A DNA stretch of 64,000 nucleotides from Sulfurimonas sp. HSL3-2. Lineage in GTDB: Bacteria; Campylobacterota; Campylobacteria; Campylobacterales; Sulfurimonadaceae. The stretch lies in assembly GCF_039645965.1 (NCBI RefSeq), contig NZ_CP147917.1, positions 2,046,001 through 2,110,000 of the forward strand, read 5' to 3'. The number at the start of each line of letters is the position of its first letter. Positions within the stretch are counted from its first letter, which is position 1. The notes beneath the pieces are model-generated. The model ran no database searches. It had not been told where the DNA came from and saw only the letters and a list, made by a program, of their open reading frames with translations. A program made the position numbers and the translations under genes. This document shows positions 1-64,000 of the stretch, piece after piece.

Positions 1-858
1 ACCGTGTGAAAGAATGTCAGCAACTAAAGCCGGAGTAAACGCAGCTATATTTGGTGCAACAAAATCCATACCTTTACCATCTGCTCCGTGACAAGATGCA
101 CAAGTACCTGCAAAGATATCAGCACCGTCACCTTTCATACCGTTAGCAACATAATTTGCAACAGTTTCAATCTCAGCATCAGTGATTAACGCACCAGTGC
201 TAGCATTGAATAAACCGTTACGATCAGGCATCATACTAGTAGTTTTAACTAACTTACCGTTAGTCATCTCTTCATGTACAGCGATACCGTTGTTTGAACC
301 GTGTGTTACTACGAATGCAACAGTTTTAGCTTCTAAACGTTTGTTTAGGTTTGCAGCTTTACCGTCCATACCGTCAGCAGCAAGACCGTGACAAGGAGCA
401 CAATCAACAAGGAATACTGACTCACCCATGTTGTGTAGTTCTTCTTGACTCAAGTTTGCATATTTCTTTTCGAACTTAGCGTTAGCTACTGCTGAATCTT
501 CATTATACTCACCGATTTGAGAGTATGCATTAACTGGATAACCAGCTAAATAGTACCATCCTGCCCAAACGAGTAGTCCTAAGAATATAATTGCCCATCC
601 CATTGGAAGTGGGTTTTTATATTCGCCTATATCATCCCATTTTTCATCTGCAAGTTCACCGCCAGCAGTGTCTGATTGCATCTGGCGAACATATTTTGTA
701 ACAACGAAAACTGTTACGATTACAAGTACAACAGCACCAGCGACAGCTAACATATTGACTATGTCATTGTTTAAACCGCCCTTGATGTCCATCGCAACAT
801 ATGTAAAACCTAGCATCGCAGCAACAAATACTACACCTGCCAAATAAAGCTTATTCAT
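1..858 (-). CDS. ccoP: Cytochrome c oxidase cbb3-type subunit III (partial, C-terminus outside window)
   Basis: This gene encodes the di-haem c-type cytochrome subunit that passes electrons to the cbb3 oxidase in the inner membrane. The visible 286 residues start at an ATG behind a good ribosome site (TAGGAGG). They contain two N-terminal hydrophobic segments, then two CxxCH haem sites, CAPCH and CASCH, in the periplasmic part. The frame runs off the left edge of the window without a stop, so the gene is cut by the window and is not broken. It is the last gene of the ccoNOQP order on the minus strand, 9 bases after ccoQ. Identity is secure from the two haem sites, the membrane anchor and the neighbours. 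Confidence 0.95.
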   Translation of the reverse strand, partial: MNKLYLAGVVFVAAMLGFTYVAMDIKGGLNNDIVNMLAVAGAVVLVIVTVFVVTKYVRQMQSDTAGGELADEKWDDIGEYKNPLPMGWAIIFLGLLVWAGWYYLAGYPVNAYSQIGEYNEDSAVANAKFEKKYANLSQEELHNMGESVFLVDCAPCHGLAADGMDGKAANLNKRLEAKTVAFVVTHGSNNGIAVHEEMTNGKLVKTTSMMPDRNGLFNASTGALITDAEIETVANYVANGMKGDGADIFAGTCASCHGADGKGMDFVAPNIAAFTPALVADILSHG

Positions 859-867
859 ATATGCCTC

Positions 868-1071
868 CTACTTATTTTTTTCATCTTTTGAGATAGGTTC
901 TACCGGAGTATCGTCTATCTCGTCATTTAAAGCGATATTGCCATACTTCTCAAAATCTTTCGTACCTTTTTTTTCACTGCTGTATAGATGATAAATATAA
1001 CTATATAAAATTACTACCAGCAATACAACTAGTACGAAATAAGCATATCCTTGAAGCTGAACAATATCCAC
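868..1071 (-). CDS. ccoQ: cbb3-type cytochrome oxidase subunit IV (CcoQ/FixQ family)
   Basis: A 67-residue single-pass membrane protein with one long hydrophobic segment (about residues 9-28) and a charged, acidic cytoplasmic tail. Size, topology and position between ccoO and ccoP fit CcoQ, which stabilises the cbb3 complex. The start is a GTG preceded by AGGGGTG. It belongs to the ccoNOQP operon, with 9 bases on each side to its neighbours. CcoQ sequences are poorly conserved, so the call rests mainly on size and context. Confidence 0.88.
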   Translation of the reverse strand: MDIVQLQGYAYFVLVVLLVVILYSYIYHLYSSEKKGTKDFEKYGNIALNDEIDDTPVEPISKDEKNK

Positions 1072-1080
1072 TTTACACCC

Positions 1081-1773
1081 CTATTTTAAACTGTTTAAAT
1101 ATGCAATTAAAGCTACGATTTCAGGGATTTTTCCTGCTGCAACCATATCTTGTACATTTTTATCTTTCATATCAGCAGTGATCACTTTTGCTTCAGCTAA
1201 TGCCATTGCATGCGCTTCTGCTACTGAATTTGCCATAGGAACTGTAACTGTACTACCATCTTTCATAGGTACAGGTTTGTTATATGGAACACTGAAAAAT
1301 TCTGCATTAGTTAACTGAGATGCATAAGCAGTATCAATATCAGCTAAATTTGTGAACATCCAAGCATATGCAGGCATAATTGAACCTGGAACAACACCGG
1401 CAGGATCTTTCATATGATTTTCATGCCAGTCAGTAGTACGATAGTTACCAACACGGTGAAGATCCGGACCTGTACGTTTTGAACCCCAAAGGAATGGACG
1501 ATCATAAGCATACTCACCACTTAAAGAGTAGTGACCGTAACGGTCAGTTTCAGCTTTAAACGGACGAATAAGTTGTGAGTGACAAGCATTACAACTGTTT
1601 TTGATGTAAACATCACGACCAGCCATCTCTAAAAGAGTGTATGGCTTAGTACCTACAACCGGTTGAGCCGCTTGAGCGAAGTTTGGCAGAATCTCTACTA
1701 AACCAGCAAAAGCAATTACTAAAAACACACCTACCGCAAAAAAGAACGGACGTTTTTCTAACCAATGAAACAT
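1081..1773 (-). CDS. ccoO: cbb3-type cytochrome c oxidase subunit II
   Basis: Mono-haem cytochrome c subunit of the cbb3 terminal oxidase. An N-terminal membrane anchor begins MFHWLEKRPFFF, followed by a single haem site NACHSQ in the periplasmic domain and the conserved YDRPFLWGSKRTGPDL stretch. An open frame extends 22 codons further upstream, but the ATG at 1773 is preferred. It has a strong ribosome site (AAGGGGG) and avoids overlapping the end of ccoN. The resulting 230 residues match the usual CcoO length. It lies 19 bases after ccoN. Confidence 0.95.
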   Translation of the reverse strand: MFHWLEKRPFFFAVGVFLVIAFAGLVEILPNFAQAAQPVVGTKPYTLLEMAGRDVYIKNSCNACHSQLIRPFKAETDRYGHYSLSGEYAYDRPFLWGSKRTGPDLHRVGNYRTTDWHENHMKDPAGVVPGSIMPAYAWMFTNLADIDTAYASQLTNAEFFSVPYNKPVPMKDGSTVTVPMANSVAEAHAMALAEAKVITADMKDKNVQDMVAAGKIPEIVALIAYLNSLK

Positions 1774-1792
1774 ATTATTTTCCCCCTTCTTT

Positions 1793-3292
1793 CTACGCTG
1801 CCATAGGAGAAGCGTTTTGTAACTCGCTCTCTTCAACACGACGACCAGCTGTCATAGTTTTATAGATATTCCATGCGAACATTAAGAAACCTATTAAGTA
1901 TAAAGCACCACCAACAGCACGAATTGTATAGTATGGGTGAAGAGCAGTAACTGTATCGATAAATGAGTAAGCTAAGTTACCGTATTCATCGTGAGCACGC
2001 CACATCATACCTTGAGTAATACCAGCGATCCACATAGAAGTGAAGTATAAAACAACACCTAACGTTTGAATCCAGAATTGTGCTGCCATTAATGATTTTG
2101 AATATAGTTCACGTTTAAATACACGTGGAGCCATATGGAAAAGTGCAGACATGATCATGAATCCAACCCATCCAAGTACACCATCGTGAACGTGACCGAT
2201 AATCCAGTCAGTAAAGTGAGCGATCGCATTAACAGATTTGATAGCTTGGATCGGTCCTTCTAATGTTGAGAACATATAGAAAGTAGAAGCAAGGATCATA
2301 AACTTGATTAACGGAGACGCTGCAACTTGTTGCCACTCACCCTTCATTGTAAGAAGCATATTTATAGCACTACCCCATGATGGAAGAATTAGAACTACAG
2401 AGAAAACAGATCCCATAGTTTGCATCCAATCCGGTACAGTAGAGAAAAGAAGGTGGTGTCCACCAGCCCATAAATAAACAAACATCAATCCCCAGAAAGA
2501 AAGTAAAGATAGTTTATATGAATAAACCGCTTGACCAGACTCTTTTGGTAGGAAGTAATAGATCATTGCAACGATAGGAACAGTAAATCCGAATGCAACC
2601 GCATTGTGACCATACCACCATTGTACCAACGCATCATTTGTACCTGAGTACATAGAGATAGAGTGATACCATGCACCTATACCTGTTTCACCAGCCGGTG
2701 AAGTCGCAAGCATTGTAGGTATTTCCATGTTGTTGAATAGATAAAGCATAGCTATACCTAAGAATGAAGCTATGTAATACCAAACTGAGATATAAAGTGA
2801 TCTTTCACGGCGAATACCGATAAGACCGAATATACCTAATCCCCAAAGTACCCATACAACAACGATAGCGATATCGATAGGCCACTCAAACTCAGCATAC
2901 TCTTTTGACGTTGTAACACCAGCGAATAAAGATACAACAACAGCAACAACACCGATTAAATATAACCAGAAGTGTAGTTTTCCAAGGAACATTAATACCT
3001 TAGATTCTGCCATTGAAACCTTTAATACACGTTGACCAACGTAGTACCAAGTAGCCCAAATACCACTTAACGTGAAACCAAAAATAACTGCATCTGTGTG
3101 CAGTGGACGTAAACGACTAAAGTTTGTAAATTCGTTTAGACCTAACCCGCCTAGTATAGTATTAACACCAGGAAAAGCCAGCTCTGCTGCCAAAATTACA
3201 CCGATAAGCATACCTACAAAGCCTAATAGAACTGTTGTAAACATGAACATCTTAGCAACTGTATAGTCATACTCTAATGGACGATTTTCCAT
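1793..3292 (-). CDS. ccoN: cbb3-type cytochrome c oxidase subunit I (catalytic)
   Basis: Catalytic haem-copper subunit of the high-affinity terminal oxidase, a roughly 12-helix membrane protein of 499 residues. Visible signatures are WWYGHNAVAFGFT, the His pair in GGHHLLFSTVPDW and the HVHDGVLGWVGF helix, which carry the metal and haem ligands of this family. The start is set at the ATG at 3292 because AAGGAGG lies just upstream; the frame stays open 14 codons further without a second good site. It is first in ccoNOQP. The leader carries a perfect 11-base-arm palindrome, a possible control site for oxygen- or copper-dependent expression. Confidence 0.97.
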   Translation of the reverse strand: MENRPLEYDYTVAKMFMFTTVLLGFVGMLIGVILAAELAFPGVNTILGGLGLNEFTNFSRLRPLHTDAVIFGFTLSGIWATWYYVGQRVLKVSMAESKVLMFLGKLHFWLYLIGVVAVVVSLFAGVTTSKEYAEFEWPIDIAIVVVWVLWGLGIFGLIGIRRERSLYISVWYYIASFLGIAMLYLFNNMEIPTMLATSPAGETGIGAWYHSISMYSGTNDALVQWWYGHNAVAFGFTVPIVAMIYYFLPKESGQAVYSYKLSLLSFWGLMFVYLWAGGHHLLFSTVPDWMQTMGSVFSVVLILPSWGSAINMLLTMKGEWQQVAASPLIKFMILASTFYMFSTLEGPIQAIKSVNAIAHFTDWIIGHVHDGVLGWVGFMIMSALFHMAPRVFKRELYSKSLMAAQFWIQTLGVVLYFTSMWIAGITQGMMWRAHDEYGNLAYSFIDTVTALHPYYTIRAVGGALYLIGFLMFAWNIYKTMTAGRRVEESELQNASPMAA

Positions 3293-3323
3293 ATATAGCC
3301 TCCTTAAAGATTCAAAGCGTAAC

Positions 3324-3346
3324 AGTCTATACACCGTGTATAGACT
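3324..3346. promoter_or_regulatory. Perfect palindrome in the ccoN leader (operator or mRNA hairpin)
   Basis: Two 11-base arms, AGTCTATACAC and its exact complement, face each other around a single C. The site lies 31-54 bases before the ccoN start. It also lies just downstream of a plausible minus-strand -10 element (TATTAT, complement of 3359-3364). That placement suits a repressor operator or a 5' UTR stem. It does not match the Fnr-type TTGAT-N4-ATCAA pattern. The binding factor is unknown. Confidence 0.6.
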
Positions 3347-3473
3347 ATAGACAGCATCATAATAGCAGAAGAAATATAAAAATTTAATTATTTATTTGCA
3401 ATCTCTTTATAGAAATAAAATTTAAGGGAGAATTAATTTTATTGTAGATTATTGTAACACAATGACAAAATTG

Positions 3474-4268
3474 TCAGTTTTTTGAACCGCATTTTCCCAT
3501 TCCGCATTTACCCGGTGCACATTTCATTGCAGGACCGCATTTCATCTGAGCGGGTTCTACTTTTTGAACCTCTTCTTTTGTGTTATACCAGTAGTCGAAT
3601 TGAAGATAAGCTTTATATATGGTCCAAATACCGAAAAGTATGACTGTGAGGGCTGCGAGCTGGATCATAAACGAACGAAATTTTTGTCCGGAGAACAGGC
3701 TTATAACAAAAGCGAAACTAAAAAGTGTAGGGATAGTAAAAATACCGAATATAAACATCACCAAAGCACCGTAAAGCGCAGATGACGTAGTCGTCGCAGT
3801 TACAAGCATAGTATAGACAAGTCCGCATGGAAGAAGTCCGTTTAACATACCCAGTATAAAGAAACTGCTCTTACTTCCCGAGTTCATCTGATATGTAAAC
3901 ATCTTTTTAAACCAGCTATAGTTGCTTATAGGTACCTCTATAGAGTTTAAAAACTTCAGTTTACCTGCAAAAGAGAGTCCCATAACTACCATTAAGACAC
4001 CTGCAATAGTGAACATCACAGATCTTGCAAGCGGATTTACTTCCCATAAAGAACCGAAATATCCAAATAGTGCACCTAAGACAGTATAAGTAAAGACACG
4101 TCCTAAATTATAAGAGAGATGATATAGAGATTGAGCAAGTTTAGAATCAGTCGGTTTTACCTTAGCCATCGTGTATGTCATAATAAATCCGCCGCACATA
4201 CCTATACAATGTCCGATAGAGCCAAGAAATGCAAAGCTGATGATCGCGGTTAATTCTAAACTGTTCAT
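3474..4268 (-). CDS. TauE/SafE (UreH-like) membrane protein with Cys-rich metal-binding-like tail
   Basis: A 264-residue polytopic inner-membrane protein with about six hydrophobic helices. It starts with a conserved GSIGHCIGMCGGF motif, typical of the sulfite exporter TauE/SafE / UreH-like group found in Campylobacterota beside cytochrome oxidase genes. The last 25 residues hold a run of Lys-Cys/Gly-Cys repeats (KCGPAMKCAPGKCGMGKCG) that resembles a copper- or nickel-binding tail. It sits directly upstream of ccoN on the same strand. My inference is a role in metal supply or redox assembly of the cbb3 oxidase. Sulfite or organic-anion export is the alternative that the family name suggests. 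The ribosome site is weak. Confidence 0.7.
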   Translation of the reverse strand: MNSLELTAIISFAFLGSIGHCIGMCGGFIMTYTMAKVKPTDSKLAQSLYHLSYNLGRVFTYTVLGALFGYFGSLWEVNPLARSVMFTIAGVLMVVMGLSFAGKLKFLNSIEVPISNYSWFKKMFTYQMNSGSKSSFFILGMLNGLLPCGLVYTMLVTATTTSSALYGALVMFIFGIFTIPTLFSFAFVISLFSGQKFRSFMIQLAALTVILFGIWTIYKAYLQFDYWYNTKEEVQKVEPAQMKCGPAMKCAPGKCGMGKCGSKN

Positions 4269-4326
4269 TAAGTAATTTCTTTTATTATGATTTTAACGGC
4301 TAAGTGTTAATTTTGTGTTAAGTGTT

Positions 4327-4358
4327 CTCAAAAGAGCAATAAAGCTCTTATCTTTGAG
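4327..4358 (-). terminator. Hairpin at the end of carA (weak terminator or attenuator)
   Basis: On the minus strand an inner stem AAGAGC/GCTCTT with a six-base loop is backed by an outer CTCAA/TTGAG stem. The structure overlaps the carA stop codon. No run of T follows, so it may only slow or process the transcript before the TauE-like gene. Confidence 0.4.
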
Positions 4359-5481
4359 ATTTTAAAAGAGAAAGGAATTCACCGAAGATATAACTGCTCT
4401 CTTTTGGCCCCGGGCTTGATTCCGGATGGTGTTGAACCGAAAAGATCGGTCCGTCTTTATAGATCAGACCTTCGATAGTGTCGTCAAAAAGATTCATATG
4501 CGTCACTTCTGCTATCTCGACAATAGCTTCAGGCACATTATAGTTATGATTTTGTGCTGTGATCTCTACGACTCCGGTTTTCACATTTTTCACAGGATGA
4601 TTCCCGCCGTGGTGACCGAATTTCAGTTTAAACGTGTCGTATCCGTGAGAGATCGAAAGCAGCTGATGACCTAAACAGATCCCAAACATAGGAATTTTTG
4701 CAGCGATCAGTTTTTTTATCTGTTCCTGCTCAGCTTTTAATACAAGAGGATCTCCCGGACCGTTTGATAAGAACACACCGTCGATCTCTTTGTTGTTATA
4801 TCTTGAGATAAGCTCGTCACCGCTGAATGTGTTTGGTACGACTTCCACTTCTAAGCCTGCTTGCGTAAGTTCGTTTAATATATTTCTTTTTACACCGAAA
4901 TCTATCGCAACTATTTTAGCTTCAGCTTTTGGAGCATCGTTATATCTGAAGTTAAAAGGATCATATGTTCCGTTTTTATGGACATAACTCTCTTTTGTAC
5001 TTACTTTTTCTATATAGTTCACATCTTCGATACGAGGAGAACTTTCTAAGATCTTTTTGAGTTCCTCTTTATCGTTTACTTCAGTCGATGCGACCATCAT
5101 CATCGAGCCCTGCTCTCTGATCATCTTCGTAAGATATCTCGTATCTATGTCACAGATCCCCATAACATTGTGTTTTTTTAGAAAATCAGAAAGAGAACCC
5201 TGCGCTCTAAAGTTAGAGTAACGCTCTTGGTACTGACGTACTATCATCCCCTTCGCGTGAGCTGCTGTACTCTCCATATCTTCATCATTAACACCGACGT
5301 TACCGATCTCAGTCATCGTAAAAGTAACGAATTGACCTGCGTAAGAAGGATCAGACATGATCTCCTGATACCCGCTCATAGATGTGTTAAAAACTATCTC
5401 GCCGACATTTGTCGTGCTTGCACCAAAACTATTTGCTTCTAAAAAAGTTCCATTTTCAAGATATAACCAAACTTTTTGCAT
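4348..5481 (-). CDS. carA: Carbamoyl-phosphate synthase small (glutaminase) subunit
   Basis: Releases ammonia from glutamine for carbamoyl phosphate synthesis, feeding arginine and pyrimidine pathways together with CarB, which is not in this window. The 377 residues have the N-terminal CarA domain (YQEIMSDPSYAGQ) and a class I glutaminase domain with FLSNGPGDP. The catalytic Cys269 lies in GICLGHQLL, and His352 and Glu354 in HHPES. Length is normal. The start ATG overlaps the stop of the DUF507 gene by one base (TAATG), so the two are translationally coupled. Confidence 0.97.
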   Translation of the reverse strand: MQKVWLYLENGTFLEANSFGASTTNVGEIVFNTSMSGYQEIMSDPSYAGQFVTFTMTEIGNVGVNDEDMESTAAHAKGMIVRQYQERYSNFRAQGSLSDFLKKHNVMGICDIDTRYLTKMIREQGSMMMVASTEVNDKEELKKILESSPRIEDVNYIEKVSTKESYVHKNGTYDPFNFRYNDAPKAEAKIVAIDFGVKRNILNELTQAGLEVEVVPNTFSGDELISRYNNKEIDGVFLSNGPGDPLVLKAEQEQIKKLIAAKIPMFGICLGHQLLSISHGYDTFKLKFGHHGGNHPVKNVKTGVVEITAQNHNYNVPEAIVEIAEVTHMNLFDDTIEGLIYKDGPIFSVQHHPESSPGPKESSYIFGEFLSLLKSQR

Positions 5482-6032
5482 TATGCCATCCCTCTTCTTT
5501 GTAGCTCTTCATGAAAAAGTTTCTCATAAAGTATCTCATAATCATCTGTACCCGGAATAATAGTGCGTTTATATGAACCGATCTTCTCTCTTACTGCATT
5601 TTCAATCTCGTCGTTGTTCGCAATAAATGATGTTATTGAGTTATAGATGATGTTCTTGATACGGTTTTCCGTTACATCAAAATGTATCAGATCCTCTTCG
5701 TAAAGCTCATCTAAGATTTTATGTGAAAGGTCAGAGTAACGCTCTTCGTAATTTAGAATGATCCCAAACTCAGGCGCTAGTTTTTTCTTGATCATAAAGA
5801 AGAGTTGGCGCTCATCTGCAAGATAAAATTCTATTTGATCTTCATTATCGTCAACGATCTCATGGACCTTCTCTTCTAAAGCCATCTCTTGTTTGATATT
5901 CTCTAATAAAACTTTTTCCGCTTCATGTGCTACCGGATCTAAACCCTTAGTCATAGTAACAACACCACTTTTGTTTAAATCTATCGCTATTTTACTTGAT
6001 ATATGTGGTACAGTTTTAAGTGAAACTTTCAT
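5481..6032 (-). CDS. DUF507 family protein
   Basis: A 183-residue soluble protein of unknown function that matches the DUF507 family, widespread in Campylobacterota and Aquificae. It is rich in charged residues and predicted helix, and has no signal peptide or membrane segment. It sits directly before carA with a one-base overlap, an arrangement I recall from C. jejuni, so the pair probably shares one transcript. No catalytic motif is evident and I do not assign a function. Confidence 0.8.
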   Translation of the reverse strand: MKVSLKTVPHISSKIAIDLNKSGVVTMTKGLDPVAHEAEKVLLENIKQEMALEEKVHEIVDDNEDQIEFYLADERQLFFMIKKKLAPEFGIILNYEERYSDLSHKILDELYEEDLIHFDVTENRIKNIIYNSITSFIANNDEIENAVREKIGSYKRTIIPGTDDYEILYEKLFHEELQRRGMA

Positions 6033-6086
6033 ATTTAGCCCTATTTAAAATTTTATTATTTTACAATAAAAAAGGTAAAGAAATAA

Positions 6087-6692
6087 TTAGACTTCATCCT
6101 TTTTTCTTCGGCAGTAGATATTCCCCTCTTTAACCGTTGGCATAAAGCCGTTCATAACCAGTAAAATAAATCCTCCGACGTACGGGATCAATGAAAAAAG
6201 ATAATACCAGCCCGACTTGTTTATGTCATGAAAACGCTTGATAGAAGTCACGATATTGATATAGGCCAATGGAAGGAGTACGACTATAAACACACCGGCA
6301 AGAACGGCTATATCTGTATCTGACATACGATCTTTTCCCGTACTCATTATTGCGATCATTACCCCGTAAATAGCCCATATCAGAAGAGTTACAAGTGTTA
6401 TCTTCCAGTACTGCCATCTTGTATAACATCCTTGTGCCGAAAAAAGCTCCCCAAAGCCTTTCTCCTGCTCTTCATAATAGGGCACATCTGCAACCAATAT
6501 GCTGTTTATACTTTCTGTCAGATATATCTCTTTCGCACTGTTTTGCTCCGTGATGAAATCCGCTTCCATACCGTTTGCTATAAAGATATTGCTCTTTACA
6601 TCCTCTTTAGTAAAACTGTAACGCTCACCGCTCTCTGAGACTATCAGACCCGTATTCGTCTGAGCATCGAAATGTAAGATTTTCCCCTTCAT
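6087..6692 (-). CDS. Cold-shock-like N-terminal domain fused to DUF805 membrane domain
   Basis: A 201-residue protein. Residues 1-60 (MKGKILHFDAQTNTGLIV...) resemble a small OB-fold cold-shock-like domain, although the usual aromatic RNA-binding motif is degraded. From about residue 80 a DUF805 region follows: a RWQYWK entry motif, several hydrophobic helices and the signature KRFHDINKSGWYYL. DUF805 proteins are uncharacterised inner-membrane proteins. The start ATG directly follows the TAG stop of the motE-like gene, whose end contains the GAGGAGG ribosome site, so translation is coupled. Function is unknown. Confidence 0.75.
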   Translation of the reverse strand: MKGKILHFDAQTNTGLIVSESGERYSFTKEDVKSNIFIANGMEADFITEQNSAKEIYLTESINSILVADVPYYEEQEKGFGELFSAQGCYTRWQYWKITLVTLLIWAIYGVMIAIMSTGKDRMSDTDIAVLAGVFIVVLLPLAYINIVTSIKRFHDINKSGWYYLFSLIPYVGGFILLVMNGFMPTVKEGNIYCRRKKDEV

Positions 6693-7214
6693 CTACTCCT
6701 CCTCTATCTTTGTCATCAGTGTTGTGAGTTTTGATGCTTTCAGCGGATCCATCTTTGCGAGTATTTTACCTACTACAGCCGGTTTTAAAGAGCTCAGGAT
6801 CTTAACTGCCGTATCATCGTCAATCTGTGATATAACACCTGCTGCTGCACCCGGTTTCATCTTTGCATAAGTCTGTGAGACCTTGTCCATCTTTGTGTTT
6901 TGTATCGTCTCCAAGACTTTCTTGTTTTCTTCTAGCATAGACTTTATAGATGCCTCTTTTTTATTGACGTCATCATACTTTTCATCTATCTTGGCTTCTC
7001 TGATATTCAGGTCGTTCTCTTTTTTCTTTAAGAGGTCTTCCGTTGCTATTTTTAATGCATCAAGTGCCTGCTTTTGTTCATCGATACGTTCCAGCTCGAC
7101 TAAAAGTTCATTTTTTCTGTCTTCAAAGATCTTAGTACATTCAAAAAGTTTATCGTTTTTCTCTATTGCGAAAAGATTTATCGTAATTAGCAGGGCTAAA
7201 AGCAGGTATCTCAT
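6693..7214 (-). CDS. MotE-like periplasmic flagellar motor protein (MgtE N-domain-like)
   Basis: A 173-residue exported protein with a short signal peptide (MRYLLLALLITINLFA). A long charged coiled coil spans about residues 25-110. The C-terminal MgtE-N-like helical repeat region contains KMKPGAAAGVISQIDDDTAVKILSS in two overlapping parts. This architecture fits the MotE/Cj1496-type proteins that help build the Campylobacterota motor. Its start overlaps the fliJ stop by four bases (ATGA), which supports a flagellar role. A gene symbol is withheld because several paralogous MgtE-N proteins exist. Confidence 0.7.
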   Translation of the reverse strand: MRYLLLALLITINLFAIEKNDKLFECTKIFEDRKNELLVELERIDEQKQALDALKIATEDLLKKKENDLNIREAKIDEKYDDVNKKEASIKSMLEENKKVLETIQNTKMDKVSQTYAKMKPGAAAGVISQIDDDTAVKILSSLKPAVVGKILAKMDPLKASKLTTLMTKIEEE

Positions 7215-7633
7215 ATATTTCCTTTTCTGTTGTGGGTCATAATAGCTATCTCGTCTAAGTCTTTTGATTCTTGAATGCTTCTTTGCTTTAAAACTTTTTT
7301 GACCTCTTCAAGATCCAGATATTTGAACTTTTCATACTCTACGTTCGAATTTTTCAGTTTTATCGCGGCTAGTTCCACTTGTTTGTTTGCAAATGATACC
7401 CAATTTTTCTTATCATCCACAATCATTCTTTGAGAGCTGATGTAAGCTCTTGCCGATAACATATCTTGGATTTTGCCGCTTTGGGGGAGTTGTAGGTTTT
7501 GGAGTGCAGTGTAAGCTTCCTCTAGAGAAGAGTTCGCTTTATTTAAGTTGGCATTTGCCTGTTCGAATTCACGTTCACACCTGTCTAAATCATTCTTTTT
7601 GATTTTAAGAAGTGGCGTGTAACGCGTTTTCAT
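7211..7633 (-). CDS. fliJ: Flagellar export protein FliJ-like
   Basis: A 140-residue, almost entirely helical and highly charged protein starting MKTRYTPLLKIKKNDLDRCE, the pattern of FliJ family export chaperones/ATPase stalks. There is no signal peptide. FliJ links the FliI ATPase ring to the FlhA export gate. It precedes the motE-like gene with a four-base overlap and follows purA, the same order I recall in C. jejuni (Cj1498c-1496c). FliJ sequences diverge strongly, so the name rests on length, coiled-coil character and context. Confidence 0.7.
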   Translation of the reverse strand: MKTRYTPLLKIKKNDLDRCEREFEQANANLNKANSSLEEAYTALQNLQLPQSGKIQDMLSARAYISSQRMIVDDKKNWVSFANKQVELAAIKLKNSNVEYEKFKYLDLEEVKKVLKQRSIQESKDLDEIAIMTHNRKGNI

Positions 7634-7697
7634 ACTCTATCCTCTATGAGTCATGAGGTGAAAATTTCACACTCTTCAACTCGTGAATAATCTTTTT

Positions 7698-9795
<2,098 letters not shown>

Positions 9796-9799
<4 letters not shown>

Positions 9800-10902
9800 A
9801 ACTGGAAAAACACCTCATTAAATATACGATTAGCCGTTCCGTCATATTTTCTACGACCAAGCTTATCGAGTGCCAGCTCTACGCTGTTTACGACCCAAGC
9901 AGCTTCGTACGGAGAGATCAGACCCATCTGGTTGATCCTGAAGATCTTGCTTTTTAGGTGATCTTGTCCGCCTGCTACGTTGATATCGAACTCTTTTTTC
10001 AAGATATTTCTTATCTCGTTTGCATTTTCATCATCTATTGTCGTCATAGATTTTGCCGGAACTTTCGGATATACATGCAGACCTAAAGCTTCAAGAGCTT
10101 TGATGTTTGCCTCTGCACGGCGAGCTGTCTCAGAGTAAAGTTTCTCTAATCCGCCCTCATCCTTGATTCTCTGAAGAACCGACTCAAGACCGATGATCAA
10201 AGTCGTCGCAGCTGTCCACGCAGTCGTGTTTTTATTTTGGTTTTTGATCTCAGTCGCAAGGTTAAAATAGTACCCTCTTCCACTTCCGATCTTCTCTAAA
10301 GCAAGTTTGCTTAGACCCATGATCGCAAGTCCCGGAGGAAGCATAAGTGCTTTTTGACTTCCTGCTAACAGACAGTCGATGTTTGTCACGTCGATCGGTT
10401 CCACACCGACAGCAGTGATACCGTCAGCGATGATGATGATATCTTTGTTTATCGCTTTAACAGCTGCAGCGATCTCTTCAACACTGTGACGAAGCCCGCC
10501 TGCAGATTCACTCACCTGAATAGCGATCGCATCGATACCAGGATTTGCTTTAACAGCTGCTACTACTTCTTCAGCAGATGCCGGCGTATCCCACTCATTT
10601 TTGATCTCGATATTTTTTAATCCGTGAGCTACTGCGATCTTTCCAAAACGCTCGCCAAACTTCCCTGAATTGATGTTTAACAAAGTATCTTTACAAAGGT
10701 TTGTGACTGCAGCTTCCATCGCTCCAGTACCGCTTGATGAAAGCATAATAACCTCATCCATACCGAATAATTCAAATAAAAGTCCGCGAGTTCTTTCAAA
10801 AATCGCTTCAAATTCCGGAGTTCTGTGGTGTAGAGTCTCATCACTCATAGCGTTTCTAACACTTTGAGGAACCGGAGTAGGCCCTGGTGTAAAAAGTAAC
10901 AT
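9796..10902 (-). CDS. Class V aminotransferase (alanine/serine-glyoxylate aminotransferase family)
   Basis: A 368-residue PLP enzyme starting MLLFTPGPTPVPQSV. It contains SSSGTGAMEAA for the phosphate site, ADGITAVGVEPIDV with the PLP-ring Asp, and the Schiff-base lysine in AGSQKALMLPPGLA. The family transfers amino groups among alanine, serine, aspartate and glyoxylate. Bacterial members are often annotated as soluble hydrogenase small subunit or aspartate aminotransferase, and the real substrate cannot be read from sequence. It is the first gene of the coupled run leading to hisZ-like and purA. Confidence 0.85.
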
Positions 10903-10977
10903 TTAGTGTCCTATGTTTAATAAAATAAAAAAACCGTGTATTATAGCTAAAGAAGTATAAATCTTAAATTTAATTGC

Positions 10978-11020
10978 CTACATGTAAGATAATTTTTTGA
11001 AGAGTAAAACTTACATGTAG
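10978..11020. repeat. Inverted pair of TACATGTA motifs downstream of luxS
   Basis: CTACATGTAAG at 10978-10988 and its exact complement CTTACATGTAG at 11010-11020 form 11-base arms around 21 bases. The pair lies 15 bases past the luxS stop. Each arm holds a self-complementary octamer that recurs through the window. It could be an mRNA 3' stem-loop or a paired protein-binding site. No T tract typical of a terminator follows in the luxS direction. The remaining bases between the aminotransferase gene and luxS show nothing else clear. Confidence 0.7.
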
Positions 11021-11034
11021 AAGTGAGGTATATC

Positions 11035-11550
11035 TTATTTTGCTACTTTGACTAAAGACTCGTCAAGAGCTAACTCTTCGTTACTCATAATGCCGATCCC
11101 GCGATCTAGAACCTGTTTTGATATCGCATGTGCTTCTTCAAGTGAGTGCATTTTATATGTCCCGCATTGATAGATATTGAGCTCAGGTATCTCTTCTTGG
11201 TTTTTCACATTCAAGACATCCTGCATACTTTTTTCCCAAGCAGCCGCTACAGTCTTTTCATCAGGTGTCCCAAAAAGGCTCATATAAAAACCTGTTCTAC
11301 ATCCCATTGGAGAGATATCGATGATCTCTACATCATCGCTGTTTAAATGATCTCTCATAAACCCTGCGAACAGGTGTTCTAACGTGTGAATACCGCGAGA
11401 AGGGATATTGTCCTCGGCGTTCGGACGAGTAAAACGAAGGTCAAAAACCGTTACGTCGTCACCGCATTTACTTTTCATAGATTTTGCAAAACGTACCGCA
11501 GGTGCAGTCATCTTTGTATGATCGACTTTAAAACTGTCTAGTAATGGCAT
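11035..11550 (-). CDS. luxS: S-ribosylhomocysteine lyase (autoinducer-2 synthase)
   Basis: Splits S-ribosylhomocysteine into homocysteine and DPD, the AI-2 precursor, in the activated methyl cycle. The 171-residue protein shows the metal site HTLEH (His55, His59) and Cys129 in YQCGTYK. The catalytic Cys84 lies in MGCRTGFYM, so all key residues are present. Length is normal. It stands alone on its strand between the aminotransferase and the divergent uppP gene, and ends at the inverted TACATGTA pair. Confidence 0.97.
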
Positions 11551-11613
11551 AGCATAATTCCTTGACTTATATTTTTAAAATCATAGCAAACCAATACTTA
11601 ATAAGTTTGGTGG

Positions 11614-11619
11614 TAGAAT
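11614..11619 (+). promoter_or_regulatory. Candidate -10 promoter element for uppP
   Basis: TAGAAT preceded by TGG gives an extended -10-like element 32 bases before the uppP start. No clear -35 box is seen, as is common in Campylobacterota promoters. Confidence 0.45.
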
Positions 11620-11650
11620 TTTACTTCTTAAAAATAAAGGCAGATATCAA

Positions 11651-12421
11651 ATGACGATTTTTGACTCAATAATATTAGGTATCGTAGAGGGGTTTACAGA
11701 GTTCTTACCCATCTCATCAACCGGCCATCTTATAGTAGTGAGCGACCTGCTTGGGATCAATCAGACAAGTGTTACAAAAGCTTATGAAGTGATCATCCAG
11801 TTTGCCGCCATACTTGCAGTCGTATTTAACTATAAAGACAAGTTCTCACCCAAACATATCTCTTTATGGGTCAAACTTTTTGTCGCATTTCTGCCTATCG
11901 GCATCATCGGATTTATCTTCTCACATCAGATAAAAGAGCTCTTTAGCGTGCATATAGTCGCCATCATGTTCATCCTAGGCGGTATCGTCTTTTTGATAGT
12001 CGAAAAGTTTTTCATCAAAGATGAGAGCAGACTTATCCAGGATGTCGAAGATGTGACGATGAAACAATCCCTTTTCATCGGGATCGCTCAGGTATTCGCG
12101 CTCATACCCGGAACCAGCCGTGCGGGTTCTACCATCATCGGAGCCCTACTGGTAGGACTTAGCAGAAAAGCAAGTGCAGAATTTAGTTTCCTGCTTGCGC
12201 TGCCCGTTATGAGTGCCGTGAGTGCGTATGATCTGTTAAAGCATTACAAAGAGTTCAGTGATGCGAACCTAGTAGTTTTACTTGTCGGATTTATAGTCGC
12301 TTTTATAGTCGCTTACCTGACAGTCAAGCTGTTCTTGAAGTTTTTGGACAGATTTACATTCGTCTCTTTTGGTATCTACCGCATCCTCTTCGGTATCACA
12401 TTGCTAACATTTTTCAACTAA
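11651..12421 (+). CDS. uppP: Undecaprenyl-diphosphatase
   Basis: An integral membrane enzyme that dephosphorylates undecaprenyl pyrophosphate to recycle the lipid carrier for peptidoglycan and other glycans. The 256 residues contain the signature [20 protein letters not shown] near the N-terminus and [15 protein letters not shown] in the second half, with about eight hydrophobic helices. The start ATG follows AAAGG. It is the only plus-strand gene here, and is followed by a structured intergenic stretch. Confidence 0.96.
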
Positions 12422-12444
12422 TGGAATAATTTTTGCTAAATCTG

Positions 12445-12471
12445 CTTTGAAACTGTTTTATCAGTTCAAAG
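12445..12471 (+). promoter_or_regulatory. Hairpin covering the Shine-Dalgarno of a small ORF
   Basis: CTTTGA-A-ACTG pairs with CAGTTCAAAG across the loop TTTTAT, a 10-bp stem with one bulged A. Its 3' arm overlaps the AAAGGAG ribosome site (12468-12474) of the small ORF at 12480. It may instead be a 3' stem of the uppP message, but no T tract follows. Confidence 0.5.
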
Positions 12472-12479
12472 GAGATGCC

Positions 12480-12572
12480 GTGCAAACTTGTATGGATTTT
12501 AGTTGTAAGCTTACAACTTTTATGCAACGTCTTGAAGTGTCGTTATATCGCTTAAGTCAAAAGTTTTTATGA
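12480..12572 (+). CDS. Candidate 30-residue small protein between uppP and rdgB
   Basis: A GTG start sits five bases after a strong AAAGGAG site and opens a 30-codon frame. The product has two cysteines near its N-terminus, an amphipathic C-terminal half and no recognisable family. Codons 8-13 contain a perfect 18-base palindrome (12501-12518, arms AGTTGTAAG/CTTACAACT). The frame ends 20 bases before the rdgB stop on the other strand. It could be a real small protein, a leader peptide, or the chance frame of a structured RNA. The ribosome site is the main support for translation. Confidence 0.4.
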   Translation: MQTCMDFSCKLTTFMQRLEVSLYRLSQKFL

Positions 12573-12592
12573 CAACCAGATAAGCAAGGATG

Positions 12593-13198
12593 CTATATGG
12601 TATGCTTTGAAATAGACCTCAAAACGGATTTTGTGTGTTTCAAAGCTTGCGATCTATGTGAAAGACCTTTTTTTGTCTCATCATCCAGTTCCCCTAACGT
12701 CTTCTTATAACCCTCAGGAATAAATATAGGATCATATCCAAATCCGTTCTCACCTCTTGGCTCTGTTATTACATCCCCGTACATCCAGCCGTGAATACTG
12801 AACTCTGCATCTTTTGTGACTATCGCTATCGCTGCCGTGTAGTGAGCCTTAGAACTTGTCAGTCCTTTTTCTTTTAAAGCATCTACCAGCTTATAAAGGT
12901 TATCTTTATCACTCGCATCTACTCCAGCATATCTGGCACTGTATATTCCCGGTTCACCGCCGAGTGCATCTACACTGATCCCGCTGTCATCAGCTATGAC
13001 TATAACATCTTTGTCATGCAAAGCTTCAAAAACTGCTCTTGCTTTTATAAGTGCATTCTCTTTAAAAGTGCTTCCGTTTTCCTCGATCTCAAAAGGTTCT
13101 ATAATGTCACTGTAAGCAACAACGTCCATATCTTCATAGATATGTTTTATCTCTCGTACTTTGCCTTTATTTGATGTTGCTAAAACCAGTTTCATCAT
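12593..13198 (-). CDS. rdgB: Non-canonical purine NTP pyrophosphatase (RdgB/HAM1)
   Basis: Hydrolyses dITP, ITP and XTP to keep deaminated purines out of DNA and RNA. The 201 residues begin KLVLATSNKGKVREIK, the nucleotide-binding start of the family. They contain the ENGSTFKENA motif, the ADDSGISVDALGGEPG active-site loop and the C-terminal SHRSQALK. Two ATGs in tandem follow AAGGAAG and either may be used. It is divergent from the MFS gene and convergent with uppP. Confidence 0.95.
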   Translation of the reverse strand: MMKLVLATSNKGKVREIKHIYEDMDVVAYSDIIEPFEIEENGSTFKENALIKARAVFEALHDKDVIVIADDSGISVDALGGEPGIYSARYAGVDASDKDNLYKLVDALKEKGLTSSKAHYTAAIAIVTKDAEFSIHGWMYGDVITEPRGENGFGYDPIFIPEGYKKTLGELDDETKKGLSHRSQALKHTKSVLRSISKHTI

Positions 13199-13266
13199 CT
13201 TCCTTATTTTTATCTTTAAAGTTTTTAACTTTTAAATCGTTTACATTCTATAAACTATTTGTGGAT

Positions 13267-13272
13267 TATAAT
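13267..13272 (+). promoter_or_regulatory. Candidate -10 element for the MFS transporter gene
   Basis: TATAAT in the context TGGATTATAAT lies 42 bases upstream of the ATG at 13315, in the divergent gap with rdgB. No convincing -35 box was seen. Confidence 0.5.
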
Positions 13273-13314
13273 TTGAAACTTCTTAATAGTTGATATATTT
13301 AATAAAGGTTTTTG

Positions 13315-14631
13315 ATGCTCAAAAAAGTACTTCCGTTATCCGGAATATTATCACTTCGTTTTTTAGGTCTCTTTTTAGTTCTTCCTGTTCTCTCGGTATA
13401 CGCTATGACACTAAACGGTGCGACACCGTTACTTGTCGGTATCATCGTAGGTGGATATGCTCTTACACAGGCGATATTTCAAGTCCCGTTTGGCTCTATG
13501 AGTGACAAGATAGGACGTAAGCCTACGATCCTCATTGGGCTTATCATCTTTTTGATCGGTTCTGTCATCTCTGCGATGAGTACAGATATCTACATGCTTA
13601 TGCTTGGACGTTTCTTGCAGGGTGCGGGCGCTATCGGCTCTGTTATCACTGCGATGATAAGCGACCTTGTAGAAGAGGAAGTACGCGGTAAAGCGATGGC
13701 TATGATGGGCGGTACGATCGCTCTTAGTTTCGCTCTTGCGATGGGACTCGGTCCTGTCATCGGTGCGCATTTCGGTGTAGATATCCTGTTTTGGATCACG
13801 GCCGTTTTAGCTGTGCTTGCAATGGTCCTTCTTTTTACGAAAGTCCCTACTCCTCCAAAGATAAAACATATCTACCATAACAGAACAAGAACTTCTGACA
13901 TCTTAAAAGATCCGAACCTTTTAAGTATGATCATCATCAACGGTATGCAAAAAGGTCTTATGACGATGGCGTTTGTCATCATCCCTATCATCCTCACTAG
14001 CGATAGTTTTCACTGGGCAAAGACAGACCTTTGGATGGCATACGTTCCTGCAATGATACTGGGACTTATAGCGATGGGACCTGCTGCGGTATTTGGCGAA
14101 AAACACAACAAACCTAAACAGATATTTTTGATCTCTATCGTGCTTTTTATCGCATCGTTTTTACTGATGGGTCTGACATCTTCAAGTGTTCTTTTTGTAG
14201 TAGGAGTAGTGAGTTTCTTTGTCGCGTTTAATATGATGGAGCCCCTCGTTCAGTCAATGATATCGAAGTTTGCAAAAGTACACCAAAAAGGTGCGGCTCT
14301 TGGCATCGCTAACTCGTTCGCTTACTTTATGACGTTTGTCGGCGGTACGGCTGCGGGTATGTTCTTAGACTTTTCCAACCGTGAAGTGTTAGGGTTAAGT
14401 GCAGCGGCGATAGCATTACTGTGGCTTTTATGGACACTGAAACTGCAAAACCCTACAAAACACTCTCATCTGTATGTCCCGCAAGAGCATGTAGATATGG
14501 ATAAGTTAAATGCTTTAGAACATGAGCATATTGCAGAGTGGTACATAAACGAGACGGAAAAACTTGTTATCGTGAAATATGTGAGTGAACAGCTTTCTAA
14601 AGAAGAGATAGAGGGTAAGATCCTAAAATAG
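13315..14631 (+). CDS. MFS transporter (YajR-like drug/solute exporter)
   Basis: A 438-residue, 12-helix major facilitator. The loop 2-3 signature is visible as FGSMSDKIGRKPTILIG and motif C-like glycines in GLGPVIGAHFG. The last 50 or so residues are soluble (EWYINETEKLVIVKYV), reminiscent of the small ferredoxin-like C-terminal domain of YajR; that comparison is inference. Substrate is unknown. The ATG at 13315 follows AAAGG, whereas an in-frame TTG one codon earlier is less likely. A promoter TATAAT lies upstream. Confidence 0.85.
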   Translation: MLKKVLPLSGILSLRFLGLFLVLPVLSVYAMTLNGATPLLVGIIVGGYALTQAIFQVPFGSMSDKIGRKPTILIGLIIFLIGSVISAMSTDIYMLMLGRFLQGAGAIGSVITAMISDLVEEEVRGKAMAMMGGTIALSFALAMGLGPVIGAHFGVDILFWITAVLAVLAMVLLFTKVPTPPKIKHIYHNRTRTSDILKDPNLLSMIIINGMQKGLMTMAFVIIPIILTSDSFHWAKTDLWMAYVPAMILGLIAMGPAAVFGEKHNKPKQIFLISIVLFIASFLLMGLTSSSVLFVVGVVSFFVAFNMMEPLVQSMISKFAKVHQKGAALGIANSFAYFMTFVGGTAAGMFLDFSNREVLGLSAAAIALLWLLWTLKLQNPTKHSHLYVPQEHVDMDKLNALEHEHIAEWYINETEKLVIVKYVSEQLSKEEIEGKILK

Positions 14632-14642
14632 GAAGCTCTTTA

Positions 14643-14697
14643 CAAAAAATCTGACAATGGAAGAGACGTTGTATTATGCAGCTCTTCCACCTCAGAT
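14643..14697 (-). terminator. Composite stem-loop terminator between convergent genes
   Basis: Two nested arm pairs, ATCTGA/TCAGAT outside and GGAAGAG/CTCTTCC inside, flank a 16-base loop. Read on the minus strand the stem is followed by six Ts, which makes it a good intrinsic terminator for the DUF3147 gene. It may also stop the MFS transcript from the other side. Confidence 0.75.
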
Positions 14698-15048
14698 CTA
14701 CATTTTAATCCCGAATCTTTCAACGATCAAGATCATCAGATAGTACGCTATTATCGTTAGTAAGATCGCAATTCCCATACTCGGGTAAAAGCTCATCCCT
14801 TTTTTAATCAGGAAAGGAAATACAAGAAACAGTGTCATCGACGGGGCGATCAGCCAGATGATCCTGTTTGAAAATGCTACTGCAGTATCGCTGCTTTGGG
14901 TATCTACATACATCCAAGTCATTGCTAGTATGGACACCAACGGTATCGCCGCTAAAAGTGCTCCTGCCAAACTGCTTCTTTTGCTTATTTCAGATATCAG
15001 GACGATCAGAACTGTTGTAATGATGAGTTTTACGATGTAGTAGTACAC
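14698..15048 (-). CDS. DUF3147 family membrane protein
   Basis: A 116-residue inner-membrane protein with about four hydrophobic helices that matches DUF3147 (ISEISKRSSLAGALLAAIPL is the conserved stretch). Function is unknown. The open frame continues 16 codons upstream, but the GTG at 15048 is chosen because AAGGAG lies four bases before it. It is transcribed alone toward the terminator at 14643-14697. The 83-base gap to moeA carries only a short TAGCTT/AAGCTA stem. Confidence 0.75.
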   Translation of the reverse strand: MYYYIVKLIITTVLIVLISEISKRSSLAGALLAAIPLVSILAMTWMYVDTQSSDTAVAFSNRIIWLIAPSMTLFLVFPFLIKKGMSFYPSMGIAILLTIIAYYLMILIVERFGIKM

Positions 15049-15131
15049 GGTTTCTCCTTGATGTTTGAGAGAGTGTTTTGAAGTTTTAGGTCTCAATAGC
15101 TTTTAAGCTAAAGAGGAGGAAGACAAGACTT

Positions 15132-16343
15132 TTACAGTCTGTCCAGCAGGATCACATGTACGAGCATTCCCTCTTCCAGATCCGTGTCTTCTTCACCTGT
15201 TATCATCAGTGCTGATTTGCTAAGCAGGTTTGTAAGGATAGCAGAAGTCCCCGCTTTTTTGTCTTTAAAATCGACCATTAAAGTTCCATCTTCATTAGTC
15301 AGGTTACAAGCGGTGAACTCTGTCTTTCTTGATTTTTTACGAAACGGTTCAGCTAACTTTGCCTCGACGATCGGTAGTTCCGGGTCCATTCCCAAGAAGC
15401 GGTAGATCAGAGGGATCGCATAAAGCAGTGCCGTGACCGTTGATGAGTATGCAAAGCCGGGAAGTGCTGCTATGAACTTGTTGTCTCGCTGTGCCAGCAT
15501 GATGTGTTGACCCGGTTTTATGTTTACACCTTTGTAAACGACTTCGGCACCAAGACGAGGGACGATGTCTTTTACAAAATCATAATCACCGACACTCACA
15601 CCGCCCGTCGAGATGACGATATCTGCACAGCTGAGTGCGTTTTCAAAACTCTCCATAATGGAGACTTTGTCATCTTTAACGACACCGAGCTGGATCACCT
15701 CTGCACCTGCGAGTTTTGCCATCGCTTCTATAGTGTAGTTGTTTGAACTTCTGATCTGTGTCGATGTCTTCGCATCTTCACCAATATCAAGTATCTCGCT
15801 TCCTGTAGATATGACGGCCACACGTGGTTTAACCGCGACTTTTACCATCACTTTGTTCAGCCCGGCCATAACGCCTATCTCAGTAAAAGAGATCTTTGAC
15901 CCTTTTTTGATAAGTACATCACCTGCATTATAACTCTCACCCACAGGACGGACACTCGATCCTATCTGTACGTACTCGTCTATGATGATCTCATCGCCCT
16001 CGACCGTGACGTTTTCTATCTGGATAAGTGTATCTGCACCCTCTGGCATTTTTGAACCTGTAAAAGTTTTGATGCAGTACCCGCTTGTCACGATTCTTCG
16101 CTCATCGCTTCCGGCAGGGTTATCTCCCAGTATCTTGATACGTCCGAGTTCCTGATCTTGCCCGATGATCGCATATCCGTCCATAGATGCCGTTGGAAAC
16201 TCCGGAGAAGGCGCCTGGGCTACTATATCTTCTGCCAAGATACGTCCAAGCGCATCGCTTAGAAAGATATTCTCAAAACGCAACGCTCCTACATGTAAGA
16301 GGTGAAGCATGTTTTGAGATGCTTCGTATGAAATAAAACTCAT
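15132..16343 (-). CDS. moeA: Molybdopterin molybdenumtransferase
   Basis: Inserts molybdate into adenylylated molybdopterin in the last step of molybdenum cofactor synthesis. The 403 residues show PEFPTASMDGYAI and PVGESYNAGDVLIKKG. The MoCF-fold signature appears as VISTGSEIL and ISTGGVSVGDYD, with PGQHIMLAQ and the conserved PGFAYSS near GNK-like residues. Length is typical. It overlaps moaE by four bases (ATGA), completing the moaD-moaE-moeA operon. Organisms of this group use the cofactor in periplasmic nitrate or formate enzymes. Confidence 0.95.
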   Translation of the reverse strand: MSFISYEASQNMLHLLHVGALRFENIFLSDALGRILAEDIVAQAPSPEFPTASMDGYAIIGQDQELGRIKILGDNPAGSDERRIVTSGYCIKTFTGSKMPEGADTLIQIENVTVEGDEIIIDEYVQIGSSVRPVGESYNAGDVLIKKGSKISFTEIGVMAGLNKVMVKVAVKPRVAVISTGSEILDIGEDAKTSTQIRSSNNYTIEAMAKLAGAEVIQLGVVKDDKVSIMESFENALSCADIVISTGGVSVGDYDFVKDIVPRLGAEVVYKGVNIKPGQHIMLAQRDNKFIAALPGFAYSSTVTALLYAIPLIYRFLGMDPELPIVEAKLAEPFRKKSRKTEFTACNLTNEDGTLMVDFKDKKAGTSAILTNLLSKSALMITGEEDTDLEEGMLVHVILLDRL

Positions 16344-16786
16344 TTACCTGCTCCTAAAAGTCCGCTGCCTGCAATGCGTGTCGATCTGTCTTTTGCGTAG
16401 ACTCTCTCACCGTTGATGATGTCATATTTCCAGATAGGTGCGCTTGCTTTAAAGTCTTCGACAAACTCCTCTATAAGTTCGAGTGCGACACGTCTTTTTG
16501 GAGAGAAAACTGCTGCGATATATGATGATGTATGAACCGGAACGTCACCTATGGAGTGAGCCATCACGACTTTGGCACCTCTTTGTTTTGCTTTTTCTTC
16601 CCAAGCTTTAAACCAACTCTCAAGTATAGGCTCATAGATATCGAAACTCAGTGCTTCAATGGAGTCTTCATCTCTTACTGTTCCGACAAAAGGGATATAT
16701 GCACCGTAATTGCTTATCGCTTCGGTCTCATACCATCTTTTTAAGATCTCAGGCACATCCAATGGACCGCTGTATAGCTCCAACAT
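16340..16786 (-). CDS. moaE: Molybdopterin synthase catalytic subunit
   Basis: Transfers sulfur from MoaD thiocarboxylate to precursor Z to make molybdopterin. The 148-residue protein contains AYIPFVGTVRDED, LSFDIYEP, the central MAHSIGDVPV and the catalytic region FSPKRRVALELIEEFV...APIWKYDI. The ATG at 16786 is preferred over an in-frame TTG two codons earlier. It lies two bases after the moaD stop and overlaps moeA by four bases at its end. Confidence 0.95.
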   Translation of the reverse strand: MLELYSGPLDVPEILKRWYETEAISNYGAYIPFVGTVRDEDSIEALSFDIYEPILESWFKAWEEKAKQRGAKVVMAHSIGDVPVHTSSYIAAVFSPKRRVALELIEEFVEDFKASAPIWKYDIINGERVYAKDRSTRIAGSGLLGAGK

Positions 16787-16788
16787 GA

Positions 16789-17010
16789 TCAACCGCCGCA
16801 GACAGGAGGCAGAAGTGAAATCTTATCTCCGTCGTTTAATTTTATTTCAAGTGATGATACAAGCATATCGTTAATCGCTACGGCGCTATTTGACAGCCAC
16901 TCTTTTAGTTCATCGTCTTGATTTAGGATATCGGCGACCTCTTTTAAAGTCTGTGCTTCCAGCTCTAGAGGCTCTTTTTGTATGGGACCTAAAAACTCTA
17001 CATGTACCAT
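16789..17010 (-). CDS. moaD: Molybdopterin synthase sulfur carrier subunit
   Basis: A 73-residue ubiquitin-fold protein ending in the required Gly-Gly (PPVCGG), whose C-terminus is charged with sulfur and donated through MoaE. Also visible is AVAINDMLV...LNDGDKISLLPPV, typical of MoaD/ThiS. First gene of the moaD-moaE-moeA operon. A TACATGTA octamer spans codons 2-4. The ATG start is clear. Confidence 0.93.
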   Translation of the reverse strand: MVHVEFLGPIQKEPLELEAQTLKEVADILNQDDELKEWLSNSAVAINDMLVSSLEIKLNDGDKISLLPPVCGG

Positions 17011-17058
17011 ATCTATTCCTTTGCTTTTTGTTAAAGCGATTATATCAAAAAATGTAGC

Positions 17059-17064
17059 TATAAT
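17059..17064 (+). promoter_or_regulatory. Candidate -10 element for mqnA
   Basis: TATAAT preceded by TGTAGC lies 36 bases before the TTG at 17100. Because this element overlaps the most upstream possible start (TTG at 17064), it supports the downstream start for mqnA. Confidence 0.5.
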
Positions 17065-17099
17065 TGCCTTACGTAAATCAACATCGGGAAATTTTTAAT

Positions 17100-17741
17100 T
17101 TGGTTTTTGGCAAAATAGAGTATCTTAATCTTTTACCTTTTCACGTATTTATGAAGCGATTTAGCAGATCAAGCAGAGAAAATATGACGATGGAATACAA
17201 AAAAAGTGTTCCCGCAAAAATAAATAACCTTTTTGAAAAAAGAATTGTTGACGCTGCTTTCATATCAAGTATAAAAGCAAAAAAATACAAATATGCAAAG
17301 CTTGGGATCATCGCAAAAAAAGAGGTCCTAAGCGTACTTGTGATCCCGCAGGATGACTATAAAAAAGATGTGGAATCCGCGACCTCGAATCTCCTTGCAA
17401 ATATTTTGGGTATCAAAGGCGAAGTCCTCATTGGCGATAAAGCGTTAAAGTATTATCTTAGCGGAGGACCGCACATTGATCTTGCCAAGGCTTGGAACGA
17501 TAAATATCATCTTCCATTTGTCTTTGCGCTGCTTGCATACCACAATCATCAAAGCCAGATAAAAAAGATCGAAAAACATTTTTCTAAGACAAGAGTCAAA
17601 ATACCAAGATATATCCTTGCACGTGCTTCTAAAAAGACAGGAATAAAAGAGGAAGAGATCCTAGACTACCTCAAGAGAATAAGTTACAAACTTGATAAAA
17701 AAGCTTCATTGGGACTTAGGAAATTTTATGCATTATCTTAA
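17100..17741 (+). CDS. mqnA: Chorismate dehydratase of the futalosine menaquinone pathway
   Basis: Makes 3-[(1-carboxyvinyl)oxy]benzoate from chorismate, the entry step of futalosine-dependent menaquinone synthesis, which Campylobacterota use. The protein starts with VFGKIEYLNLLPFHVFMKR, the conserved MqnA opening. It has the periplasmic-binding-protein-like fold of the family, with SVPAKINNLFEKRIVDAAFIS and PFVFALLAYH. The TTG at 17100 is chosen (213 residues): homologues begin at this point, a GGGAA site lies upstream, and the promoter overlaps the earlier TTG. MqnD is encoded at 25.6 kb. Confidence 0.88.
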   Translation: MVFGKIEYLNLLPFHVFMKRFSRSSRENMTMEYKKSVPAKINNLFEKRIVDAAFISSIKAKKYKYAKLGIIAKKEVLSVLVIPQDDYKKDVESATSNLLANILGIKGEVLIGDKALKYYLSGGPHIDLAKAWNDKYHLPFVFALLAYHNHQSQIKKIEKHFSKTRVKIPRYILARASKKTGIKEEEILDYLKRISYKLDKKASLGLRKFYALS

Positions 17742-17765
17742 ACAATTTAGTTATAATCTAAATAC

Positions 17766-18698
17766 ATGAAATATATATTATTAATCTTTTTCGCCATATC
17801 GAATATTGTTTATGCAGCGGAGCCTATCTCTCCTATCCCTTGTAAAGTGACCTATGACCAACAAAAAGCCCTGCTCGGCTACCGTTTGTTTATAGATACG
17901 ACTCTCTCAAGCGACAGGACTACCTCTTGTTTAAGCTGTCACGATATCTTTGAAGCTGGCGGTGCAGATAAAAATGTCGTATCCATAGGCGTAAAACACA
18001 GAATGGGCAATATTCAGTCTCCGACAGTTTTAAACGCATGCTACAACTTCAAGCAGTTTTGGAACGGCAGAGCAAAAAGCCTTGCTGAACAAGCTTCGGG
18101 ACCGATTCACAATCCACTTGAGATGGATATGAACGCTTCAAAAGTAGAAAAAAGACTAAACGCTTCAAAAGAGTATAAAAAACTGTTTTATGCGGTATAT
18201 GAAACCGACTCTATTAAATTCTCACAAGTCATCGATGCGATCGTAGAATTTGAAAAAGCCCTTGTTACGCCTAACTCAAAGTTCGACAGATATCTAAACG
18301 GAGAGAACACCTTAAGTAAAAAAGAGATCGAGGGATATAACCTCTTCAAGCAGATAGGTTGTATAACCTGCCATAACGGTGTCAATATCGGCGGGAATGC
18401 GATGCAGAAGTTCGGTCTGTTTCAAGAGTATAAAAATGCCCGTCCATACCCCGATCTTTACTCTATCACGAAAGACCCTGCTTATAAAAATGTATTTAAG
18501 GTCCCAACGCTGAGAAACATCGCACTAACAGCACCCTATCTTCACGACGGATCTGCAAAAGATCTAAAAGATGTAGTCGAGCAGATGGCAAAGTATCAGC
18601 TGGGGACGAAACTCTCCGATGATGAGATAGATAAGATCATCCTCTTTCTTCAAACTTTAAACGGTCAGACTCCAAAGATATTGAGCCAAAAGCTATGA
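17766..18698 (+). CDS. Di-haem cytochrome c peroxidase (CcpA/MauG family)
   Basis: A periplasmic enzyme that reduces hydrogen peroxide using cytochrome c. The 310 residues have a signal peptide cut near YAAEP. The first haem site is CLSCH (Cys55, Cys58, His59), followed by DIFEAGGADKN. The second is CITCH (Cys199, Cys202, His203). KVPTLRNIALTAPYLHDGS with a His-Asp pair follows, as usual in the family. It follows mqnA by 24 bases and its stop overlaps the start of a GGDEF-EAL gene (ATGA). A MauG-type function is possible but less likely. Confidence 0.92.
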   Translation: MKYILLIFFAISNIVYAAEPISPIPCKVTYDQQKALLGYRLFIDTTLSSDRTTSCLSCHDIFEAGGADKNVVSIGVKHRMGNIQSPTVLNACYNFKQFWNGRAKSLAEQASGPIHNPLEMDMNASKVEKRLNASKEYKKLFYAVYETDSIKFSQVIDAIVEFEKALVTPNSKFDRYLNGENTLSKKEIEGYNLFKQIGCITCHNGVNIGGNAMQKFGLFQEYKNARPYPDLYSITKDPAYKNVFKVPTLRNIALTAPYLHDGSAKDLKDVVEQMAKYQLGTKLSDDEIDKIILFLQTLNGQTPKILSQKL

Positions 18699-20785
18699 AT
18701 CTTTTTAAAAATATCTTTTCTATCTCTATAATCGGCATTATTTTATTTTATGCACTTATAGCGTTTTACAGATATGAACAAAAATTTTCTTCACAACAAA
18801 GAAGTTTCATTTCATCTCTTAATGAATTAAACAGACACAACTCTGACCTAAAATACAATATCCTTCAAAGTTCTATCTTCGCTTATTATAATCAAGACGA
18901 TACGACAAACCATGTAACATTATTGGAACAAAGCTACGAAAAACTACAAAACGAACAGATATTAAATAATAAAAACTACGCTCAAGTAAAGAAGGATATA
19001 ACAGACCTAAGACCCGTCATAGATAAAAAAATGGATGATATTAGAAAATTCCTTATCATCAATGCAGGGATAAAGAACTCTTTTATCTTTTTGTCCAGAC
19101 ACGCTTCAAGAAGTCAACATTATTTTAGTGCAAACGATTCGATTCATGAACAGATAGATTCACTTATGGCCCTGTTCTCAAATGCCAGAAGAATACAGGA
19201 CAACAGCTATATCAGCAAGGATTCGAAAGTCTTATTTACTAATGAACATCTGACGCAGAAACAAAAAGAGTATATAAAGACATTTAATCTTCATGCATCA
19301 TATCTGCTTCAAAACTTCAACCAATTTATAAAACTTGTCGATAAGATCTTAGATGATACGATAGATGACAAAACAGATATTATCGCTGAAGAGTTTGCAA
19401 AGAGTTCACAAAAAGATATGCAGGCGCTTAACTACTTTGCAGTAACGCTGATCACTGTTTTACTTCTGCTTATAGTCACTATCATCTATCTGTTTATAAA
19501 GATCTGGCAAGAAAACAAGCTTCTTAAAACAGCACGGTATGACTTAGACTATTCACTTACTCATGACAAACTTACAGGTCTATATAACAGAAACGCTTTT
19601 GAAGAGATGATATCAGAAGCTGACAATAAATTCACATTGCTTCTTATAAACATAGACAAATTTAAACAGATCAACGATCTTTACGGCAACAGCATCGGAA
19701 ATAAACTTTTAAAAGAGGTATCCAGGTTTATACAGTTTGACTCATTAAAATATTTTCATACGAAATATTTTAGACTTGGAGGAGACGAGTTCGCGGTACT
19801 AGTCCAGAACCTGCCGATAAAAGAAGCAGAAAATATTGCCAACTCTTTAGCAAGAAGTATATCTTTACACCATTTTATTATCTCTGACATCAGCATAAAC
19901 CTGAGTGTCTCCATCGCCATAAACAACAAACGTCCTCTTCTGGAAAATGCAGATATGGCACTAAAACATATAAAAAGTTTTCCGGAGATAAGTTCTATCG
20001 TATTTGATGAAAAGATGAATCTTCTTGAAAAAATAAAGAAAAATATCGAAATCATTACTCTAGTAAAAGAAGCTGTCAGGGATAACAGGGTTATCCCGTA
20101 TTTCCAACCTATTTTAAATGTAAAAACAAAAAAAATAGAGAAGTATGAAGCTCTTGTAAGGATCATCAATCATGACGGAACATTAGTCATGCCGTTTGAC
20201 TTTTTGGAGATCATTAGAAAGACATCCGTATATAAAGACATAACAAGGATCATGATAAACAAAGTCATAGCGATCGCTAAAGACAAACCCTATAGATTTT
20301 CTATCAACATCTCCATGCAGGATATCTCAAACGATGAGTTGATGCGGGTTTTCTTTACACAATTAGAACTCAATAAATCTTCGAACTTTCATCTGGACAT
20401 CGAACTTTTAGAGACTGAAAATCTATATGATATTAAGAGAATAGAGAAGTTTATAAACGATGTAAAACAGTATGGATGTAAAGTACTTATAGATGACTTT
20501 GGAACAGGTTATTCAAACTTTTCCTATTTTTCATATCTCGATATCGATAGTTTAAAAGTCGACGGCTCGATCATCAAAGAGATCATCAAAGATGATAAGA
20601 AGCTGCAGATACTAAAAGCGATCAACAGGTTTGCTTTTGCCATCGATGTAGAAACTGTGGCTGAATTTGTCGAAAACAGAGGGATATTTGACAAGATAGA
20701 AGAGGTAGGCATAACCTACGCTCAAGGATATTTTATAGGCAAACCGTCACCTGATCTGCTCAAAGACGACAGTTTTACCGTTTAA
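18695..20785 (+). CDS. GGDEF-EAL protein with periplasmic helical sensor domain
   Basis: A 696-residue c-di-GMP enzyme. An N-terminal membrane helix is followed by about 220 residues of helical periplasmic sensor, perhaps of the DAHL type, and a second membrane helix near 245-265. The GGDEF domain has an intact RLGGDEFAVL but no RxxD inhibitory site. The EAL domain has EALVRI, SINIS, LDIELLE, LIDDFGTGYS, LKVDG and ETVAEFVE, so the phosphodiesterase residues are present. The start overlaps the peroxidase stop by four bases, which suggests the sensor responds to periplasmic redox state. The end overlaps the convergent malic enzyme gene by four bases. Confidence 0.9.
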   Translation: MNLFKNIFSISIIGIILFYALIAFYRYEQKFSSQQRSFISSLNELNRHNSDLKYNILQSSIFAYYNQDDTTNHVTLLEQSYEKLQNEQILNNKNYAQVKKDITDLRPVIDKKMDDIRKFLIINAGIKNSFIFLSRHASRSQHYFSANDSIHEQIDSLMALFSNARRIQDNSYISKDSKVLFTNEHLTQKQKEYIKTFNLHASYLLQNFNQFIKLVDKILDDTIDDKTDIIAEEFAKSSQKDMQALNYFAVTLITVLLLLIVTIIYLFIKIWQENKLLKTARYDLDYSLTHDKLTGLYNRNAFEEMISEADNKFTLLLINIDKFKQINDLYGNSIGNKLLKEVSRFIQFDSLKYFHTKYFRLGGDEFAVLVQNLPIKEAENIANSLARSISLHHFIISDISINLSVSIAINNKRPLLENADMALKHIKSFPEISSIVFDEKMNLLEKIKKNIEIITLVKEAVRDNRVIPYFQPILNVKTKKIEKYEALVRIINHDGTLVMPFDFLEIIRKTSVYKDITRIMINKVIAIAKDKPYRFSINISMQDISNDELMRVFFTQLELNKSSNFHLDIELLETENLYDIKRIEKFINDVKQYGCKVLIDDFGTGYSNFSYFSYLDIDSLKVDGSIIKEIIKDDKKLQILKAINRFAFAIDVETVAEFVENRGIFDKIEEVGITYAQGYFIGKPSPDLLKDDSFTV

Positions 20786-22044
20786 ACCCTGCTGGAAAGC
20801 TCTCTTTTATATGCTTCGAGATCAAACTCTTTTAGTGCAGATGAACCGCTTTTTATGGCAGCCTCGGCAACTGCGGAACTGACCTCGACTATCAGTCTTT
20901 TGTCAAAAGGTTTTGGAATGATATACTCTCTTCCAAAGAGAAGTTTCGTGTCATATATCTCATTGAGATACTCCGGAACCTCTTTACATGTAAGCTCGGC
21001 TAGCGCATATGACGCCGCTAGTTTCATATCTATATTGATCTTTTTTGCCCGTACATCCATCGCCCCTCTAAATATAAAGGGAAAGCCTAAGACATTGTTA
21101 ACCTGATTTGGCAGATCGCTTCTTCCTGTGGCGATGATGGCATCGGCTCTCGCCGCTCTTACATCATCAGGGAATATCTCAGGAACCGGATTTGCCAGCG
21201 TAAAGACGATGGGGTCCTTTGCCATCTTTTTAATATGTTCTGTTGTAAAGGTACCCGGACGCGAAAGACCGACTACGATATCCGCACCTTCAAAGACTTC
21301 ATCCTGCGTCATCACTTGTTCGCACATAAACTCTTTTTTGTATTCATTTATATCATCTCTTTTTGAGTGTACGACACCTTTTGAGTCTATCATGTAGATC
21401 GTCTTGACACCCAGATGTCTGTAAAGTCTTGCACAGCTGATCGCGGCTGCTCCTGCACCTACTACGACTATCTTTAGATCCTCGATATCTCTTGATGTTA
21501 TCTTGCAGGCATTGATGATCCCAGCCGCACTAATGACAGCCGTACCGTGCTGATCATCATGCATTACGGGGATATCAAGTCTCTCAACCAAACGTCTCTC
21601 TATCTCGAAACACTCGGGGGCTTTGATGTCCTCTAAATTTATCCCTCCAAAAGTCGGAGAGATAGCTTCTACGACATCACAAAATCTGTCTATATCTTTG
21701 CTGTCTACTTCTATATCAAATGAATCAAGTTTACTGAATTTTTTAAACAGTATCCCTTTGCCTTCCATGACGGGTTTTGAAGCAAGAGCTCCGATATCAC
21801 CAAGCCCCAAAACGGCTGTACCGTTTGAAATGACTGCCACAAGATTTGATTTTGCAGTATATTTATAAGCATTATCGGGATCTTTTTCTATCTCAAGACA
21901 CGGGACTGCAACACCGGGAGTATATGCAAGACCTAAGTCTTTTTGTGTCTGCATAGGTTTAGTAGGTTCAACCGATATTTTACCGGGACGGGGAAACTGA
22001 TGATAATCTAGAGCTTCTTGATCGCTGATCTTTATGTTTGACAT
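20782..22044 (-). CDS. NAD(P)-dependent malic enzyme (malate dehydrogenase, oxaloacetate-decarboxylating)
   Basis: Converts malate to pyruvate and CO2, linking the citric acid cycle to gluconeogenic precursors. The 420 residues match the short MaeB catalytic portion. Visible motifs are LGLAYTPGVAVPC, VISNGTAVLGLGDIGALASKPVMEGK, MHDDQHGTAVISAAG and the Rossmann GAGAAAISCARL. FTLANPVPEI and GRSDLPNQVNNVLGFPFIFRGA follow. There is no phosphotransacetylase domain. The ATG at 22044 is preferred over a TTG four codons upstream because GGAAGT lies before it. Confidence 0.94.
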   Translation of the reverse strand: MSNIKISDQEALDYHQFPRPGKISVEPTKPMQTQKDLGLAYTPGVAVPCLEIEKDPDNAYKYTAKSNLVAVISNGTAVLGLGDIGALASKPVMEGKGILFKKFSKLDSFDIEVDSKDIDRFCDVVEAISPTFGGINLEDIKAPECFEIERRLVERLDIPVMHDDQHGTAVISAAGIINACKITSRDIEDLKIVVVGAGAAAISCARLYRHLGVKTIYMIDSKGVVHSKRDDINEYKKEFMCEQVMTQDEVFEGADIVVGLSRPGTFTTEHIKKMAKDPIVFTLANPVPEIFPDDVRAARADAIIATGRSDLPNQVNNVLGFPFIFRGAMDVRAKKINIDMKLAASYALAELTCKEVPEYLNEIYDTKLLFGREYIIPKPFDKRLIVEVSSAVAEAAIKSGSSALKEFDLEAYKRELSSRV

Positions 22045-22084
22045 GAGTACTTCCAAAAGTGGTTTTACTCATTATAACAGATAA

Positions 22085-22738
22085 TCAATAGCAATCTAAT
22101 ATATAGCTGTTATCATCCTTTTTCAAATCATATTTATACTGTCCGTCAAGTTCTATAACTACTCTGTAGTATCCCTTATGGTTTCCGATACGGACATTTT
22201 TATATATAGATCTTTTGAACTTTTTTTGATACGATCTAAAATCCGCATCTCTTTTAAAGTCGACTACGATCCTATATGGATCAAGTAACATAAAACTGCG
22301 TATCTTCTTATCTTTAGTCATTATCTTTAGTTTTTTTCCGCTTACAGCAAAGGAGATAAATTCATAATCTGCAATTTTTTTGAACTCTTGCTCTTTTTTT
22401 ACTGTTGACTGCTCTTTTAATATAGGGTGTTCTTTTTCTGCAGTATCATTTGTATATGATTGAGAGATAAAGATCGGCAGATGCCAGTCTATAGAGTTGT
22501 CAAGCGATATAGATTTTTTTTCAATAGAGCCGTCAAGGTTTATGTATTCAACAGATACTTCTCTTACTATTCTGGCACTCGATGGAAGTGTAATAGTCGC
22601 ACGTTTAAGTGGATCATGCTGTTTTACTTTGTTAGTGGATATAGAAAGATTTTGTGAGTCTTGTGTTGGAAAGAATGGGTTTTCTCTCGCATTCAGCGAT
22701 AAGATCAATGATATAAGTAAGACTATACTTTTAAACAC
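22085..22738 (-). CDS. Secreted AMIN-domain protein
   Basis: A 217-residue exported protein with a signal peptide (MFKSIVLLISLILSLNA). An N-terminal linker region and a C-terminal AMIN-like beta domain follow (LDPYRIVVDFKRDADFRSY...GNHKGYYRVVIELDG). AMIN domains target periplasmic proteins to peptidoglycan or secretin complexes. Start is GTG with AAGGG upstream. It is last in the recA-eno-small membrane protein cluster. I recall the same order in C. jejuni, where the homologue is a glycoprotein, but a precise role is not known. Confidence 0.78.
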   Translation of the reverse strand: MFKSIVLLISLILSLNARENPFFPTQDSQNLSISTNKVKQHDPLKRATITLPSSARIVREVSVEYINLDGSIEKKSISLDNSIDWHLPIFISQSYTNDTAEKEHPILKEQSTVKKEQEFKKIADYEFISFAVSGKKLKIMTKDKKIRSFMLLDPYRIVVDFKRDADFRSYQKKFKRSIYKNVRIGNHKGYYRVVIELDGQYKYDLKKDDNSYILDCY

Positions 22739-22778
22739 TCGAACCCTTTTTATGTAATAATGAAGTTATTATAGCAAA

Positions 22779-23057
22779 TTATTGTGCGGTAATCTCTTTT
22801 AATTCAAAATACTCTCTTTGCTTCTGTGCATTTTGTTTTTTTAGAGTATGTATCTCATCTTTTAAGTAGTCATGATAATCATCAAGCTTCATAAGTACCT
22901 CTAAAGAGTTTGTTCCATACAGTAAGCTGCCGATATAGACACCTGAAAATAAAACAATAAAAAGTGCGATTAGGAATTTGCCGATTGAAAGACCGAGATA
23001 TTTCTCGGTAATCGATTGTGAACTATCTATCTCATCATACAGTTCGTCATGATTCAT
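22779..23057 (-). CDS. Small single-pass membrane protein with coiled coil (DivIC/FtsL-like)
   Basis: A 92-residue protein with a short cytoplasmic N-terminus, one membrane segment at about residues 28-48 and a periplasmic coiled coil (YHDYLKDEIHTLKKQNAQKQ). The layout resembles septum-formation initiator proteins of the DivIC/FtsL type, but there is no diagnostic motif. It lies between eno and the AMIN-domain gene in a conserved Campylobacterota cluster. A role at the division site is inference only. Confidence 0.6.
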   Translation of the reverse strand: MNHDELYDEIDSSQSITEKYLGLSIGKFLIALFIVLFSGVYIGSLLYGTNSLEVLMKLDDYHDYLKDEIHTLKKQNAQKQREYFELKEITAQ

Positions 23058-23078
23058 AGTTTCACCTTAGCTGCAAGC

Positions 23079-23105
23079 ATTTGATAGGAGTAGTTCCTAT
23101 CAAAT
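23079..23105 (-). promoter_or_regulatory. Strong intercistronic hairpin right after eno
   Basis: Perfect 11-base arms, ATTTGATAGGA and its complement, enclose a 5-base loop. The first arm on the minus strand begins at the last base of the eno stop codon. No T run follows, so it looks like an RNA stabilising or processing stem or a weak attenuator rather than a full terminator. Confidence 0.65.
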
Positions 23106-24373
23106 TAGTTAAAAAGTTGTGAACCTAAATATTCACCGTATACGATCTCGTTTTCTATCTCTAGTAAACGGTTGTATTTTGCAGTTCTTTCACCGCGAGC
23201 TGTAGAACCTGTTTTGATCTCACCACAGTTAAGTGCAACTGCAAAGTCAGCGATAAATGCATCTTCACTCTCTCCAGAACGGTGACTCATAACACATTTG
23301 TAACCGTTTCTCTGAGCTAAACGAACAGTTAACATCGTCTCGCTTACAGAACCGATCTGATTTGGTTTGATAAGGATAGCGTTTGCTATCTCTTTTTGGA
23401 TACCTTCGTTTAATATAGCTGCATTTGTAACAAAAAGGTCATCACCGACAAGTTGAACTTTATCTGCAAGTTTTTCAGTAAGAACTTTCCATCCAGCCCA
23501 GTCATCTTCGCTTAGACCGTCTTCGATTGAAACGATCGGGTATTTTGAACATAGGTCTTCGTAGTACGCTACCAGTTCTTCTGAAGTAACAGTTCTGTTT
23601 TCAGACTCTAAACGGTAACCGCCCTCTACTACTAACTCAGATGCAGCGACATCAAGAGCGATAGCGATATCTTTTCCTGCTTCATATCCTGCTTTTGCGA
23701 TAGCTTCCATAATAACTTGGATAGGCTCTTCATTTGAACTTAGATCCGGTGCAAAACCACCCTCGTCACCAAGTGCAGTATTGTGATTTTTTGCTTTTAG
23801 AATAGCTTTTAGATTGTGATATACCTCTGCTGAAGCTTTTAGTGCATCTGTGAAATCCTCAAATCCGATAGGCATGATCATATACTCTTGAAAATCAACA
23901 GAGTTGTCTGCGTGGCTTCCACCGTTGATAATGTTTAGCATCGGTGTAGGCATAACCATTGCATTAGCACCGCCAAGGTAACGGTAAAGAGGCATTTTTA
24001 AGCTTTTTGCCGCAGCACGAGCCACTGCCATAGAAACACCAAGTACTGCATTAGCACCTAAGTTTCCATAGTTTTCAGTCCCGTCAAGCTCTTTCATAGT
24101 CGCATCCACCATCGCTTGGTTAAACGGACTCATTCCGATCAGACCGTCAGCGATATGAGTGTTTACGTTTTCAACAGCTTTTAAAACACCTTTACCCATG
24201 TAACGCTCATCGCCGTCACGTAGTTCTAACGCTTCTCTTTTACCTGTACTTGCTCCTGAAGGAACAATAGCGCTTGCACTTGTACCGTCACTTAACTCTA
24301 CTGTAGCTTTTACCGTTGGATTCCCGCGTGAATCCATAACCTCGATTGCACTAACATTATCTATAAAAATCAT
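23105..24373 (-). CDS. eno: Enolase
   Basis: Interconverts 2-phosphoglycerate and phosphoenolpyruvate. The 422 residues contain [24 protein letters not shown], the metal and catalytic region [32 protein letters not shown] and [18 protein letters not shown]. All are intact and length is normal. The ATG overlaps the recA stop by four bases (ATGA), and a strong stem-loop follows the stop. Confidence 0.98.
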
Positions 24374-25413
24374 ATATCTAAATCTCCTTCATCTATGTCT
24401 GATACGTCCATGGTCATAAGTGTACTCATCCCCATAGCGTTTTTAATTTTATCTTCTATCTCGCGAGCCAGTTCAGGCTCGTCTTTAAATTTTTGTTTAA
24501 CGTTTTCGCGTCCCTGTCCAAGTTTGACGTCTTCATACGAGAACCAGGCACCGCTTTTGTCGATGATGTCTAATTTTACACCATAATCGACTAATTCGCC
24601 CTCTTTTGAGATTCCTTCTCCAAACATAATATCAAATTCTGCCTGACGGAAAGGAGGTGCTACTTTATTTTTTATCACTTTTGCTTTTACGCGGTTCCCG
24701 ATCTGACTCTCACCCTGTTTAAGTGAAGCGATACGTCTGACGTCTATACGCACAGATGCGTAGAACTTCAGTGCGTTTCCGCCTGTTGTAGTCTCAGGTG
24801 AACCGTAACCCATCATACCGATCTTCATACGGATCTGGTTGATAAAGATCACCGTACAGTTCATCTTATGTAAAATACCCGTAAGCTTACGAAGTGCTTT
24901 TGACATAAGACGTGCTTGTACACCGACATTTTGATCCGACATCTCACCTTCGATCTCAGATTTCGGCGTAAGTGCCGCGACCGAGTCGATAACGATAAGA
25001 TCGACTGCCCCGCTGCGCGCTATTGTTTCAACGATATCAAGTGCCTGCTCGCCGTAATCCGGTTGTGATACAAGCAGATTATCTATATCTACGCCAAGAT
25101 TTTTAGCATAGACGACATCAAGGGCATGCTCAGCATCGATAAATGCACACACTCCGCCGTTTTTTTGACACTCTGCAGTTATCTGCAGTGCCAAAGTCGT
25201 TTTACCAGAACTCTCAGGTCCATATACTTCGACTATACGTCCTTGAGGGACTCCGCCTATACCAAGAGCCAGGTCAAGCCCTAATGAACCTGTACTTATC
25301 GCTTTGATAGGCTCGATCTCTTTATCGCCGAGTCTCATCAAAGTACCTTTTCCAAAGGTTTTATCTAACTGTTTTAATGCTAAGTCTAATGATTTTTGTT
25401 TGTTTGCATCCAT
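24370..25413 (-). CDS. recA: Recombinase A
   Basis: DNA strand-exchange ATPase for homologous recombination and repair. Walker [10 protein letters not shown] lies about 65-72 residues from the chosen start. [18 protein letters not shown] is present, as are the L1/L2 loops ([16 protein letters not shown]) and an acidic C-terminus ([12 protein letters not shown]). The ATG at 25413 ([13 protein letters not shown], 347 residues) is chosen because Campylobacterota RecA proteins begin this way. A GTG four codons upstream is also open. Coupled to eno by a four-base overlap. Confidence 0.97.
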
Positions 25414-25462
25414 TTTATCGCTCACTTATTTGGGATGTACCCAGAAATTTATTAGACTAATC

Positions 25463-25481
25463 ATATTTCAATATGAAATAT
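25463..25481. promoter_or_regulatory. AT-rich inverted repeat in the recA-mqnD divergent gap
   Basis: Seven-base arms ATATTTC and GAAATAT flank AATAT. The element lies 50-68 bases upstream of the recA ATG in a very AT-rich divergent region. It may be an operator, or simply promoter-like low-complexity sequence. Confidence 0.35.
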
Positions 25482-25605
25482 ATTTTCAAAAATATTGCAT
25501 TTTGTCATATTTTATCTTATATGTATGCATTACCTATAAAATAATGTGTAATTTTAGCGTTATTTGGTTAAAATTAAATTGATTTACAACTTAATGGATT
25601 TAACT

Positions 25606-26469
25606 TTGAAAAAAATGCTAATTGCTCACTCACCAGACGCCGATGATATCTTTATGTACTATGCTATAAAGTTTGGCTGGGTCGGTATGAATAATGTCAG
25701 TTTTGAGAATATTGCACTTGATATAGAAACACTTAATGAAGCGACTTTAAAAGGGACTTACGACATCGCTGCCATCAGCTTTGCACTTTACCCGCATGTT
25801 AAAGATGAGTATGCACCGCTGCGTACGGCCGTCAGTTTCGGCGAAGGGTACGGACCGAAACTCATCAAACTAAAAGGTACGAAACTAAAGCGTAACTTTA
25901 AAGTCGCACTGAGCGGAAAATATACGACGAATGCGATGCTGTTTCGTATTGCTTACCCTGATGCACGCATCACGTATATGAATTTTTTAGAGATAGAAGA
26001 CGCAGTAAAAAGCGGGAAAGTAGATGCGGGTGTGCTTATACATGAAAGCATCCTCACATATGCAGACGAACTTGAAGTAGAACGCGAGATATGGGACGTT
26101 TGGCAGGAACTTTCTGGCGGAGGTCTGCCACTTCCTCTTGGAGGGATGGCGATACGCCGTTCATTACCGCTTAATAAAGCGATAGAGTACGAGAAGACTT
26201 TGACTAAAGCGGTCGATGTCGCACGTCAGCATAAAGAGAGACTCTCGAAAATGCTGATCGAGCGTGATCTGGTACGTGTAGATGCACCTACACTGGACAA
26301 ATACCTGGAACTTTATGCGAATGATGATTCTGTAAGTCTTAGCCAAATACAATTGCAAGCAATAGACAAGCTCTATGAGTTAGGTTACAAGCACGGTTTT
26401 TACGATATGCCTGTAAAAATAGAGGATTACCTGATCCCTACACAATATGAAAGTCTGAGAAACTCATAA
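25606..26469 (+). CDS. mqnD: 1,4-dihydroxy-6-naphthoate synthase of the futalosine pathway
   Basis: Acts late in futalosine-dependent menaquinone synthesis, turning cyclic de-hypoxanthinyl futalosine into 1,4-dihydroxy-6-naphthoate. The chosen start is TTG at 25606, giving KKMLIAHSPDADDIFMYYAI, where homologues begin. An ATG four codons upstream (25594) is possible. Conserved parts are YDIAAISFALYP, GEGYGPKL, VDAGVLIHESILTY and ELSGGGLPLPLGGMAIRR. Length is 287 residues. It overlaps fliQ by one base (TAATG). Together with mqnA it shows that this organism makes menaquinone by the alternative route. Confidence 0.93.
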   Translation: MKKMLIAHSPDADDIFMYYAIKFGWVGMNNVSFENIALDIETLNEATLKGTYDIAAISFALYPHVKDEYAPLRTAVSFGEGYGPKLIKLKGTKLKRNFKVALSGKYTTNAMLFRIAYPDARITYMNFLEIEDAVKSGKVDAGVLIHESILTYADELEVEREIWDVWQELSGGGLPLPLGGMAIRRSLPLNKAIEYEKTLTKAVDVARQHKERLSKMLIERDLVRVDAPTLDKYLELYANDDSVSLSQIQLQAIDKLYELGYKHGFYDMPVKIEDYLIPTQYESLRNS

Positions 26470-26735
26470 TGGATTCGCAGCTCTTAGCACTCGGTGTTCA
26501 AACATTTAAAATAGCCCTTTTGCTTTCGCTGCCGGGGCTATTAGTCGGTATGCTTATCGGTCTTGGGGTCAGTATTTTTCAAGCTACGACTCAGATCAAT
26601 GAGATGACTTTGAGTTTTATTCCCAAGATCATCGGCGTCGTTATCGTTATCATCCTCACTATGCCTTGGATGATGAATGAGATCAGTGACTTCTCTATAG
26701 AGGTCATAAACATGATACCTACTTTTGTTCACTAA
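26469..26735 (+). CDS. fliQ: Flagellar export gate protein FliQ
   Basis: An 88-residue two-helix membrane protein of the flagellar type III export gate. The FliQ pattern is clear: LLSLPGLLVGMLIGLGVSIF, then QATTQINEMTLSFIPKI, then a second hydrophobic helix. It overlaps mqnD by one base, and its stop codon is immediately followed by the murB ATG, so all three are translated as a coupled unit. Flagellar genes scattered among housekeeping operons are normal in Campylobacterota. Confidence 0.95.
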   Translation: MDSQLLALGVQTFKIALLLSLPGLLVGMLIGLGVSIFQATTQINEMTLSFIPKIIGVVIVIILTMPWMMNEISDFSIEVINMIPTFVH

Positions 26736-27524
26736 ATGATGATTAAAAAGATAAATTTTAAACAGTTCAGTTCTATCAAGATCGGTCAAGAGGTCGATGT
26801 GCTGATGATAGAAGATTTTGACTATCCAAAAGAGCACTATCTTCTCGGGGCTTCAAATAATGTACTTATCGGTACAAACCCTCCTCCGCTTATGATGCTC
26901 AGTAAAAAATATGACTACATTAAAATAGAAGACGATTCTTTGGTCATAGGTGCTGCGACACCAAGCGGAAAGATCGTCTCTTTTTGTAAAAAGCACGATA
27001 TCGCCGACTTTGAGTTTGTCTCCCGTCTACCCGGGACTTTAGGCGGAATGCTCAAGATGAATGCAGGACTCAAAGAGTTCGAGATCTTTAACAATCTTGG
27101 TTCCATCATCACTAAAGAGGGTGAAATAAAAAAAGAGCAGATCGACTACGGCTACAGATACACCGACATAAAAGATGTGATATTTGAAGCAAGATTTGAA
27201 CTGAGCAGCGGTTTTAGTCAAGAGAAGATGGAACTTTTTACTAATATGCGCTCAAACCAGCCGCGTGAATCAAGTGCAGGAAGCTGTTTTAAAAACCCTG
27301 AGGGAGATTATGCAGGACGCTTGATAGAAGCCGTAGGACTCAAAGGAAAACGTCTGGGAGACATGGAGTTTAGTTCCGTTCATGCAAACTTTTTAGTCAA
27401 CCACGGTAACGGAAGATTTGAAGATGCCGTCGAGCTGATACATCTTGTAGAAGAAAAAGTCAAAGATGAGTTCGGAGTCCATCTTCAGCGTGAGATAATC
27501 ATCGTCGATAAAACTTACATGTAA
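26736..27524 (+). CDS. murB: UDP-N-acetylenolpyruvoylglucosamine reductase
   Basis: FAD/NADPH enzyme for the second step of peptidoglycan precursor synthesis. The 262-residue form is the short type of this phylum. It shows LLGASNNVLIG, the FAD-binding SRLPGTLGGMLKMNAG, the catalytic stretch GYRYTDI and the Ser/Cys region SAGSCFKNPEGDYAGRLIE. HANFLVNHGNG and a final Glu-containing segment follow. The ATG directly follows the fliQ stop. The stop codon lies inside a TACATGTA octamer. Confidence 0.95.
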   Translation: MMIKKINFKQFSSIKIGQEVDVLMIEDFDYPKEHYLLGASNNVLIGTNPPPLMMLSKKYDYIKIEDDSLVIGAATPSGKIVSFCKKHDIADFEFVSRLPGTLGGMLKMNAGLKEFEIFNNLGSIITKEGEIKKEQIDYGYRYTDIKDVIFEARFELSSGFSQEKMELFTNMRSNQPRESSAGSCFKNPEGDYAGRLIEAVGLKGKRLGDMEFSSVHANFLVNHGNGRFEDAVELIHLVEEKVKDEFGVHLQREIIIVDKTYM

Positions 27525-27533
27525 GCGTAATTC

Positions 27534-28205
27534 TTACAGTACTTCATCGAGTCTGACAAAACTGAATCCTCTTTTTTTCAGGTTTTCTACGATCACTGGC
27601 AGTGTTTTTGGCGTCGTATATCCCCGTCCATTTATGTGAAAGATAAGTATCGAACCCGGTTTTGCAGCTTTAAGTACCCATTTGATGATGCGTTCTGCCT
27701 GTAAGTTTTTATCCGGATCTCCGCTGGCAAAGCTCCAGTGTACGACTTTGTATCCCATCCCTTCGACTGTATCAAGAGTCTTTTTATCATAATTGCCTGC
27801 AGGAAAACGAAAATACTTTGTTTTTACACCCGTGGTCTTTTCTATGATATCCTGAGTCGAACCTATCTCCTCTATTACTTTATCTTTAGGCATTCTTTCC
27901 ATATGGATATCGTGATGATAGGAGTGGTTTTCTATCTCTAGAAAAGGATAGCGGGACACTTCTGCTAAGCGTTTTGGATTTCTGAGCGCGAACTTTGCAC
28001 TGACAAAAAAAGTCGCAGGAATCTTGTTTTTTATAAGATAATCCAAGATCACAGGATCAAAATGTGAAGGGGTCTTTGTCTCGCACGCATCAAAAGTAAG
28101 TGCCACCTCTTTTTTCCCTTTTGGATCAAAAGAGGTGGTGATTTTTGCATCTGCTATGGCAGTACAAATGAGTACGGCACTAAGCAAATGTAAAAATTTC
28201 GGCAC
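27534..28205 (-). CDS. Secreted polysaccharide deacetylase (NodB domain)
   Basis: A 223-residue exported protein (signal peptide MPKFLHLLSAVLICTAIADA) with a NodB homology domain. The first motif is LTFDACETKTP, with Ala-Cys where TFDD proteins carry the second Asp. The metal-binding His pair is in HSYHHDIH, followed by RFPAGNYDKKT and HINGRGYTTPKTLP. It probably deacetylates peptidoglycan or another polysaccharide in the periplasm. The Asp substitution occurs in a known subgroup but raises doubt about the exact metal site. Start is GTG. It lies 10 bases after the OMP gene. Confidence 0.83.
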   Translation of the reverse strand: MPKFLHLLSAVLICTAIADAKITTSFDPKGKKEVALTFDACETKTPSHFDPVILDYLIKNKIPATFFVSAKFALRNPKRLAEVSRYPFLEIENHSYHHDIHMERMPKDKVIEEIGSTQDIIEKTTGVKTKYFRFPAGNYDKKTLDTVEGMGYKVVHWSFASGDPDKNLQAERIIKWVLKAAKPGSILIFHINGRGYTTPKTLPVIVENLKKRGFSFVRLDEVL

Positions 28206-28215
28206 TATAGAACTC

Positions 28216-28962
28216 TTAGAATCTTAGCATCAGACCTGCATAGACGCCAGAAAACGTTATGTCTGTCTTTACATCTGCAGAGCTGTAATCGATCTTGATG
28301 TTTTCATGTCTGTAACCTACTTCGATCGCAGGCTGTACAACAGGGAACATATCAAATGTATAGTCCACCTTTGCTCTCATATCGGAAAATTTAGAACTTC
28401 CGTATGAGATATATTTTACATCACCCTCAATTCCGATGTTAGTAGAAGGGATCTCGACTCTTGCTCTTAAATATCCCATAGGAATAGCTACAGTCGCTTT
28501 GTTTTCATATGTCCCGATTGATGCTTGAGTAGCACTGTATTTTGCATCTATTACTTTAACATCGAGACCGATATCCAGTGTTATCCAAGCTGTGTTATCT
28601 AAAATATTATAGTATGGGATAATATCGTACTGAGTCACGTCAAGTTTACTTGTACCGCCCGTAAAAGTATAATTTCCCCAAGTTCCCGTCGGTGTACCTT
28701 TTGCCTCAAGAGTAGAGTATTCTAAACGAAGATTTGGCACTACGGGTATCGGATGTTTGATAAGTAGCCATACATAAGGAGATGTTTTTTGATCCTCTTT
28801 GAGTTTATCGCTACCGCCTATTCCCGTTGAAGGATTATACATAGCATCTCCGCTTGGTGTCTGCATCCAAGCACCTGCACCCATCTCGACTCTTGCGATA
28901 TCAGCATATGAGGCAGTTGCGGCCATTGCACTTAAAGCTATCGTAGCTATAATTTTTTTCAT
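28216..28962 (-). CDS. Outer-membrane beta-barrel protein (TIGR04219-like)
   Basis: A 248-residue exported protein with a signal peptide cut after SYA. Alternating beta-strand patterns run through it, and the last residue is phenylalanine (AGLMLRF), as expected for outer-membrane barrel insertion. It resembles the TIGR04219 family of small barrels found in Campylobacterota and Gammaproteobacteria, whose function is unknown. It is followed by the deacetylase gene on the same strand and lies downstream of the tpx terminator. Confidence 0.78.
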   Translation of the reverse strand: MKKIIATIALSAMAATASYADIARVEMGAGAWMQTPSGDAMYNPSTGIGGSDKLKEDQKTSPYVWLLIKHPIPVVPNLRLEYSTLEAKGTPTGTWGNYTFTGGTSKLDVTQYDIIPYYNILDNTAWITLDIGLDVKVIDAKYSATQASIGTYENKATVAIPMGYLRARVEIPSTNIGIEGDVKYISYGSSKFSDMRAKVDYTFDMFPVVQPAIEVGYRHENIKIDYSSADVKTDITFSGVYAGLMLRF

Positions 28963-29014
28963 AAGGAAACCTTGTATTAAAATCTATAATAATAAGTGTA
29001 TCGAAGTAAGTCTT

Positions 29015-29045
29015 AAAAAAAAACTCAGAGCATCTGCTCTGAGTT
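29015..29045 (-). terminator. Intrinsic terminator after tpx
   Basis: Perfect 11-bp stem, AACTCAGAGCA with TGCTCTGAGTT. On the minus strand it is followed by a run of nine Ts interrupted only by the stem end. It lies 44 bases past the tpx stop and should separate tpx from the OMP gene. Confidence 0.9.
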
Positions 29046-29088
29046 GAAGGAGTTATAAAATTTCAGGAGTAGGTTTATAGGTTGTTAA

Positions 29089-29592
29089 TTATTTAACTGC
29101 TGCAAGAGCGTTATCGTAGTTAGGCTCTTCAGTGATCTCAGGAACGATCTCTTTGTAAGTTACGATACCGTTTGCATCTACTGCGAATATAGCACGACAA
29201 GTAACACCAGCTAATGCACCGTCAGCGATAAGTACACCGTAAGCGTTAGCGAAGTCTTTGTTTCTGAAGTCTGAAGCAACAGTTAGGTTAGAGATACCTT
29301 CAGTTGAACAAAAACGTCCAGCAGCAAATGGTAAGTCCATAGATACGATAGTTACATCAACATCTGTAAGTTCAGCAGCTTTTGCATTGAACTGACGAGT
29401 TTCAGTAGCACATACCGGAGTATCTAATGAAGGAACAACAACGATTAGTTGTTTTTTACCTTGAGCACCGCCCACAACTTTATCAGCAAGACCTTCTGAG
29501 TTTGTTACTGTTACTTGAGGTGCTTTATCACCAACTTTTACTTCATTACCAGCTAAATTAACTGTGTTACCTTTTAACATTGTTGTTGCCAT
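29089..29592 (-). CDS. tpx: Thiol peroxidase (Tpx, atypical 2-Cys peroxiredoxin)
   Basis: Reduces peroxides with thioredoxin. The 167 residues contain the peroxidatic Cys61 in SLDTPVCATETRQFN and the resolving Cys95 in GRFCSTEGISNL, plus the conserved Arg of the active site near TCRAIFAVD. AAGGAG precedes the ATG. It is a single-gene unit with its own terminator and uses strongly biased codons, consistent with high expression. Confidence 0.96.
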   Translation of the reverse strand: MATTMLKGNTVNLAGNEVKVGDKAPQVTVTNSEGLADKVVGGAQGKKQLIVVVPSLDTPVCATETRQFNAKAAELTDVDVTIVSMDLPFAAGRFCSTEGISNLTVASDFRNKDFANAYGVLIADGALAGVTCRAIFAVDANGIVTYKEIVPEITEEPNYDNALAAVK

Positions 29593-29702
29593 ATTGGCTC
29601 CTTATTTTTAGTTTTATTATTTTGATGACGGTAGTTTACTTAAATCGGATAATTTTTGTCTTAATTAGCCAATATCACTTTTGGACTAAGTTTCACTTAA
29701 GT

Positions 29703-30680
29703 CTAAAGCTCACTTCTTGAACTGACTTCCAACTCATTATGTAAAGTAAACATTCCCTTCTCGTACATATCTACCGCTACTCTTCCTATCATCGCCGCAT
29801 TGTCCGAACAATACTTCAACTCCGAAAGTAAAAGTGAGGCACCATAAGGGGCTAACAATTTTTCTATCTGTTCACGCAGATAGAGATTTGCACTTGCACC
29901 TCCAACTATAGCAAACTTTTTTGGAGGATTTACTTTAAAATACTTTTTAATTTTTTGGATGAGATGCGCTGTCGCTATATGCTCAAACGAAGCGGCTATA
30001 TCTTTATAGTCCTCTTTCGTTCCTTCTAACACTGCAAGTCTGACCGCATTTTTGAGCCCCGAGTAGCTAAATGCTATCTTTGGAGATTGATGCAGCGGGA
30101 TCGTAAAATCGTATCTTTTTCTATCCCCGTCTTTTGCGAGCTTCTCTATCTCTGGACCACCCGGATAACCAAGGTCCATCATCTTTGCGACCTTGTCAAA
30201 GCTTTCACCAAAACTGTCATCCATTGTGGAGGCCACGACTTTCATCTCTTCAAGACTCTTCGCTTCTATCACCTGCGTATGACCGCCCGATACCAGCAAG
30301 ACTGTCAAAGGAAAATCCGTTTCTTTCTCTATAAACAGAGAGTAGATATGCCCTTTGAGATGATTGACTCCTATGATAGGGATATTAAGAGCTATACTTA
30401 TCGCTTTTGCCATCGTCACACCCTCTATGAGTGTCACTGCAAGTCCCGGAGTCGTCGTGACCGCCACGGCTTTTAAGTCCTTAAAGTAAGGTTTACAAAG
30501 TTCAAGTATCCGCGGAAGTGCTTCTGCATGCAAGCGTGAAGCCAGCTCAGGAACGACACCCCCGTATACCGAATGCTCCAGCTCTTGAGATATCTTCTTA
30601 TGAAAAATCAGCTTACATGTAGCTATTTCGGTGATAGCTACCGCACTGTCGTCACATGAACTTTCTATTGATAATATCAA
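29703..30680 (-). CDS. tsaD: tRNA N6-adenosine threonylcarbamoyltransferase
   Basis: Catalytic subunit that puts threonylcarbamoyl on A37 of ANN-decoding tRNAs. The 325 residues begin [15 protein letters not shown] and show [12 protein letters not shown] and the metal-binding His pair in [45 protein letters not shown] and [12 protein letters not shown] follow. The start is TTG, overlapping the methyltransferase stop by four bases. It is the last gene of the cdsA-dxr-hydrolase-methylase-tsaD run. Confidence 0.96.
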
Positions 30681-31699
30681 TGATTTTCCTTTATTAATAT
30701 ATGCAGATGTTCCTCAGTCGAGGCTCTATACTTCTTATATGATTTAAATCTTTGGTGCTCTTGCTTTTTCAGCAAATAATTTCCGTATTTTGACATAATA
30801 TTTTTAATTCTCTCTTGTTCCATGTAGGCTTCATTATTATAACTTACAAAGATATACTTGAATCTTGCATCACGTATCAGCTCCTCGAAGCTCTCATAGA
30901 CCTCGCTTTTCTTGCAGTATGCGGAACTGACATAATCCCGCACACCTGTCTTTCCGTGAAAAGGTGCATCATCATAAAGTGCGATCGTGTTTAATATATG
31001 ATAGTTTGCCCCGTACTGTCTATGGTTATATGGCGGGTCAATATAAAGGATGTCACCCTCTACCTCAGATATAAGTTCGTTTGCATCTTTGTTATACACC
31101 TCATTGATGTTTGTCGATGCCTGATACTCTGCAGGCAGGATGACCAACCTCTGCTGCGCGGTTTTTTTCAACATCTTTAAAAACGCTCCGTATAAAGAAG
31201 CGGTGTTTGCGACTCTGTCAGCACTCTGTAAAAGCGAAGCGAGCAAAAAGAAGTACCCTTCCTCATCTATCTTATCATTCGTATGCCACTCTTCTATCTG
31301 CTTTCGAGCCGCATCTATCAACATAGCGTTCTCATCGCTGAAGTAGTTTCTTTTACTTCCGCTGCCGAGTGCATAGTTTTTATAGATAATGCCACTTTTT
31401 ATCTGTAAGTTGTTTAGCTCATCGATATACTTTTCATAAAGTCTATAATCTTGTGTATTTTTTATGGAGTTGCGGTTGAGAACGTAACTGTAATACTCCA
31501 AATCGTTGCTTATCACTTTTTTGACTTTCGCTTTGAAAAAAGCTCCGACGACTCCCGTGCCTGCGAAGATATCACAAAATACCATATGAGAGAGATCGGT
31601 TTTTACTACATCACTTATGTTAGTTTCTAAAAAAGAGAGAAGATTGGCTTTTGAGCCGATGTAGTTTATGCTTTTACCCACTCTACTATCTCGCTCCAC
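30677..31699 (-). CDS. D12-class (Dam-like) N6-adenine DNA methyltransferase
   Basis: About 335-340 residues. The S-adenosylmethionine site is at the N-terminus ([17 protein letters not shown], then [15 protein letters not shown]), and the catalytic DPPY motif is in [18 protein letters not shown]. This is the domain order of D12/Dam-type adenine methylases. No restriction endonuclease is adjacent, so it is an orphan enzyme embedded by overlaps in a housekeeping operon. Target site is unknown. Possible starts are GTG at 31699 or GTG at 31681; the latter gives an N-terminus more like homologues. Neither has a good ribosome site. Confidence 0.82.
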
Positions 31700-32193
31700 T
31701 CTCCATAGCCGCTGCTTGCATTGATGTGCCCTGCATCTTGTAAGATTATATGTTTGACACTAAGATCCTTTGCCAAAGACACAGCCTCCTCTTGGCTCAT
31801 ATACTCATCATTCGTCGATGTGACAAGCGTCACCTCATCGGCAAACAGTTCTTTTGGTACATCTACAGGAAAGAATGTGGAGAGTTCGCTTATCTTACAT
31901 GTAAGGCTCGGCGGTGCTACTAAAAAGAGTTTTTTGACTCTTTTTATCTCAGCCTCATTACACAGATGAAACCAAAGTGTGTTTGCCAAAGAGTGGCATA
32001 CGACGGTGTCGGGCTTGAACTCTTGAAGCAGCTCTTTGACCTGCTTCATCCAGATATCTTTTTTCGGAGCATCCTTATCTGTCAAAAGAGGGAAACAGAC
32101 CGTTCCGTAATCTTTAGCAAGCTCGCCTGCAAGATAACTCTGCCAGTGAGGATAATCACTCCCGCCCCAGCCGTGAAGTATAAGCGTCTTCAT
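31666..32193 (-). CDS. RBBP9/YdeN-family alpha/beta serine hydrolase
   Basis: A 175-residue small alpha/beta hydrolase. It starts KTLILHGWGGSDYPHWQSYL, with the nucleophile Ser in VVCHSLANTLWFHL, an acid in TSTNDEYMS and the catalytic His in [14 protein letters not shown]. This matches the RBBP9/YdeN family of serine hydrolases, whose natural substrates are unknown. The start overlaps the dxr stop by one base and its end overlaps the methyltransferase start region, so translation is coupled. Confidence 0.82.
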   Translation of the reverse strand: MKTLILHGWGGSDYPHWQSYLAGELAKDYGTVCFPLLTDKDAPKKDIWMKQVKELLQEFKPDTVVCHSLANTLWFHLCNEAEIKRVKKLFLVAPPSLTCKISELSTFFPVDVPKELFADEVTLVTSTNDEYMSQEEAVSLAKDLSVKHIILQDAGHINASSGYGEWSEIVEWVKA

Positions 32194-33260
32194 CAGATGC
32201 CCTGAACGAATGTTCTTACCTCTTTGTCGATAGTAAAAACATCCTCTATGGAATTCGGCTCGTCTTGAAACTTTTCATACGCTTTTAAGATGTCTGAGGA
32301 GATATCCAAAAAGCCGTTTTTACCGGCTATGAACTTCTTGATAGCCGCTTCGTTCGCAGCATTAATGACAACGCCTCTTTTTGGATTTTTCAAGAGTTCC
32401 TCTTTTATCTGCCATATCGGATAACGCCTCACGTCTATAGCTCTAAACTCCAATGAGCCTGCTCTTACCAAATCCACGGGTTCAAGTATCTGTTCATCGA
32501 CCTTGTTCATGATCGCATAGGAGATAGGAAGCTGCATAGATGCATTTGCAATGTGTGCCGTAGTCGAGCCGTCTTTAAAGTTCACAAGCGCATGGATAAG
32601 AGACTTTGTCTCAATGATGGCATCATATCTGCCCTCGCCAAACAGCCAACGTGCTTCTAAAAGTTCGAACATCTTGTTGACCATCGTCGCACTGTCTATG
32701 GTTATCTTCTGCCCCATCGACCAGTTAGGGTGTTTTTGCGTGTCTTCGAGCGTCGCATTTTGCAAGTCCCGAAGGTCCCAGTCACGAAACGCTCCGCCGC
32801 TTGCCGTTATGGTCATACTAGAGATCGCTCTGTCTTGTAACAAGTACCAGAGTCCAAAATGTTCGCTGTCGATGGGCTGTATCTTAGAAGTATCTACAAA
32901 TGCGCCCGCAGCGACCAGACTCTCTTTGTTCGCCAAAGCCACGCGCTTACCGCATTCAATGGCTTTAAGTGTCGGACGAAGTCCTAAAAAACCTACAAGG
33001 GCGTTTACGACCAAAGAGCTGTTTGAACCTTCAATAGCCTCAAGTATCGCTTCTTCTCCACAGAGGACATTATCGTGATGGACATCTTTACAGTCCTCAT
33101 ATTCTGATACGACGACTGTTCTTGGTTTATGGAGTTTTATCTGTTCATTTAAAAGAGCGATGTTCTTGCCCGCGACTAAAACATCTACATTGAGATTAAA
33201 ACGCTCGGCGATAGCGAGTGTATTGACTCCGATGGAGCCGGTAGATCCGAGTATTATCAA
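32193..33260 (-). CDS. dxr: 1-deoxy-D-xylulose 5-phosphate reductoisomerase
   Basis: Makes 2-C-methyl-D-erythritol 4-phosphate, the committed step of the MEP isoprenoid pathway. The 355 residues show the NADPH-binding ILGSTGSIGVNTLAI and ALANKESLVAAG. The metal site is in PIDSEHFGLW, and the active-site loop lies in TASGGAFRDW and HPNWSMGQKITIDSATMVNK. All key segments are intact. The start is TTG, two bases after the cdsA stop. Confidence 0.96.
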   Translation of the reverse strand: MIILGSTGSIGVNTLAIAERFNLNVDVLVAGKNIALLNEQIKLHKPRTVVVSEYEDCKDVHHDNVLCGEEAILEAIEGSNSSLVVNALVGFLGLRPTLKAIECGKRVALANKESLVAAGAFVDTSKIQPIDSEHFGLWYLLQDRAISSMTITASGGAFRDWDLRDLQNATLEDTQKHPNWSMGQKITIDSATMVNKMFELLEARWLFGEGRYDAIIETKSLIHALVNFKDGSTTAHIANASMQLPISYAIMNKVDEQILEPVDLVRAGSLEFRAIDVRRYPIWQIKEELLKNPKRGVVINAANEAAIKKFIAGKNGFLDISSDILKAYEKFQDEPNSIEDVFTIDKEVRTFVQGI

Positions 33261-33262
33261 TG

Positions 33263-34027
33263 TTATACCAGACCGCGAAGAAGAACAAGCATAACGATAG
33301 CACCGAACAGATAGCCGTCTATTCTGTCTAGTACACCGCCGTGACCCGGAAGTATATTTCCGCTGTCTTTAACGCCTGCCTGACGTTTTAAATAACTCTC
33401 AAAAAGGTCACCGAATATCGATGCCAAAGAGACTAGTAATGAGATGATGATCGCTTTTGTAAGGTCCACGAACGTGATACCGATAAAGAAGCTTAGCAGT
33501 GTCGCTATAACGACTCCGCCTACGACACCCTCCATCGTCTTGTTCGGGCTTGTAATACAAAACTGTGTCTTGCCTATACTTTTACCTACGTAGTAAGCAC
33601 CTACGTCAGTCCCTGCTACTGCAACTATCAGCCATAAAAGCGAGACCATTCCGTACTCTTGGTAAAGCGTCCAGAAGAAAAGCATCCCTGCAGTCGGATA
33701 TAAAAACGGTAAAAAGTTCTTCCAAGGTATGTTTTGTGTATATGCAACAGCACCGAAGAAGATAACGCCGGCTATAACGAAAAGATCATCTCCGTATGGA
33801 TAAAACAAAGCTACAAGCCATAAAAGCGCGCCGTAAAAGAAAAGAGAGTTATTGTCGATGCCGAAGAGTTCATTCGCCTCCTTAAAAGCCAATAGGTAAA
33901 CAATACCTAAGACAAGCCATGTAAGTAAGAAGCTGTCTATGAACCCTACAACCAAAACTGCCGCTAAAAGTCCAAGACCTGTGATCACCCTATCTTTACT
34001 AGAGTTTAATTTATCCATTATCTGCAT
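33263..34027 (-). CDS. cdsA: Phosphatidate cytidylyltransferase
   Basis: Makes CDP-diacylglycerol for phospholipid synthesis. A 254-residue polytopic membrane protein with seven or eight helices. Its C-terminal signature is SYLKRQAGVKDSGNILPGHG followed by GVLDRIDG, which is diagnostic of the CdsA family. First gene of the run cdsA-dxr-hydrolase-methylase-tsaD. The start could be the ATG at 34027 or the third codon later. Confidence 0.94.
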   Translation of the reverse strand: MQIMDKLNSSKDRVITGLGLLAAVLVVGFIDSFLLTWLVLGIVYLLAFKEANELFGIDNNSLFFYGALLWLVALFYPYGDDLFVIAGVIFFGAVAYTQNIPWKNFLPFLYPTAGMLFFWTLYQEYGMVSLLWLIVAVAGTDVGAYYVGKSIGKTQFCITSPNKTMEGVVGGVVIATLLSFFIGITFVDLTKAIIISLLVSLASIFGDLFESYLKRQAGVKDSGNILPGHGGVLDRIDGYLFGAIVMLVLLRGLV

Positions 34028-34067
34028 GAGAAATCCATTTTAAAAATTGATGAGTTATTATATCCAA

Positions 34068-34379
34068 TCAGACTTTAATATCTAAATGATGTATCTCTAT
34101 ATCTTCACCATTCTCATCTTTTATATGCTCAGTTTCTTTCTTCGGAGACCTTTTTTGCTCCTCGTCATGCTCTTGTCTTTGATGTTCACGGTCCTCATCG
34201 ACCATATGGTTCTCTTCGGCAGGACGAACCTCTTTGACCTCTTTTTCCTCTTGGGTGACAGCAATCCCGGCAGTAAAATTTTGCATATCTATACGGTTGT
34301 TTCTTGCGGTGTGTTCACTTGATACGCTTGCCATCTGTTGGTTTACATAGATAGCATTTCCAACTGGTCCCAATGCCAT
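34068..34379 (-). CDS. Conserved small hydrophilic protein of unknown function
   Basis: A 103-residue protein starting MALGPVGNAIYVNQQMASV. Its N-terminal third looks structured. The tail from about residue 45 is very polar and acidic-basic (EEKEVKEVRPAEENHMVDED), likely disordered. The ATG at 34379 is fixed by AAGGAG just upstream; the open frame extends further but would run into the NFACT gene. It lies 10 bases after the NFACT stop, so co-transcription is likely. I do not recognise a characterised family. Confidence 0.65.
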   Translation of the reverse strand: MALGPVGNAIYVNQQMASVSSEHTARNNRIDMQNFTAGIAVTQEEKEVKEVRPAEENHMVDEDREHQRQEHDEEQKRSPKKETEHIKDENGEDIEIHHLDIKV

Positions 34380-34389
34380 ATGACTCTCC

Positions 34390-35718
34390 TTAAAGAGTGT
34401 TATCAACCTCTATCGTGTTGTATTTGTAGTAAAGAACGTTCGCACCCTCTTGTATCTTTACTTCACGTCTTTGGGTATAATCGACCAAATAGCGTCCTTT
34501 TTCAAATACGGAAAAATCTACGCACAGTTTTGCAGCTTCATAGATGATATGCTGAGGAAGGCTTTGTTTATCCGTAACGATGATAACATGAGCCGAAGGT
34601 CTCTCTTTTAGATGCAGCCACATATCTTTTGCTTTTGCATTTTGCAGAAGTTCGATGTTGCCTTTCTCGCTTTTTCCTATCATCACCTTATAGCCGTCTA
34701 TGAAAAACTGCTCGATGGACTCGTTTTGTCTTACTTTTTTATCCTGCTTCTTTGCAGGGAAAAGCAGCTCTATCTTCGAAACATCGCGGGCACTCTCTAC
34801 CGTCTGGATGAAGTGTCTTAAAAACTCCATCTTCTCTTCTAACGATGAACGCTCGATATGCAGGTTTTTCGCTTTTTGTTTCGCTTTTTTCGAGAGCTTG
34901 AAAAAATGCTTCGCGATATCTGCGGGAGTTGAAAAGAAACTCTCAAGTTTTATCTGCACGTCGCTTCCGTCATAATCCTTTACATGTAAGAGTTTTTCAT
35001 ACGGTTTAATAAGATGCAGGTTTGCGAGGACAAGATTTCCAAGATGTTCGTTTTGCTCTACATCTTTTCGCAAGACTGCTTCATCGTCAAGTTTGTCATA
35101 AAGCTTCTGCAGGCGTGAGAGTTTCTTCTCCAACAGTGCGATCTTCTGCTTTTTAAGTGTCTCTAGTCTGTTATGTACCCTCTCGCTGTAGACATCCTCT
35201 AAAAACTTCCGGATATCCTCTATCGGGTAATCCTTAGCGACAAAAGGCGCTGCGGGAGGAGGCAGAAGTTTTTGCCCGACCCTTACCTCGCGAAATGAGG
35301 AGAAAAGGTCGATATGGCGCAGAGCCTCTAACACCGTTTCACTCTCATCAAGTATGATGACGTTTGTGTATTTTCCCGTAAACTCAAACTGCAGATATGT
35401 CCGTATCTCTTTATACGCACCCTTTTGGACAGTGGTGAAGCGAAGTATCTTATCGCCGGAGACAAGTGACACATCCTCCACTTCACAGCGGTTAAAACGC
35501 TTTGCAAGCACTACGTCAAAAGGCGCGTTGTAGACTTTTGAGCGGGTATAGTTCTTACATGTAAAGACAGCCGAATTTGAACGCTGCATATCAAAATAAA
35601 GTTCATCATCTCTGTCAAACGCCACTTTTATGATGGTGTCGGAGACTCTGTATATTGCACTGATCTTTTCAAATTTTTTGAAATAGGTTATGAGTTGTTT
35701 TAAATGGGAAAGTTTCAT
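34390..35718 (-). CDS. NFACT-family protein (RqcH/FbpA-like, Rqc2 homologue)
   Basis: A 442-residue protein with an NFACT-N domain (residues 1-170) and a long charged coiled coil (about 175-300). A C-terminal NFACT-R/DUF814 domain holds KDMWLHLKERPSAHVIIV. Members bind obstructed large ribosomal subunits; in Bacillus RqcH recruits tRNA-Ala to add alanine tails to stalled chains. Campylobacterota members are shorter than RqcH, and whether this one catalyses tailing is unknown. The ATG at 35718 (MKLSHLKQL) is chosen over one two codons upstream. A TACATGTA octamer occurs twice inside it. Confidence 0.82.
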   Translation of the reverse strand: MKLSHLKQLITYFKKFEKISAIYRVSDTIIKVAFDRDDELYFDMQRSNSAVFTCKNYTRSKVYNAPFDVVLAKRFNRCEVEDVSLVSGDKILRFTTVQKGAYKEIRTYLQFEFTGKYTNVIILDESETVLEALRHIDLFSSFREVRVGQKLLPPPAAPFVAKDYPIEDIRKFLEDVYSERVHNRLETLKKQKIALLEKKLSRLQKLYDKLDDEAVLRKDVEQNEHLGNLVLANLHLIKPYEKLLHVKDYDGSDVQIKLESFFSTPADIAKHFFKLSKKAKQKAKNLHIERSSLEEKMEFLRHFIQTVESARDVSKIELLFPAKKQDKKVRQNESIEQFFIDGYKVMIGKSEKGNIELLQNAKAKDMWLHLKERPSAHVIIVTDKQSLPQHIIYEAAKLCVDFSVFEKGRYLVDYTQRREVKIQEGANVLYYKYNTIEVDNTL

Positions 35719-35788
35719 AAGCATATTTTAGCCTACTTTTATGTACAATTTCGGCAAAGATTACTTATAATCATTATAAAAGAGAGAT

Positions 35789-36109
35789 ATGAGACTACCT
35801 AAAGGTTTCGGTAAAAACTATTTTACCCTGCGCGCCATCACCGCTACTGTCAACCAAGTGACACTTAGTGCTCAGTGCTCACGCGTGCAGACTTTCCATA
35901 TGGCAAACTTTTACAGCGATGAACTTGAAGCCTTAGAGGAAGATGAGGAACTCGCCGCCACACTAGGTACGCTAGAGCTCTCTTTCAAGCCTTGCCATTG
36001 TAACTGTTTTTACAAAAGACGTACCCGTAAAGCTATAAAGCTCCACCCTAAACAAAAATCAAAACCGCAGATATTTGTCACACTCAACACCTCCATATCA
36101 CCGCCTTGA
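35789..36109 (+). CDS. Hypothetical 106-residue protein with Cys/His cluster
   Basis: A frame with an ATG after AAGAGAG and coherent codon use. The protein has a neutral N-terminal region, an acidic patch (SDELEALEEDEELAATL), then FKPCHCNCFYKRRTRK, a small Cys/His cluster followed by basic residues. There is no signal peptide or membrane segment. It is divergent from the NFACT gene and 52 bases before the TonB receptor gene, so it may head the cobamide uptake operon. I do not recognise a family; a metal-binding or regulatory role is possible but unproven. Confidence 0.55.
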   Translation: MRLPKGFGKNYFTLRAITATVNQVTLSAQCSRVQTFHMANFYSDELEALEEDEELAATLGTLELSFKPCHCNCFYKRRTRKAIKLHPKQKSKPQIFVTLNTSISPP

Positions 36110-36161
36110 TCATTTTTTTCTTACATGTAACCAAAAAATATGAAATAAACTAAGGAAATTA

Positions 36162-38024
36162 ATGAAAAACAATATAAAAATATCTCTAATACTGGCATCA
36201 CTTATAAGTTCGCTTTACGCGCAAAACAGCTATACGCTTGAGACGATCAACGTGACCTCCTCTTTAGGGACAAGCATCGATCAAAAAGATATAACAGACA
36301 GTGCGACGATCATCACAAAAGACGATATCCAAGAGTCAAGAGTCACTAACCTTGCAGAAGCATTAAGCAGACTCGGCAACATACCTATGGTACAAAACGG
36401 CGCAGTCGGGACGAACAGCTCGTTTTTTCTTAGAGGTATGGATTCGTCTAGGACTTTGGTCCTTATCGACGGCGTAAGATATAACGATCCGACAAACATA
36501 GGTGCTGCAGCTCAGTTCGAGCAGATCATGCTTTATAATGTCGATCAGATAGAGATCATCAAAGGTGCACAGTCAGGGGTCTGGGGCGCAGATGCGACCG
36601 CAGGTGTCATAAACATCATCACTTCAAAACCGAAAAAAGGTCTGCACGCAGCGGTCAATGCAGAATACGGCTCTTACAACAGTATAAAGACATCTCTACA
36701 GACCTCTTATGCTACGGATAAATACGACTTGACTATCGGCGGGATCCTTTATAACACCGACGGTTTTTCAGCAGTAGAACCTAAGAAAAGCGAAGCCGAC
36801 TACGGTAAAAGATATGATGAACTTGGACTGGAAAAAGATGCTTACGACAACAAGTCGCTTAATGCAAAATTGGGGATAAATCTGACGGAAAATGACAGAG
36901 TGGAAGCCGGCGTGCAGAGTATCAACTCTTTGAGCCATTCCGATTCCGGTGCAGGTATTACAGGTGATTCAAAAGTACCGCAGACTACTCTTCAAAACCG
37001 TTTTTATACTTTAGCTCTTAAACACAAAGACTCTATCAACGATCTGAAACTGCAGTACAATCTCTCTGATTTTCACAGAGACTATATAAGCAGTTCATAT
37101 ACACATTACAGATACATAGGCTCAGTCGATGAGTACAAACTTGACGATAAGATAAAATATCTGCAAAACAGTTTTGTGAGAGTCGGCGGCTCTTATCAAA
37201 AGTTTGAACAAAAAGAGATCACTGCGAACACAAATAAAAGCTTCGATGCAAAGTCGGTTTTTTTAACAAACTACAATAAATTTGAGATGCTTAGCGGTAA
37301 AAACACTATCGTTACAGAATCTGTCCGTTACGATAAATACAATAACTTTGATGATTCGTTTACCGGAAAAGTCGGTGTAAAACAGTTCATCCATAACGAT
37401 ATCTACGTGAGTGCGAACGTCGGAACAGGTTTTAATGCACCGACTCTAGGCGAACTTTACGGTCAATGGGGTGCAAATCCGGACTTAAAACCCGAAAAAT
37501 CTTTTACCAGCGATCTTACGCTCGGTAATGACACGCTTTGGGTGACGGGATTTTATAATGAGATCAAAGATCTGATCGAGTACGATATGACGACTTGGGC
37601 ATATGTACAGGCATCTGGAAAAGCAAAATTCAGAGGTATCGAACTAGGCTACAAAGACTACTTTTTCGATTCTATCGGCGTCAATGCGATGTACACATAT
37701 ATCGAAGCAAAAAACGTCAATGGTGAAGCACTGGCACGCCGTCCGAAAAATCAGATCGATGCAAGTGTGATCTACTACGTGTCCGATGATTTTGATCTGG
37801 GCATAAACGCTCAGTACATAGGTACAAGATATGATTCAGCCGATAATCAAGGTGCGCAGACAGGCGAGTACGCAATAGCCAACTTCGTCACGAATATCAA
37901 AGTAAATAACAATGTAACCTTTTATGGTAAAATTGACAACTTAACAGATGAATACTACCAGACAGTGGACGGTTATGCGACTGCAGGACGCAGCCTCTAT
38001 CTTGGTCTAAACGCTAAGTTCTAA
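36162..38024 (+). CDS. TonB-dependent outer-membrane receptor (BtuB-like)
   Basis: A 620-residue outer-membrane receptor. The signal peptide is cut after SLYA and a TonB-box-like ETINVTSS lies near the mature start. The plug domain holds VLIDGVRYNDP and IEIIKGAQSGVWGADATAGVINI, and a beta barrel ends in LNAKF with terminal Phe. The position directly before BtuF- and BtuD-like genes and near cobalamin assembly genes makes cobamide the likely substrate. Iron-siderophore transport is the alternative. AAGGAAA precedes the ATG. No cobalamin riboswitch is recognisable in the 52-base leader. Confidence 0.85.
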   Translation: MKNNIKISLILASLISSLYAQNSYTLETINVTSSLGTSIDQKDITDSATIITKDDIQESRVTNLAEALSRLGNIPMVQNGAVGTNSSFFLRGMDSSRTLVLIDGVRYNDPTNIGAAAQFEQIMLYNVDQIEIIKGAQSGVWGADATAGVINIITSKPKKGLHAAVNAEYGSYNSIKTSLQTSYATDKYDLTIGGILYNTDGFSAVEPKKSEADYGKRYDELGLEKDAYDNKSLNAKLGINLTENDRVEAGVQSINSLSHSDSGAGITGDSKVPQTTLQNRFYTLALKHKDSINDLKLQYNLSDFHRDYISSSYTHYRYIGSVDEYKLDDKIKYLQNSFVRVGGSYQKFEQKEITANTNKSFDAKSVFLTNYNKFEMLSGKNTIVTESVRYDKYNNFDDSFTGKVGVKQFIHNDIYVSANVGTGFNAPTLGELYGQWGANPDLKPEKSFTSDLTLGNDTLWVTGFYNEIKDLIEYDMTTWAYVQASGKAKFRGIELGYKDYFFDSIGVNAMYTYIEAKNVNGEALARRPKNQIDASVIYYVSDDFDLGINAQYIGTRYDSADNQGAQTGEYAIANFVTNIKVNNNVTFYGKIDNLTDEYYQTVDGYATAGRSLYLGLNAKF

Positions 38025-38034
38025 GGAAAAAAGT

Positions 38035-38853
38035 TTGAGCATAAAAACTGTTTTTATCATCTTATTTTTTGTGCTCACTTTGTGGGGCAATGAGAGGATC
38101 ATCTCTTTGAGCCCCTCCATCACGGAGATAGTCTATGCACTTGGAGGCGGGGATGAGATGGTCGCTACGAGTGATTATTCACTCTACCCCAAAGAGGCAC
38201 AGCATCTTCCTATCATCGGCGGTTACAGCCGTCCAAATCTTGAAAAGATCATCGCTTTACGACCCACCTTGGTGATCGGTCAGGACTCTAACCTGGCTAC
38301 TTTAGAAAAACTGCAAAAGTTCGGCATAAAGACATTGATGATACGACTTCAGACCATCGATGATATCAAAGACTCCATTATGACGGTTTCAAAAAATATA
38401 TCAAAACAAGAGAATGCCGCTAAGCTCGTCAAAGAGATAGACGACTCATTAAAAGATGCCAAAAAAGCAAACAAACCTCACTCGGTGATGATAGTCTACG
38501 GACTAAAAGAGGATCTAAGAGGCGGCATCTATATTGCGGGACATAATATATTTTTTGAAGATATCATAAAAGCCTGCGGCAACACAAACGCCTACACATC
38601 AGAGGTTCTCAGCCAGCCTGTCCTTAGCTATGAAAACGTCATAGCACTGAATCCGCAGCAGATAATCATCCTGCACTCGATGGCGACAGAGCCTAACGTC
38701 GATGTGAAAAAAGCACTTCATAACTGGTATGCTATCCCCACAGAAGCGTCACGAAACAAAAAAATATCGATAGTCGATGAGAGTTATCTGCATATCCCTT
38801 CTCAAAGAGTGGCACAGACGATCAAAAGACTTTGCAGGGAGATGAATGATTGA
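38035..38853 (+). CDS. Periplasmic ABC substrate-binding protein (BtuF-like)
   Basis: A 272-residue exported binding protein of the metal-chelate class (peripla_BP_2). After a signal peptide (MSIKTVFIILFFVLTLWG) it shows NERIISLSPSITEIVYALGGG, ATSDYSLYP, IGGYSRPNLEKIIALRPTLV and AGHNIFFEDIIKACG. These are the usual features of BtuF and siderophore-binding homologues. The start is TTG after AAGGAAA, 10 bases past the receptor gene. It overlaps btuD by eight bases. Confidence 0.85.
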   Translation: MSIKTVFIILFFVLTLWGNERIISLSPSITEIVYALGGGDEMVATSDYSLYPKEAQHLPIIGGYSRPNLEKIIALRPTLVIGQDSNLATLEKLQKFGIKTLMIRLQTIDDIKDSIMTVSKNISKQENAAKLVKEIDDSLKDAKKANKPHSVMIVYGLKEDLRGGIYIAGHNIFFEDIIKACGNTNAYTSEVLSQPVLSYENVIALNPQQIIILHSMATEPNVDVKKALHNWYAIPTEASRNKKISIVDESYLHIPSQRVAQTIKRLCREMND

Positions 38854-39571
38854 GATAAAGCATCTTACATGCAGATATGCTGACAAGACGATACTGCGTG
38901 ACGTAGACCTTCAGATAAACGATCACTTGACGATACTGGGTTCAAACGGTTCTGGAAAAAGTACACTCGCAAAAGCACTCTGCAATCTTATAGAGTACCA
39001 TGGCGAGATAAAGCTAAACGACAGAGATATCAAAGAACTTTCATTTGAGGAGATCGCAAAGGATATCGCTTATATACCGGCAAAACTGGAGATCTACGAC
39101 CATTATATAACCGTGCTTGAGTTTGTACTTTTGGGGCGTTTTATCTATAAAAAAAGTTTTTTTGACTATTCTAAAGAGGATCAGGATATCGCCGTAAACA
39201 ATCTGAAATTTCTCAGGATCGAACATCTAAGCGATCATCTTGTCACATCGCTAAGCTCAGGAGAGACGGCGCTTGTCCTTATAGCACAAGCACTCGCACA
39301 GGAGAGTAAGATCATTATATTTGACGAACCAAGTGCAAATCTTGACCCGCACAACTCAAAGATAATCGCAAACCATATAAAAGATCTTAAAAGATCACAT
39401 CAGATCATCCTGATCACCCATGATCTGCATCTCGCTTCTTATATAGACAGTCCTGTAGTCTTCATAAAAGAGCAGAGTACTTTCTACTTCCAAAGCGATT
39501 TTTTCATTACTGAAAATCTAAGAAGACTTTACAATGTAGATTTTGAATCTTTGGCCGTTAAATATGAGTAA
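38846..39571 (+). CDS. ABC transporter ATP-binding protein (BtuD/FecE-like)
   Basis: A 241-residue ABC ATPase. It has Walker A LGSNGSGKSTLAKALC, a Q-loop-like region, signature SSGETALVLIAQALAQ (the usual LSSGE form), Walker B IIIFDEPSANLDP and the switch His in ITHDLHLAS. It matches FecE/BtuD types for cobamide or siderophore import. Translationally coupled to the binding protein. The partner permease is encoded 1.5 kb further on, beyond an oppositely oriented gene. Confidence 0.88.
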   Translation: MIEIKHLTCRYADKTILRDVDLQINDHLTILGSNGSGKSTLAKALCNLIEYHGEIKLNDRDIKELSFEEIAKDIAYIPAKLEIYDHYITVLEFVLLGRFIYKKSFFDYSKEDQDIAVNNLKFLRIEHLSDHLVTSLSSGETALVLIAQALAQESKIIIFDEPSANLDPHNSKIIANHIKDLKRSHQIILITHDLHLASYIDSPVVFIKEQSTFYFQSDFFITENLRRLYNVDFESLAVKYE

Positions 39572-39575
39572 AGAA

Positions 39576-39607
39576 GTTCCATCTTCGACATAGATAGAAA
39601 ATGGAAC
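39576..39607. terminator. Stem-loop between convergent BtuD-like and haem-porin genes
   Basis: GTTCCAT and ATGGAAC form seven-base arms around 18 bases, just past the BtuD-like stop. There is no T run, so it is a weak candidate terminator usable from both sides. Confidence 0.4.
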
Positions 39608-39623
39608 AATCTAAACTATTTGT

Positions 39624-40937
39624 CTAAAACATAAGCCATGCACCAAGCGTCATGGTATTGTTATCAGATGCCGTACTGCCTGTTTCTCCGTTTAACTTTG
39701 TAAACATCATATCTTGTAAGACTAAGCGTATGTTCTGTATTGGTGTATAACATGCTTGTAAGATATAGGCACTTGAATCCTGGCTTGAAATATATCCCGT
39801 GCCGGATGCCTGATTGTATCCCAGAGTCACTCCATATTTTGAATCATAAGTATATGCCGCCATCGAAGAGAATACAGAAAGAGATTGGTGAAGATTAGCA
39901 CTCGTCGAGTCAATAGCATAACTACCGTGTAAAGTCTGTGTTTCCCAGGTATTTCTAGCAGTAAGGGTCAACGAATGTTTATCAGCTATATATTGATACT
40001 CACCGTCGATCGCCACATCGCTGTACTCATCAAGTTCGTTTGTACCGTCTTGTTCAATATTTATGTGTGAACCGTAGCCGCCTATCATTACGAAGTTATC
40101 TCCGAATGTATGTTGAAGAGCCACACGCAGATATGGTGCAGTACCCTTTAAAACCCCTGTACCACCTGATTGTACATCGATAGGATCGCCATTAAAAGTC
40201 AAGTTTTTCAATACATCGTCTCTGGTATGTGAGTCTTGATAGCCTCCTAGCTCAAGATAAAGAGTATCATCATAAAGTCCATACGCATTTAATCCTACGA
40301 CATTACCGCCAAGACTTTCCAAGATAGGTCCGGGAACGCCTGCAGCGATGCTCGGAGTTGCCCATGGAAAGCCCCATGCCGGTGTACTTGCATAGATATC
40401 TTGTACTGTCGGATTATTGTTAAGTGATGCTCCGTAGATCAAAGAGTTACCTAACAGTTTTGTTGTGTCGCCGTAACGGATATCTGTATTATCCGCAGCT
40501 ATTCTTCTTGTAGTCAGATCTTCGGGCAGGTCTGAAGAATCATATGTGATCTGTACAAAAGCACCTAAATTACCATAGATCTTACCACCGTAAAAGATAC
40601 TCATCTGAGGAAAATTGACTTTATTGTTTTCATTCACGCCATTAGCGCTTGCAGCCGCTGTAGCATCAGAACCGTTTTTAGTAGAACTAAAAGCCACCTG
40701 AACCATAGCGGATAAAGGAAGAGGCATCTTCGTCTCCCCTCCGCCCATTGTATAACCGGTCAATTTAAACTGACGTCCCATATCGGTTAATGCCGGAAAC
40801 TCTCCTCCGGCATGACACATCACACAACTAAGTCCTGTCTGACGGGCAAAACTTGGAACCGCGTAAGCGTTTTGTGCACCAAAGAGTGTAAATAACATCG
40901 CTACCGTCGTAGCGCTATAGAGAGATATTCGTTTCAT
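39624..40937 (-). CDS. Mono-haem cytochrome-porin fusion, Cyc2-like outer-membrane protein
   Basis: A 437-residue exported protein with a signal peptide cut after NAYA. One haem c site follows in PSFARQTGLSCVMCHAGGEF, continuing MGRQFKLTGY. About 350 residues of alternating beta-strand pattern lead to a terminal Phe (LGAWLMF). This order, a short N-terminal haem domain plus a barrel, and the FARQTG...CxxCH...FKLxGY pattern resemble Cyc2-type fused cytochrome-porins that carry electrons across the outer membrane. Iron oxidation cannot be claimed. AAAGGAG fixes the ATG at 40937. It interrupts the cobamide uptake genes on the opposite strand. Confidence 0.7.
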   Translation of the reverse strand: MKRISLYSATTVAMLFTLFGAQNAYAVPSFARQTGLSCVMCHAGGEFPALTDMGRQFKLTGYTMGGGETKMPLPLSAMVQVAFSSTKNGSDATAAASANGVNENNKVNFPQMSIFYGGKIYGNLGAFVQITYDSSDLPEDLTTRRIAADNTDIRYGDTTKLLGNSLIYGASLNNNPTVQDIYASTPAWGFPWATPSIAAGVPGPILESLGGNVVGLNAYGLYDDTLYLELGGYQDSHTRDDVLKNLTFNGDPIDVQSGGTGVLKGTAPYLRVALQHTFGDNFVMIGGYGSHINIEQDGTNELDEYSDVAIDGEYQYIADKHSLTLTARNTWETQTLHGSYAIDSTSANLHQSLSVFSSMAAYTYDSKYGVTLGYNQASGTGYISSQDSSAYILQACYTPIQNIRLVLQDMMFTKLNGETGSTASDNNTMTLGAWLMF

Positions 40938-41039
40938 AATCAGCTCCTTTATTGGCATAATAAAGTTAACTTATATTATTATGTCTTGCTTAAAGTATAC
41001 TCCTGAAATATATGAAAATCTTTATCAAATTATTTTAGG

Positions 41040-41045
41040 TAGAAT
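41040..41045 (+). promoter_or_regulatory. Candidate -10 element for the BtuC-like gene
   Basis: TAGAAT in the context AGGTAGAATAC lies 39 bases before the ATG at 41084. It gives the permease gene its own promoter after the inserted opposite-strand gene. Confidence 0.4.
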
Positions 41046-41083
41046 ACACAATCTTTTTGATGAAATAATATTACGGATGAAAT

Positions 41084-42049
41084 ATGGGTAAATGGTTAGT
41101 ATGGATATTACTGTTATTAGTTCTCGTTTTATCGCCTTTCTTTGGCAGTGCACCCATACATGTAAACGAACTATTTAACTACGACTCACTGAGCTCTAAA
41201 ATATTTTTCGAACTAAGACTTCCCCGTGAACTGTTTGCTTTTTTTGCCGGTGTCATACTCTCACTCAGCGGACTTCTGTTTCAAACTCTTTTTCGAAATC
41301 CGCTTATGACACCCTACACTTTAGGGATCTCCAGCGGAGCGGTACTGGGTGCCGGCATCGCCATCAAACTCGGGATCGCCACCATCGCTTTTGGGATAGC
41401 CGCTATCAGTCTGTTTGGCTTTATTGGCGCGATGGCGACCGTGATCCTGCTTATATGGCTGTCAAAATATTTACAGACATCGCAAAACCAGTCTATCCTT
41501 CTTTTAGGGATCGCCCTCTCGCTCTTTTTCACGTCGGCTCTGATGGTCATATTTTACCTCGGTACTTCTGTACAAAACGATATGCTTATCCGCTTTACTA
41601 TGGGTTCGCTCTCAAGTATAGGGTGGCAAAATCCTGTCATTTTTGCCGTTATAGCGACCATACTTCTGATCGCTGTCTATCTTTACAGGTTTGAACTCCA
41701 GCTTCTGAGCATCTCCGATGACAATGCAAGATCAAAGGGTGTAAACACAAAAAAAGTGACCGTCACTCTTCTTTTGATCTCATCATTTGCTATCGGGGTG
41801 ATGGTCAGTATAAGCGGCCCCATAGGGTTTGTAGGTCTTGTAGTGCCTCACACCGTGGCAAAGCTGTATCCATCCACGGTTAACAGACGCATCTTTAAAA
41901 CAGCACTTTTTGGCGGAGTATTTTTAGTGTTGTGTGATATGCTCACAAGGGTCATAAACACCCAGAGCGAGCTCCCTATAGGTGTCATCACCGCATTTAT
42001 AGGCGGACCTTTTTTCATCTACCTCATCATATCCAGGAGCAAAAAATGA
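41084..42049 (+). CDS. FecCD/BtuC-type ABC transporter permease
   Basis: A 321-residue, roughly ten-helix permease. It contains ELRLPRELFAFFAGVILSLSG, LFQTLFRNPLMTPYTLGISSGAV, SGPIGFVGLVVPH and the C-terminal ELPIGVITAFIGGPFFIYLI, the standard FecCD/BtuC family motifs. It should form the importer with the BtuF- and BtuD-like proteins encoded 1.5-3 kb upstream. Its end overlaps the cysteine-rich gene by four bases (ATGA). A TACATGTA octamer falls in codons 25-27. Confidence 0.88.
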   Translation: MGKWLVWILLLLVLVLSPFFGSAPIHVNELFNYDSLSSKIFFELRLPRELFAFFAGVILSLSGLLFQTLFRNPLMTPYTLGISSGAVLGAGIAIKLGIATIAFGIAAISLFGFIGAMATVILLIWLSKYLQTSQNQSILLLGIALSLFFTSALMVIFYLGTSVQNDMLIRFTMGSLSSIGWQNPVIFAVIATILLIAVYLYRFELQLLSISDDNARSKGVNTKKVTVTLLLISSFAIGVMVSISGPIGFVGLVVPHTVAKLYPSTVNRRIFKTALFGGVFLVLCDMLTRVINTQSELPIGVITAFIGGPFFIYLIISRSKK

Positions 42050-42471
42050 GTTATATCGACTGGTATGAAAAACATGCCGTAAAACACAAAAAGATCATAG
42101 ATAAACTGACTGCACAAGGTTATGGCAAAGAGCAGATAATCGAGTATTTTGAGTATGAGAACATGGCGAAAAACGAAAAAGAGTTCTGTCCGCTTTATGA
42201 AAGAGGCGACAAGTGCCACGATACGGACTATCTAAACTGCTACTTCTGCGCCTGCCCTCATTTTCGCTTTAAAGACGATGGAGTCGAGAAGATAGGAAGT
42301 AAGACCAAATACAGTTTCTGCTCCATCGAGTCAAAAAACGGTGCCGAAGGAGTCTACGGGGACGCGATCCATCAGGACTGTTCAAAGTGTCTTGTGCCCC
42401 ATACTAAAAAGTATGTGACCAAGAACTTCGACTTAAGCTGGAAAAAGGTGATGAGTGACTGTCAGTTATAA
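42046..42471 (+). CDS. Cysteine-rich small-domain protein linked to cobamide uptake
   Basis: A 141-residue soluble protein with nine cysteines and several histidines: FCPLYERGDKCHD, NCYFCACPHF, YSFCSIES, HQDCSKCLVPH. The spacing fits the uncharacterised cysteine-rich small domain that occurs with corrinoid genes in archaea and Campylobacterota, probably a metal-binding or iron-sulfur fold. The start overlaps the permease stop (ATGA), which ties it to import. A role in corrinoid handling after uptake is inference. It ends 12 bases before the convergent chemoreceptor gene. Confidence 0.65.
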   Translation: MSYIDWYEKHAVKHKKIIDKLTAQGYGKEQIIEYFEYENMAKNEKEFCPLYERGDKCHDTDYLNCYFCACPHFRFKDDGVEKIGSKTKYSFCSIESKNGAEGVYGDAIHQDCSKCLVPHTKKYVTKNFDLSWKKVMSDCQL

Positions 42472-42483
42472 AACTGAACTCTC

Positions 42484-44088
42484 TTATGTATGATAGATAG
42501 CGATTTGAGAACTTAGACGTTTCGCCATATCTGAAAGATGTTCCGCTTTTAAATTGATCTCATCGACACTTTTTGCATTAGAGGTAGAAAGCGAGTTTAT
42601 ATGTTCCATCTTAGAGATGATGTTTTCTATAGAGAGAACATTTTTATTTGAATCGTTTGCCAGTCTTTCAATATCTACGACCGTATTTGAAAGGATTCCG
42701 ACTGCCAGTTCAGTGTTATTATCAAGCTCAGATGACGACTCTACAAGGGCATCTATACGCTCTTTGTTCTCGTTCATCTGCTCTGTTATCTCATTGATCG
42801 ACTGCACTATGACATTGACCGTCGCATTTGTCTCTACAAGACTTTTCTGCGTTCTTTCGGCAAGCTTTCTTACCTCATCGGCAACGACTGCGAAACCGCG
42901 TCCGTGTTCACCTGCACGCGCCGCTTCTATAGCTGCATTAAGTGCAAGCAGGTTCGTCTGATCTGCAATGTCGGAAATAACGTTTAACACATCTTTTACC
43001 TGCGATGCTTCTACTGAAAGAGAGTTGAGTTTCGAATTTATCTCGACCTCTATCTCGACTGTCAATGAAAGTTGAGCGTTTGTATCTCTGAGTGATTTTT
43101 GAGCTTCCTGCAATGCGCTTCTAGCATCTATAGATCTCTCTTTGACAACTTGAGCCTCTTGAGCCGATCTTTGAATGATCTCTTTAGTTGCATTTGACTC
43201 GCTTGTAGTCTCTTGGACTATCTCAGACTCCTCTTTGACAGATTTTCCTATCTGTGAAGTCGTAGATGAAAGTTCCGATGCGACTGAAAGGTTCTGACCC
43301 GATGCCGATCTGATCTCATCAAAAGAGTTACGCAGCATAGAAACCAAAGTATTGATCTTCTGCCCCATCTCTGAGAGCTCATCTTTTCCGTTTAGTGTGA
43401 TATCGCGGCTAAAATCGCGGTTATTTGCCACTACCTCGACTATGTCGCCAAACTTTTTGATCGATGAAAGAATAGATTTTAAAAGTATAAACCCTACTAT
43501 CATACCGACGAACATGTTAAACAGACCGATGGCGACGGAAAATATTTTTGTAAAATTAACCTTTTCCATAGTCATCTTAGAGTTGTGTATCGCTACGTTT
43601 ACCTGCAGGTCTTTTAGTTTTGTCACATCGTGTATCAGTGAAACGGACTGCTTGTCAAATATCTCTAGACTCCACGCTGCATCCTCTTCGCTGATGCCGT
43701 AGTTGTCTATCATATCCTTTCCGCTTTGAAGAAAATCTTCCATATTTTTTTTGATCAGTTTGACGCCGTCCATGTTCTTTTTATCGTTCGCTTTTTTGAA
43801 CATCTCTTCAAACTTGCTCATATCTTTCATAAATGCGTTGTATGCGACTTCTGCTTCACTTATGAGATCCGGGTTTTTAGTCAGGCAGGCTTTCATGATG
43901 TACTGCTCGAACTGCGCCGTCTGATAGATCGCATCAGAGGCATAAAGAGCATATGGTACAGATTCTTCCGCCGTCAATTCGCTTAATCTATACACTTTTA
44001 TGTTGTTCGAATACACAACAAAAATATTTACGGTTATCCCAAAAAATATGACACCGAGTCCGACCATTATCTTCTGTTTTATAGTCAT
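42484..44088 (-). CDS. Methyl-accepting chemotaxis protein (paralogue A)
   Basis: A 534-residue chemoreceptor. It has a first membrane helix (residues 7-28), a helical periplasmic ligand domain (about 30-185) and a second membrane helix (about 190-210). A HAMP region and a cytoplasmic signalling hairpin follow, whose tip is [19 protein letters not shown] followed by [19 protein letters not shown]. Ligand is unknown. It has the same length and layout as the receptor at 49458-51062, and the signalling region is about 90 percent identical in DNA by eye, so the two arose by duplication. Confidence 0.93.
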
Positions 44089-44228
44089 TTTTTATATATA
44101 CCTTATTAATAACATAACTTACACTCTTACAATGCGTCCGAGATTTTACAGATATTTGATTACCGATAAATTACAAAAAGTGTCCATATATTAAGCATTT
44201 TGATAGAAAATTCACAGCATAAAAGGTA

Positions 44229-44234
44229 TATAAT
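44229..44234 (+). promoter_or_regulatory. Candidate -10 element for cobQ
   Basis: TATAAT in AGGTATATAATTT lies 60 bases before the cobQ TTG start. The rest of the 205-base gap after the chemoreceptor gene is AT-rich. It shows no cobalamin riboswitch box. Confidence 0.45.
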
Positions 44235-44293
44235 TTAAAATAATTACAGCCTGTATTGATTAACGATATTTATTTGCATAAAGGTAGATCATT

Positions 44294-45676
44294 TTGAACT
44301 CTCTCAGCGTTTTTGGTACGAGCAGCGATGCAGGAAAATCGACTATCTCGTTTGCTCTTACCTACCTTTTACATAAACGCGGTGTCAAGGTCGCACCTTT
44401 TAAGGCACAAAACGTCTCAAACAATTCCAGAGTATGTGACGACGGCGGAGAGATAGCCATACCTCAGCACTTTGCAGCCGAAGCCATCGGCATAAAGACA
44501 TCGCATTTTATGAATCCCATCCTTTTAAAATCAGGCTCCAAAAACAGCGCTCATCTTATCATCAACGGACAAGCCGTCTCGGACATCGATGTTCACGAAT
44601 ATTACAAAAATATCCACTCTTTAAGACCGCATGCAAAAAAAGCGTTTAAAAAACTTCGCAAAGAGTATGAGTGTATCGTGGCTGAAGGTGCGGGCAGTCC
44701 TGTTGAGCTCAACCTGATGGATAAAGACCTTTCAAATATCTATATCGCAAAAGAGTTCAAGACGAAGATCGTCCTTGTCGCAGATATCGAAAGAGGCGGA
44801 GTATTCGCATCCATCATAGGTGTCTATACACTTCTGCCAAAAGCGCTTAGAGAGAACATCATCGGCGTCATCATCAACAAGTTCCGCGGAGACATCACGC
44901 TCTTTGACGACGGCGTTCATATCTTAGAGGAGCGTTTTGGCATAAAGGTCTTGGGCGTGATCCCCTACAAACCTTTTAATCTCGGGTTTGAAGACAGCCA
45001 GTCCATTTTCAACTACACTCAAGACGCATCAAAGGCGATCATAAAGGTCGGTGTTATAAAACTCCCGCATATCAGTAACTTTACAGACTTCGAACCTCTT
45101 GTCGCAGATGAACAGATAGAGCTTTCCTTTCTTTCGACCCCCGCAGCAGCAGATGGATATGACGTGATAGTCCTGCCGGGAAGTAAAAGAGTCGTGGATG
45201 ATATGCTGTGGCTAAAAGAGATGGGATTTACAGACATTATAATGTCAAAGAAAAAGACTATAGTCGCTATCTGCGGCGGATATGAGATGATGTTTGAACG
45301 CATCCTCGATCCAAACGCCGTCGAATCGGATATCAAAGAGATAGACGGTTTCGGCAGACTCAAAGGCGATGTCGTCTTTAAAGAGAAAAAGAGTGTCAAG
45401 AAAGAGGAGTATGAGATCTTTGACTGCGAAGTCGAAGGGTATGAAATACACAGTGCGACTGCAAAAAAACTCTCCCAAAAACAAAAAAACCTCTACGGGA
45501 CGTTTGTCCACGGACTTTTTGACAGCGATGAATTTAGAAAAAAACTCTTCTCACAGGTAAACAAAGAGTACAAAGGGTACGACTTCAAAGAGTATAAACA
45601 AAAAGCGATCGAAGAGTTTGCTTTACATGTAGAACAAAATGTGGATATGGAGACCATCCACAAGTCGCTACTTTAA
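44294..45676 (+). CDS. cobQ: Cobyric acid synthase
   Basis: Amidates four side chains of adenosylcobyrinic a,c-diamide using glutamine and ATP. The N-terminal dethiobiotin-synthetase-like domain begins VFGTSSDAGKSTISFALTYL. It contains FKAQNVSNNSRV, EAIGIKTS.HMNP-like contacts and VAEGAGSPVELNL. The C-terminal glutaminase-like domain has the nucleophile in AICGGYEMMF and His in YGTFVHGLFD. At 460 residues it is somewhat shorter than typical CobQ/CbiP. The start is TTG after AAAGG. No other corrin-ring genes are seen, so it may serve salvage of incomplete corrinoids. The end overlaps trkH by four bases. Confidence 0.92.
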   Translation: MNSLSVFGTSSDAGKSTISFALTYLLHKRGVKVAPFKAQNVSNNSRVCDDGGEIAIPQHFAAEAIGIKTSHFMNPILLKSGSKNSAHLIINGQAVSDIDVHEYYKNIHSLRPHAKKAFKKLRKEYECIVAEGAGSPVELNLMDKDLSNIYIAKEFKTKIVLVADIERGGVFASIIGVYTLLPKALRENIIGVIINKFRGDITLFDDGVHILEERFGIKVLGVIPYKPFNLGFEDSQSIFNYTQDASKAIIKVGVIKLPHISNFTDFEPLVADEQIELSFLSTPAAADGYDVIVLPGSKRVVDDMLWLKEMGFTDIIMSKKKTIVAICGGYEMMFERILDPNAVESDIKEIDGFGRLKGDVVFKEKKSVKKEEYEIFDCEVEGYEIHSATAKKLSQKQKNLYGTFVHGLFDSDEFRKKLFSQVNKEYKGYDFKEYKQKAIEEFALHVEQNVDMETIHKSLL

Positions 45677-47115
45677 AACTTTCTCCAAAAGAAACTGCTA
45701 AACGCTATAAAAACGGTGTAACACTCAAGCCTTCCGATTATCATAGAAAATGACAGGACTATCTTGTCATACCATGTAAAAAAGGCATAGTTCTCGCTTG
45801 GTCCCGTCAGGTTAAAGCCCGGCCCGATGTTTCCTACCATCGATATCGCGGTCGAAAGAGAGGTCATCTCATCATACCCTCTTGCATAAAGGTAGACCAT
45901 AGTCACGAATATTGTCATAAAAAAGAGCGATAAAAATCCGAAGATTGAGCGTATCGTAGAACTTTTGATCTCTTTGTCGTCAATAAAGATAGAAGATATC
46001 GTATTTGGGTTAAGTGTCTTTTTGATCTCAAAAACGATATTCTTGATAAACACGATATGTCTGATGGTCTTTACACCGCCGGCAGTTGAGCCTGTATTTC
46101 CCCCTAAAAGCATCGCGAAGAAAAGCAGCATGATCGAGATATTTCCCCATGTCTCATAATCGACTGTTGCAAATCCCGTCGATGTCGATACCGACACTAT
46201 GGAAAAGAACGAGTGTGTAAGCGATGTATAGAAACTATCGTGACTGTTTAGATAATGTACGACCGTTAGAAGTATCGACAACACGATAACGATAAATCCA
46301 AACCATTTAGCCTCTTCATGTGCATACGCTGTCCTGTCACCCTGTAAAAAACGTATATGCGACAAGAAGTTTATACTCGAGATAAACATAAAGAATGTCG
46401 TCACCCAGATGATAAAGTCATTGTGAAAATAACCAAGAGATGTATTTTTTGTCGAGAACCCGCCTGTAGATATAGTAGAAAAAGCATGATTTATGGCATC
46501 GAACCAGTTCATACCAAAGACCATTAACAGTACAAAATCCGCTATTGTCAAAAGAAGATAGACCTCCCAGAGTTTTATCGCGGTATCTTTGATCTTCGGA
46601 GATATCTTGTCCAGCGATATCCCTGTCGATTCCGCTTTAAAAAGGGTCAAGGAACCGTTGGGATTTAAAAGAGGAAGCAGTCCGACCCCGAGAACGATGA
46701 TCCCCATACCGCCTATCCAGTGTGTCAGACTTCTATGAAACAAGATGCTGTGCGGCAGTACCTCGATATCTTGAAAAATAGTCGCTCCCGTCGTCGTAAA
46801 ACCGCTTATCGATTCAAAAAAAGCATCCGCAAATCCGACATTGGTAAGCAAAAGATAGGGCATCGCTCCCGCTACTCCTAAAAGCAGCCATACAATGTTG
46901 ACCGAGATGATGCTCTCTTTGATACTGAGTTTTATATCATGATCTTTTAGATAAGCGAATATCCCTACGTTAACAGCTAAAAAAGCAAGTATGGTAAGCA
47001 GATAAAGTGTGACATCTTCACCGTAGAAAAAACCGACGATAGGCGGGATAAGAAGAGTTGTAAATACGACTATCCCGACGATAGAAACAAATTTAAATAT
47101 ATTCTTTTTATTCAC
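45673..47115 (-). CDS. trkH: Trk-type potassium uptake membrane subunit
   Basis: A 480-residue K+ channel-like transporter with four pore repeats. Filter-region segments visible include ESISGFTTTGATIF, AFSTISTGGFSTKN, SVSTSTGFATVDYETWG and VGNIGPGFNLTGPSENYAFF. Late in the protein come GRLECYTVFIAFSSFFWR and GGNTGSTAGGVKTIRH. It is encoded after trkA with an eight-base overlap; start is GTG. Cytoplasmic gating is by the TrkA ring. Confidence 0.95.
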   Translation of the reverse strand: MNKKNIFKFVSIVGIVVFTTLLIPPIVGFFYGEDVTLYLLTILAFLAVNVGIFAYLKDHDIKLSIKESIISVNIVWLLLGVAGAMPYLLLTNVGFADAFFESISGFTTTGATIFQDIEVLPHSILFHRSLTHWIGGMGIIVLGVGLLPLLNPNGSLTLFKAESTGISLDKISPKIKDTAIKLWEVYLLLTIADFVLLMVFGMNWFDAINHAFSTISTGGFSTKNTSLGYFHNDFIIWVTTFFMFISSINFLSHIRFLQGDRTAYAHEEAKWFGFIVIVLSILLTVVHYLNSHDSFYTSLTHSFFSIVSVSTSTGFATVDYETWGNISIMLLFFAMLLGGNTGSTAGGVKTIRHIVFIKNIVFEIKKTLNPNTISSIFIDDKEIKSSTIRSIFGFLSLFFMTIFVTMVYLYARGYDEMTSLSTAISMVGNIGPGFNLTGPSENYAFFTWYDKIVLSFSMIIGRLECYTVFIAFSSFFWRKF

Positions 47116-48454
47116 TGTCGTTTTGCTTTAGCCATGTCGTGATGAGTTTTGAGTCATCTTTTTTCATAAATGCGATGATAATATCGCCCTCATGCAGTTT
47201 GCCTATATCTTTGTAAAGGATAAATTTTTCATCTCTAAGAACGTAAAAACTTCCCTTTTTGTTTAATTTATCACTTATAAAAGGTTTTGTGTCTATAAGT
47301 TTTGAAGCCGAATAGATCTTTCTCAGACAAACAGTCCCTGCTCCGTTGCAGTACGCTTTTTGTGTGACAAGTTTTGTCGAGTTTATCTTTTCAAGTATGG
47401 TAAAGTAAGCGTTCATCTTCTCGCCGCGCACTACTTCTATGCCGAGTCTTCTCATCAGCGTCGCGTACTGGTTGTTGTTATAGATACCGACGATCTTTTT
47501 CACACCCTTTTGTTTTGCTTCTATACATTTTATGATGTTAAACTCATCATCGGTGGTCGCAGCCACGAAAAGGTCTATCTCTCCCGTAAAACTGTCTAAC
47601 ACTACATCAAGATTGTTATAGTTGCTTTTTATCACTTCTATGCTGTTTTTCAAAGTAGTGTTGGCATGTTGGCAGTTTTCCAGACTCTTATCTATCAATT
47701 TGATATTGAGACCTTTTTTTGCCAGTACTTTAGCTATCTCCATACCAAGCTGTGTTGCTCCGTAGATGATGCAGTTTTTTAGAGGCTTGTTATCTACCTC
47801 ATCGCATATCTTCTCTCTTATAGAGTTCACCGCTTCTGGAAAAAGAAAGAAGTAGATGACATCTCTTGGCTGTATCATTTCTGTCTCGTCCGGAACAAAG
47901 AACTGACTTTTTCTTTCAATCCCGGCGACTACGATCTTATTGTTGTATTTGTGTATAAAATCATAGATCGAAGTATCTCCAAACTCATCATGTGCTCTGA
48001 TGGAGAGTAAAAGTGCCTCAGTCTGCTCAAAAGTCTTGATATTGCTTATGTGTGGAAAATCTATTAGGTATTTGAAGTTTTGCGCGACATCAATCGCAGG
48101 AGTTATCATCGTAGAGATATTTAGTTTTCTTTTAATGTTGTCGTTAATAAAAAAGTTGTTTCTAAGCCGGACGATCTTCTTTTTTACATCGACGATATTA
48201 TCTATGATCAAGGAGGAGAGGAGATTGACTTCGTCCGAATTTGTAACAGCGACGAAAAGGTCTACATCTTTTTGAATGTTCTTATAAAGATTCGGGTCTT
48301 CGACATCACCGTATATGGTCAGGACATCCAAGCTCTCTTCTAAATTTTTTATCGTTCCCTCATTGCTGTCGATGAGAGTTACTTCATTATCTTCCATCAG
48401 CTCTTTTGCCAGAAAGAAGCCGACTTTTCCGGCACCTGCTATAACTATATTCAA
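47108..48454 (-). CDS. trkA: Trk system potassium uptake regulatory protein
   Basis: A peripheral NAD-binding regulator of TrkH, about 448 residues with two RCK modules. The first Rossmann motif is NIVIAGAGKVGFFLAKEL with LIDSNEG; the second is IIYGATQLGMEIAKVLAKKG. Each is followed by a RCK-C part. The TTG at 48454 is preferred because homologues begin MNIVIAGAGKVG and AAGAAG lies just upstream. A GTG 12 codons earlier is open but lacks a ribosome site. Confidence 0.93.
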   Translation of the reverse strand: MNIVIAGAGKVGFFLAKELMEDNEVTLIDSNEGTIKNLEESLDVLTIYGDVEDPNLYKNIQKDVDLFVAVTNSDEVNLLSSLIIDNIVDVKKKIVRLRNNFFINDNIKRKLNISTMITPAIDVAQNFKYLIDFPHISNIKTFEQTEALLLSIRAHDEFGDTSIYDFIHKYNNKIVVAGIERKSQFFVPDETEMIQPRDVIYFFLFPEAVNSIREKICDEVDNKPLKNCIIYGATQLGMEIAKVLAKKGLNIKLIDKSLENCQHANTTLKNSIEVIKSNYNNLDVVLDSFTGEIDLFVAATTDDEFNIIKCIEAKQKGVKKIVGIYNNNQYATLMRRLGIEVVRGEKMNAYFTILEKINSTKLVTQKAYCNGAGTVCLRKIYSASKLIDTKPFISDKLNKKGSFYVLRDEKFILYKDIGKLHEGDIIIAFMKKDDSKLITTWLKQNDSE

Positions 48455-48568
48455 CTTATACTTCTTATTATAATCATCATTTATAAACACCTATTAACAC
48501 CGAATGTGTAACGCCTGTAACCATCTAAATTATTGTACTATCATTGTATCAAAAAACTATCAAACTAA

Positions 48569-49444
48569 TTATAAAGTATCCTGAAATCTGTCTTTGTAAC
48601 TGCACTTCTGACACAGCTCTTCAACCGCTTTTGACTCTGCAAAACCGTTTATCATATCGAGCGATCTTTTTGAGTTTAGTATCTCTTTTAGGGGTGTTTG
48701 ACCGATGTTGCCAAGATCTATCACACCCTCACCGTCCAAACAGCATGGAACGACTGTACCGTTTGCCAGTACTCCTATGTGTGATTTCAATCCGTAACAT
48801 GCTGAGTGACTGTAATGAGTTGAACTAAGCGAAGGCCATTCAAAATAACTGTCAAAATTAAGCAGTATCTTTGAAGCCAGACGAAGTGACTTGATCCTCT
48901 CTTTATATATCTTATCGACATCGATCTTCTCAGCAAAAAACTGCTCAAGAGAATGGAAAAGTTTTTCATTGAACGTGCTTTCTGAAAACTGCTCGTCCAG
49001 GTTCCAGACTCTCAGGTTTATAAACGGCTTGGGATGATTTTTGAGCTTCTCTTCACAGACCTTTAAGACACCCTCCATATAATCCTCAAAACTCATGTTT
49101 AAAGAGTTTTTGTTGTAACTGTTAAGTGAGATGTTTATCTGTCTCACAGCCGGATGAAAAAGTGTAGAAAAAGGGGTCTTAGTCAGGTAGTATCCGCTAG
49201 TCGTGAGTTCTACTTCAAAACCCTTCTCATAAGCCAGATCAAGATAAGAAGCAAGGTTGGAAAGCGTAAGCGGGTCTCCCATGACATGAAATGCCAATGT
49301 CTTTGTATAGGGTTTTAACTCGTTTAACGTCTTTTCAAAAAGTGCCCTGTCCATGCTTTTTGAGGGTTGATTTTTCGGGGGACAGAAACTGCACGCAAGG
49401 CCACAGATGTTTGTGACCTCTACATGTACACGGTGAAAGTTCAT
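48569..49444 (-). CDS. Radical SAM/SPASM domain protein
   Basis: A 291-residue radical SAM enzyme. The [4Fe-4S] motif is CGLACSFC near residue 14, with MGDPLTL and TTSGYYL in the barrel. A C-terminal SPASM-like region has CYGLKSHIGVLANGTVVPCC, then GNIGQTPLKEILNSKR, then LCQKCSY. SPASM enzymes modify peptides, proteins or small molecules using extra clusters. No precursor peptide or partner is recognisable next to it: TrkA lies on one side and a chemoreceptor gene 13 bases away on the other. Substrate is unknown. Confidence 0.87.
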   Translation of the reverse strand: MNFHRVHVEVTNICGLACSFCPPKNQPSKSMDRALFEKTLNELKPYTKTLAFHVMGDPLTLSNLASYLDLAYEKGFEVELTTSGYYLTKTPFSTLFHPAVRQINISLNSYNKNSLNMSFEDYMEGVLKVCEEKLKNHPKPFINLRVWNLDEQFSESTFNEKLFHSLEQFFAEKIDVDKIYKERIKSLRLASKILLNFDSYFEWPSLSSTHYSHSACYGLKSHIGVLANGTVVPCCLDGEGVIDLGNIGQTPLKEILNSKRSLDMINGFAESKAVEELCQKCSYKDRFQDTL

Positions 49445-49457
49445 CTATCTCTTATAC

Positions 49458-51062
49458 TTAAGTGCGGTAAATAGCGATTTGACTGCTTAAATGCTCAGTC
49501 ATTTTGTGCAGGTGTTCAGCTGCTGACGCTATCTCTTCGACGCTTCTTGCATTTGATGATGAAAGGTTATGGATGTTTTCGATCCTGCCTATGATGTTTT
49601 CGATGGTCGTCGCATTGTTTTGAGAATCCGCAGCAAGTTTTTCAATGTCATGAACCGTATCTGAAAGAGTATGGACTGCCAGTTCAGTGTTGTGGTCAAG
49701 TTCTGAAGAAGATTCTGCCAGACCTTCTATACGGCTTGTATTGCTGTTCATCTGCTCTGTGATCTCATTGATAGACTGAACGATAACATTAACCGTCGCA
49801 TTTGTCTCTACAAGGCTTTTCTGCGTTCTTTCTGCAAGCTTTCTTACCTCATCGGCAACGACAGCGAAACCGCGTCCGTGTTCACCTGCACGAGCCGCTT
49901 CTATGGCAGCATTAAGTGCAAGAAGATTCGTCTGATCTGCGATGTCGGAGATAACTGTCAGAACCTCTTTTACCTGAGCCGCTTCTGTTGAAAGCGTGTT
50001 GAGTTTACTATTGATATCCACTTCTATCTCAGCTGTCATAAGAAGCTGTTTGTTAGTCTCTCTTAGAGCTTCTTGTGCACCTTGAAGCGTGTTGCGTGCG
50101 CTGATCGCTTTCTCACGAACTGCCTGAGCCTCTTTTGCGGATGTGATGATCGCATCTCTTGTCAAAGTCGACTCTGAAGTAGTCTCAGAGACGATCCTCG
50201 CCTCGTCTTCAGCTGCTTGTCCGATGACCAGTGTCGTTGAAGAAAGTTCAGCGGCAACAGAAAGGTTTTCGCTCGAAGCCGATTTGATCTCCTGAAACGA
50301 TTTTGCCAAAGTCTGTACAAGGTGATTGACCTTATTACCCATATCTGAAAGCTCATCATTACCGTCAAGTTTTATATTGCGGCTAAAATCATGATTACTT
50401 GCCACGACATCGATCACTTCGCTAAGGTTTTTCAGTGATGTCAGGATGTTTTTGAGCAATAAGAACCCTACAATCACACCGACAACGATAGTGATGGCAC
50501 CTATCATAAGAGAGAACATTTTTGTAAAACTAGCTTTGCTCATAGTACGTTCAGAGTTATCCAAAGCCTCTTTTACCTGTGTATCTCTGATGCTATCGAT
50601 CCCTGCCATTAAACGTTCGCTGCTTCCGTCAAACGTTTCCATCGCTTTATCACCGGCTTCTTTGCTGATCGCATATTGTGAGATCATATGTTTACCGGCT
50701 GTGAAAAGATTATCCATATCTTTTTTAGTCGCTTCTACTTTTTTCAGGCTCTCTTGATCATTTTCACTTTTATACATATTGACAAATTTATTCATATCCG
50801 ACATAAATTCATTGTATGCACTCTCCGCCTCTTTAACCGAATCCGGACTCTGAGTCAGTGACGCGTCCGTTATGAACTGCTGCACCTGCGAGGTCTGGTA
50901 TTTTGCATCGCTTGCTGTCAATGCAAAAGGCACAGACTCATTTGCTGTCGTCTTGCTAAGATTATAAACGCTGTCAACGTTAGAACTCACTACCACTGTG
51001 TTTACTAAAACGCCGGCAATTATTATCCCTATGCCAAGCGTCAATTTCTGTTTTATTGTCAT
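49458..51062 (-). CDS. Methyl-accepting chemotaxis protein (paralogue B)
   Basis: A 534-residue chemoreceptor with the same architecture as the one at 42484-44088: membrane helix, helical periplasmic sensor, second helix, HAMP and signalling hairpin. The signalling tip and flanking 70 residues are nearly identical to paralogue A. The sensor domains differ ([19 protein letters not shown] versus [19 protein letters not shown]), so ligand specificity has probably drifted. The two genes point the same way about 7 kb apart. Confidence 0.93.
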
Positions 51063-51108
51063 GTATTTCCCTTAAAATTCAAATCATTCCACTTGAAGCT
51101 TTATTAAG

Positions 51109-51162
51109 TCAATCATACATAGTCCCCACTAATAGTCCCCACTATTTGTAAAGTATGATTGA
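51109..51162. repeat. Inverted repeat enclosing a tandem AGTCCCCACT repeat
   Basis: Ten-base arms TCAATCATAC (51109-51118) and its exact complement (51153-51162) flank two direct copies of AGTCCCCACT spaced 13 bases apart (51121 and 51134). The unit lies 47 bases upstream of paralogue B. The rest of the 310-base gap to cobT is AT-rich and holds no supported gene. Confidence 0.7.
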
Positions 51163-51372
51163 TTATTCTGTTTTTATTATACTTAAATTTATATTTACTC
51201 TAGCAAATCACTATGGTATTGAAGCTTTTATCGTCAATAAGGTTTCAAAAATACCACATTTATTCACATTTTTCAATGCTTTTGTTACTTTAAAGCGGAT
51301 CTCACCTCTCAATAGATTTATAAAAATTAAGTTCATAATCTATTTTTTGATAAAATCTCACAAAGGAAAAAA

Positions 51373-52425
51373 ATGATAAAAAATATTTTTGATGACACTC
51401 CATCATCTTTGCCAAAAGGCAGTGCAGATTTTATTCTCGCCGCAAGTGTGACGCGTACCTGTGAGATAGAGGGCATCACTCAAGCGGGCATCCCCGGGAA
51501 GATCCCGTTAACGCCTACGCTCGATGCCGAGTTCATTATCAATCAAAAAGTTTTTTCCCTCGGCGAACTTGCCGAAACACCCACAGGCGTTCCGACTCCT
51601 GCTCTTATGACTCGCGCCGTTCATAACCTAAAACCCTTTAAGAGCATCGAGATCTTAGACCTTGGACTTGACCTCGAAGCACAGAACTGTCATATCCACA
51701 AGTTTGGTATCTCTCCGTCAAAAGCGATCAGCCAAGGTGCAGGCATAAACGCAAAAGAGCTGTTTGCAAAAGGGATGAAGTTCGGACGCGAATATGAGCT
51801 CAAAGGCAGCTACCTCATCCTTGGAGAAAGCACGCCAAGCGGTACGACGACGGCGGCAGCGACCGCACTTGCTCTAGGCTTCGAGCTTGAGGAGTGTTTC
51901 TCTTCAAGCTTCCTGCATGTACCAGACGACATCAGAAAAAAGACCATCGATGCAGCGCTTTCACTCCTAGATGAAGAGATGAGCAGTTTTGAGAAACTCG
52001 GCATCGTGAGTGACAATATGCTCATCTTCTGCGCAGGCTTTTTACTTGAAGCGACAAAAAGATTTCACGTCGTACTTGCAGGCGGAACGCAGATGGCGGC
52101 ATGTCTGCTTATAGCCGATAAGCTCAGAGAAGATGTGCTTATGCGTCTGAACTCGGACAACCTGACTTTAGCGACTACCGCATGGGTGGCAAAAGACAAA
52201 AACTCCGACATCAAAAAGATACTCTCACAGCTGAGCTATACGCCAAACGCACTCTATACGGAGTTCTCGTTCGCATCTGCAGAGATCCCTGTTCTTAAAA
52301 AGTATGATGAGGGCGAAGCAAAAGAGGGAGTCGGTGCGGGAGCTGCTCTTGCGTACGGTCTCTCAAACGCGCTTACAAACGAGCAGATCGTAAACGAGAT
52401 AGAGGTGATAATGTATGGGATGTAG
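51373..52425 (+). CDS. cobT: Nicotinate-nucleotide:dimethylbenzimidazole phosphoribosyltransferase-like CobT
   Basis: Activates the lower-ligand base by making alpha-ribazole phosphate for cobamide assembly. The 350 residues contain ITQAGIPGKIPLTPTLDAEF, ESTPSGTTTAAATALALG, VVLAGGTQMAACLLI and the C-terminal GEAKEGVGAGAALAYGLSN with the conserved Glu. The sequence looks more like the archaeal/cyanobacterial CobT group than the enterobacterial one; this is my inference. First gene of a cobTUSC unit, with AAAGGA before the ATG. It overlaps cobU by 11 bases. Confidence 0.87.
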   Translation: MIKNIFDDTPSSLPKGSADFILAASVTRTCEIEGITQAGIPGKIPLTPTLDAEFIINQKVFSLGELAETPTGVPTPALMTRAVHNLKPFKSIEILDLGLDLEAQNCHIHKFGISPSKAISQGAGINAKELFAKGMKFGREYELKGSYLILGESTPSGTTTAAATALALGFELEECFSSSFLHVPDDIRKKTIDAALSLLDEEMSSFEKLGIVSDNMLIFCAGFLLEATKRFHVVLAGGTQMAACLLIADKLREDVLMRLNSDNLTLATTAWVAKDKNSDIKKILSQLSYTPNALYTEFSFASAEIPVLKKYDEGEAKEGVGAGAALAYGLSNALTNEQIVNEIEVIMYGM

Positions 52426-52915
52426 AGCCCTTTTCATAGGCGGTATAAAAAGCGGAAAAAGCAAGAACGCCGAGACCTATGTACTGAAAAAATCAAAAAA
52501 CCTCCCTATCTATCTGGCGACCACGGAGTTCATCGACGATGAGATGCAGATCCGTATAGAAGCGCATAAACTTCAGCGCAGTGAGCGTTTTTTAACGGTC
52601 GAAGAACCGCTCAACCTCCCTTATGCTCTGCATGATTTTAAGGGAATGGTACTCATCGAATGTATCAGCATGTGGATAAACAATCTTCTCTACCACGGCT
52701 TCACCGAAGACGACATGATAAAGCAGATAGATACGCTTAACAAGCTTGAAGCGCAGATAGTATTTGTGCAAAACGATGTGGGCTGCAGCGTCATCGGTGC
52801 AGACAAACTCACACGCGACTTTGTGGATATCAACGGCAGAATATCGCAGTATCTTGCTTCTACATGTAAAGAGGTCTACAACAACATAGCGGGCATAGCG
52901 GTAAAGATAAAATGA
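52415..52915 (+). CDS. cobU: Adenosylcobinamide kinase / phosphate guanylyltransferase
   Basis: A 166-residue bifunctional enzyme that phosphorylates adenosylcobinamide and then attaches GMP. The P-loop is FIGGIKSGKSKNAE. The guanylated His lies in RIEAHKLQRSERF, and LIECISMWINNLL, VQNDVGCSVIGADKLTRDF and GRISQYLAS follow. The start lies inside cobT and the stop overlaps cobS by four bases. Confidence 0.94.
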   Translation: MGCRALFIGGIKSGKSKNAETYVLKKSKNLPIYLATTEFIDDEMQIRIEAHKLQRSERFLTVEEPLNLPYALHDFKGMVLIECISMWINNLLYHGFTEDDMIKQIDTLNKLEAQIVFVQNDVGCSVIGADKLTRDFVDINGRISQYLASTCKEVYNNIAGIAVKIK

Positions 52916-53643
52916 CAAAACTTCTCAAAGGGTTTACACTCGCTTTTAACATGATGACTATCATCCCCTTTTTTAAAGTCCACGACTTTTTCAAAGGAAT
53001 CAACGGCTATGCGGTGATGTTCTACCCTCTTGTCGGGTTTCTTATCGGACTGATCCTCTGGGGAGCAGCAACACTTTTAGCGCCGCACTTTCCGCCGCTT
53101 CATCTTGGCATCATCATCTTTGCTCTTTGGGTGACCATCACGGGAGCCTTACATGTAGACGGTTTTAGCGATACGATAGACGGGCTTTTTGTAAAAAAGG
53201 AGAGAGCCGTAGAGGTGATGAAAGACCCGCATGTCGGCGGGATGGGGATGACTTTCAGCGTCGTGTTCCTGCTTTTAAAAGCCTCGTCCGTCGTAGCGTT
53301 TGGTGCTTATTATCTGCTTCCGCTTGTGCTGATGTATGCAAGGTTCAATGCCTCTCTCGCCATCTACTTTTTTCCATACATCACAAAAAACGGGATGAGC
53401 GCACTTGCCAAAGAGGAGTTCACACGTTCACAGCTGCTTTTTTCAGCTCTGTACGTTTTAGCTCTCGGACTTAGCTTTGGCTTTTTCTTTACCCCCTTTC
53501 TTTTAGCAGGTCTGCTCCTGCTTTTAGTGGCAAAGTTTTTCACGGGCCGTCTTGGCGGATTCAGCGGAGATATCTATGGCTTTACCATCGAGGTGACCGA
53601 ACTGCTCCTGCTTAACCTCATTATCATAGAACATATAAGATGA
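52912..53643 (+). CDS. cobS: Adenosylcobinamide-GDP ribazoletransferase (cobalamin synthase)
   Basis: An inner-membrane enzyme joining GDP-cobinamide to alpha-ribazole (phosphate). The 243 residues have about six helices and the family motif GALHVDGFSDTIDGLF with its Asp pair, then KDPHVGGMGMTFSVV and GRLGGFSGDIYGFTIEVTE. Coupled to cobU and cobC by four-base overlaps. Confidence 0.95.
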   Translation: MTKLLKGFTLAFNMMTIIPFFKVHDFFKGINGYAVMFYPLVGFLIGLILWGAATLLAPHFPPLHLGIIIFALWVTITGALHVDGFSDTIDGLFVKKERAVEVMKDPHVGGMGMTFSVVFLLLKASSVVAFGAYYLLPLVLMYARFNASLAIYFFPYITKNGMSALAKEEFTRSQLLFSALYVLALGLSFGFFFTPFLLAGLLLLLVAKFFTGRLGGFSGDIYGFTIEVTELLLLNLIIIEHIR

Positions 53644-54215
53644 TGATAACCCTCATCCGCCACGCTGACGTAGATGACCGCTACAAGATGCGTTACAACG
53701 GGCACATCGACATCTCGCTCTCACCCGAAGGAGAACAACAGGCACTACTTCTTGCAGAGCATTTTAAAGATGAAAAGTTTGACGGAGTGTTCTGCTCCGA
53801 CCTTAAACGAGCGCGCCAGACACTTGCTCCCTTTGGCTTACATGTAGAGCCTGTTTTTACCGACAAACTGCGGGAGAAATCGTGGGGCAGACACGAGGGG
53901 ATGAGCTTTAATGAGATAGTAGAAAGTGAAGAGTTTGTCTACGAGGATTTTATGCAATGGATCACCGCGCTTGACGGCGAGGAGTACGAGGCCTACATCC
54001 AAAGAGTGAAAGAGTTCTTTTTGGAGTACCTGCCCTCTTTGCAGATGAAAAACATCCTCGTCATGACCCATGCGGGAGTCATAAGAGTGCTTATCTCCAT
54101 CATCGATGAGCTGGGGCTTGAAGAGGCGTTTTGCATCAAGTTCGACTACTCTTCATACATAACTTTAGACATAAACAGCATGAAATTTAGCGAGATAAAA
54201 AATATTTCGCTATAA
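53640..54215 (+). CDS. cobC: Histidine phosphatase, alpha-ribazole phosphatase-like (CobC)
   Basis: A 191-residue histidine-phosphatase-fold enzyme, expected to remove the alpha-ribazole phosphate group in lower-ligand assembly. The catalytic motif is TLIRHADVDDRYKMRYNG (RHA in place of RHG). It has SDLKRARQT, the second acid region LREKSWGRHEGMSF, and MTHAGVIRVL with the second catalytic His. The assignment to cobamide assembly comes from the coupled cobTUSC order. The stop overlaps the promoter of the tRNA-Ser gene. Confidence 0.85.
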   Translation: MMITLIRHADVDDRYKMRYNGHIDISLSPEGEQQALLLAEHFKDEKFDGVFCSDLKRARQTLAPFGLHVEPVFTDKLREKSWGRHEGMSFNEIVESEEFVYEDFMQWITALDGEEYEAYIQRVKEFFLEYLPSLQMKNILVMTHAGVIRVLISIIDELGLEEAFCIKFDYSSYITLDINSMKFSEIKNISL

Positions 54216-54216
54216 T
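54211..54216 (+). promoter_or_regulatory. Candidate -10 element of the tRNA-Ser gene
   Basis: TATAAT ends 16 bases before the tRNA 5' end and overlaps the cobC stop codon, so the tRNA has its own promoter inside the end of cobC. Confidence 0.55.
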
Positions 54217-54232
54217 CTCAGTCTTCAAACGC

Positions 54233-54321
54233 GGACAGTTGGGAGAGCTGGTTTAATCCAGTCGCCTGGAACGCGGCCGTAGGGCAACCTACCGAGGGTT
54301 CGAATCCCTCACTGTCCACCA
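54233..54321 (+). tRNA. tRNA-Ser(GGA)
   Basis: A class II tRNA of 89 nt including encoded CCA. The acceptor stem GGACAGT/ACTGTCC is perfect. The D arm is a short 3-bp stem with G18-G19. The anticodon stem GTCGC/GCGGC encloses the loop CTGGAAC, giving anticodon GGA. The long variable arm is GTAGG-GCAA-CCTAC and the T arm is GAGGG-TTCGAAT-CCCTC. The discriminator base appears to be A, whereas bacterial serine tRNAs usually carry G. The 3' third of the gene is echoed at 55176-55205. Confidence 0.93.
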
Positions 54322-54354
54322 TCTCTACACCATTTATCAATAATTTTCTAAATC

Positions 54355-54657
54355 CTAAAGTGACGCATTATCTATCAGGCTAAGCGGTTCGTTTACATTA
54401 AAGATCTTCGCTCTTATGTCTGTATATCCAAACGATGCCAATCTTTTTGTATGCTTTTGCAGGTATCTGTCTGCATCTTTTAGATTGTCAAAGAGATAGA
54501 TCCCTCCGGCTTCTTTTGTTTCTTCATTTTCTGTCCATATCTTCCATATCAGCCCCTCTTCATTGGCTATATCTTTTGCCAAGTCGGTAAATGCTTCTGA
54601 AAATTCCTCTTTAAACGGTCCTGCATGAGGAAAGTCTACTTGTAACAGATATTTCAT
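54355..54657 (-). CDS. YdhR-family putative monooxygenase
   Basis: A 100-residue protein (KYLLQVDFPHAGPFKEEFSE, then GLIWKIWTENEETKEAGGIY, then LFDNLKDADRYLQKH) that fits the YdhR family. These are small dimeric ferredoxin-like proteins related to antibiotic-synthesis monooxygenases. Substrate is unknown. It is divergent from a MarR regulator with a 69-base gap that contains a TATACT/AGTATA inverted repeat. MarR control of this gene is therefore a reasonable guess. It lies between tRNA-Ser and a tRNA-like repeat, a likely acquired spot. Confidence 0.75.
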   Translation of the reverse strand: MKYLLQVDFPHAGPFKEEFSEAFTDLAKDIANEEGLIWKIWTENEETKEAGGIYLFDNLKDADRYLQKHTKRLASFGYTDIRAKIFNVNEPLSLIDNASL

Positions 54658-54726
54658 GTTATACTCCCAAATATTTTATGTACGAAAGTATAGTGTCAAA
54701 ATAAATTTATGTCAACTAGGTTTACA

Positions 54727-55152
54727 ATGTCTTTATGTTTTTTATCTTTAGAAACGACAAAAGTCTTTAATGAACTCATACTAAAAAATTTACAAAGCAA
54801 TGGATTTGAGGACTTAAGTGTAGCGCTAATAACACTTTTCCCCTATATAGACGGAGATGAGAAGATAACCGCGTCACAACTCTCCAAACTGGTAGGATAC
54901 TCCCGTCAGGCTATGCATAAAAACATAAAAAAGCTAGAAGAAGCAGACTACATCACACTCCTACAGGAAAATCAAAAAGAGAAGATCATCAAGCTTACAC
55001 TAAAAGGCAAAGAGCTGATGAGCGTAGCGAACCGCTATATATCGACCATAGAAAATGAAGTATCTGAACTTATCGGGAAAAAAGAGCTAGACAAGTACAA
55101 AGAAAACCAGATGAGACTCTATGAGTATTTAAGATCAAAGGTTGTCTTTTGA
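54727..55152 (+). CDS. MarR-family transcriptional regulator
   Basis: A winged-helix regulator of about 141 residues. The recognition region SQLSKLVGYSRQAMHKNIKK is followed by LEEADYITLLQENQKEKIIKLTLKGKE, split here as helix and wing, and dimer helices lie at both ends. The ATG at 54727 is chosen for its AGG site; an ATG six codons upstream lacks one. Its last codons contain an AAAGG that once served as ribosome site for a following NDH-2 start, now reduced to a remnant. Likely ligand-responsive control of ydhR and formerly ndh. Confidence 0.82.
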   Translation: MSLCFLSLETTKVFNELILKNLQSNGFEDLSVALITLFPYIDGDEKITASQLSKLVGYSRQAMHKNIKKLEEADYITLLQENQKEKIIKLTLKGKELMSVANRYISTIENEVSELIGKKELDKYKENQMRLYEYLRSKVVF

Positions 55153-55182
55153 GTACAAAAGTAGTGGTTATCGGTGGGGGTT
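55134..55182 (+). repeat. 49-bp direct repeat, copy 1 (marR end plus ndh start)
   Basis: These 49 bases match 58028-58076 at 44 positions. They cover the last codons of marR, with an AAAGG site, and the first codons of an NDH-2 gene. The mismatches cluster around the start codon. This implies two diverged alleles rather than a recent exact target duplication. Confidence 0.85.
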
Positions 55183-55229
55183 TGAGTCTCTCACTGCCCA
55201 CCACCAATCAATTTATTCTAATCCAATAA
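55149..55229 (+). pseudogene. Truncated N-terminal remnant of an NDH-2 gene
   Basis: A TTG overlapping the marR stop opens a 26-codon frame starting MSTKVVVIGGG, nearly the same as the start of the intact NDH-2 at 58043 (MRTKVVVIGGG). After the GGG the sequence switches to a tRNA-3'-end-like stretch and the frame ends at TAA. This marks the former position of ndh directly behind marR. Confidence 0.8.
55176..55205 (+). repeat. Degenerate copy of the tRNA-Ser 3' end (attachment-site-like)
   Basis: Thirty bases align with the T arm and acceptor 3' strand of the tRNA-Ser gene (54294-54323) with 24 identities, including CACTG and CCACCA-like ends. The copy begins at the GGGGGTT shared with the NDH-2 glycine codons. 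The copy and the tRNA enclose ydhR and marR. It could be a decayed attachment site, but no integrase is present. Confidence 0.65.
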
Positions 55230-55239
55230 ATACGTAATG

Positions 55240-56514
55240 TTAGAATTTCAGGATAACATCTAACTGCACACGTTCATAGTATGCTTCTGAGTGACTACTG
55301 CCATCTCTATTTGCGTAAAGTTTATTATAAAAGAATGTTGCAGCAAGGTCTGTATGTTTGCCAAATTTATATTTTGTTCTAATCGCATGTCCTTTAGCAG
55401 CAGTACCGCCACCAAAGTTATCAGAGTCACTATGAGCACCCAATACAGCATCTTCTTGAGTATCAGTATACGAGTACTTCACTTGCCAATCATGAACATT
55501 TTTTGCTTTACCTATTTGAAATGCTAGATCGTATCCAAAGTTATTATTGCTTGCTTGAGTGTTATATGCTACTCCGGCAGCAATTGCAAACGGTTTGCCA
55601 AACAGGTCTTTGTACTTCAACTCTCCGAATGCTTCTACAATGTTGTAATCATTTTCAAATACACCGTTTACTAAAGTGTTACCCATACCTTTATTATTAT
55701 TGGCGCTGTAAAGAGGTGTATTTCCTTTAACACCGTCATAGTAATAAACACCTGCACCTAAATTTAAGTGAGAATTTTCTAATTTAATTTTCTCTACATA
55801 TTGTGCTACAACAAGATTAATAGTATCTCTGGCAACAGAATCCTCAGCATACGTCGGTTGGTTCACACCTAAGTTAATGATGCGAGAATCATTTTCATAC
55901 TTATAGTTGATACCATCGAATGAGAGATCATTATCCCAAACAAGCTGTGACTTGATCGGTCTGTAAAGCATATATGGTTCTCTACCAACTTTTAATGTAT
56001 GATTTCCATCTTGATACGTCAAGCCTAAAATATTCACTCTTAGTGATTGCCAAAAGTAATCACTTAAAGCTCTATCCTCAAATGTTTGGTTACCCGAAGT
56101 CGGATTTGCATATCCACTTCTCATACCGGCGTCAAACGTTAGCTTGTCAGTTAAATCAATAGCTGAAATTAATCTTAATCTGTATCTGTTGTGATAAGTT
56201 GGAGTCTTCTCATATCCATCGTCATAGTTATATTCTTTACTTTCATATCTTAATCTTAAATCACCTTTGAAATGAAATCTGTTCAAGATACTACCTTCAC
56301 TGTTTGAAGAACTTTGCTCAACTTCCGTAATTGTAGTTTTTGGTGTTGACTCTACTGCAGCATTCTTTGTATACTCACCAAGTATCGTGCGACCTTCGCC
56401 TGGAGTATTGAAAATTTCTCCAGTAGCTTTATTCGTATAGATTGTCATTGTCTCTGCGTGTATTGCAGTACCTAGTGTTAATGCGGCCATTGTAGAAAGA
56501 ATAATTTTATTCAT
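55240..56514 (-). CDS. Putative outer-membrane porin
   Basis: A 424-residue exported protein with a signal peptide cut after AIHA, a short polar N-terminal region and then about 340 residues of barrel-type strands (FKGDLRLRYESKEYNYDDGY, LKVGREPYMLYRPIKSQLVW). It ends in LDVILKF with terminal Phe. It resembles uncharacterised Campylobacterota porins. A leader hairpin lies 28-64 bases before its start. It is transcribed after an orphan response regulator on the same strand. The segment is more AT-rich than its surroundings. Confidence 0.8.
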   Translation of the reverse strand: MNKIILSTMAALTLGTAIHAETMTIYTNKATGEIFNTPGEGRTILGEYTKNAAVESTPKTTITEVEQSSSNSEGSILNRFHFKGDLRLRYESKEYNYDDGYEKTPTYHNRYRLRLISAIDLTDKLTFDAGMRSGYANPTSGNQTFEDRALSDYFWQSLRVNILGLTYQDGNHTLKVGREPYMLYRPIKSQLVWDNDLSFDGINYKYENDSRIINLGVNQPTYAEDSVARDTINLVVAQYVEKIKLENSHLNLGAGVYYYDGVKGNTPLYSANNNKGMGNTLVNGVFENDYNIVEAFGELKYKDLFGKPFAIAAGVAYNTQASNNNFGYDLAFQIGKAKNVHDWQVKYSYTDTQEDAVLGAHSDSDNFGGGTAAKGHAIRTKYKFGKHTDLAATFFYNKLYANRDGSSHSEAYYERVQLDVILKF

Positions 56515-56541
56515 GTTGTTTTACCTTGTAATTTTTAAATT

Positions 56542-56578
56542 GCTTAGGCCTTTGTAAAAATAAAGGCTATTCCTAAGC
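56542..56578 (-). promoter_or_regulatory. Bulged hairpin in the porin leader
   Basis: Outer arms GCTTAG/CTAAGC and inner arms GCCTTT/AAAGGC form a 12-bp stem with a 5-base bulge (TATTC) and an 8-base loop. It lies 28-64 bases upstream of the porin ATG, in the gap after the response regulator. No T run follows in the minus direction. A role as leader control element or message stabiliser is more likely than termination. Confidence 0.55.
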
Positions 56579-56660
56579 TTTAGATACAGAAGTTTAATTT
56601 CACAACATTACTTCCGTACTACAAAACCATTACAAAGTCATTACATTAAGGTGTTTTTAG

Positions 56661-57284
56661 TTAATCATTCTGCAGCATGTAGCCCAACCGGTCTCTGGCT
56701 TCTATATATTTATCAGCATTGTAATCTTTGAGTTTTTGTTTAAGTCTAAAAATCGCAACTCTTAATTTGCTGACATTTCCTTGTGAATATTTTTCATTCC
56801 AGATATTTCTAAAGATCTCCTGTTTAGTAAGTAAAACACCTTTGTTTTCAAGAAGATAAGAAATTATTTTGTATTCAATCGCTGTGAGCGTAACTTTAGT
56901 TCCATCAATATATAGACACTTGTCAGTATGATTCAATACAATATTTTTATATTCTATTGAATCTTCAGATGACAAAATGGATTTTATTCTTATCTTGATC
57001 TCATCCTTTGTAAAAGGTTTCACTATAAAACTGACATTTTTACTCTGTAAAACTGTAGAAAACTTCGGTAATACCTCAGGTTCTATAACCAATAAAACGC
57101 CTTTATAAATATCCAATACTTTTGTTACAAACTCAACATCCGTTGATGAGGTAACCTCTAGAATCAGGCTGTTATTATGTGTCTTATACATGTTTACATT
57201 TTCTAGTAAATTTATATCAAAGTAAAAACTACTTTGTAATGTTTGAATTATTTGAAGATCACTCATGACCACATCAATGCTCAT
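56661..57284 (-). CDS. Orphan OmpR-type regulator with degenerate receiver
   Basis: A 207-residue protein. The N-terminal 115 residues resemble a receiver, with the conserved Lys in VSFIVKPFTKDE. However, the acidic pair near the N-terminus is missing, and the phospho-acceptor position reads LILEVTSS rather than an Asp. The C-terminal winged helix is of OmpR type (LTAIEYKIISYLLENKGVLLTK split, then KLRVAIFRLKQKL and RDRLGYML). No histidine kinase is nearby. It probably controls the adjacent porin without phosphorylation. TAGGAAA precedes the ATG. Confidence 0.8.
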   Translation of the reverse strand: MSIDVVMSDLQIIQTLQSSFYFDINLLENVNMYKTHNNSLILEVTSSTDVEFVTKVLDIYKGVLLVIEPEVLPKFSTVLQSKNVSFIVKPFTKDEIKIRIKSILSSEDSIEYKNIVLNHTDKCLYIDGTKVTLTAIEYKIISYLLENKGVLLTKQEIFRNIWNEKYSQGNVSKLRVAIFRLKQKLKDYNADKYIEARDRLGYMLQND

Positions 57285-57358
57285 TTATTTTCCTATTTTG
57301 TTGGTATTTGAAATTTTTTTATTGAACTGAATTCAATAGATTTGGATTAGAAAATAAA

Positions 57359-57646
57359 TTACGATTGCGGAGGTTTTGGGTTTGCAGAGTCTATGTACTC
57401 TTTATAAGCAGTGTAAGGTGTATATATCTTTTGCGAAGAAGGCGTGAAGTATAGGGTAAGTTTGAAGTGGTCTTTAGCAACCTGGTCATCAAGTTGATTT
57501 ATGTCTATTTCTGAAACTTCTTCAGAAGTTTCTTGAGAAAAATCAATGGTGACATCAAATGATTTTTGGTATTCTGTTGCAATATTTAATTGAGCAAAAA
57601 GAGAACTTGTAAAAATCAAGAAAAATAATGTAAACAGATACTTCAT
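57359..57646 (-). CDS. Small secreted protein of unknown function
   Basis: A 95-residue protein with a clear signal peptide (MKYLFTLFFLIFTSSLFA) and a mature part of about 77 residues. The mature part has an acidic centre (SQETSEEVSEIDINQLDD) and a Pro/Tyr-rich end (YTPYTAYKEYIDSANPKPP). It contains no cysteine and no lipobox. It precedes the orphan regulator on the same strand and may share a transcript. I do not recognise a family. Confidence 0.6.
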   Translation of the reverse strand: MKYLFTLFFLIFTSSLFAQLNIATEYQKSFDVTIDFSQETSEEVSEIDINQLDDQVAKDHFKLTLYFTPSSQKIYTPYTAYKEYIDSANPKPPQS

Positions 57647-57721
57647 AAAAGAATTTTAGTATAAAAAAAGAAATATGAGAAGTTTTAATATTTTATAAGA
57701 CAGTTGATCAATAATGCAGCT

Positions 57722-57886
57722 CTATTCTTGATCAAGATCTTCCAATAAAGTATCGAGACTATCAAGGCTCTCAAGAAGCCAATCTAAGCTAAGATTTTCT
57801 TCTACATCATTGTTATTTTCAATCTCTTTTTTTTGAGATTCTATTTCTGCTTGAACTTCTTGTTCAAATGATTCGTTATTATCCAT
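57722..57886 (-). CDS. Small acidic protein (54 residues)
   Basis: An ATG frame of 55 codons including stop that encodes a strongly acidic, probably helical peptide (EQEVQAEIESQKKEIENN, ending LDWLLESLDSLDTLLEDLDQ). The leucine spacing suggests an amphipathic helix. The ribosome site is weak (AAAG). The flanking bases 57647-57721 and 57887-58009 show nothing else except an AT-rich promoter region. Real coding is plausible from codon texture but unproven. Confidence 0.45.
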   Translation of the reverse strand: MDNNESFEQEVQAEIESQKKEIENNNDVEENLSLDWLLESLDSLDTLLEDLDQE

Positions 57887-58009
57887 ACAAAACTTTACAC
57901 GAATAGAATTACATTTCGATTACATTCAAGCTGGCAATATTGCAAAAAGTCTTTTAATCAAATTAAGAGCATCTTTCGATCAAGCTACATTATTGCTACC
58001 TTAACTCTG

Positions 58010-58015
58010 TATAAT
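58010..58015 (+). promoter_or_regulatory. Candidate -10 element for ndh
   Basis: TATAAT in CTGTATAATTG lies 28 bases before the TTG of ndh and just before the repeated block that carries its AAAGG ribosome site. It lets ndh be expressed without marR. Confidence 0.5.
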
Positions 58016-58027
58016 TGTAAAAACAGA

Positions 58028-58076
58028 ATCAAAGGTTGTCAGTTGCGAACAAAAGTAGTGGTTATCGGCGGGGGTT
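58028..58076 (+). repeat. 49-bp direct repeat, copy 2 (ribosome site and start of intact ndh)
   Basis: Partner of 55134-55182 with 44 of 49 identical bases. It keeps the ATCAAAGGTTGTC stretch that, in copy 1, encodes the end of MarR. Here it is non-coding and supplies the ribosome site for ndh. Confidence 0.85.
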
Positions 58077-59251
58077 ATGGCGGGTTGCGCGCCATCGAGT
58101 TTTTGGCAAAACATAATGACGTCGACATAACGCTCATCGACAAAAATCCTTACCATTACTTACAGACCGAAGCTTACGGCTACATCGCGGGGCGTTTTGA
58201 CATCCATGAGATCGCCATCGACCTTGATAAATGGTGCCGCGGATTTAAGAACAGAGTCGACTTTCTTTATGAAAAAGCGACTGCGGTGGACTATGAAAAC
58301 CAAACCGTCACTACGGAAAAACAGCAGCTTTCATTTGACTACCTCATCGTCGCTACGGGAGCACAGACAAACTTCTTCTCTTTTATAGAGGGGCTTCGTG
58401 AGAACAGCTACGGCGTGAAAAACCTCATGCGTGCTTATAACTTCAGAAAAGAGTTTGAAAACCTCATCTATAAAAAACTCCAAAACGAAGAGATAAATAG
58501 CGGTGAAGATATCAACCTTGCCATCGGCGGAGCGGGCTTAAGCGGTGTGGAAGTGGCTGCAGAGATGGCACATGTCATCGAGATCTACAGCAAAACTCTG
58601 GGCGAAAGGGCTAAAAAGATAAAGATCTATCTTATCGATGCGAGCGATACCATCCTTCCGGGAATGAGCTCATACATAATCTCAAATACAAAGAAAAGAC
58701 TTGAAAAACTTGGTGTCAATATACTCACCAGCGCATTTATAGAAAAACTGGATAAGACGACTATCTATTTTAAAAACGGCGAACAGTTAAAATACCATTT
58801 CATGATCTTCACGGGAGGCATCAAAGCTTCTTCTCTCAACACGAAACTGGAGTGTGAAAAGAACAGGATCGACCAGCTCATCGCTGACGGGGAGCTCAAC
58901 ATCCACAACAGCAAAAACATCTTTGCCGTAGGCGACTGCGTCGAGATAAAAGACATGCACGGCAAGCTGCTCCCGCCAACGGCGCAAATAGCCGAAAAAA
59001 GCGCGGAGTATGTGGCAAACACCATCCGCAAAAGGATAGACGGCAGAGCCAGCCAGCCGTTTCATGCCGATGTCAGCGGGATATTTGTAGCTCTTGGAGG
59101 CACATATGCAGTCGGAGAGATGTTCGGTTTTGTCAAGGTAAAAGGCTATACGGCGTACCTGCTCAAAAAAGCGATAACCTACGCCTATTTCCTCGGTCTG
59201 CATCTGCGCATAAACGCAGGATACAAAAACAGGATAAAAGACACTCTTTAA
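58043..59251 (+). CDS. Type II NADH dehydrogenase-like FAD oxidoreductase (NDH-2)
   Basis: A 402-residue flavoprotein. The FAD-binding start is KVVVIGGGYGGLRAIEFL, with LIDKNPYHYLQTEAYGYI, LIVATGAQTNFF and a second nucleotide-binding fold at LAIGGAGLSGVEVAAEMA. FAD-contact NIFAVGDCVEI and PPTAQIAEKSAEYVANTI follow. The C-terminal amphipathic region suits membrane attachment. This is the NDH-2 pattern: NADH or sulfide:quinone-type electron transfer without proton pumping. No sulfide:quinone reductase cysteine pattern is obvious. The start is TTG. Its former place was directly behind marR. Confidence 0.85.
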   Translation: MRTKVVVIGGGYGGLRAIEFLAKHNDVDITLIDKNPYHYLQTEAYGYIAGRFDIHEIAIDLDKWCRGFKNRVDFLYEKATAVDYENQTVTTEKQQLSFDYLIVATGAQTNFFSFIEGLRENSYGVKNLMRAYNFRKEFENLIYKKLQNEEINSGEDINLAIGGAGLSGVEVAAEMAHVIEIYSKTLGERAKKIKIYLIDASDTILPGMSSYIISNTKKRLEKLGVNILTSAFIEKLDKTTIYFKNGEQLKYHFMIFTGGIKASSLNTKLECEKNRIDQLIADGELNIHNSKNIFAVGDCVEIKDMHGKLLPPTAQIAEKSAEYVANTIRKRIDGRASQPFHADVSGIFVALGGTYAVGEMFGFVKVKGYTAYLLKKAITYAYFLGLHLRINAGYKNRIKDTL

Positions 59252-59278
59252 AGCCTAAGACTCTCACGCTTTACTGAG

Positions 59279-61468
59279 TCAGTCTTTATAGAACTGAAAG
59301 TTATCCTTGCCTTTGTCTTTTGCCTTATACATTGCGGCATCCGCATAGATGAGCAGTTTGTCTGCGTCCATGTTTGCATCATCGGAAAAGAGACTGATAC
59401 CGATACTGCATGAGACCTGTAAAGCATGTCCATCGATGACCAGAGGTCTTGACAGCGCATCGAGGATCTTTTGTGCTAAATGTGCTGCATCCTCTTTTTT
59501 TGTTATATCTTCCATGATGACCGTAAACTCATCTCCGCCAAGTCTTGCCAGAGTATCCTCTTCACGGATCATCCCTTTTATGCGAGATGAGATCTCCTGA
59601 AGGACTTTGTCTCCGATGGCATGACCGAGAGAGTCGTTAATGGGTTTGAATCCATCCAAGTCGATAAAGAACAGCGCAAAATCACGTTTATGGCGTTTTG
59701 CTTTGACTATGGTCTGTGACAGTCTGTCGTTAAAGAGCAGACGGTTAGGAAGTTTTGTGAGGCTGTCGTGATGCGCCTGATATGCAAGCTGCATCTTTTG
59801 TTTGAGTATCTCACCTTCTATCTCTTTTCTGTCATTGATATCCGTCCACATTACATGTAAGACCTCTGTCTTGTCTAAAGTGATAGGCGTCAGAACCACC
59901 TCTATCCAGATCTCCTCTTTCGTCTTTGTAAGATGTTTCCACTCAAAGGTGTGAGCACCGTTTTTTAAGGCCAAAGCGTTCATCTCATAGGACTTTTCTT
60001 CACTTTTTTTACCGTCTGGCTGATACTCCGGCGATAGCTCCGAAGGTCTTAAATTCAGTACATCGTCTCTTGAATCGCACTTGAGGAGTTTGATAGCTGC
60101 CTCATTACAGTCTATAAACCTGTTTGCTTCGATATCGATGATAAGCACACCGCTTAACGTGTTTTTAAACACCAGTTCATAAAGCTCTTTTTGTTTTTCA
60201 AGTGCATGGTCTTTTTGTTTTAGCTGATCATTCGTCTTTACGAGTTCTTGTGCATACTCTTCATTCTCTTTGAGTGTCACTTCCACTAGATTCATCAAAG
60301 CGTTGATGGTCATCCCGCTTTGTTGAAAATCTTCATCTTTTAAACTCTTTTTATTGCTGTTGACCTTTGTCTCCGAGAGACCAAGAACAGTTGTCGTCAC
60401 ATTTAAGAGTTTGTTGCTCTCAGCACCTCGGTAAAACTCTCCATAAGTAAAGAAGCCTGCCAAAGGAGCGATTTTCGATAAAGGGAAGAACTCACACAAG
60501 ACTCCTTTGCCCAGAAAAGCTTTTCTTGCAATACAGGAATATAAGAACATCCCCTCTATGGGATGGCTGAGTGCCAAGTTATAGTTACCAAGTGCAGCAG
60601 TGGCAAGCATATTTGGACTTCCGACTCCAAAACGCACCTCTTTGCCCTCGGGTATTTCACCCGCATAGACTATGCCGCCGTCATCTGTCAGTGCTATCAT
60701 CGATCTGGCGATATCTATATCGGTTTCATGGATTATAAGTGGAAACTCGATAGCAGAGACCGGCATCTCTTTTACGGTACTTTCACCCAGATACTTGGCA
60801 TAGACGTCTTTTACGGGAAGATTATCAAGTTCATAAAGAACATTGCCTTTTGATCTTGTGACTTTCATCTTTTTACCGATGGCTTTCCAGCTCAGGTTAT
60901 AGGTATGAAAGACCTCTAGTTCAGGACTTGAAAGAGATACCGCGACAACACCGTTGTCAAAGACTTCATTACCGTGGATACAGTATGTCTGTTGAAAAAG
61001 TCCGTTATCTCCCGACATCCCTCCGGCGATTATGAGCTCTTTAGAAGATCTGCTGTCAATAGCTTTGAGTATCTCATCGCCGTTACATTTCATCCCGTCT
61101 GCGAACATAATGAGACACTTTGTGTCATCATCGACTATGCTCTCAACTATACCTTTGCCCATTATCTGAGAACTTTTATCTGCGATATGAATACTTTTTA
61201 AGTTTGTTTTTTCAAAGAGAGCCATTGATATGAGAATGGTTTTCTCCTCTATCTCTTCATTATATATCTCTCCGCCTGTCGTACTGCCGATAACTACAGC
61301 GTCTGGGAGTTTTTGGGTGATAGTCTTTGTAATGCCATGTATGATATCCGGATCGATTATTCCGGCGAAGATCTGTATTAAAATGGAATTTGAAGATGCT
61401 GGAGAGTGTGCATCAAGCCAGGAGACAAGCGACGCTTGAGTATCATATCGATAAATGTGATGAACCAT
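59279..61468 (-). CDS. FIST-PAS-GGDEF diguanylate cyclase
   Basis: A 729-residue cytoplasmic signalling protein. It has a FIST N domain (about 1-200, with SILIQIFAG and GGMSGDNG), a FIST C domain (about 210-345), a coiled-coil link, and a PAS domain (about 430-545, FKNTLSGVLIIDIEANRFID). The C-terminal GGDEF domain has LARLGGDEFTVIM. The inhibitory RxxD site (REED) lies at the canonical distance, so it should make c-di-GMP under product control. FIST domains are thought to bind small molecules such as amino acids. GAGGAG precedes the ATG. Confidence 0.93.
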   Translation of the reverse strand: MVHHIYRYDTQASLVSWLDAHSPASSNSILIQIFAGIIDPDIIHGITKTITQKLPDAVVIGSTTGGEIYNEEIEEKTILISMALFEKTNLKSIHIADKSSQIMGKGIVESIVDDDTKCLIMFADGMKCNGDEILKAIDSRSSKELIIAGGMSGDNGLFQQTYCIHGNEVFDNGVVAVSLSSPELEVFHTYNLSWKAIGKKMKVTRSKGNVLYELDNLPVKDVYAKYLGESTVKEMPVSAIEFPLIIHETDIDIARSMIALTDDGGIVYAGEIPEGKEVRFGVGSPNMLATAALGNYNLALSHPIEGMFLYSCIARKAFLGKGVLCEFFPLSKIAPLAGFFTYGEFYRGAESNKLLNVTTTVLGLSETKVNSNKKSLKDEDFQQSGMTINALMNLVEVTLKENEEYAQELVKTNDQLKQKDHALEKQKELYELVFKNTLSGVLIIDIEANRFIDCNEAAIKLLKCDSRDDVLNLRPSELSPEYQPDGKKSEEKSYEMNALALKNGAHTFEWKHLTKTKEEIWIEVVLTPITLDKTEVLHVMWTDINDRKEIEGEILKQKMQLAYQAHHDSLTKLPNRLLFNDRLSQTIVKAKRHKRDFALFFIDLDGFKPINDSLGHAIGDKVLQEISSRIKGMIREEDTLARLGGDEFTVIMEDITKKEDAAHLAQKILDALSRPLVIDGHALQVSCSIGISLFSDDANMDADKLLIYADAAMYKAKDKGKDNFQFYKD

Positions 61469-61531
61469 ACATACTCCTCAATATCTTCCTTTTTTATCAC
61501 TTCTACAGCTAGATATCGGCAAAATCTCTTT

Positions 61532-61948
61532 ATGAAATTTATACAGACAGAGATAAAATTGCGATCAAGACCTAGAGGATTTCACATCATCACGGATGAG
61601 ATACTCGAGTCCATCGAGCTTTCAAGCATAAAAATCGGCATGTTAAATATATTTTTAAAGCACACAAGTGCGAGTTTAAGTATAACTGAAAATTATGAAA
61701 AAGAAGTAAGAGATGACATGGAAAACCTCATGAACGAGCTTTGTGACGGGAAAAATTACTATACACATACTTACGAAGGAGACGACGATATGCCAGCTCA
61801 TGCGAAGTCTTCACTTCTTGGAGCATCGCTAAATATCCCCATTACAAACGGCAGACTGAATCTCGGGACATGGCAGGGAATATGTCTGGGCGAGCACAGA
61901 GACCGTGCGACCCAGAGATCAATTGTACTGACAGCAAGCGGTATATAA
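61532..61948 (+). CDS. YjbQ / UPF0047 family protein
   Basis: A 139-residue protein of the YjbQ family: FHIITDEILESIELSSIKIG, FLKHTSASLSITENYE, DMPAHAKSSLLGASLNIPI, GTWQGICLGEHRD. Members have weak thiamine-phosphate synthase activity in Escherichia coli genetics, but the main role is unclear. The open frame continues 42 codons upstream across the promoter of the FIST gene. The ATG at 61532 (MKFIQTEIKL) matches where homologues start. Confidence 0.88.
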   Translation: MKFIQTEIKLRSRPRGFHIITDEILESIELSSIKIGMLNIFLKHTSASLSITENYEKEVRDDMENLMNELCDGKNYYTHTYEGDDDMPAHAKSSLLGASLNIPITNGRLNLGTWQGICLGEHRDRATQRSIVLTASGI

Positions 61949-61954
61949 AAAGTT

Positions 61955-62581
61955 TTACTTCTGCAGAACACCTTCGTCTTGCAAGACCTCTATAAAAGCG
62001 TCCGCCATCATCTCATAACCTTTTTCGTTGGGATGGACATAGTCGCTTTTTAGTTCTCTGTGAAGTTCTATCTGACTGAGTATCTTGCCCTCATACATCA
62101 CTCCCGTCTCTTTTGCAACCTCTTTGTAAAGTCCGAGTGTCTTAAAACCCAGTACATGAAAATCGGGTACACCGACAAGCAAGACTTTTGCACCGCTTCG
62201 CTTTATAAGGTTGACCATCTTGATGAGATTATTTTTCAGCTGTTCATGCGAACGTTTACGCAGGATGTCGTTACCGCCGTGGCACAAGATGACAAGAGCA
62301 GGTCTTTGTTTTAAAAACTGCGGAAGGCGTTTGAGCCCTTCGGCTGATTCTTCACCTGGGATGCCGGCATTTATGATGTGGTATCCTGTCTTCTTTTCAA
62401 ATTCGGCAGGGTAACTGTAGTCTATGGGAGCTCCGTAACCGTACGTAAGGCTGTCGCCGAATGCAAGGATGACCCTATCTTTTTTGAGCGGTTCATTAGG
62501 CACGCCTCTGCTCTCCTTTATATAGGTCAAGACTCCAAAGACAAGAAATAGTAATAAAGCACCTAAAGTAGTTTTATTCAT
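61955..62581 (-). CDS. SGNH-family esterase/lysophospholipase (TesA-like)
   Basis: A 208-residue exported or membrane-anchored hydrolase. After one N-terminal hydrophobic helix it shows the four SGNH blocks: AFGDSLTYGYG (Ser), NAGIPGEESAEG (Gly), CHGGNDILR (Asn) and SDYVHPNEKGYEMMA (Asp and His). It resembles TesA-type periplasmic thioesterase/arylesterases. The physiological substrate is unknown. It is convergent with yjbQ, with six bases between the stops. Confidence 0.9.
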   Translation of the reverse strand: MNKTTLGALLLFLVFGVLTYIKESRGVPNEPLKKDRVILAFGDSLTYGYGAPIDYSYPAEFEKKTGYHIINAGIPGEESAEGLKRLPQFLKQRPALVILCHGGNDILRKRSHEQLKNNLIKMVNLIKRSGAKVLLVGVPDFHVLGFKTLGLYKEVAKETGVMYEGKILSQIELHRELKSDYVHPNEKGYEMMADAFIEVLQDEGVLQK

Positions 62582-62615
62582 ACAACAAGTATAACAAAAA
62601 AAGAAAGCTTTATCC

Positions 62616-64000
62616 CTAATGGATCGCTTTTTTCTTCAGCTCCAGTCTGTCGTACATTGCTAACATGTTGTTATATTCCTCATGAAATGCTGTGTCAATA
62701 AAAAGCTCTTCGCCTTTTATTACATGTAAGGCTTTTTGTACGCTCTCTTTTGAAAACACATCACTAAGAGCCTGCGCATACTCTTCGTAACCGTGTCCCT
62801 CTTCATCCATCTTTATAAGTTCTATGATGATGCGGGATACCTTTTTGTCACTGTACTCCAAGATATCCAAAGCATCCTCTGTGTTTCCAAGAAGAAGGTG
62901 CATCTGCGCTTTGAACTCCGCCATCGTAAACGGGGTCTTAAAGATAACGCCTATGTATTTTTCTACATTAAGCGAATCATCAAGCGGCTCGATAGCATCG
63001 AGGATATCCTCCGCATCATAATCCTGCATGTTCAGCACCATGTCTCTTATGAGCTTCGCACTGTTTTTGTTGTTATAGATAAGGTCGTCTATCGGGTAGA
63101 CCTCGGAGATGCCAGGTACGATAAGCTGGCATGAGTAAAACCCGAGATAGTCATACTCTCTTACATAAAGTTCCTTGTCCATCTGAAACAAAATGTTTAA
63201 AAGATAATTGTATTCATCTTCACACCCTTCTCCACTGTAGTTCCAAGGAGTATGTTCAAAACTCTTTTGCGAACTCAAAAATCCAAATCCCATCTTGCCG
63301 TTTGAATCCACGAAGTGAGACTCAAGGTTAAAACTGTTTGAGACAAGACTCATATCGAAAGTCGGGACTTCAAAGCTTTCGAGATTATCCAGTCCGCGTC
63401 CCTGCATAAGCTCCGTCATCGTCCTTTGAAGTGAGACCTCAAGTATGGGATGCGCTCCGAAAGAGACAAAAAGCGATGATGTCACAGGGTTGATAAGAGA
63501 GATGGCAGTGACGGGAAACTTTCCGCCCAAAGATGCGTCCAACACTTCGACTATGAAACCTTTTTCACGCAGTGCGCTTACATCTTCATACAGCTGTGTA
63601 AAAGACTCTACCAACTCATCTGGAAACTTCGGAAGAGCGTAGCCGTTTTTGATGATCTCTATCTTTGCATAACGCTCAAAGATCTCGCTGAGTGCCTGTA
63701 CCTGTGCCTCTTTTGGCGTATTACCCGTTGCAAGACCGTTACTTACATAAAGATTGCTCAGGATATTTTGCGGAATATAGACGATCTCTTTTGAAGAATT
63801 TTTCACAAACGGCAGTGAAACTATTTTGTCCTCGTAGTCGCTGTTGTAATCTACAAGATCTTCTCCGCTTAACTCTCCGTTTGGATCATACACTTTTGAC
63901 AACTCTTCGCTTAGATAGTCATCCATAAAATCAAAAACCACCTCATCAGGATAATACTTTCTGTTTGGAAGGTAAAAGTCTATAAAGAAATTGTTTGTCT
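62616..64000 (-). CDS. ycaO: YcaO-domain protein, RimO-accessory type (partial, N-terminus outside window)
   Basis: At least 461 residues. The frame is still open at the right edge, where the upstream codons read FYLPNRKYYPDEVVFDF, so the true start lies outside. The ATP-binding YcaO core contains YVSNGLATGNTPKEAQVQAL, SEIFERYAKIEI, DASLGGKFPV, FGAHPILEVSLQRTMTELMQ and REYDYLGFYSC. Line-by-line it resembles Escherichia coli YcaO, which aids methylthiolation of ribosomal protein S12. The C-terminal helical repeat domain of that type is present. No azole-peptide precursor is nearby. Confidence 0.88.
   Translation of the reverse strand, partial: TNNFFIDFYLPNRKYYPDEVVFDFMDDYLSEELSKVYDPNGELSGEDLVDYNSDYEDKIVSLPFVKNSSKEIVYIPQNILSNLYVSNGLATGNTPKEAQVQALSEIFERYAKIEIIKNGYALPKFPDELVESFTQLYEDVSALREKGFIVEVLDASLGGKFPVTAISLINPVTSSLFVSFGAHPILEVSLQRTMTELMQGRGLDNLESFEVPTFDMSLVSNSFNLESHFVDSNGKMGFGFLSSQKSFEHTPWNYSGEGCEDEYNYLLNILFQMDKELYVREYDYLGFYSCQLIVPGISEVYPIDDLIYNNKNSAKLIRDMVLNMQDYDAEDILDAIEPLDDSLNVEKYIGVIFKTPFTMAEFKAQMHLLLGNTEDALDILEYSDKKVSRIIIELIKMDEEGHGYEEYAQALSDVFSKESVQKALHVIKGEELFIDTAFHEEYNNMLAMYDRLELKKKAIH

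Follow-up and report, generated by a model that had tools for sequence, protein, structure and literature searches.

Two tRNA-Ser-to-ndh intervals in tandem in Sulfurimonas sp. HSL3-2, a possible seam between two captured gene cassettes

Analysis of the window (the whole stretch of Sulfurimonas sp. HSL3-2 DNA under study, 64,000 nucleotides) revealed the gene order intact tRNA-Ser, ydhR-marR, a remnant of the ndh start (ndh') with a remnant of the tRNA 3' end (tRNA'), a segment of porin, regulator, and small open reading frames (ORFs), and the intact type-II NADH dehydrogenase-like gene ndh. Read from the sequence, this order is that of two tRNA-to-ndh intervals in tandem. The best explanation, given about an even chance of being right, is that the space between tRNA-Ser and ndh captured two foreign cassettes, which a single microhomology join concatenated. 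The 49-bp repeat at this locus would then be the scar between two separately gained gene blocks and not the mark of an ancient marR-ndh operon that was split, and this is the favored reading, held with the same even confidence.

The 49-bp duplication of the original prediction was recovered by a repeat search with the same coordinates and identity, as direct copies at 55134-55182 and 58028-58076 on the plus strand (44/49 identical, 90%; spacing 2894 nt). The core of the repeat, ACAAAAGTAGTGGTTATCGG, occurred at these two sites only in the whole 2,240,048-bp single-contig genome with three mismatches allowed, which excludes a chance similarity. The right copy comprises the leader and start of the intact ndh (58043-59251, plus strand; Pfam Pyr_redox_2, 3e-39). 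The left copy was identified from the repeat search and comparison with the relative G004 as a remnant of the ndh leader and first codons, differing from the ndh start of G004 at 3 of 49 positions, all of them third codon positions. As predicted, the end of the MarR-family regulator gene (54709-55152, plus strand; Pfam MarR_2) lies inside the left copy, where its TGA stop overlaps the TTG start codon of the would-be ndh. The scar extends beyond 55182, running on into the 3' end of a tRNA-Ser gene (about 55176-55203).

The overlap of the marR stop with the ndh TTG is the observation that speaks for the model first proposed, in which a vertically inherited ancestral marR-ndh operon was interrupted by insertion of the porin segment and a new promoter arose next to ndh. 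The upstream region of ndh spoke against it. The gene was 80-86% identical in five genus mates, and its leader and start, AATCAAAGGTTGTCTTTTGAGTACAAAAG, were also present upstream of ndh in G004, where the leader carries AATCAAAGGTTGTCTTTTGAGTAC, indicating that the ndh leader is old. The native promoter region (57984-58042, plus strand), defined by aligning the region with those of genus mates and of five more distant loci, comprises GCTA-N5-TTGCTA at 57984-57998, the extended -10 TGTATAAT at 58008-58015, and the leader. The extended -10 was also identified in G001, G002, and G007, and GCTA-N5/6-TTGCTA was found above it at the same place upstream of ndh in five more distant loci outside the genus clade (L057, L058, L060, L062, and L088). 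This motif, whose exact GCTA-N5-TTGCTA form occurs only once in the 64-kb window, is a putative operator or promoter element of ndh. The native promoter stands before the right copy only, while the left copy has none. From these alignments, the ndh start and extended -10 appear to be old and the old promoter retained, such that no new promoter need have arisen, contradicting that part of the model, and ndh probably kept its old regulation. Elsewhere in the same genome (G000:C1:332559-333752) lies another ndh paralogue, which shares 39% identity with the ndh described here.

The conserved leader also reverses the direction of a further claim, that the ndh ribosome site was made from sequence encoding the MarR C-terminus: the leader is old, and it is marR that reads into it. 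The last few MarR residues (VVF) are encoded by ndh leader sequence; MarR homologues are of about equal length or two residues shorter. The leftmost bases of the left copy, ATCAAAG, may be native marR sequence because a 67%-identical homologue ends in ...CTAAAATCAAAAGAGTGA in a C-terminus comparison, and the join between marR and the ndh leader may have used this word.

No marR orthologue was detected in the seven other genus genomes; the nearest relatives (62-67% identical) belong to the sister genus g2, and no marR was found near ndh at 47 named related loci or in the fetched regions of relatives. Based on this distribution, marR is judged not to be ancestral at the locus. A marR-ndh junction could have existed as a transient in one allele, but not as an ancestral, vertically inherited operon, and the split-operon model, largely refuted by the marR distribution and the conserved promoter, is very improbable.

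The interval holds other genes in relatives. A single contig of the genus mate G004 carries cobC, tRNA-Ser, a short ORF, nhaA, and ndh in this order, showing the same interval filled by different cargo, and nhaA also directly precedes ndh in G003. The nhaA of the window genome is only 57% identical and lies at another locus. In G003 (L031 near 9921 and L032 9417-9473), the nhaA-ndh fusion lies at AAAGG in the leader, the point at which marR is joined in the window, so joins have formed in this leader two or more times. In the genus mate G001, the region downstream of tRNA-Ser(GGA) (L164:7050-9528) is another cargo at the same tRNA, apparently encoding methyltransferase-like and DUF262/HNH-type proteins according to a reading of translations.

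Cassette 1 contains, in addition to marR, a gene for a ydhR-type mono-oxygenase (54355-54657, minus strand; Pfam PF08803, 1.4e-41), and the homologues of the two genes are likewise adjacent in L165, L168, and L178. Cassette 2 contains genes for a Porin_5-type porin (55240-56514, minus strand; Pfam, 4.4e-18) and an OmpR/PhoB-type regulator (56661-57284, minus strand; Trans_reg_C, 7.9e-16), followed by an ORF of 95 amino acids with an apparent signal peptide and no family match (57359-57646, minus strand) and an ORF of 54 amino acids, acidic from its translation, that may not be a gene (57722-57886, minus strand). The regulator has a C-terminal DNA-binding domain with no Response_reg match and no recognizable receiver domain in Pfam, and its best family matches (34-37%) cover the C-terminal domain only. 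The seven other genus genomes yielded no porin orthologue, with N-terminal partial matches only, and the best porin relatives (60-76% identical) were mostly from g2. In one locus with a porin relative (L170), the next downstream genes resemble a phosphate-transport operon from their translations. A search with defense-gene models gave weak HTH matches only, and defense genes were rejected as cargo.

The AT-rich segment has 32% GC vs 46% for ndh, in line with the composition first noted; marR itself is also low in GC. GC at third codon positions was 36-40% in ydhR-marR, 27-28% in the porin and regulator genes, and 52-59% in the cob genes and ndh. Low GC and the lack of porin orthologues in the genus support the proposal that the segment was imported. 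From the absence of genus orthologues, the relatives in g2, and the differing third-position GC of the blocks, both blocks look acquired, probably from different sources. The nearest g2 relatives of marR and the porin lie at separate loci, and no single donor of the pair was observed; in G118, G116, and G223, about 78-84 kb separates the two. The alternative to a gain of the cassettes is their loss from all sampled genus mates.

A tRNA-Ser remnant that was absent from the original prediction explains much of the architecture. The intact tRNA-Ser(GGA) gene (54233-54321, plus strand; ARAGORN and Rfam) forms the left border of the variable interval, and its order with cobC is the same in G004; an Rfam match on the minus strand at 54253-54318 was discarded as the antisense of this tRNA. 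Downstream of it by 0.9 kb and directly 3' of the left copy lies GGGGGTTTGAGTCTCTCACTGCCCACCA, which resembles the end of the resident tRNA, GAGGGTTCGAATCCCTCACTGTCCACCA. This decayed copy, tRNA' (55176-55203, plus strand), is fused to ndh' with an overlap at GGGTT and matches the resident tail at 23 of 28 positions, vs 18 of 28 for the next best match on both strands of the 64-kb window. Over 24 positions, 20 matched, compared to at most 17 in shuffled 2.8-kb segments. Among 228 family genomes, no closer source was found, and the other matches within three mismatches of the tail were only tRNA-Ser-like tails of genus g8. The resident tail is identical in G004 and G006, and tRNA' differs from it at 4 of 24 positions, which points to decay of tRNA' or to another source. 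The flanks outside the two tRNA ends showed no significant similarity (p = 0.25).

A second copy of the tRNA 3' end beyond an intact tRNA gene is the classical mark of an integrating element, here one that targets tRNA-Ser, in which case tRNA' would be the old attachment-site half at the far end of a ydhR-marR-ndh' island. No integrase or mobility gene was recognizable between tRNA-Ser and ndh from ORFs and Pfam, where the only ORFs of at least 80 amino acids were ydhR, marR, the porin, the regulator, and the 95-amino-acid orphan; furthermore, such an island would need to terminate in a piece of ndh, and its tRNA copy matches the resident gene at only about 82% of positions. Given the missing integrase and the fusion of the tRNA copy to part of ndh, an integrase-driven island is less likely and is regarded as improbable.

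In the preferred two-cassette explanation, the tRNA-Ser to ndh interval would be a variable site at which at least two unrelated foreign cassettes were taken up in the lineage. One allele would have carried tRNA-Ser, ydhR-marR, and ndh, the end of marR running into the ndh leader, and another would have carried tRNA-Ser, the porin, regulator, and small ORFs, the native promoter, and ndh. Recombination between these alleles, by ordinary homology on one side and a 5-nt microhomology join at GGGTT on the other, would place the cassettes in tandem with ndh 5' and tRNA 3' remnants at the seam, giving the order tRNA-Ser, cassette 1, ndh' and tRNA', cassette 2, and ndh; ndh would keep its old promoter and marR would gain a few codons of the ndh leader. 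The GGGTT at the seam is common to the ndh start and the tRNA T-arm, and 5 nt of microhomology at one junction is a weak sign of the route. In favor of the explanation are the unique repeat, the contact of tRNA' with ndh' at GGGTT, the different cargo in this interval of relatives, the missing genus orthologues of marR and the porin, whose nearest relatives lie at separate g2 loci, the contrasting GC of the cassettes, and the native promoter on the right copy only. Against it, no genome with either single-cassette allele was found, tRNA' diverges from the resident gene, the flanks outside the tRNA ends lack significant similarity, and ndh has no mosaic boundary. A broader proposal, which is considered unlikely, is that the interval undergoes repeated integrase-free accretion of cassettes, with alternative alleles stacked in tandem through the microhomology that the ndh start (GGNGGGGGTT) shares with the tRNA T-arm and each event recorded by a tRNA/ndh scar.

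The main rival, possible yet distinctly less probable than the two-allele history, is template switching with filler DNA at one complex breakpoint as the porin segment was joined behind marR. Synthesis would have passed from marR to the ndh leader at ATCAAAG, copied about 41 nt, switched to the tRNA-Ser T-arm at GGGTT, copied about 26 nt, and continued into the porin DNA, such that no marR-ndh allele need have existed. In its favor, the two copied pieces are short and directly oriented, their sources lie within 3 kb, and short words are shared at the two seams. However, three junctions are required in one event, and the exact filling of a tRNA-to-ndh interval by the next cassette would be a coincidence.

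The locus is judged to be a well-conserved scar, of a known kind, left by recurrent gene capture in an interval next to a tRNA gene, and it shows how a duplication that looks like an interrupted operon may in fact mark where two acquired blocks meet. When both parental ends of such a scar can still be read, the way in which genes were gained can be retraced in environmental bacteria that have no visible mobile elements. A minor testable outcome is the conserved element before ndh. A search of a limited literature collection found nothing on short-patch double illegitimate recombination.

In genomic islands at tRNA genes, foreign genes lie beside the tRNA 3' end and another such end follows them. 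The same layout is seen here, but the interval has no integrase, and its tRNA copy is degraded and joined to part of ndh. Microhomology-mediated template switching (MMBIR-type filler DNA) joins short templated patches at short shared words, as occur at the present joins, but it does not predict a cassette that fits the tRNA-to-ndh interval. In homology-facilitated illegitimate recombination, one end is fixed by homology and the other is an illegitimate join (PMC3240628). Unlike that system, the route is inferred here from one genome with no donor allele seen for comparison. Identity of ndh to relatives in sliding windows displayed no sharp change marking a mosaic break at the homologous end. 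At the other end, foreign DNA is joined at a microhomology, the GGGTT of the seam, and one homologous plus one illegitimate end, as in that system (PMC3240628), would account for how a foreign cassette came to lie next to a duplicated gene start.

Follow-up and report, generated by a model that had tools for sequence, protein, structure and literature searches.

The window analysed here is a 64,000-nucleotide stretch of the genome of Sulfurimonas sp. HSL3-2 (G000:C1:2046001-2110000), which is assembled as one 2.24-Mb contig and is 99.98% complete. The locus of interest reads, from left to right, as an intact tRNA-Ser(GGA) gene, ydhR on the minus strand, marR on the plus strand, a junction of dissimilar sequences, a porin gene, an OmpR/PhoB-type regulator gene and two small open reading frames, these last four all on the minus strand, and finally ndh on the plus strand (Table 1). 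The tRNA-Ser(GGA) gene is the only tRNA that ARAGORN detects in the window.

A first-pass annotation had described, at this junction, an NDH-2 start that runs into the 3' end of a tRNA-Ser gene. The junction is real, and its coordinates and sequence had been given correctly. Missing from that description were the intact ndh gene downstream, the 49-nt duplication to which the apparent start belongs, and the integrase arm that follows the tRNA fragment.

Table 1. Features between tRNA-Ser(GGA) and ndh (positions in the window)
Feature	Position	Strand	Basis
tRNA-Ser(GGA), intact, integration target	54233..54321	+	ARAGORN; identical to tRNA-Ser of G004, same gene context
ydhR-like mono-oxygenase, acquired module 1	54355..54657	-	PF08803, E 1.4e-41
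marR-type regulator, acquired module 1	54709..55152	+	Winged-helix/MarR Pfam matches
Duplicate of ndh leader and first codons, 49 nt	55134..55182	+	90% identity to 58028-58076
Joint GGGGGTT, where the end of the ndh copy overlaps the tRNA T arm	55176..55182	+	Sequence; tRNA comparison
tRNA 3' end relic, T loop to CCA	55183..55203	+	17/21 to tRNA-Ser(GGA)
Integrase-proximal attachment arm, 31 nt	55204..55234	+	Match to integrase-bearing tRNA flanks
Porin_5 family porin, acquired module 2	55240..56514	-	PF16930, E 4.4e-18
OmpR/PhoB-type DNA-binding regulator, module 2	56661..57284	-	PF00486, E 7.9e-16
Small ORF, 95 aa, no family	57359..57646	-	ORF list; Pfam
Small ORF, 54 aa, no family	57722..57886	-	ORF list; Pfam
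Native ndh promoter region, leader and start (repeat copy 2 at 58028-58076)	58002..58076	+	G004 homology
ndh (NDH-2), intact, 402 aa, TTG start	58043..59251	+	PF07992, E 3e-39

The duplicated ndh start and the genes around it

The NDH-2 start at 55149 is not that of the gene itself, as had been supposed, but part of a 49-nt second copy that forms a direct repeat with the beginning of intact ndh, 2894 bp downstream. The left copy has 94% identity with the ndh start in the relative G004. Homology to G004 around the native gene begins at 58002 and takes in a TGTATAAT box; the copy at 58028 thus keeps a G004-like native promoter, whereas the copy at 55134 has none, which identifies the left copy as the extra one. 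Intact ndh shares 81-86% amino acid identity with its counterparts in same-genus genomes. As the two copies diverge by 10%, the event that produced them is old, and changes since then may mislead its interpretation. The G004 gene is closer to the extra start (94%) than to the native copy in the window, in which codons 2 and 3 are altered from TTGAGTACA to TTGCGAACA.

The two modules between tRNA-Ser and ndh are foreign to the genus. Neither ydhR nor marR has a match in seven other same-genus genomes, and the porin has no close homologue there. The closest relatives of all three lie in another genus of the family (g2 in the case of the porin), at 79-85% amino acid identity for ydhR, 62-67% for marR and about 60-72% for the porin; when GTDB contigs were searched with the porin protein, no relatives came up, probably because near genomes are left out of that collection. 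The modules have a GC content of 29-38% overall (ydhR 38%, marR 36%, porin 36%, regulator 30%), and the flanking ndh and upstream cobalamin genes one of 46-47%. BLAST similarity to a ydhR-bearing genome starts at 54333, 11 nt after tRNA-Ser, which suggests that the sequence following the intact tRNA belongs to the ydhR module. The 207-aa regulator of the second module possesses a clear OmpR-type DNA-binding end and no receiver domain recognisable by Pfam; its matches to PhoB-like NCBIfam models are weak and below the cut-off.

The reading frame of marR ends inside the duplicated ndh leader, which encodes its last residues, SKVVF. Native marR ends in relatives differ from this, one of them reading ...AAATCAAAAGAGTGA, and the joint between marR and ndh is therefore placed near the word ATCAAA that both partners contain.

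In the two closest relatives, G003 and G004, nhaA lies just upstream of ndh, and the complete G004 genome has the order tRNA-Ser, nhaA, ndh. The window genome has lost nhaA from this slot and keeps only a 57% paralogue elsewhere; the ydhR-marR and porin-regulator modules have replaced it. Gene content after tRNA-Ser varies among all same-genus genomes examined. For example, tRNA-Ser(GGA) in G001 has behind it genes for an EcoRI-type adenine methylase and for a GmrSD_N/HNH nuclease (G001:C37, 3416-5525), likely a defence module in the same slot.

The tRNA fragment and its integrase arm

Positions 55176-55203 correspond to the T arm, acceptor and CCA of a tRNA, and agree with tRNA-Ser(GGA) at 23 of 28 positions, or 17 of 21 when the seven bases GGGGGTT are left out; the 24/30 match noted earlier for 55176-55205 is likewise exact. 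This agreement is well above chance: it was reached in none of 200 simulated 3.8-kb stretches (at 23/28 or 17/21) and in none of 60 simulated 64-kb windows (at 23/28). The second-best place on either strand of the 64 kb attains 18/28, and no other tRNA-end copy in the window exceeds this value, so that a matching distal attachment site (attR) was not found there. Among 36 distinct tRNAs from the loci of the genome, Ser(GGA) ranks highest with 23 matches, followed by Ser(GCT) with 22; no other tRNA in the genome fits the fragment better. Nevertheless, with 5 of its 28 positions at odds with the tRNA-Ser end, the relic cannot be assigned to this tRNA with certainty.

IMG/VR contains no exact copy of the relic. 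A degenerate pattern, built from the relic itself, picked out tRNA-Met, tRNA-Val and tRNA-Ala ends in unrelated viral contigs with up to 27/28 matches, but these are not followed by the arm described below (at most 15/31). Being selected by the pattern and lacking the arm, they do not displace tRNA-Ser as the source, though they leave the assignment to it tentative.

The bases beyond the CCA carry a second signal. A family-wide DNA search returned one extra match to 55200-55233 (30/34), located in G123 immediately behind an intact tRNA-Arg(CCT) gene and its CCA. About 150 nt beyond this match, G123 encodes a 410-aa integrase with Arm-DNA-bind_3 (PF13356) and Phage_integrase (PF00589) domains. 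The 31 bases after the relic CCA were therefore compared with the 3' flanks of every tRNA in the loci examined (n=139, of which 17 are integrase-bearing). The three best flanks were those of tRNA-Arg(CCT) in G123 (26/31), tRNA-Val(GAC) in G002 (21/31) and tRNA-Leu(CAA) in G015 (18/31), against a mean of 11.8 (sd 2.4) for all flanks, and in each of the three a related integrase starts 156-182 nt downstream. The 17 integrase-bearing flanks would take all three of the top places with a probability of 0.0016. G123 had been found through the DNA match; G002 and G015, however, were fetched for their integrases, so that the arm similarity in these two is an independent result (probability 0.013 under random ranking). 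The arm of the relic sits at the same fixed offset from the CCA as in the integrase-bearing relatives.

Since the arm match ranks integrase-bearing tRNAs first, positions 55176-55234 are a tRNA end plus integrase-side arm, a decayed attachment site of a P4-type element. This order, tRNA end and then integrase-proximal arm, implies that the former element extended to the right of the fragment. Accordingly, the earlier observation that tRNA-Ser and its partial copy bracket ydhR and marR holds as a description of the layout, but the element itself is put on the other side. An alternative assignment of 55204-55239, as the native downstream region of the porin gene, was rejected, as no such sequence accompanies any of nine porin relatives.

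The absence of an integrase, noted at the outset, was borne out: between tRNA-Ser and ndh (54322-58027) no remnant was detected with E below 0.2. The whole genome encodes only two PF00589 proteins, of about 270-280 aa each and far from the locus. Because the integrase is absent, the relic is expected to be dead for excision and recombination.

Integrases also occur beside tRNA-Ser in relatives. In G010, a full-length integrase lies 222 nt after tRNA-Ser(GGA). In G002, which belongs to the same genus, the orthologous tRNA-Ser(GGA) is followed by the arm motif CCCCTAAAATACGAAGTTTC and then by a truncated, inverted N-terminal piece of an integrase (G002:C72, 1589-1830; 40% identity over 52 residues, E 2e-8). 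Thus tRNA-Ser(GGA) is a used integration target. As a good positive control, tRNA-Ser(GCT) of G010 is accompanied by an integrase, and a displaced copy of its 3' end lies about 11.7 kb away. The tRNA-Arg(CCT) element of G123 (G123:C1:486141 to about 492980) likewise ends at a displaced tRNA-Arg 3' end, a recognisable attR, about 6.7 kb away; it is a compact element of about that length with a P4-type integrase.

Two further observations concern the arm. In 257 Gb of genomes and IMG/VR, the arm pattern gave 15 matches, none beside a tRNA; these are sequence coincidences and are not informative as to its spread. In the window genome, the tRNA-Leu(CAA) gene (G000:C1:1156000-1157500, about 703-760) is followed by AAACCCCGTAAATACGAATAC, with no integrase nearby. 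This sequence resembles the arm that G015 has in its tRNA-Leu(CAA) element (AAAGCCCATAAATACGAGCC), and the flank is possibly a second attachment relic.

Origin of the junction

The junction is probably the decayed site at which a mobile element once entered a tRNA gene, fused by an old rearrangement to a duplicated piece of ndh. A small integrative element, encoding a tyrosine integrase of the P4 type, would once have occupied the 3' end of tRNA-Ser(GGA) and left behind 55176-55234; its integrase would later have been deleted, such that the arm now abuts the porin gene. In a separate version of the slot between tRNA-Ser and ndh, the ndh leader would have followed ydhR-marR directly. Head-to-tail joining of these versions would then have brought the ndh start behind ydhR-marR up against the T arm of the tRNA in the version with the porin, at GGGTT; unequal exchange or the capture of an excised circle could have been the route. 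The relic, its arm, the duplication, the intact border genes and the foreign modules in the place of nhaA are shown by the sequence comparisons. Neither version was found alone in 228 family genomes, so the existence of the two alleles is a step that we infer, as we do the order of events and the recombination route.

We favour this fossil attachment site with head-to-tail joining of two slot contents as the best explanation, with somewhat better than even confidence. One joint then accounts for the 49-nt copy of the ndh leader and start, for the incomplete tRNA, for the meeting of the two at GGGTT, and for the intact state of both tRNA-Ser and ndh. The word shared by the two partners is GGGTT rather than the full GGGGGTT proposed earlier, for the tRNA reads GAGGGTT and the ndh copy GGGGGTT. 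A decayed attachment site and a microhomology-mediated rearrangement had been offered as two possibilities, and each turns out to describe part of the locus: the tRNA end with its 31-nt arm is the relic, and its left half has been exchanged for the ndh start at GGGTT.

The main rival is integration at a secondary site, in which the integrase used the ndh start (GGGGGTT) off-target, the tRNA end and arm represent the attP half of the element, and the 5' end of ndh was restored by the element or by later exchange. The left half of the junction is exactly as such an attL would look, secondary sites are documented for SGI1 (PMC2297512), and the tRNA part of the relic differs from the host tRNA-Ser, as a core borne by an element could. 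However, the restored 5' end of ndh has a native promoter nearly identical to that of G004, which an element would not normally carry, and an extra step is needed to restore both promoter and 5' end. Furthermore, in G123, the one delimited element of this integrase group, the core measures about 15 nt, from the T-stem 3' strand to the CCA, which does not place the crossover at the GGGTT of the T arm. We thus regard secondary-site integration as unlikely. A bolder form of the idea, in which a tRNA-targeting integrase genuinely uses the ndh start as an alternative attachment site and the slot is two-ended, its cargo swapped and stacked while the border genes are regenerated, appears rather improbable.

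That both joints fall in short common words, ATCAAA near the end of marR and GGGTT between ndh and tRNA, would also be consistent with a purely illegitimate rearrangement, in which microhomology stitched together marR, ndh and tRNA pieces and no mobile element took part. Yet this leaves unexplained why the CCA is followed by the arm that integrase-bearing elements have, at the offset that it has in them, and why integrase remnants occur at the same tRNA-Ser in a same-genus genome. Disfavoured already by the arm, it has a low probability. Lower still is that of an assembly chimera, which three unrelated joined pieces and a junction seen in no other genome might bring to mind: the nearly complete genome is a single contig, and neither the 10% divergence of the repeat nor the substitutions within the relic would be produced by a recent artefact.

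Comparison with known integrative elements

Islands recognised by Islander consist of a tRNA, a fragment of it in the same orientation and an integrase, and span at least 2 kb (2-200 kb) (PMC4383910). The present locus resembles them in its intact tRNA with a nearby 3' fragment, both on the plus strand and on the correct side of each other, in its foreign, low-GC genes, all modules of which (ydhR, marR, porin) are absent from the seven other same-genus genomes, and in a tRNA that tyrosine integrases use in relatives. Unlike them, it contains no integrase and measures only 0.9 kb (0.86 kb) from the tRNA end to the fragment; moreover, an integrase-side arm adjoins the fragment, the 5' half of which consists not of island sequence but of a duplicated ndh start. 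Having the tRNA and fragment but lacking the integrase and length, the locus is not an intact island but what an island leaves behind. Such relics would be discarded by island finders, which ask for an integrase and a length of at least 2 kb; the arm sequence offers a marker for them.

The P4-type (Arm-DNA-bind_3) elements of the family, such as that at tRNA-Arg(CCT) in G123, with integrase homologues in G002 and G015, have the same arm directly after the CCA. The G123 element keeps its integrase and both ends; the locus retains the arm only.

Arrays of SGI1, for which tandem as well as secondary-site integration is known (PMC2297512), are alike in holding more than one unit head to tail with attachment-site sequence inside. 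They differ in that the internal joint of the locus is an attachment half fused to a coding start, and in that its units are decayed. The locus is thus ordinary in kind, and the fusion is its unusual detail. It offers a base-by-base view of how genes turn over and stack beside a tRNA in a small genome after the mobile element has gone, a process in which the start of an adjacent core gene can be duplicated and a captured regulator cut short. Set beside these systems, the locus is a well-resolved trace of past gene turnover and not a system of a new type.
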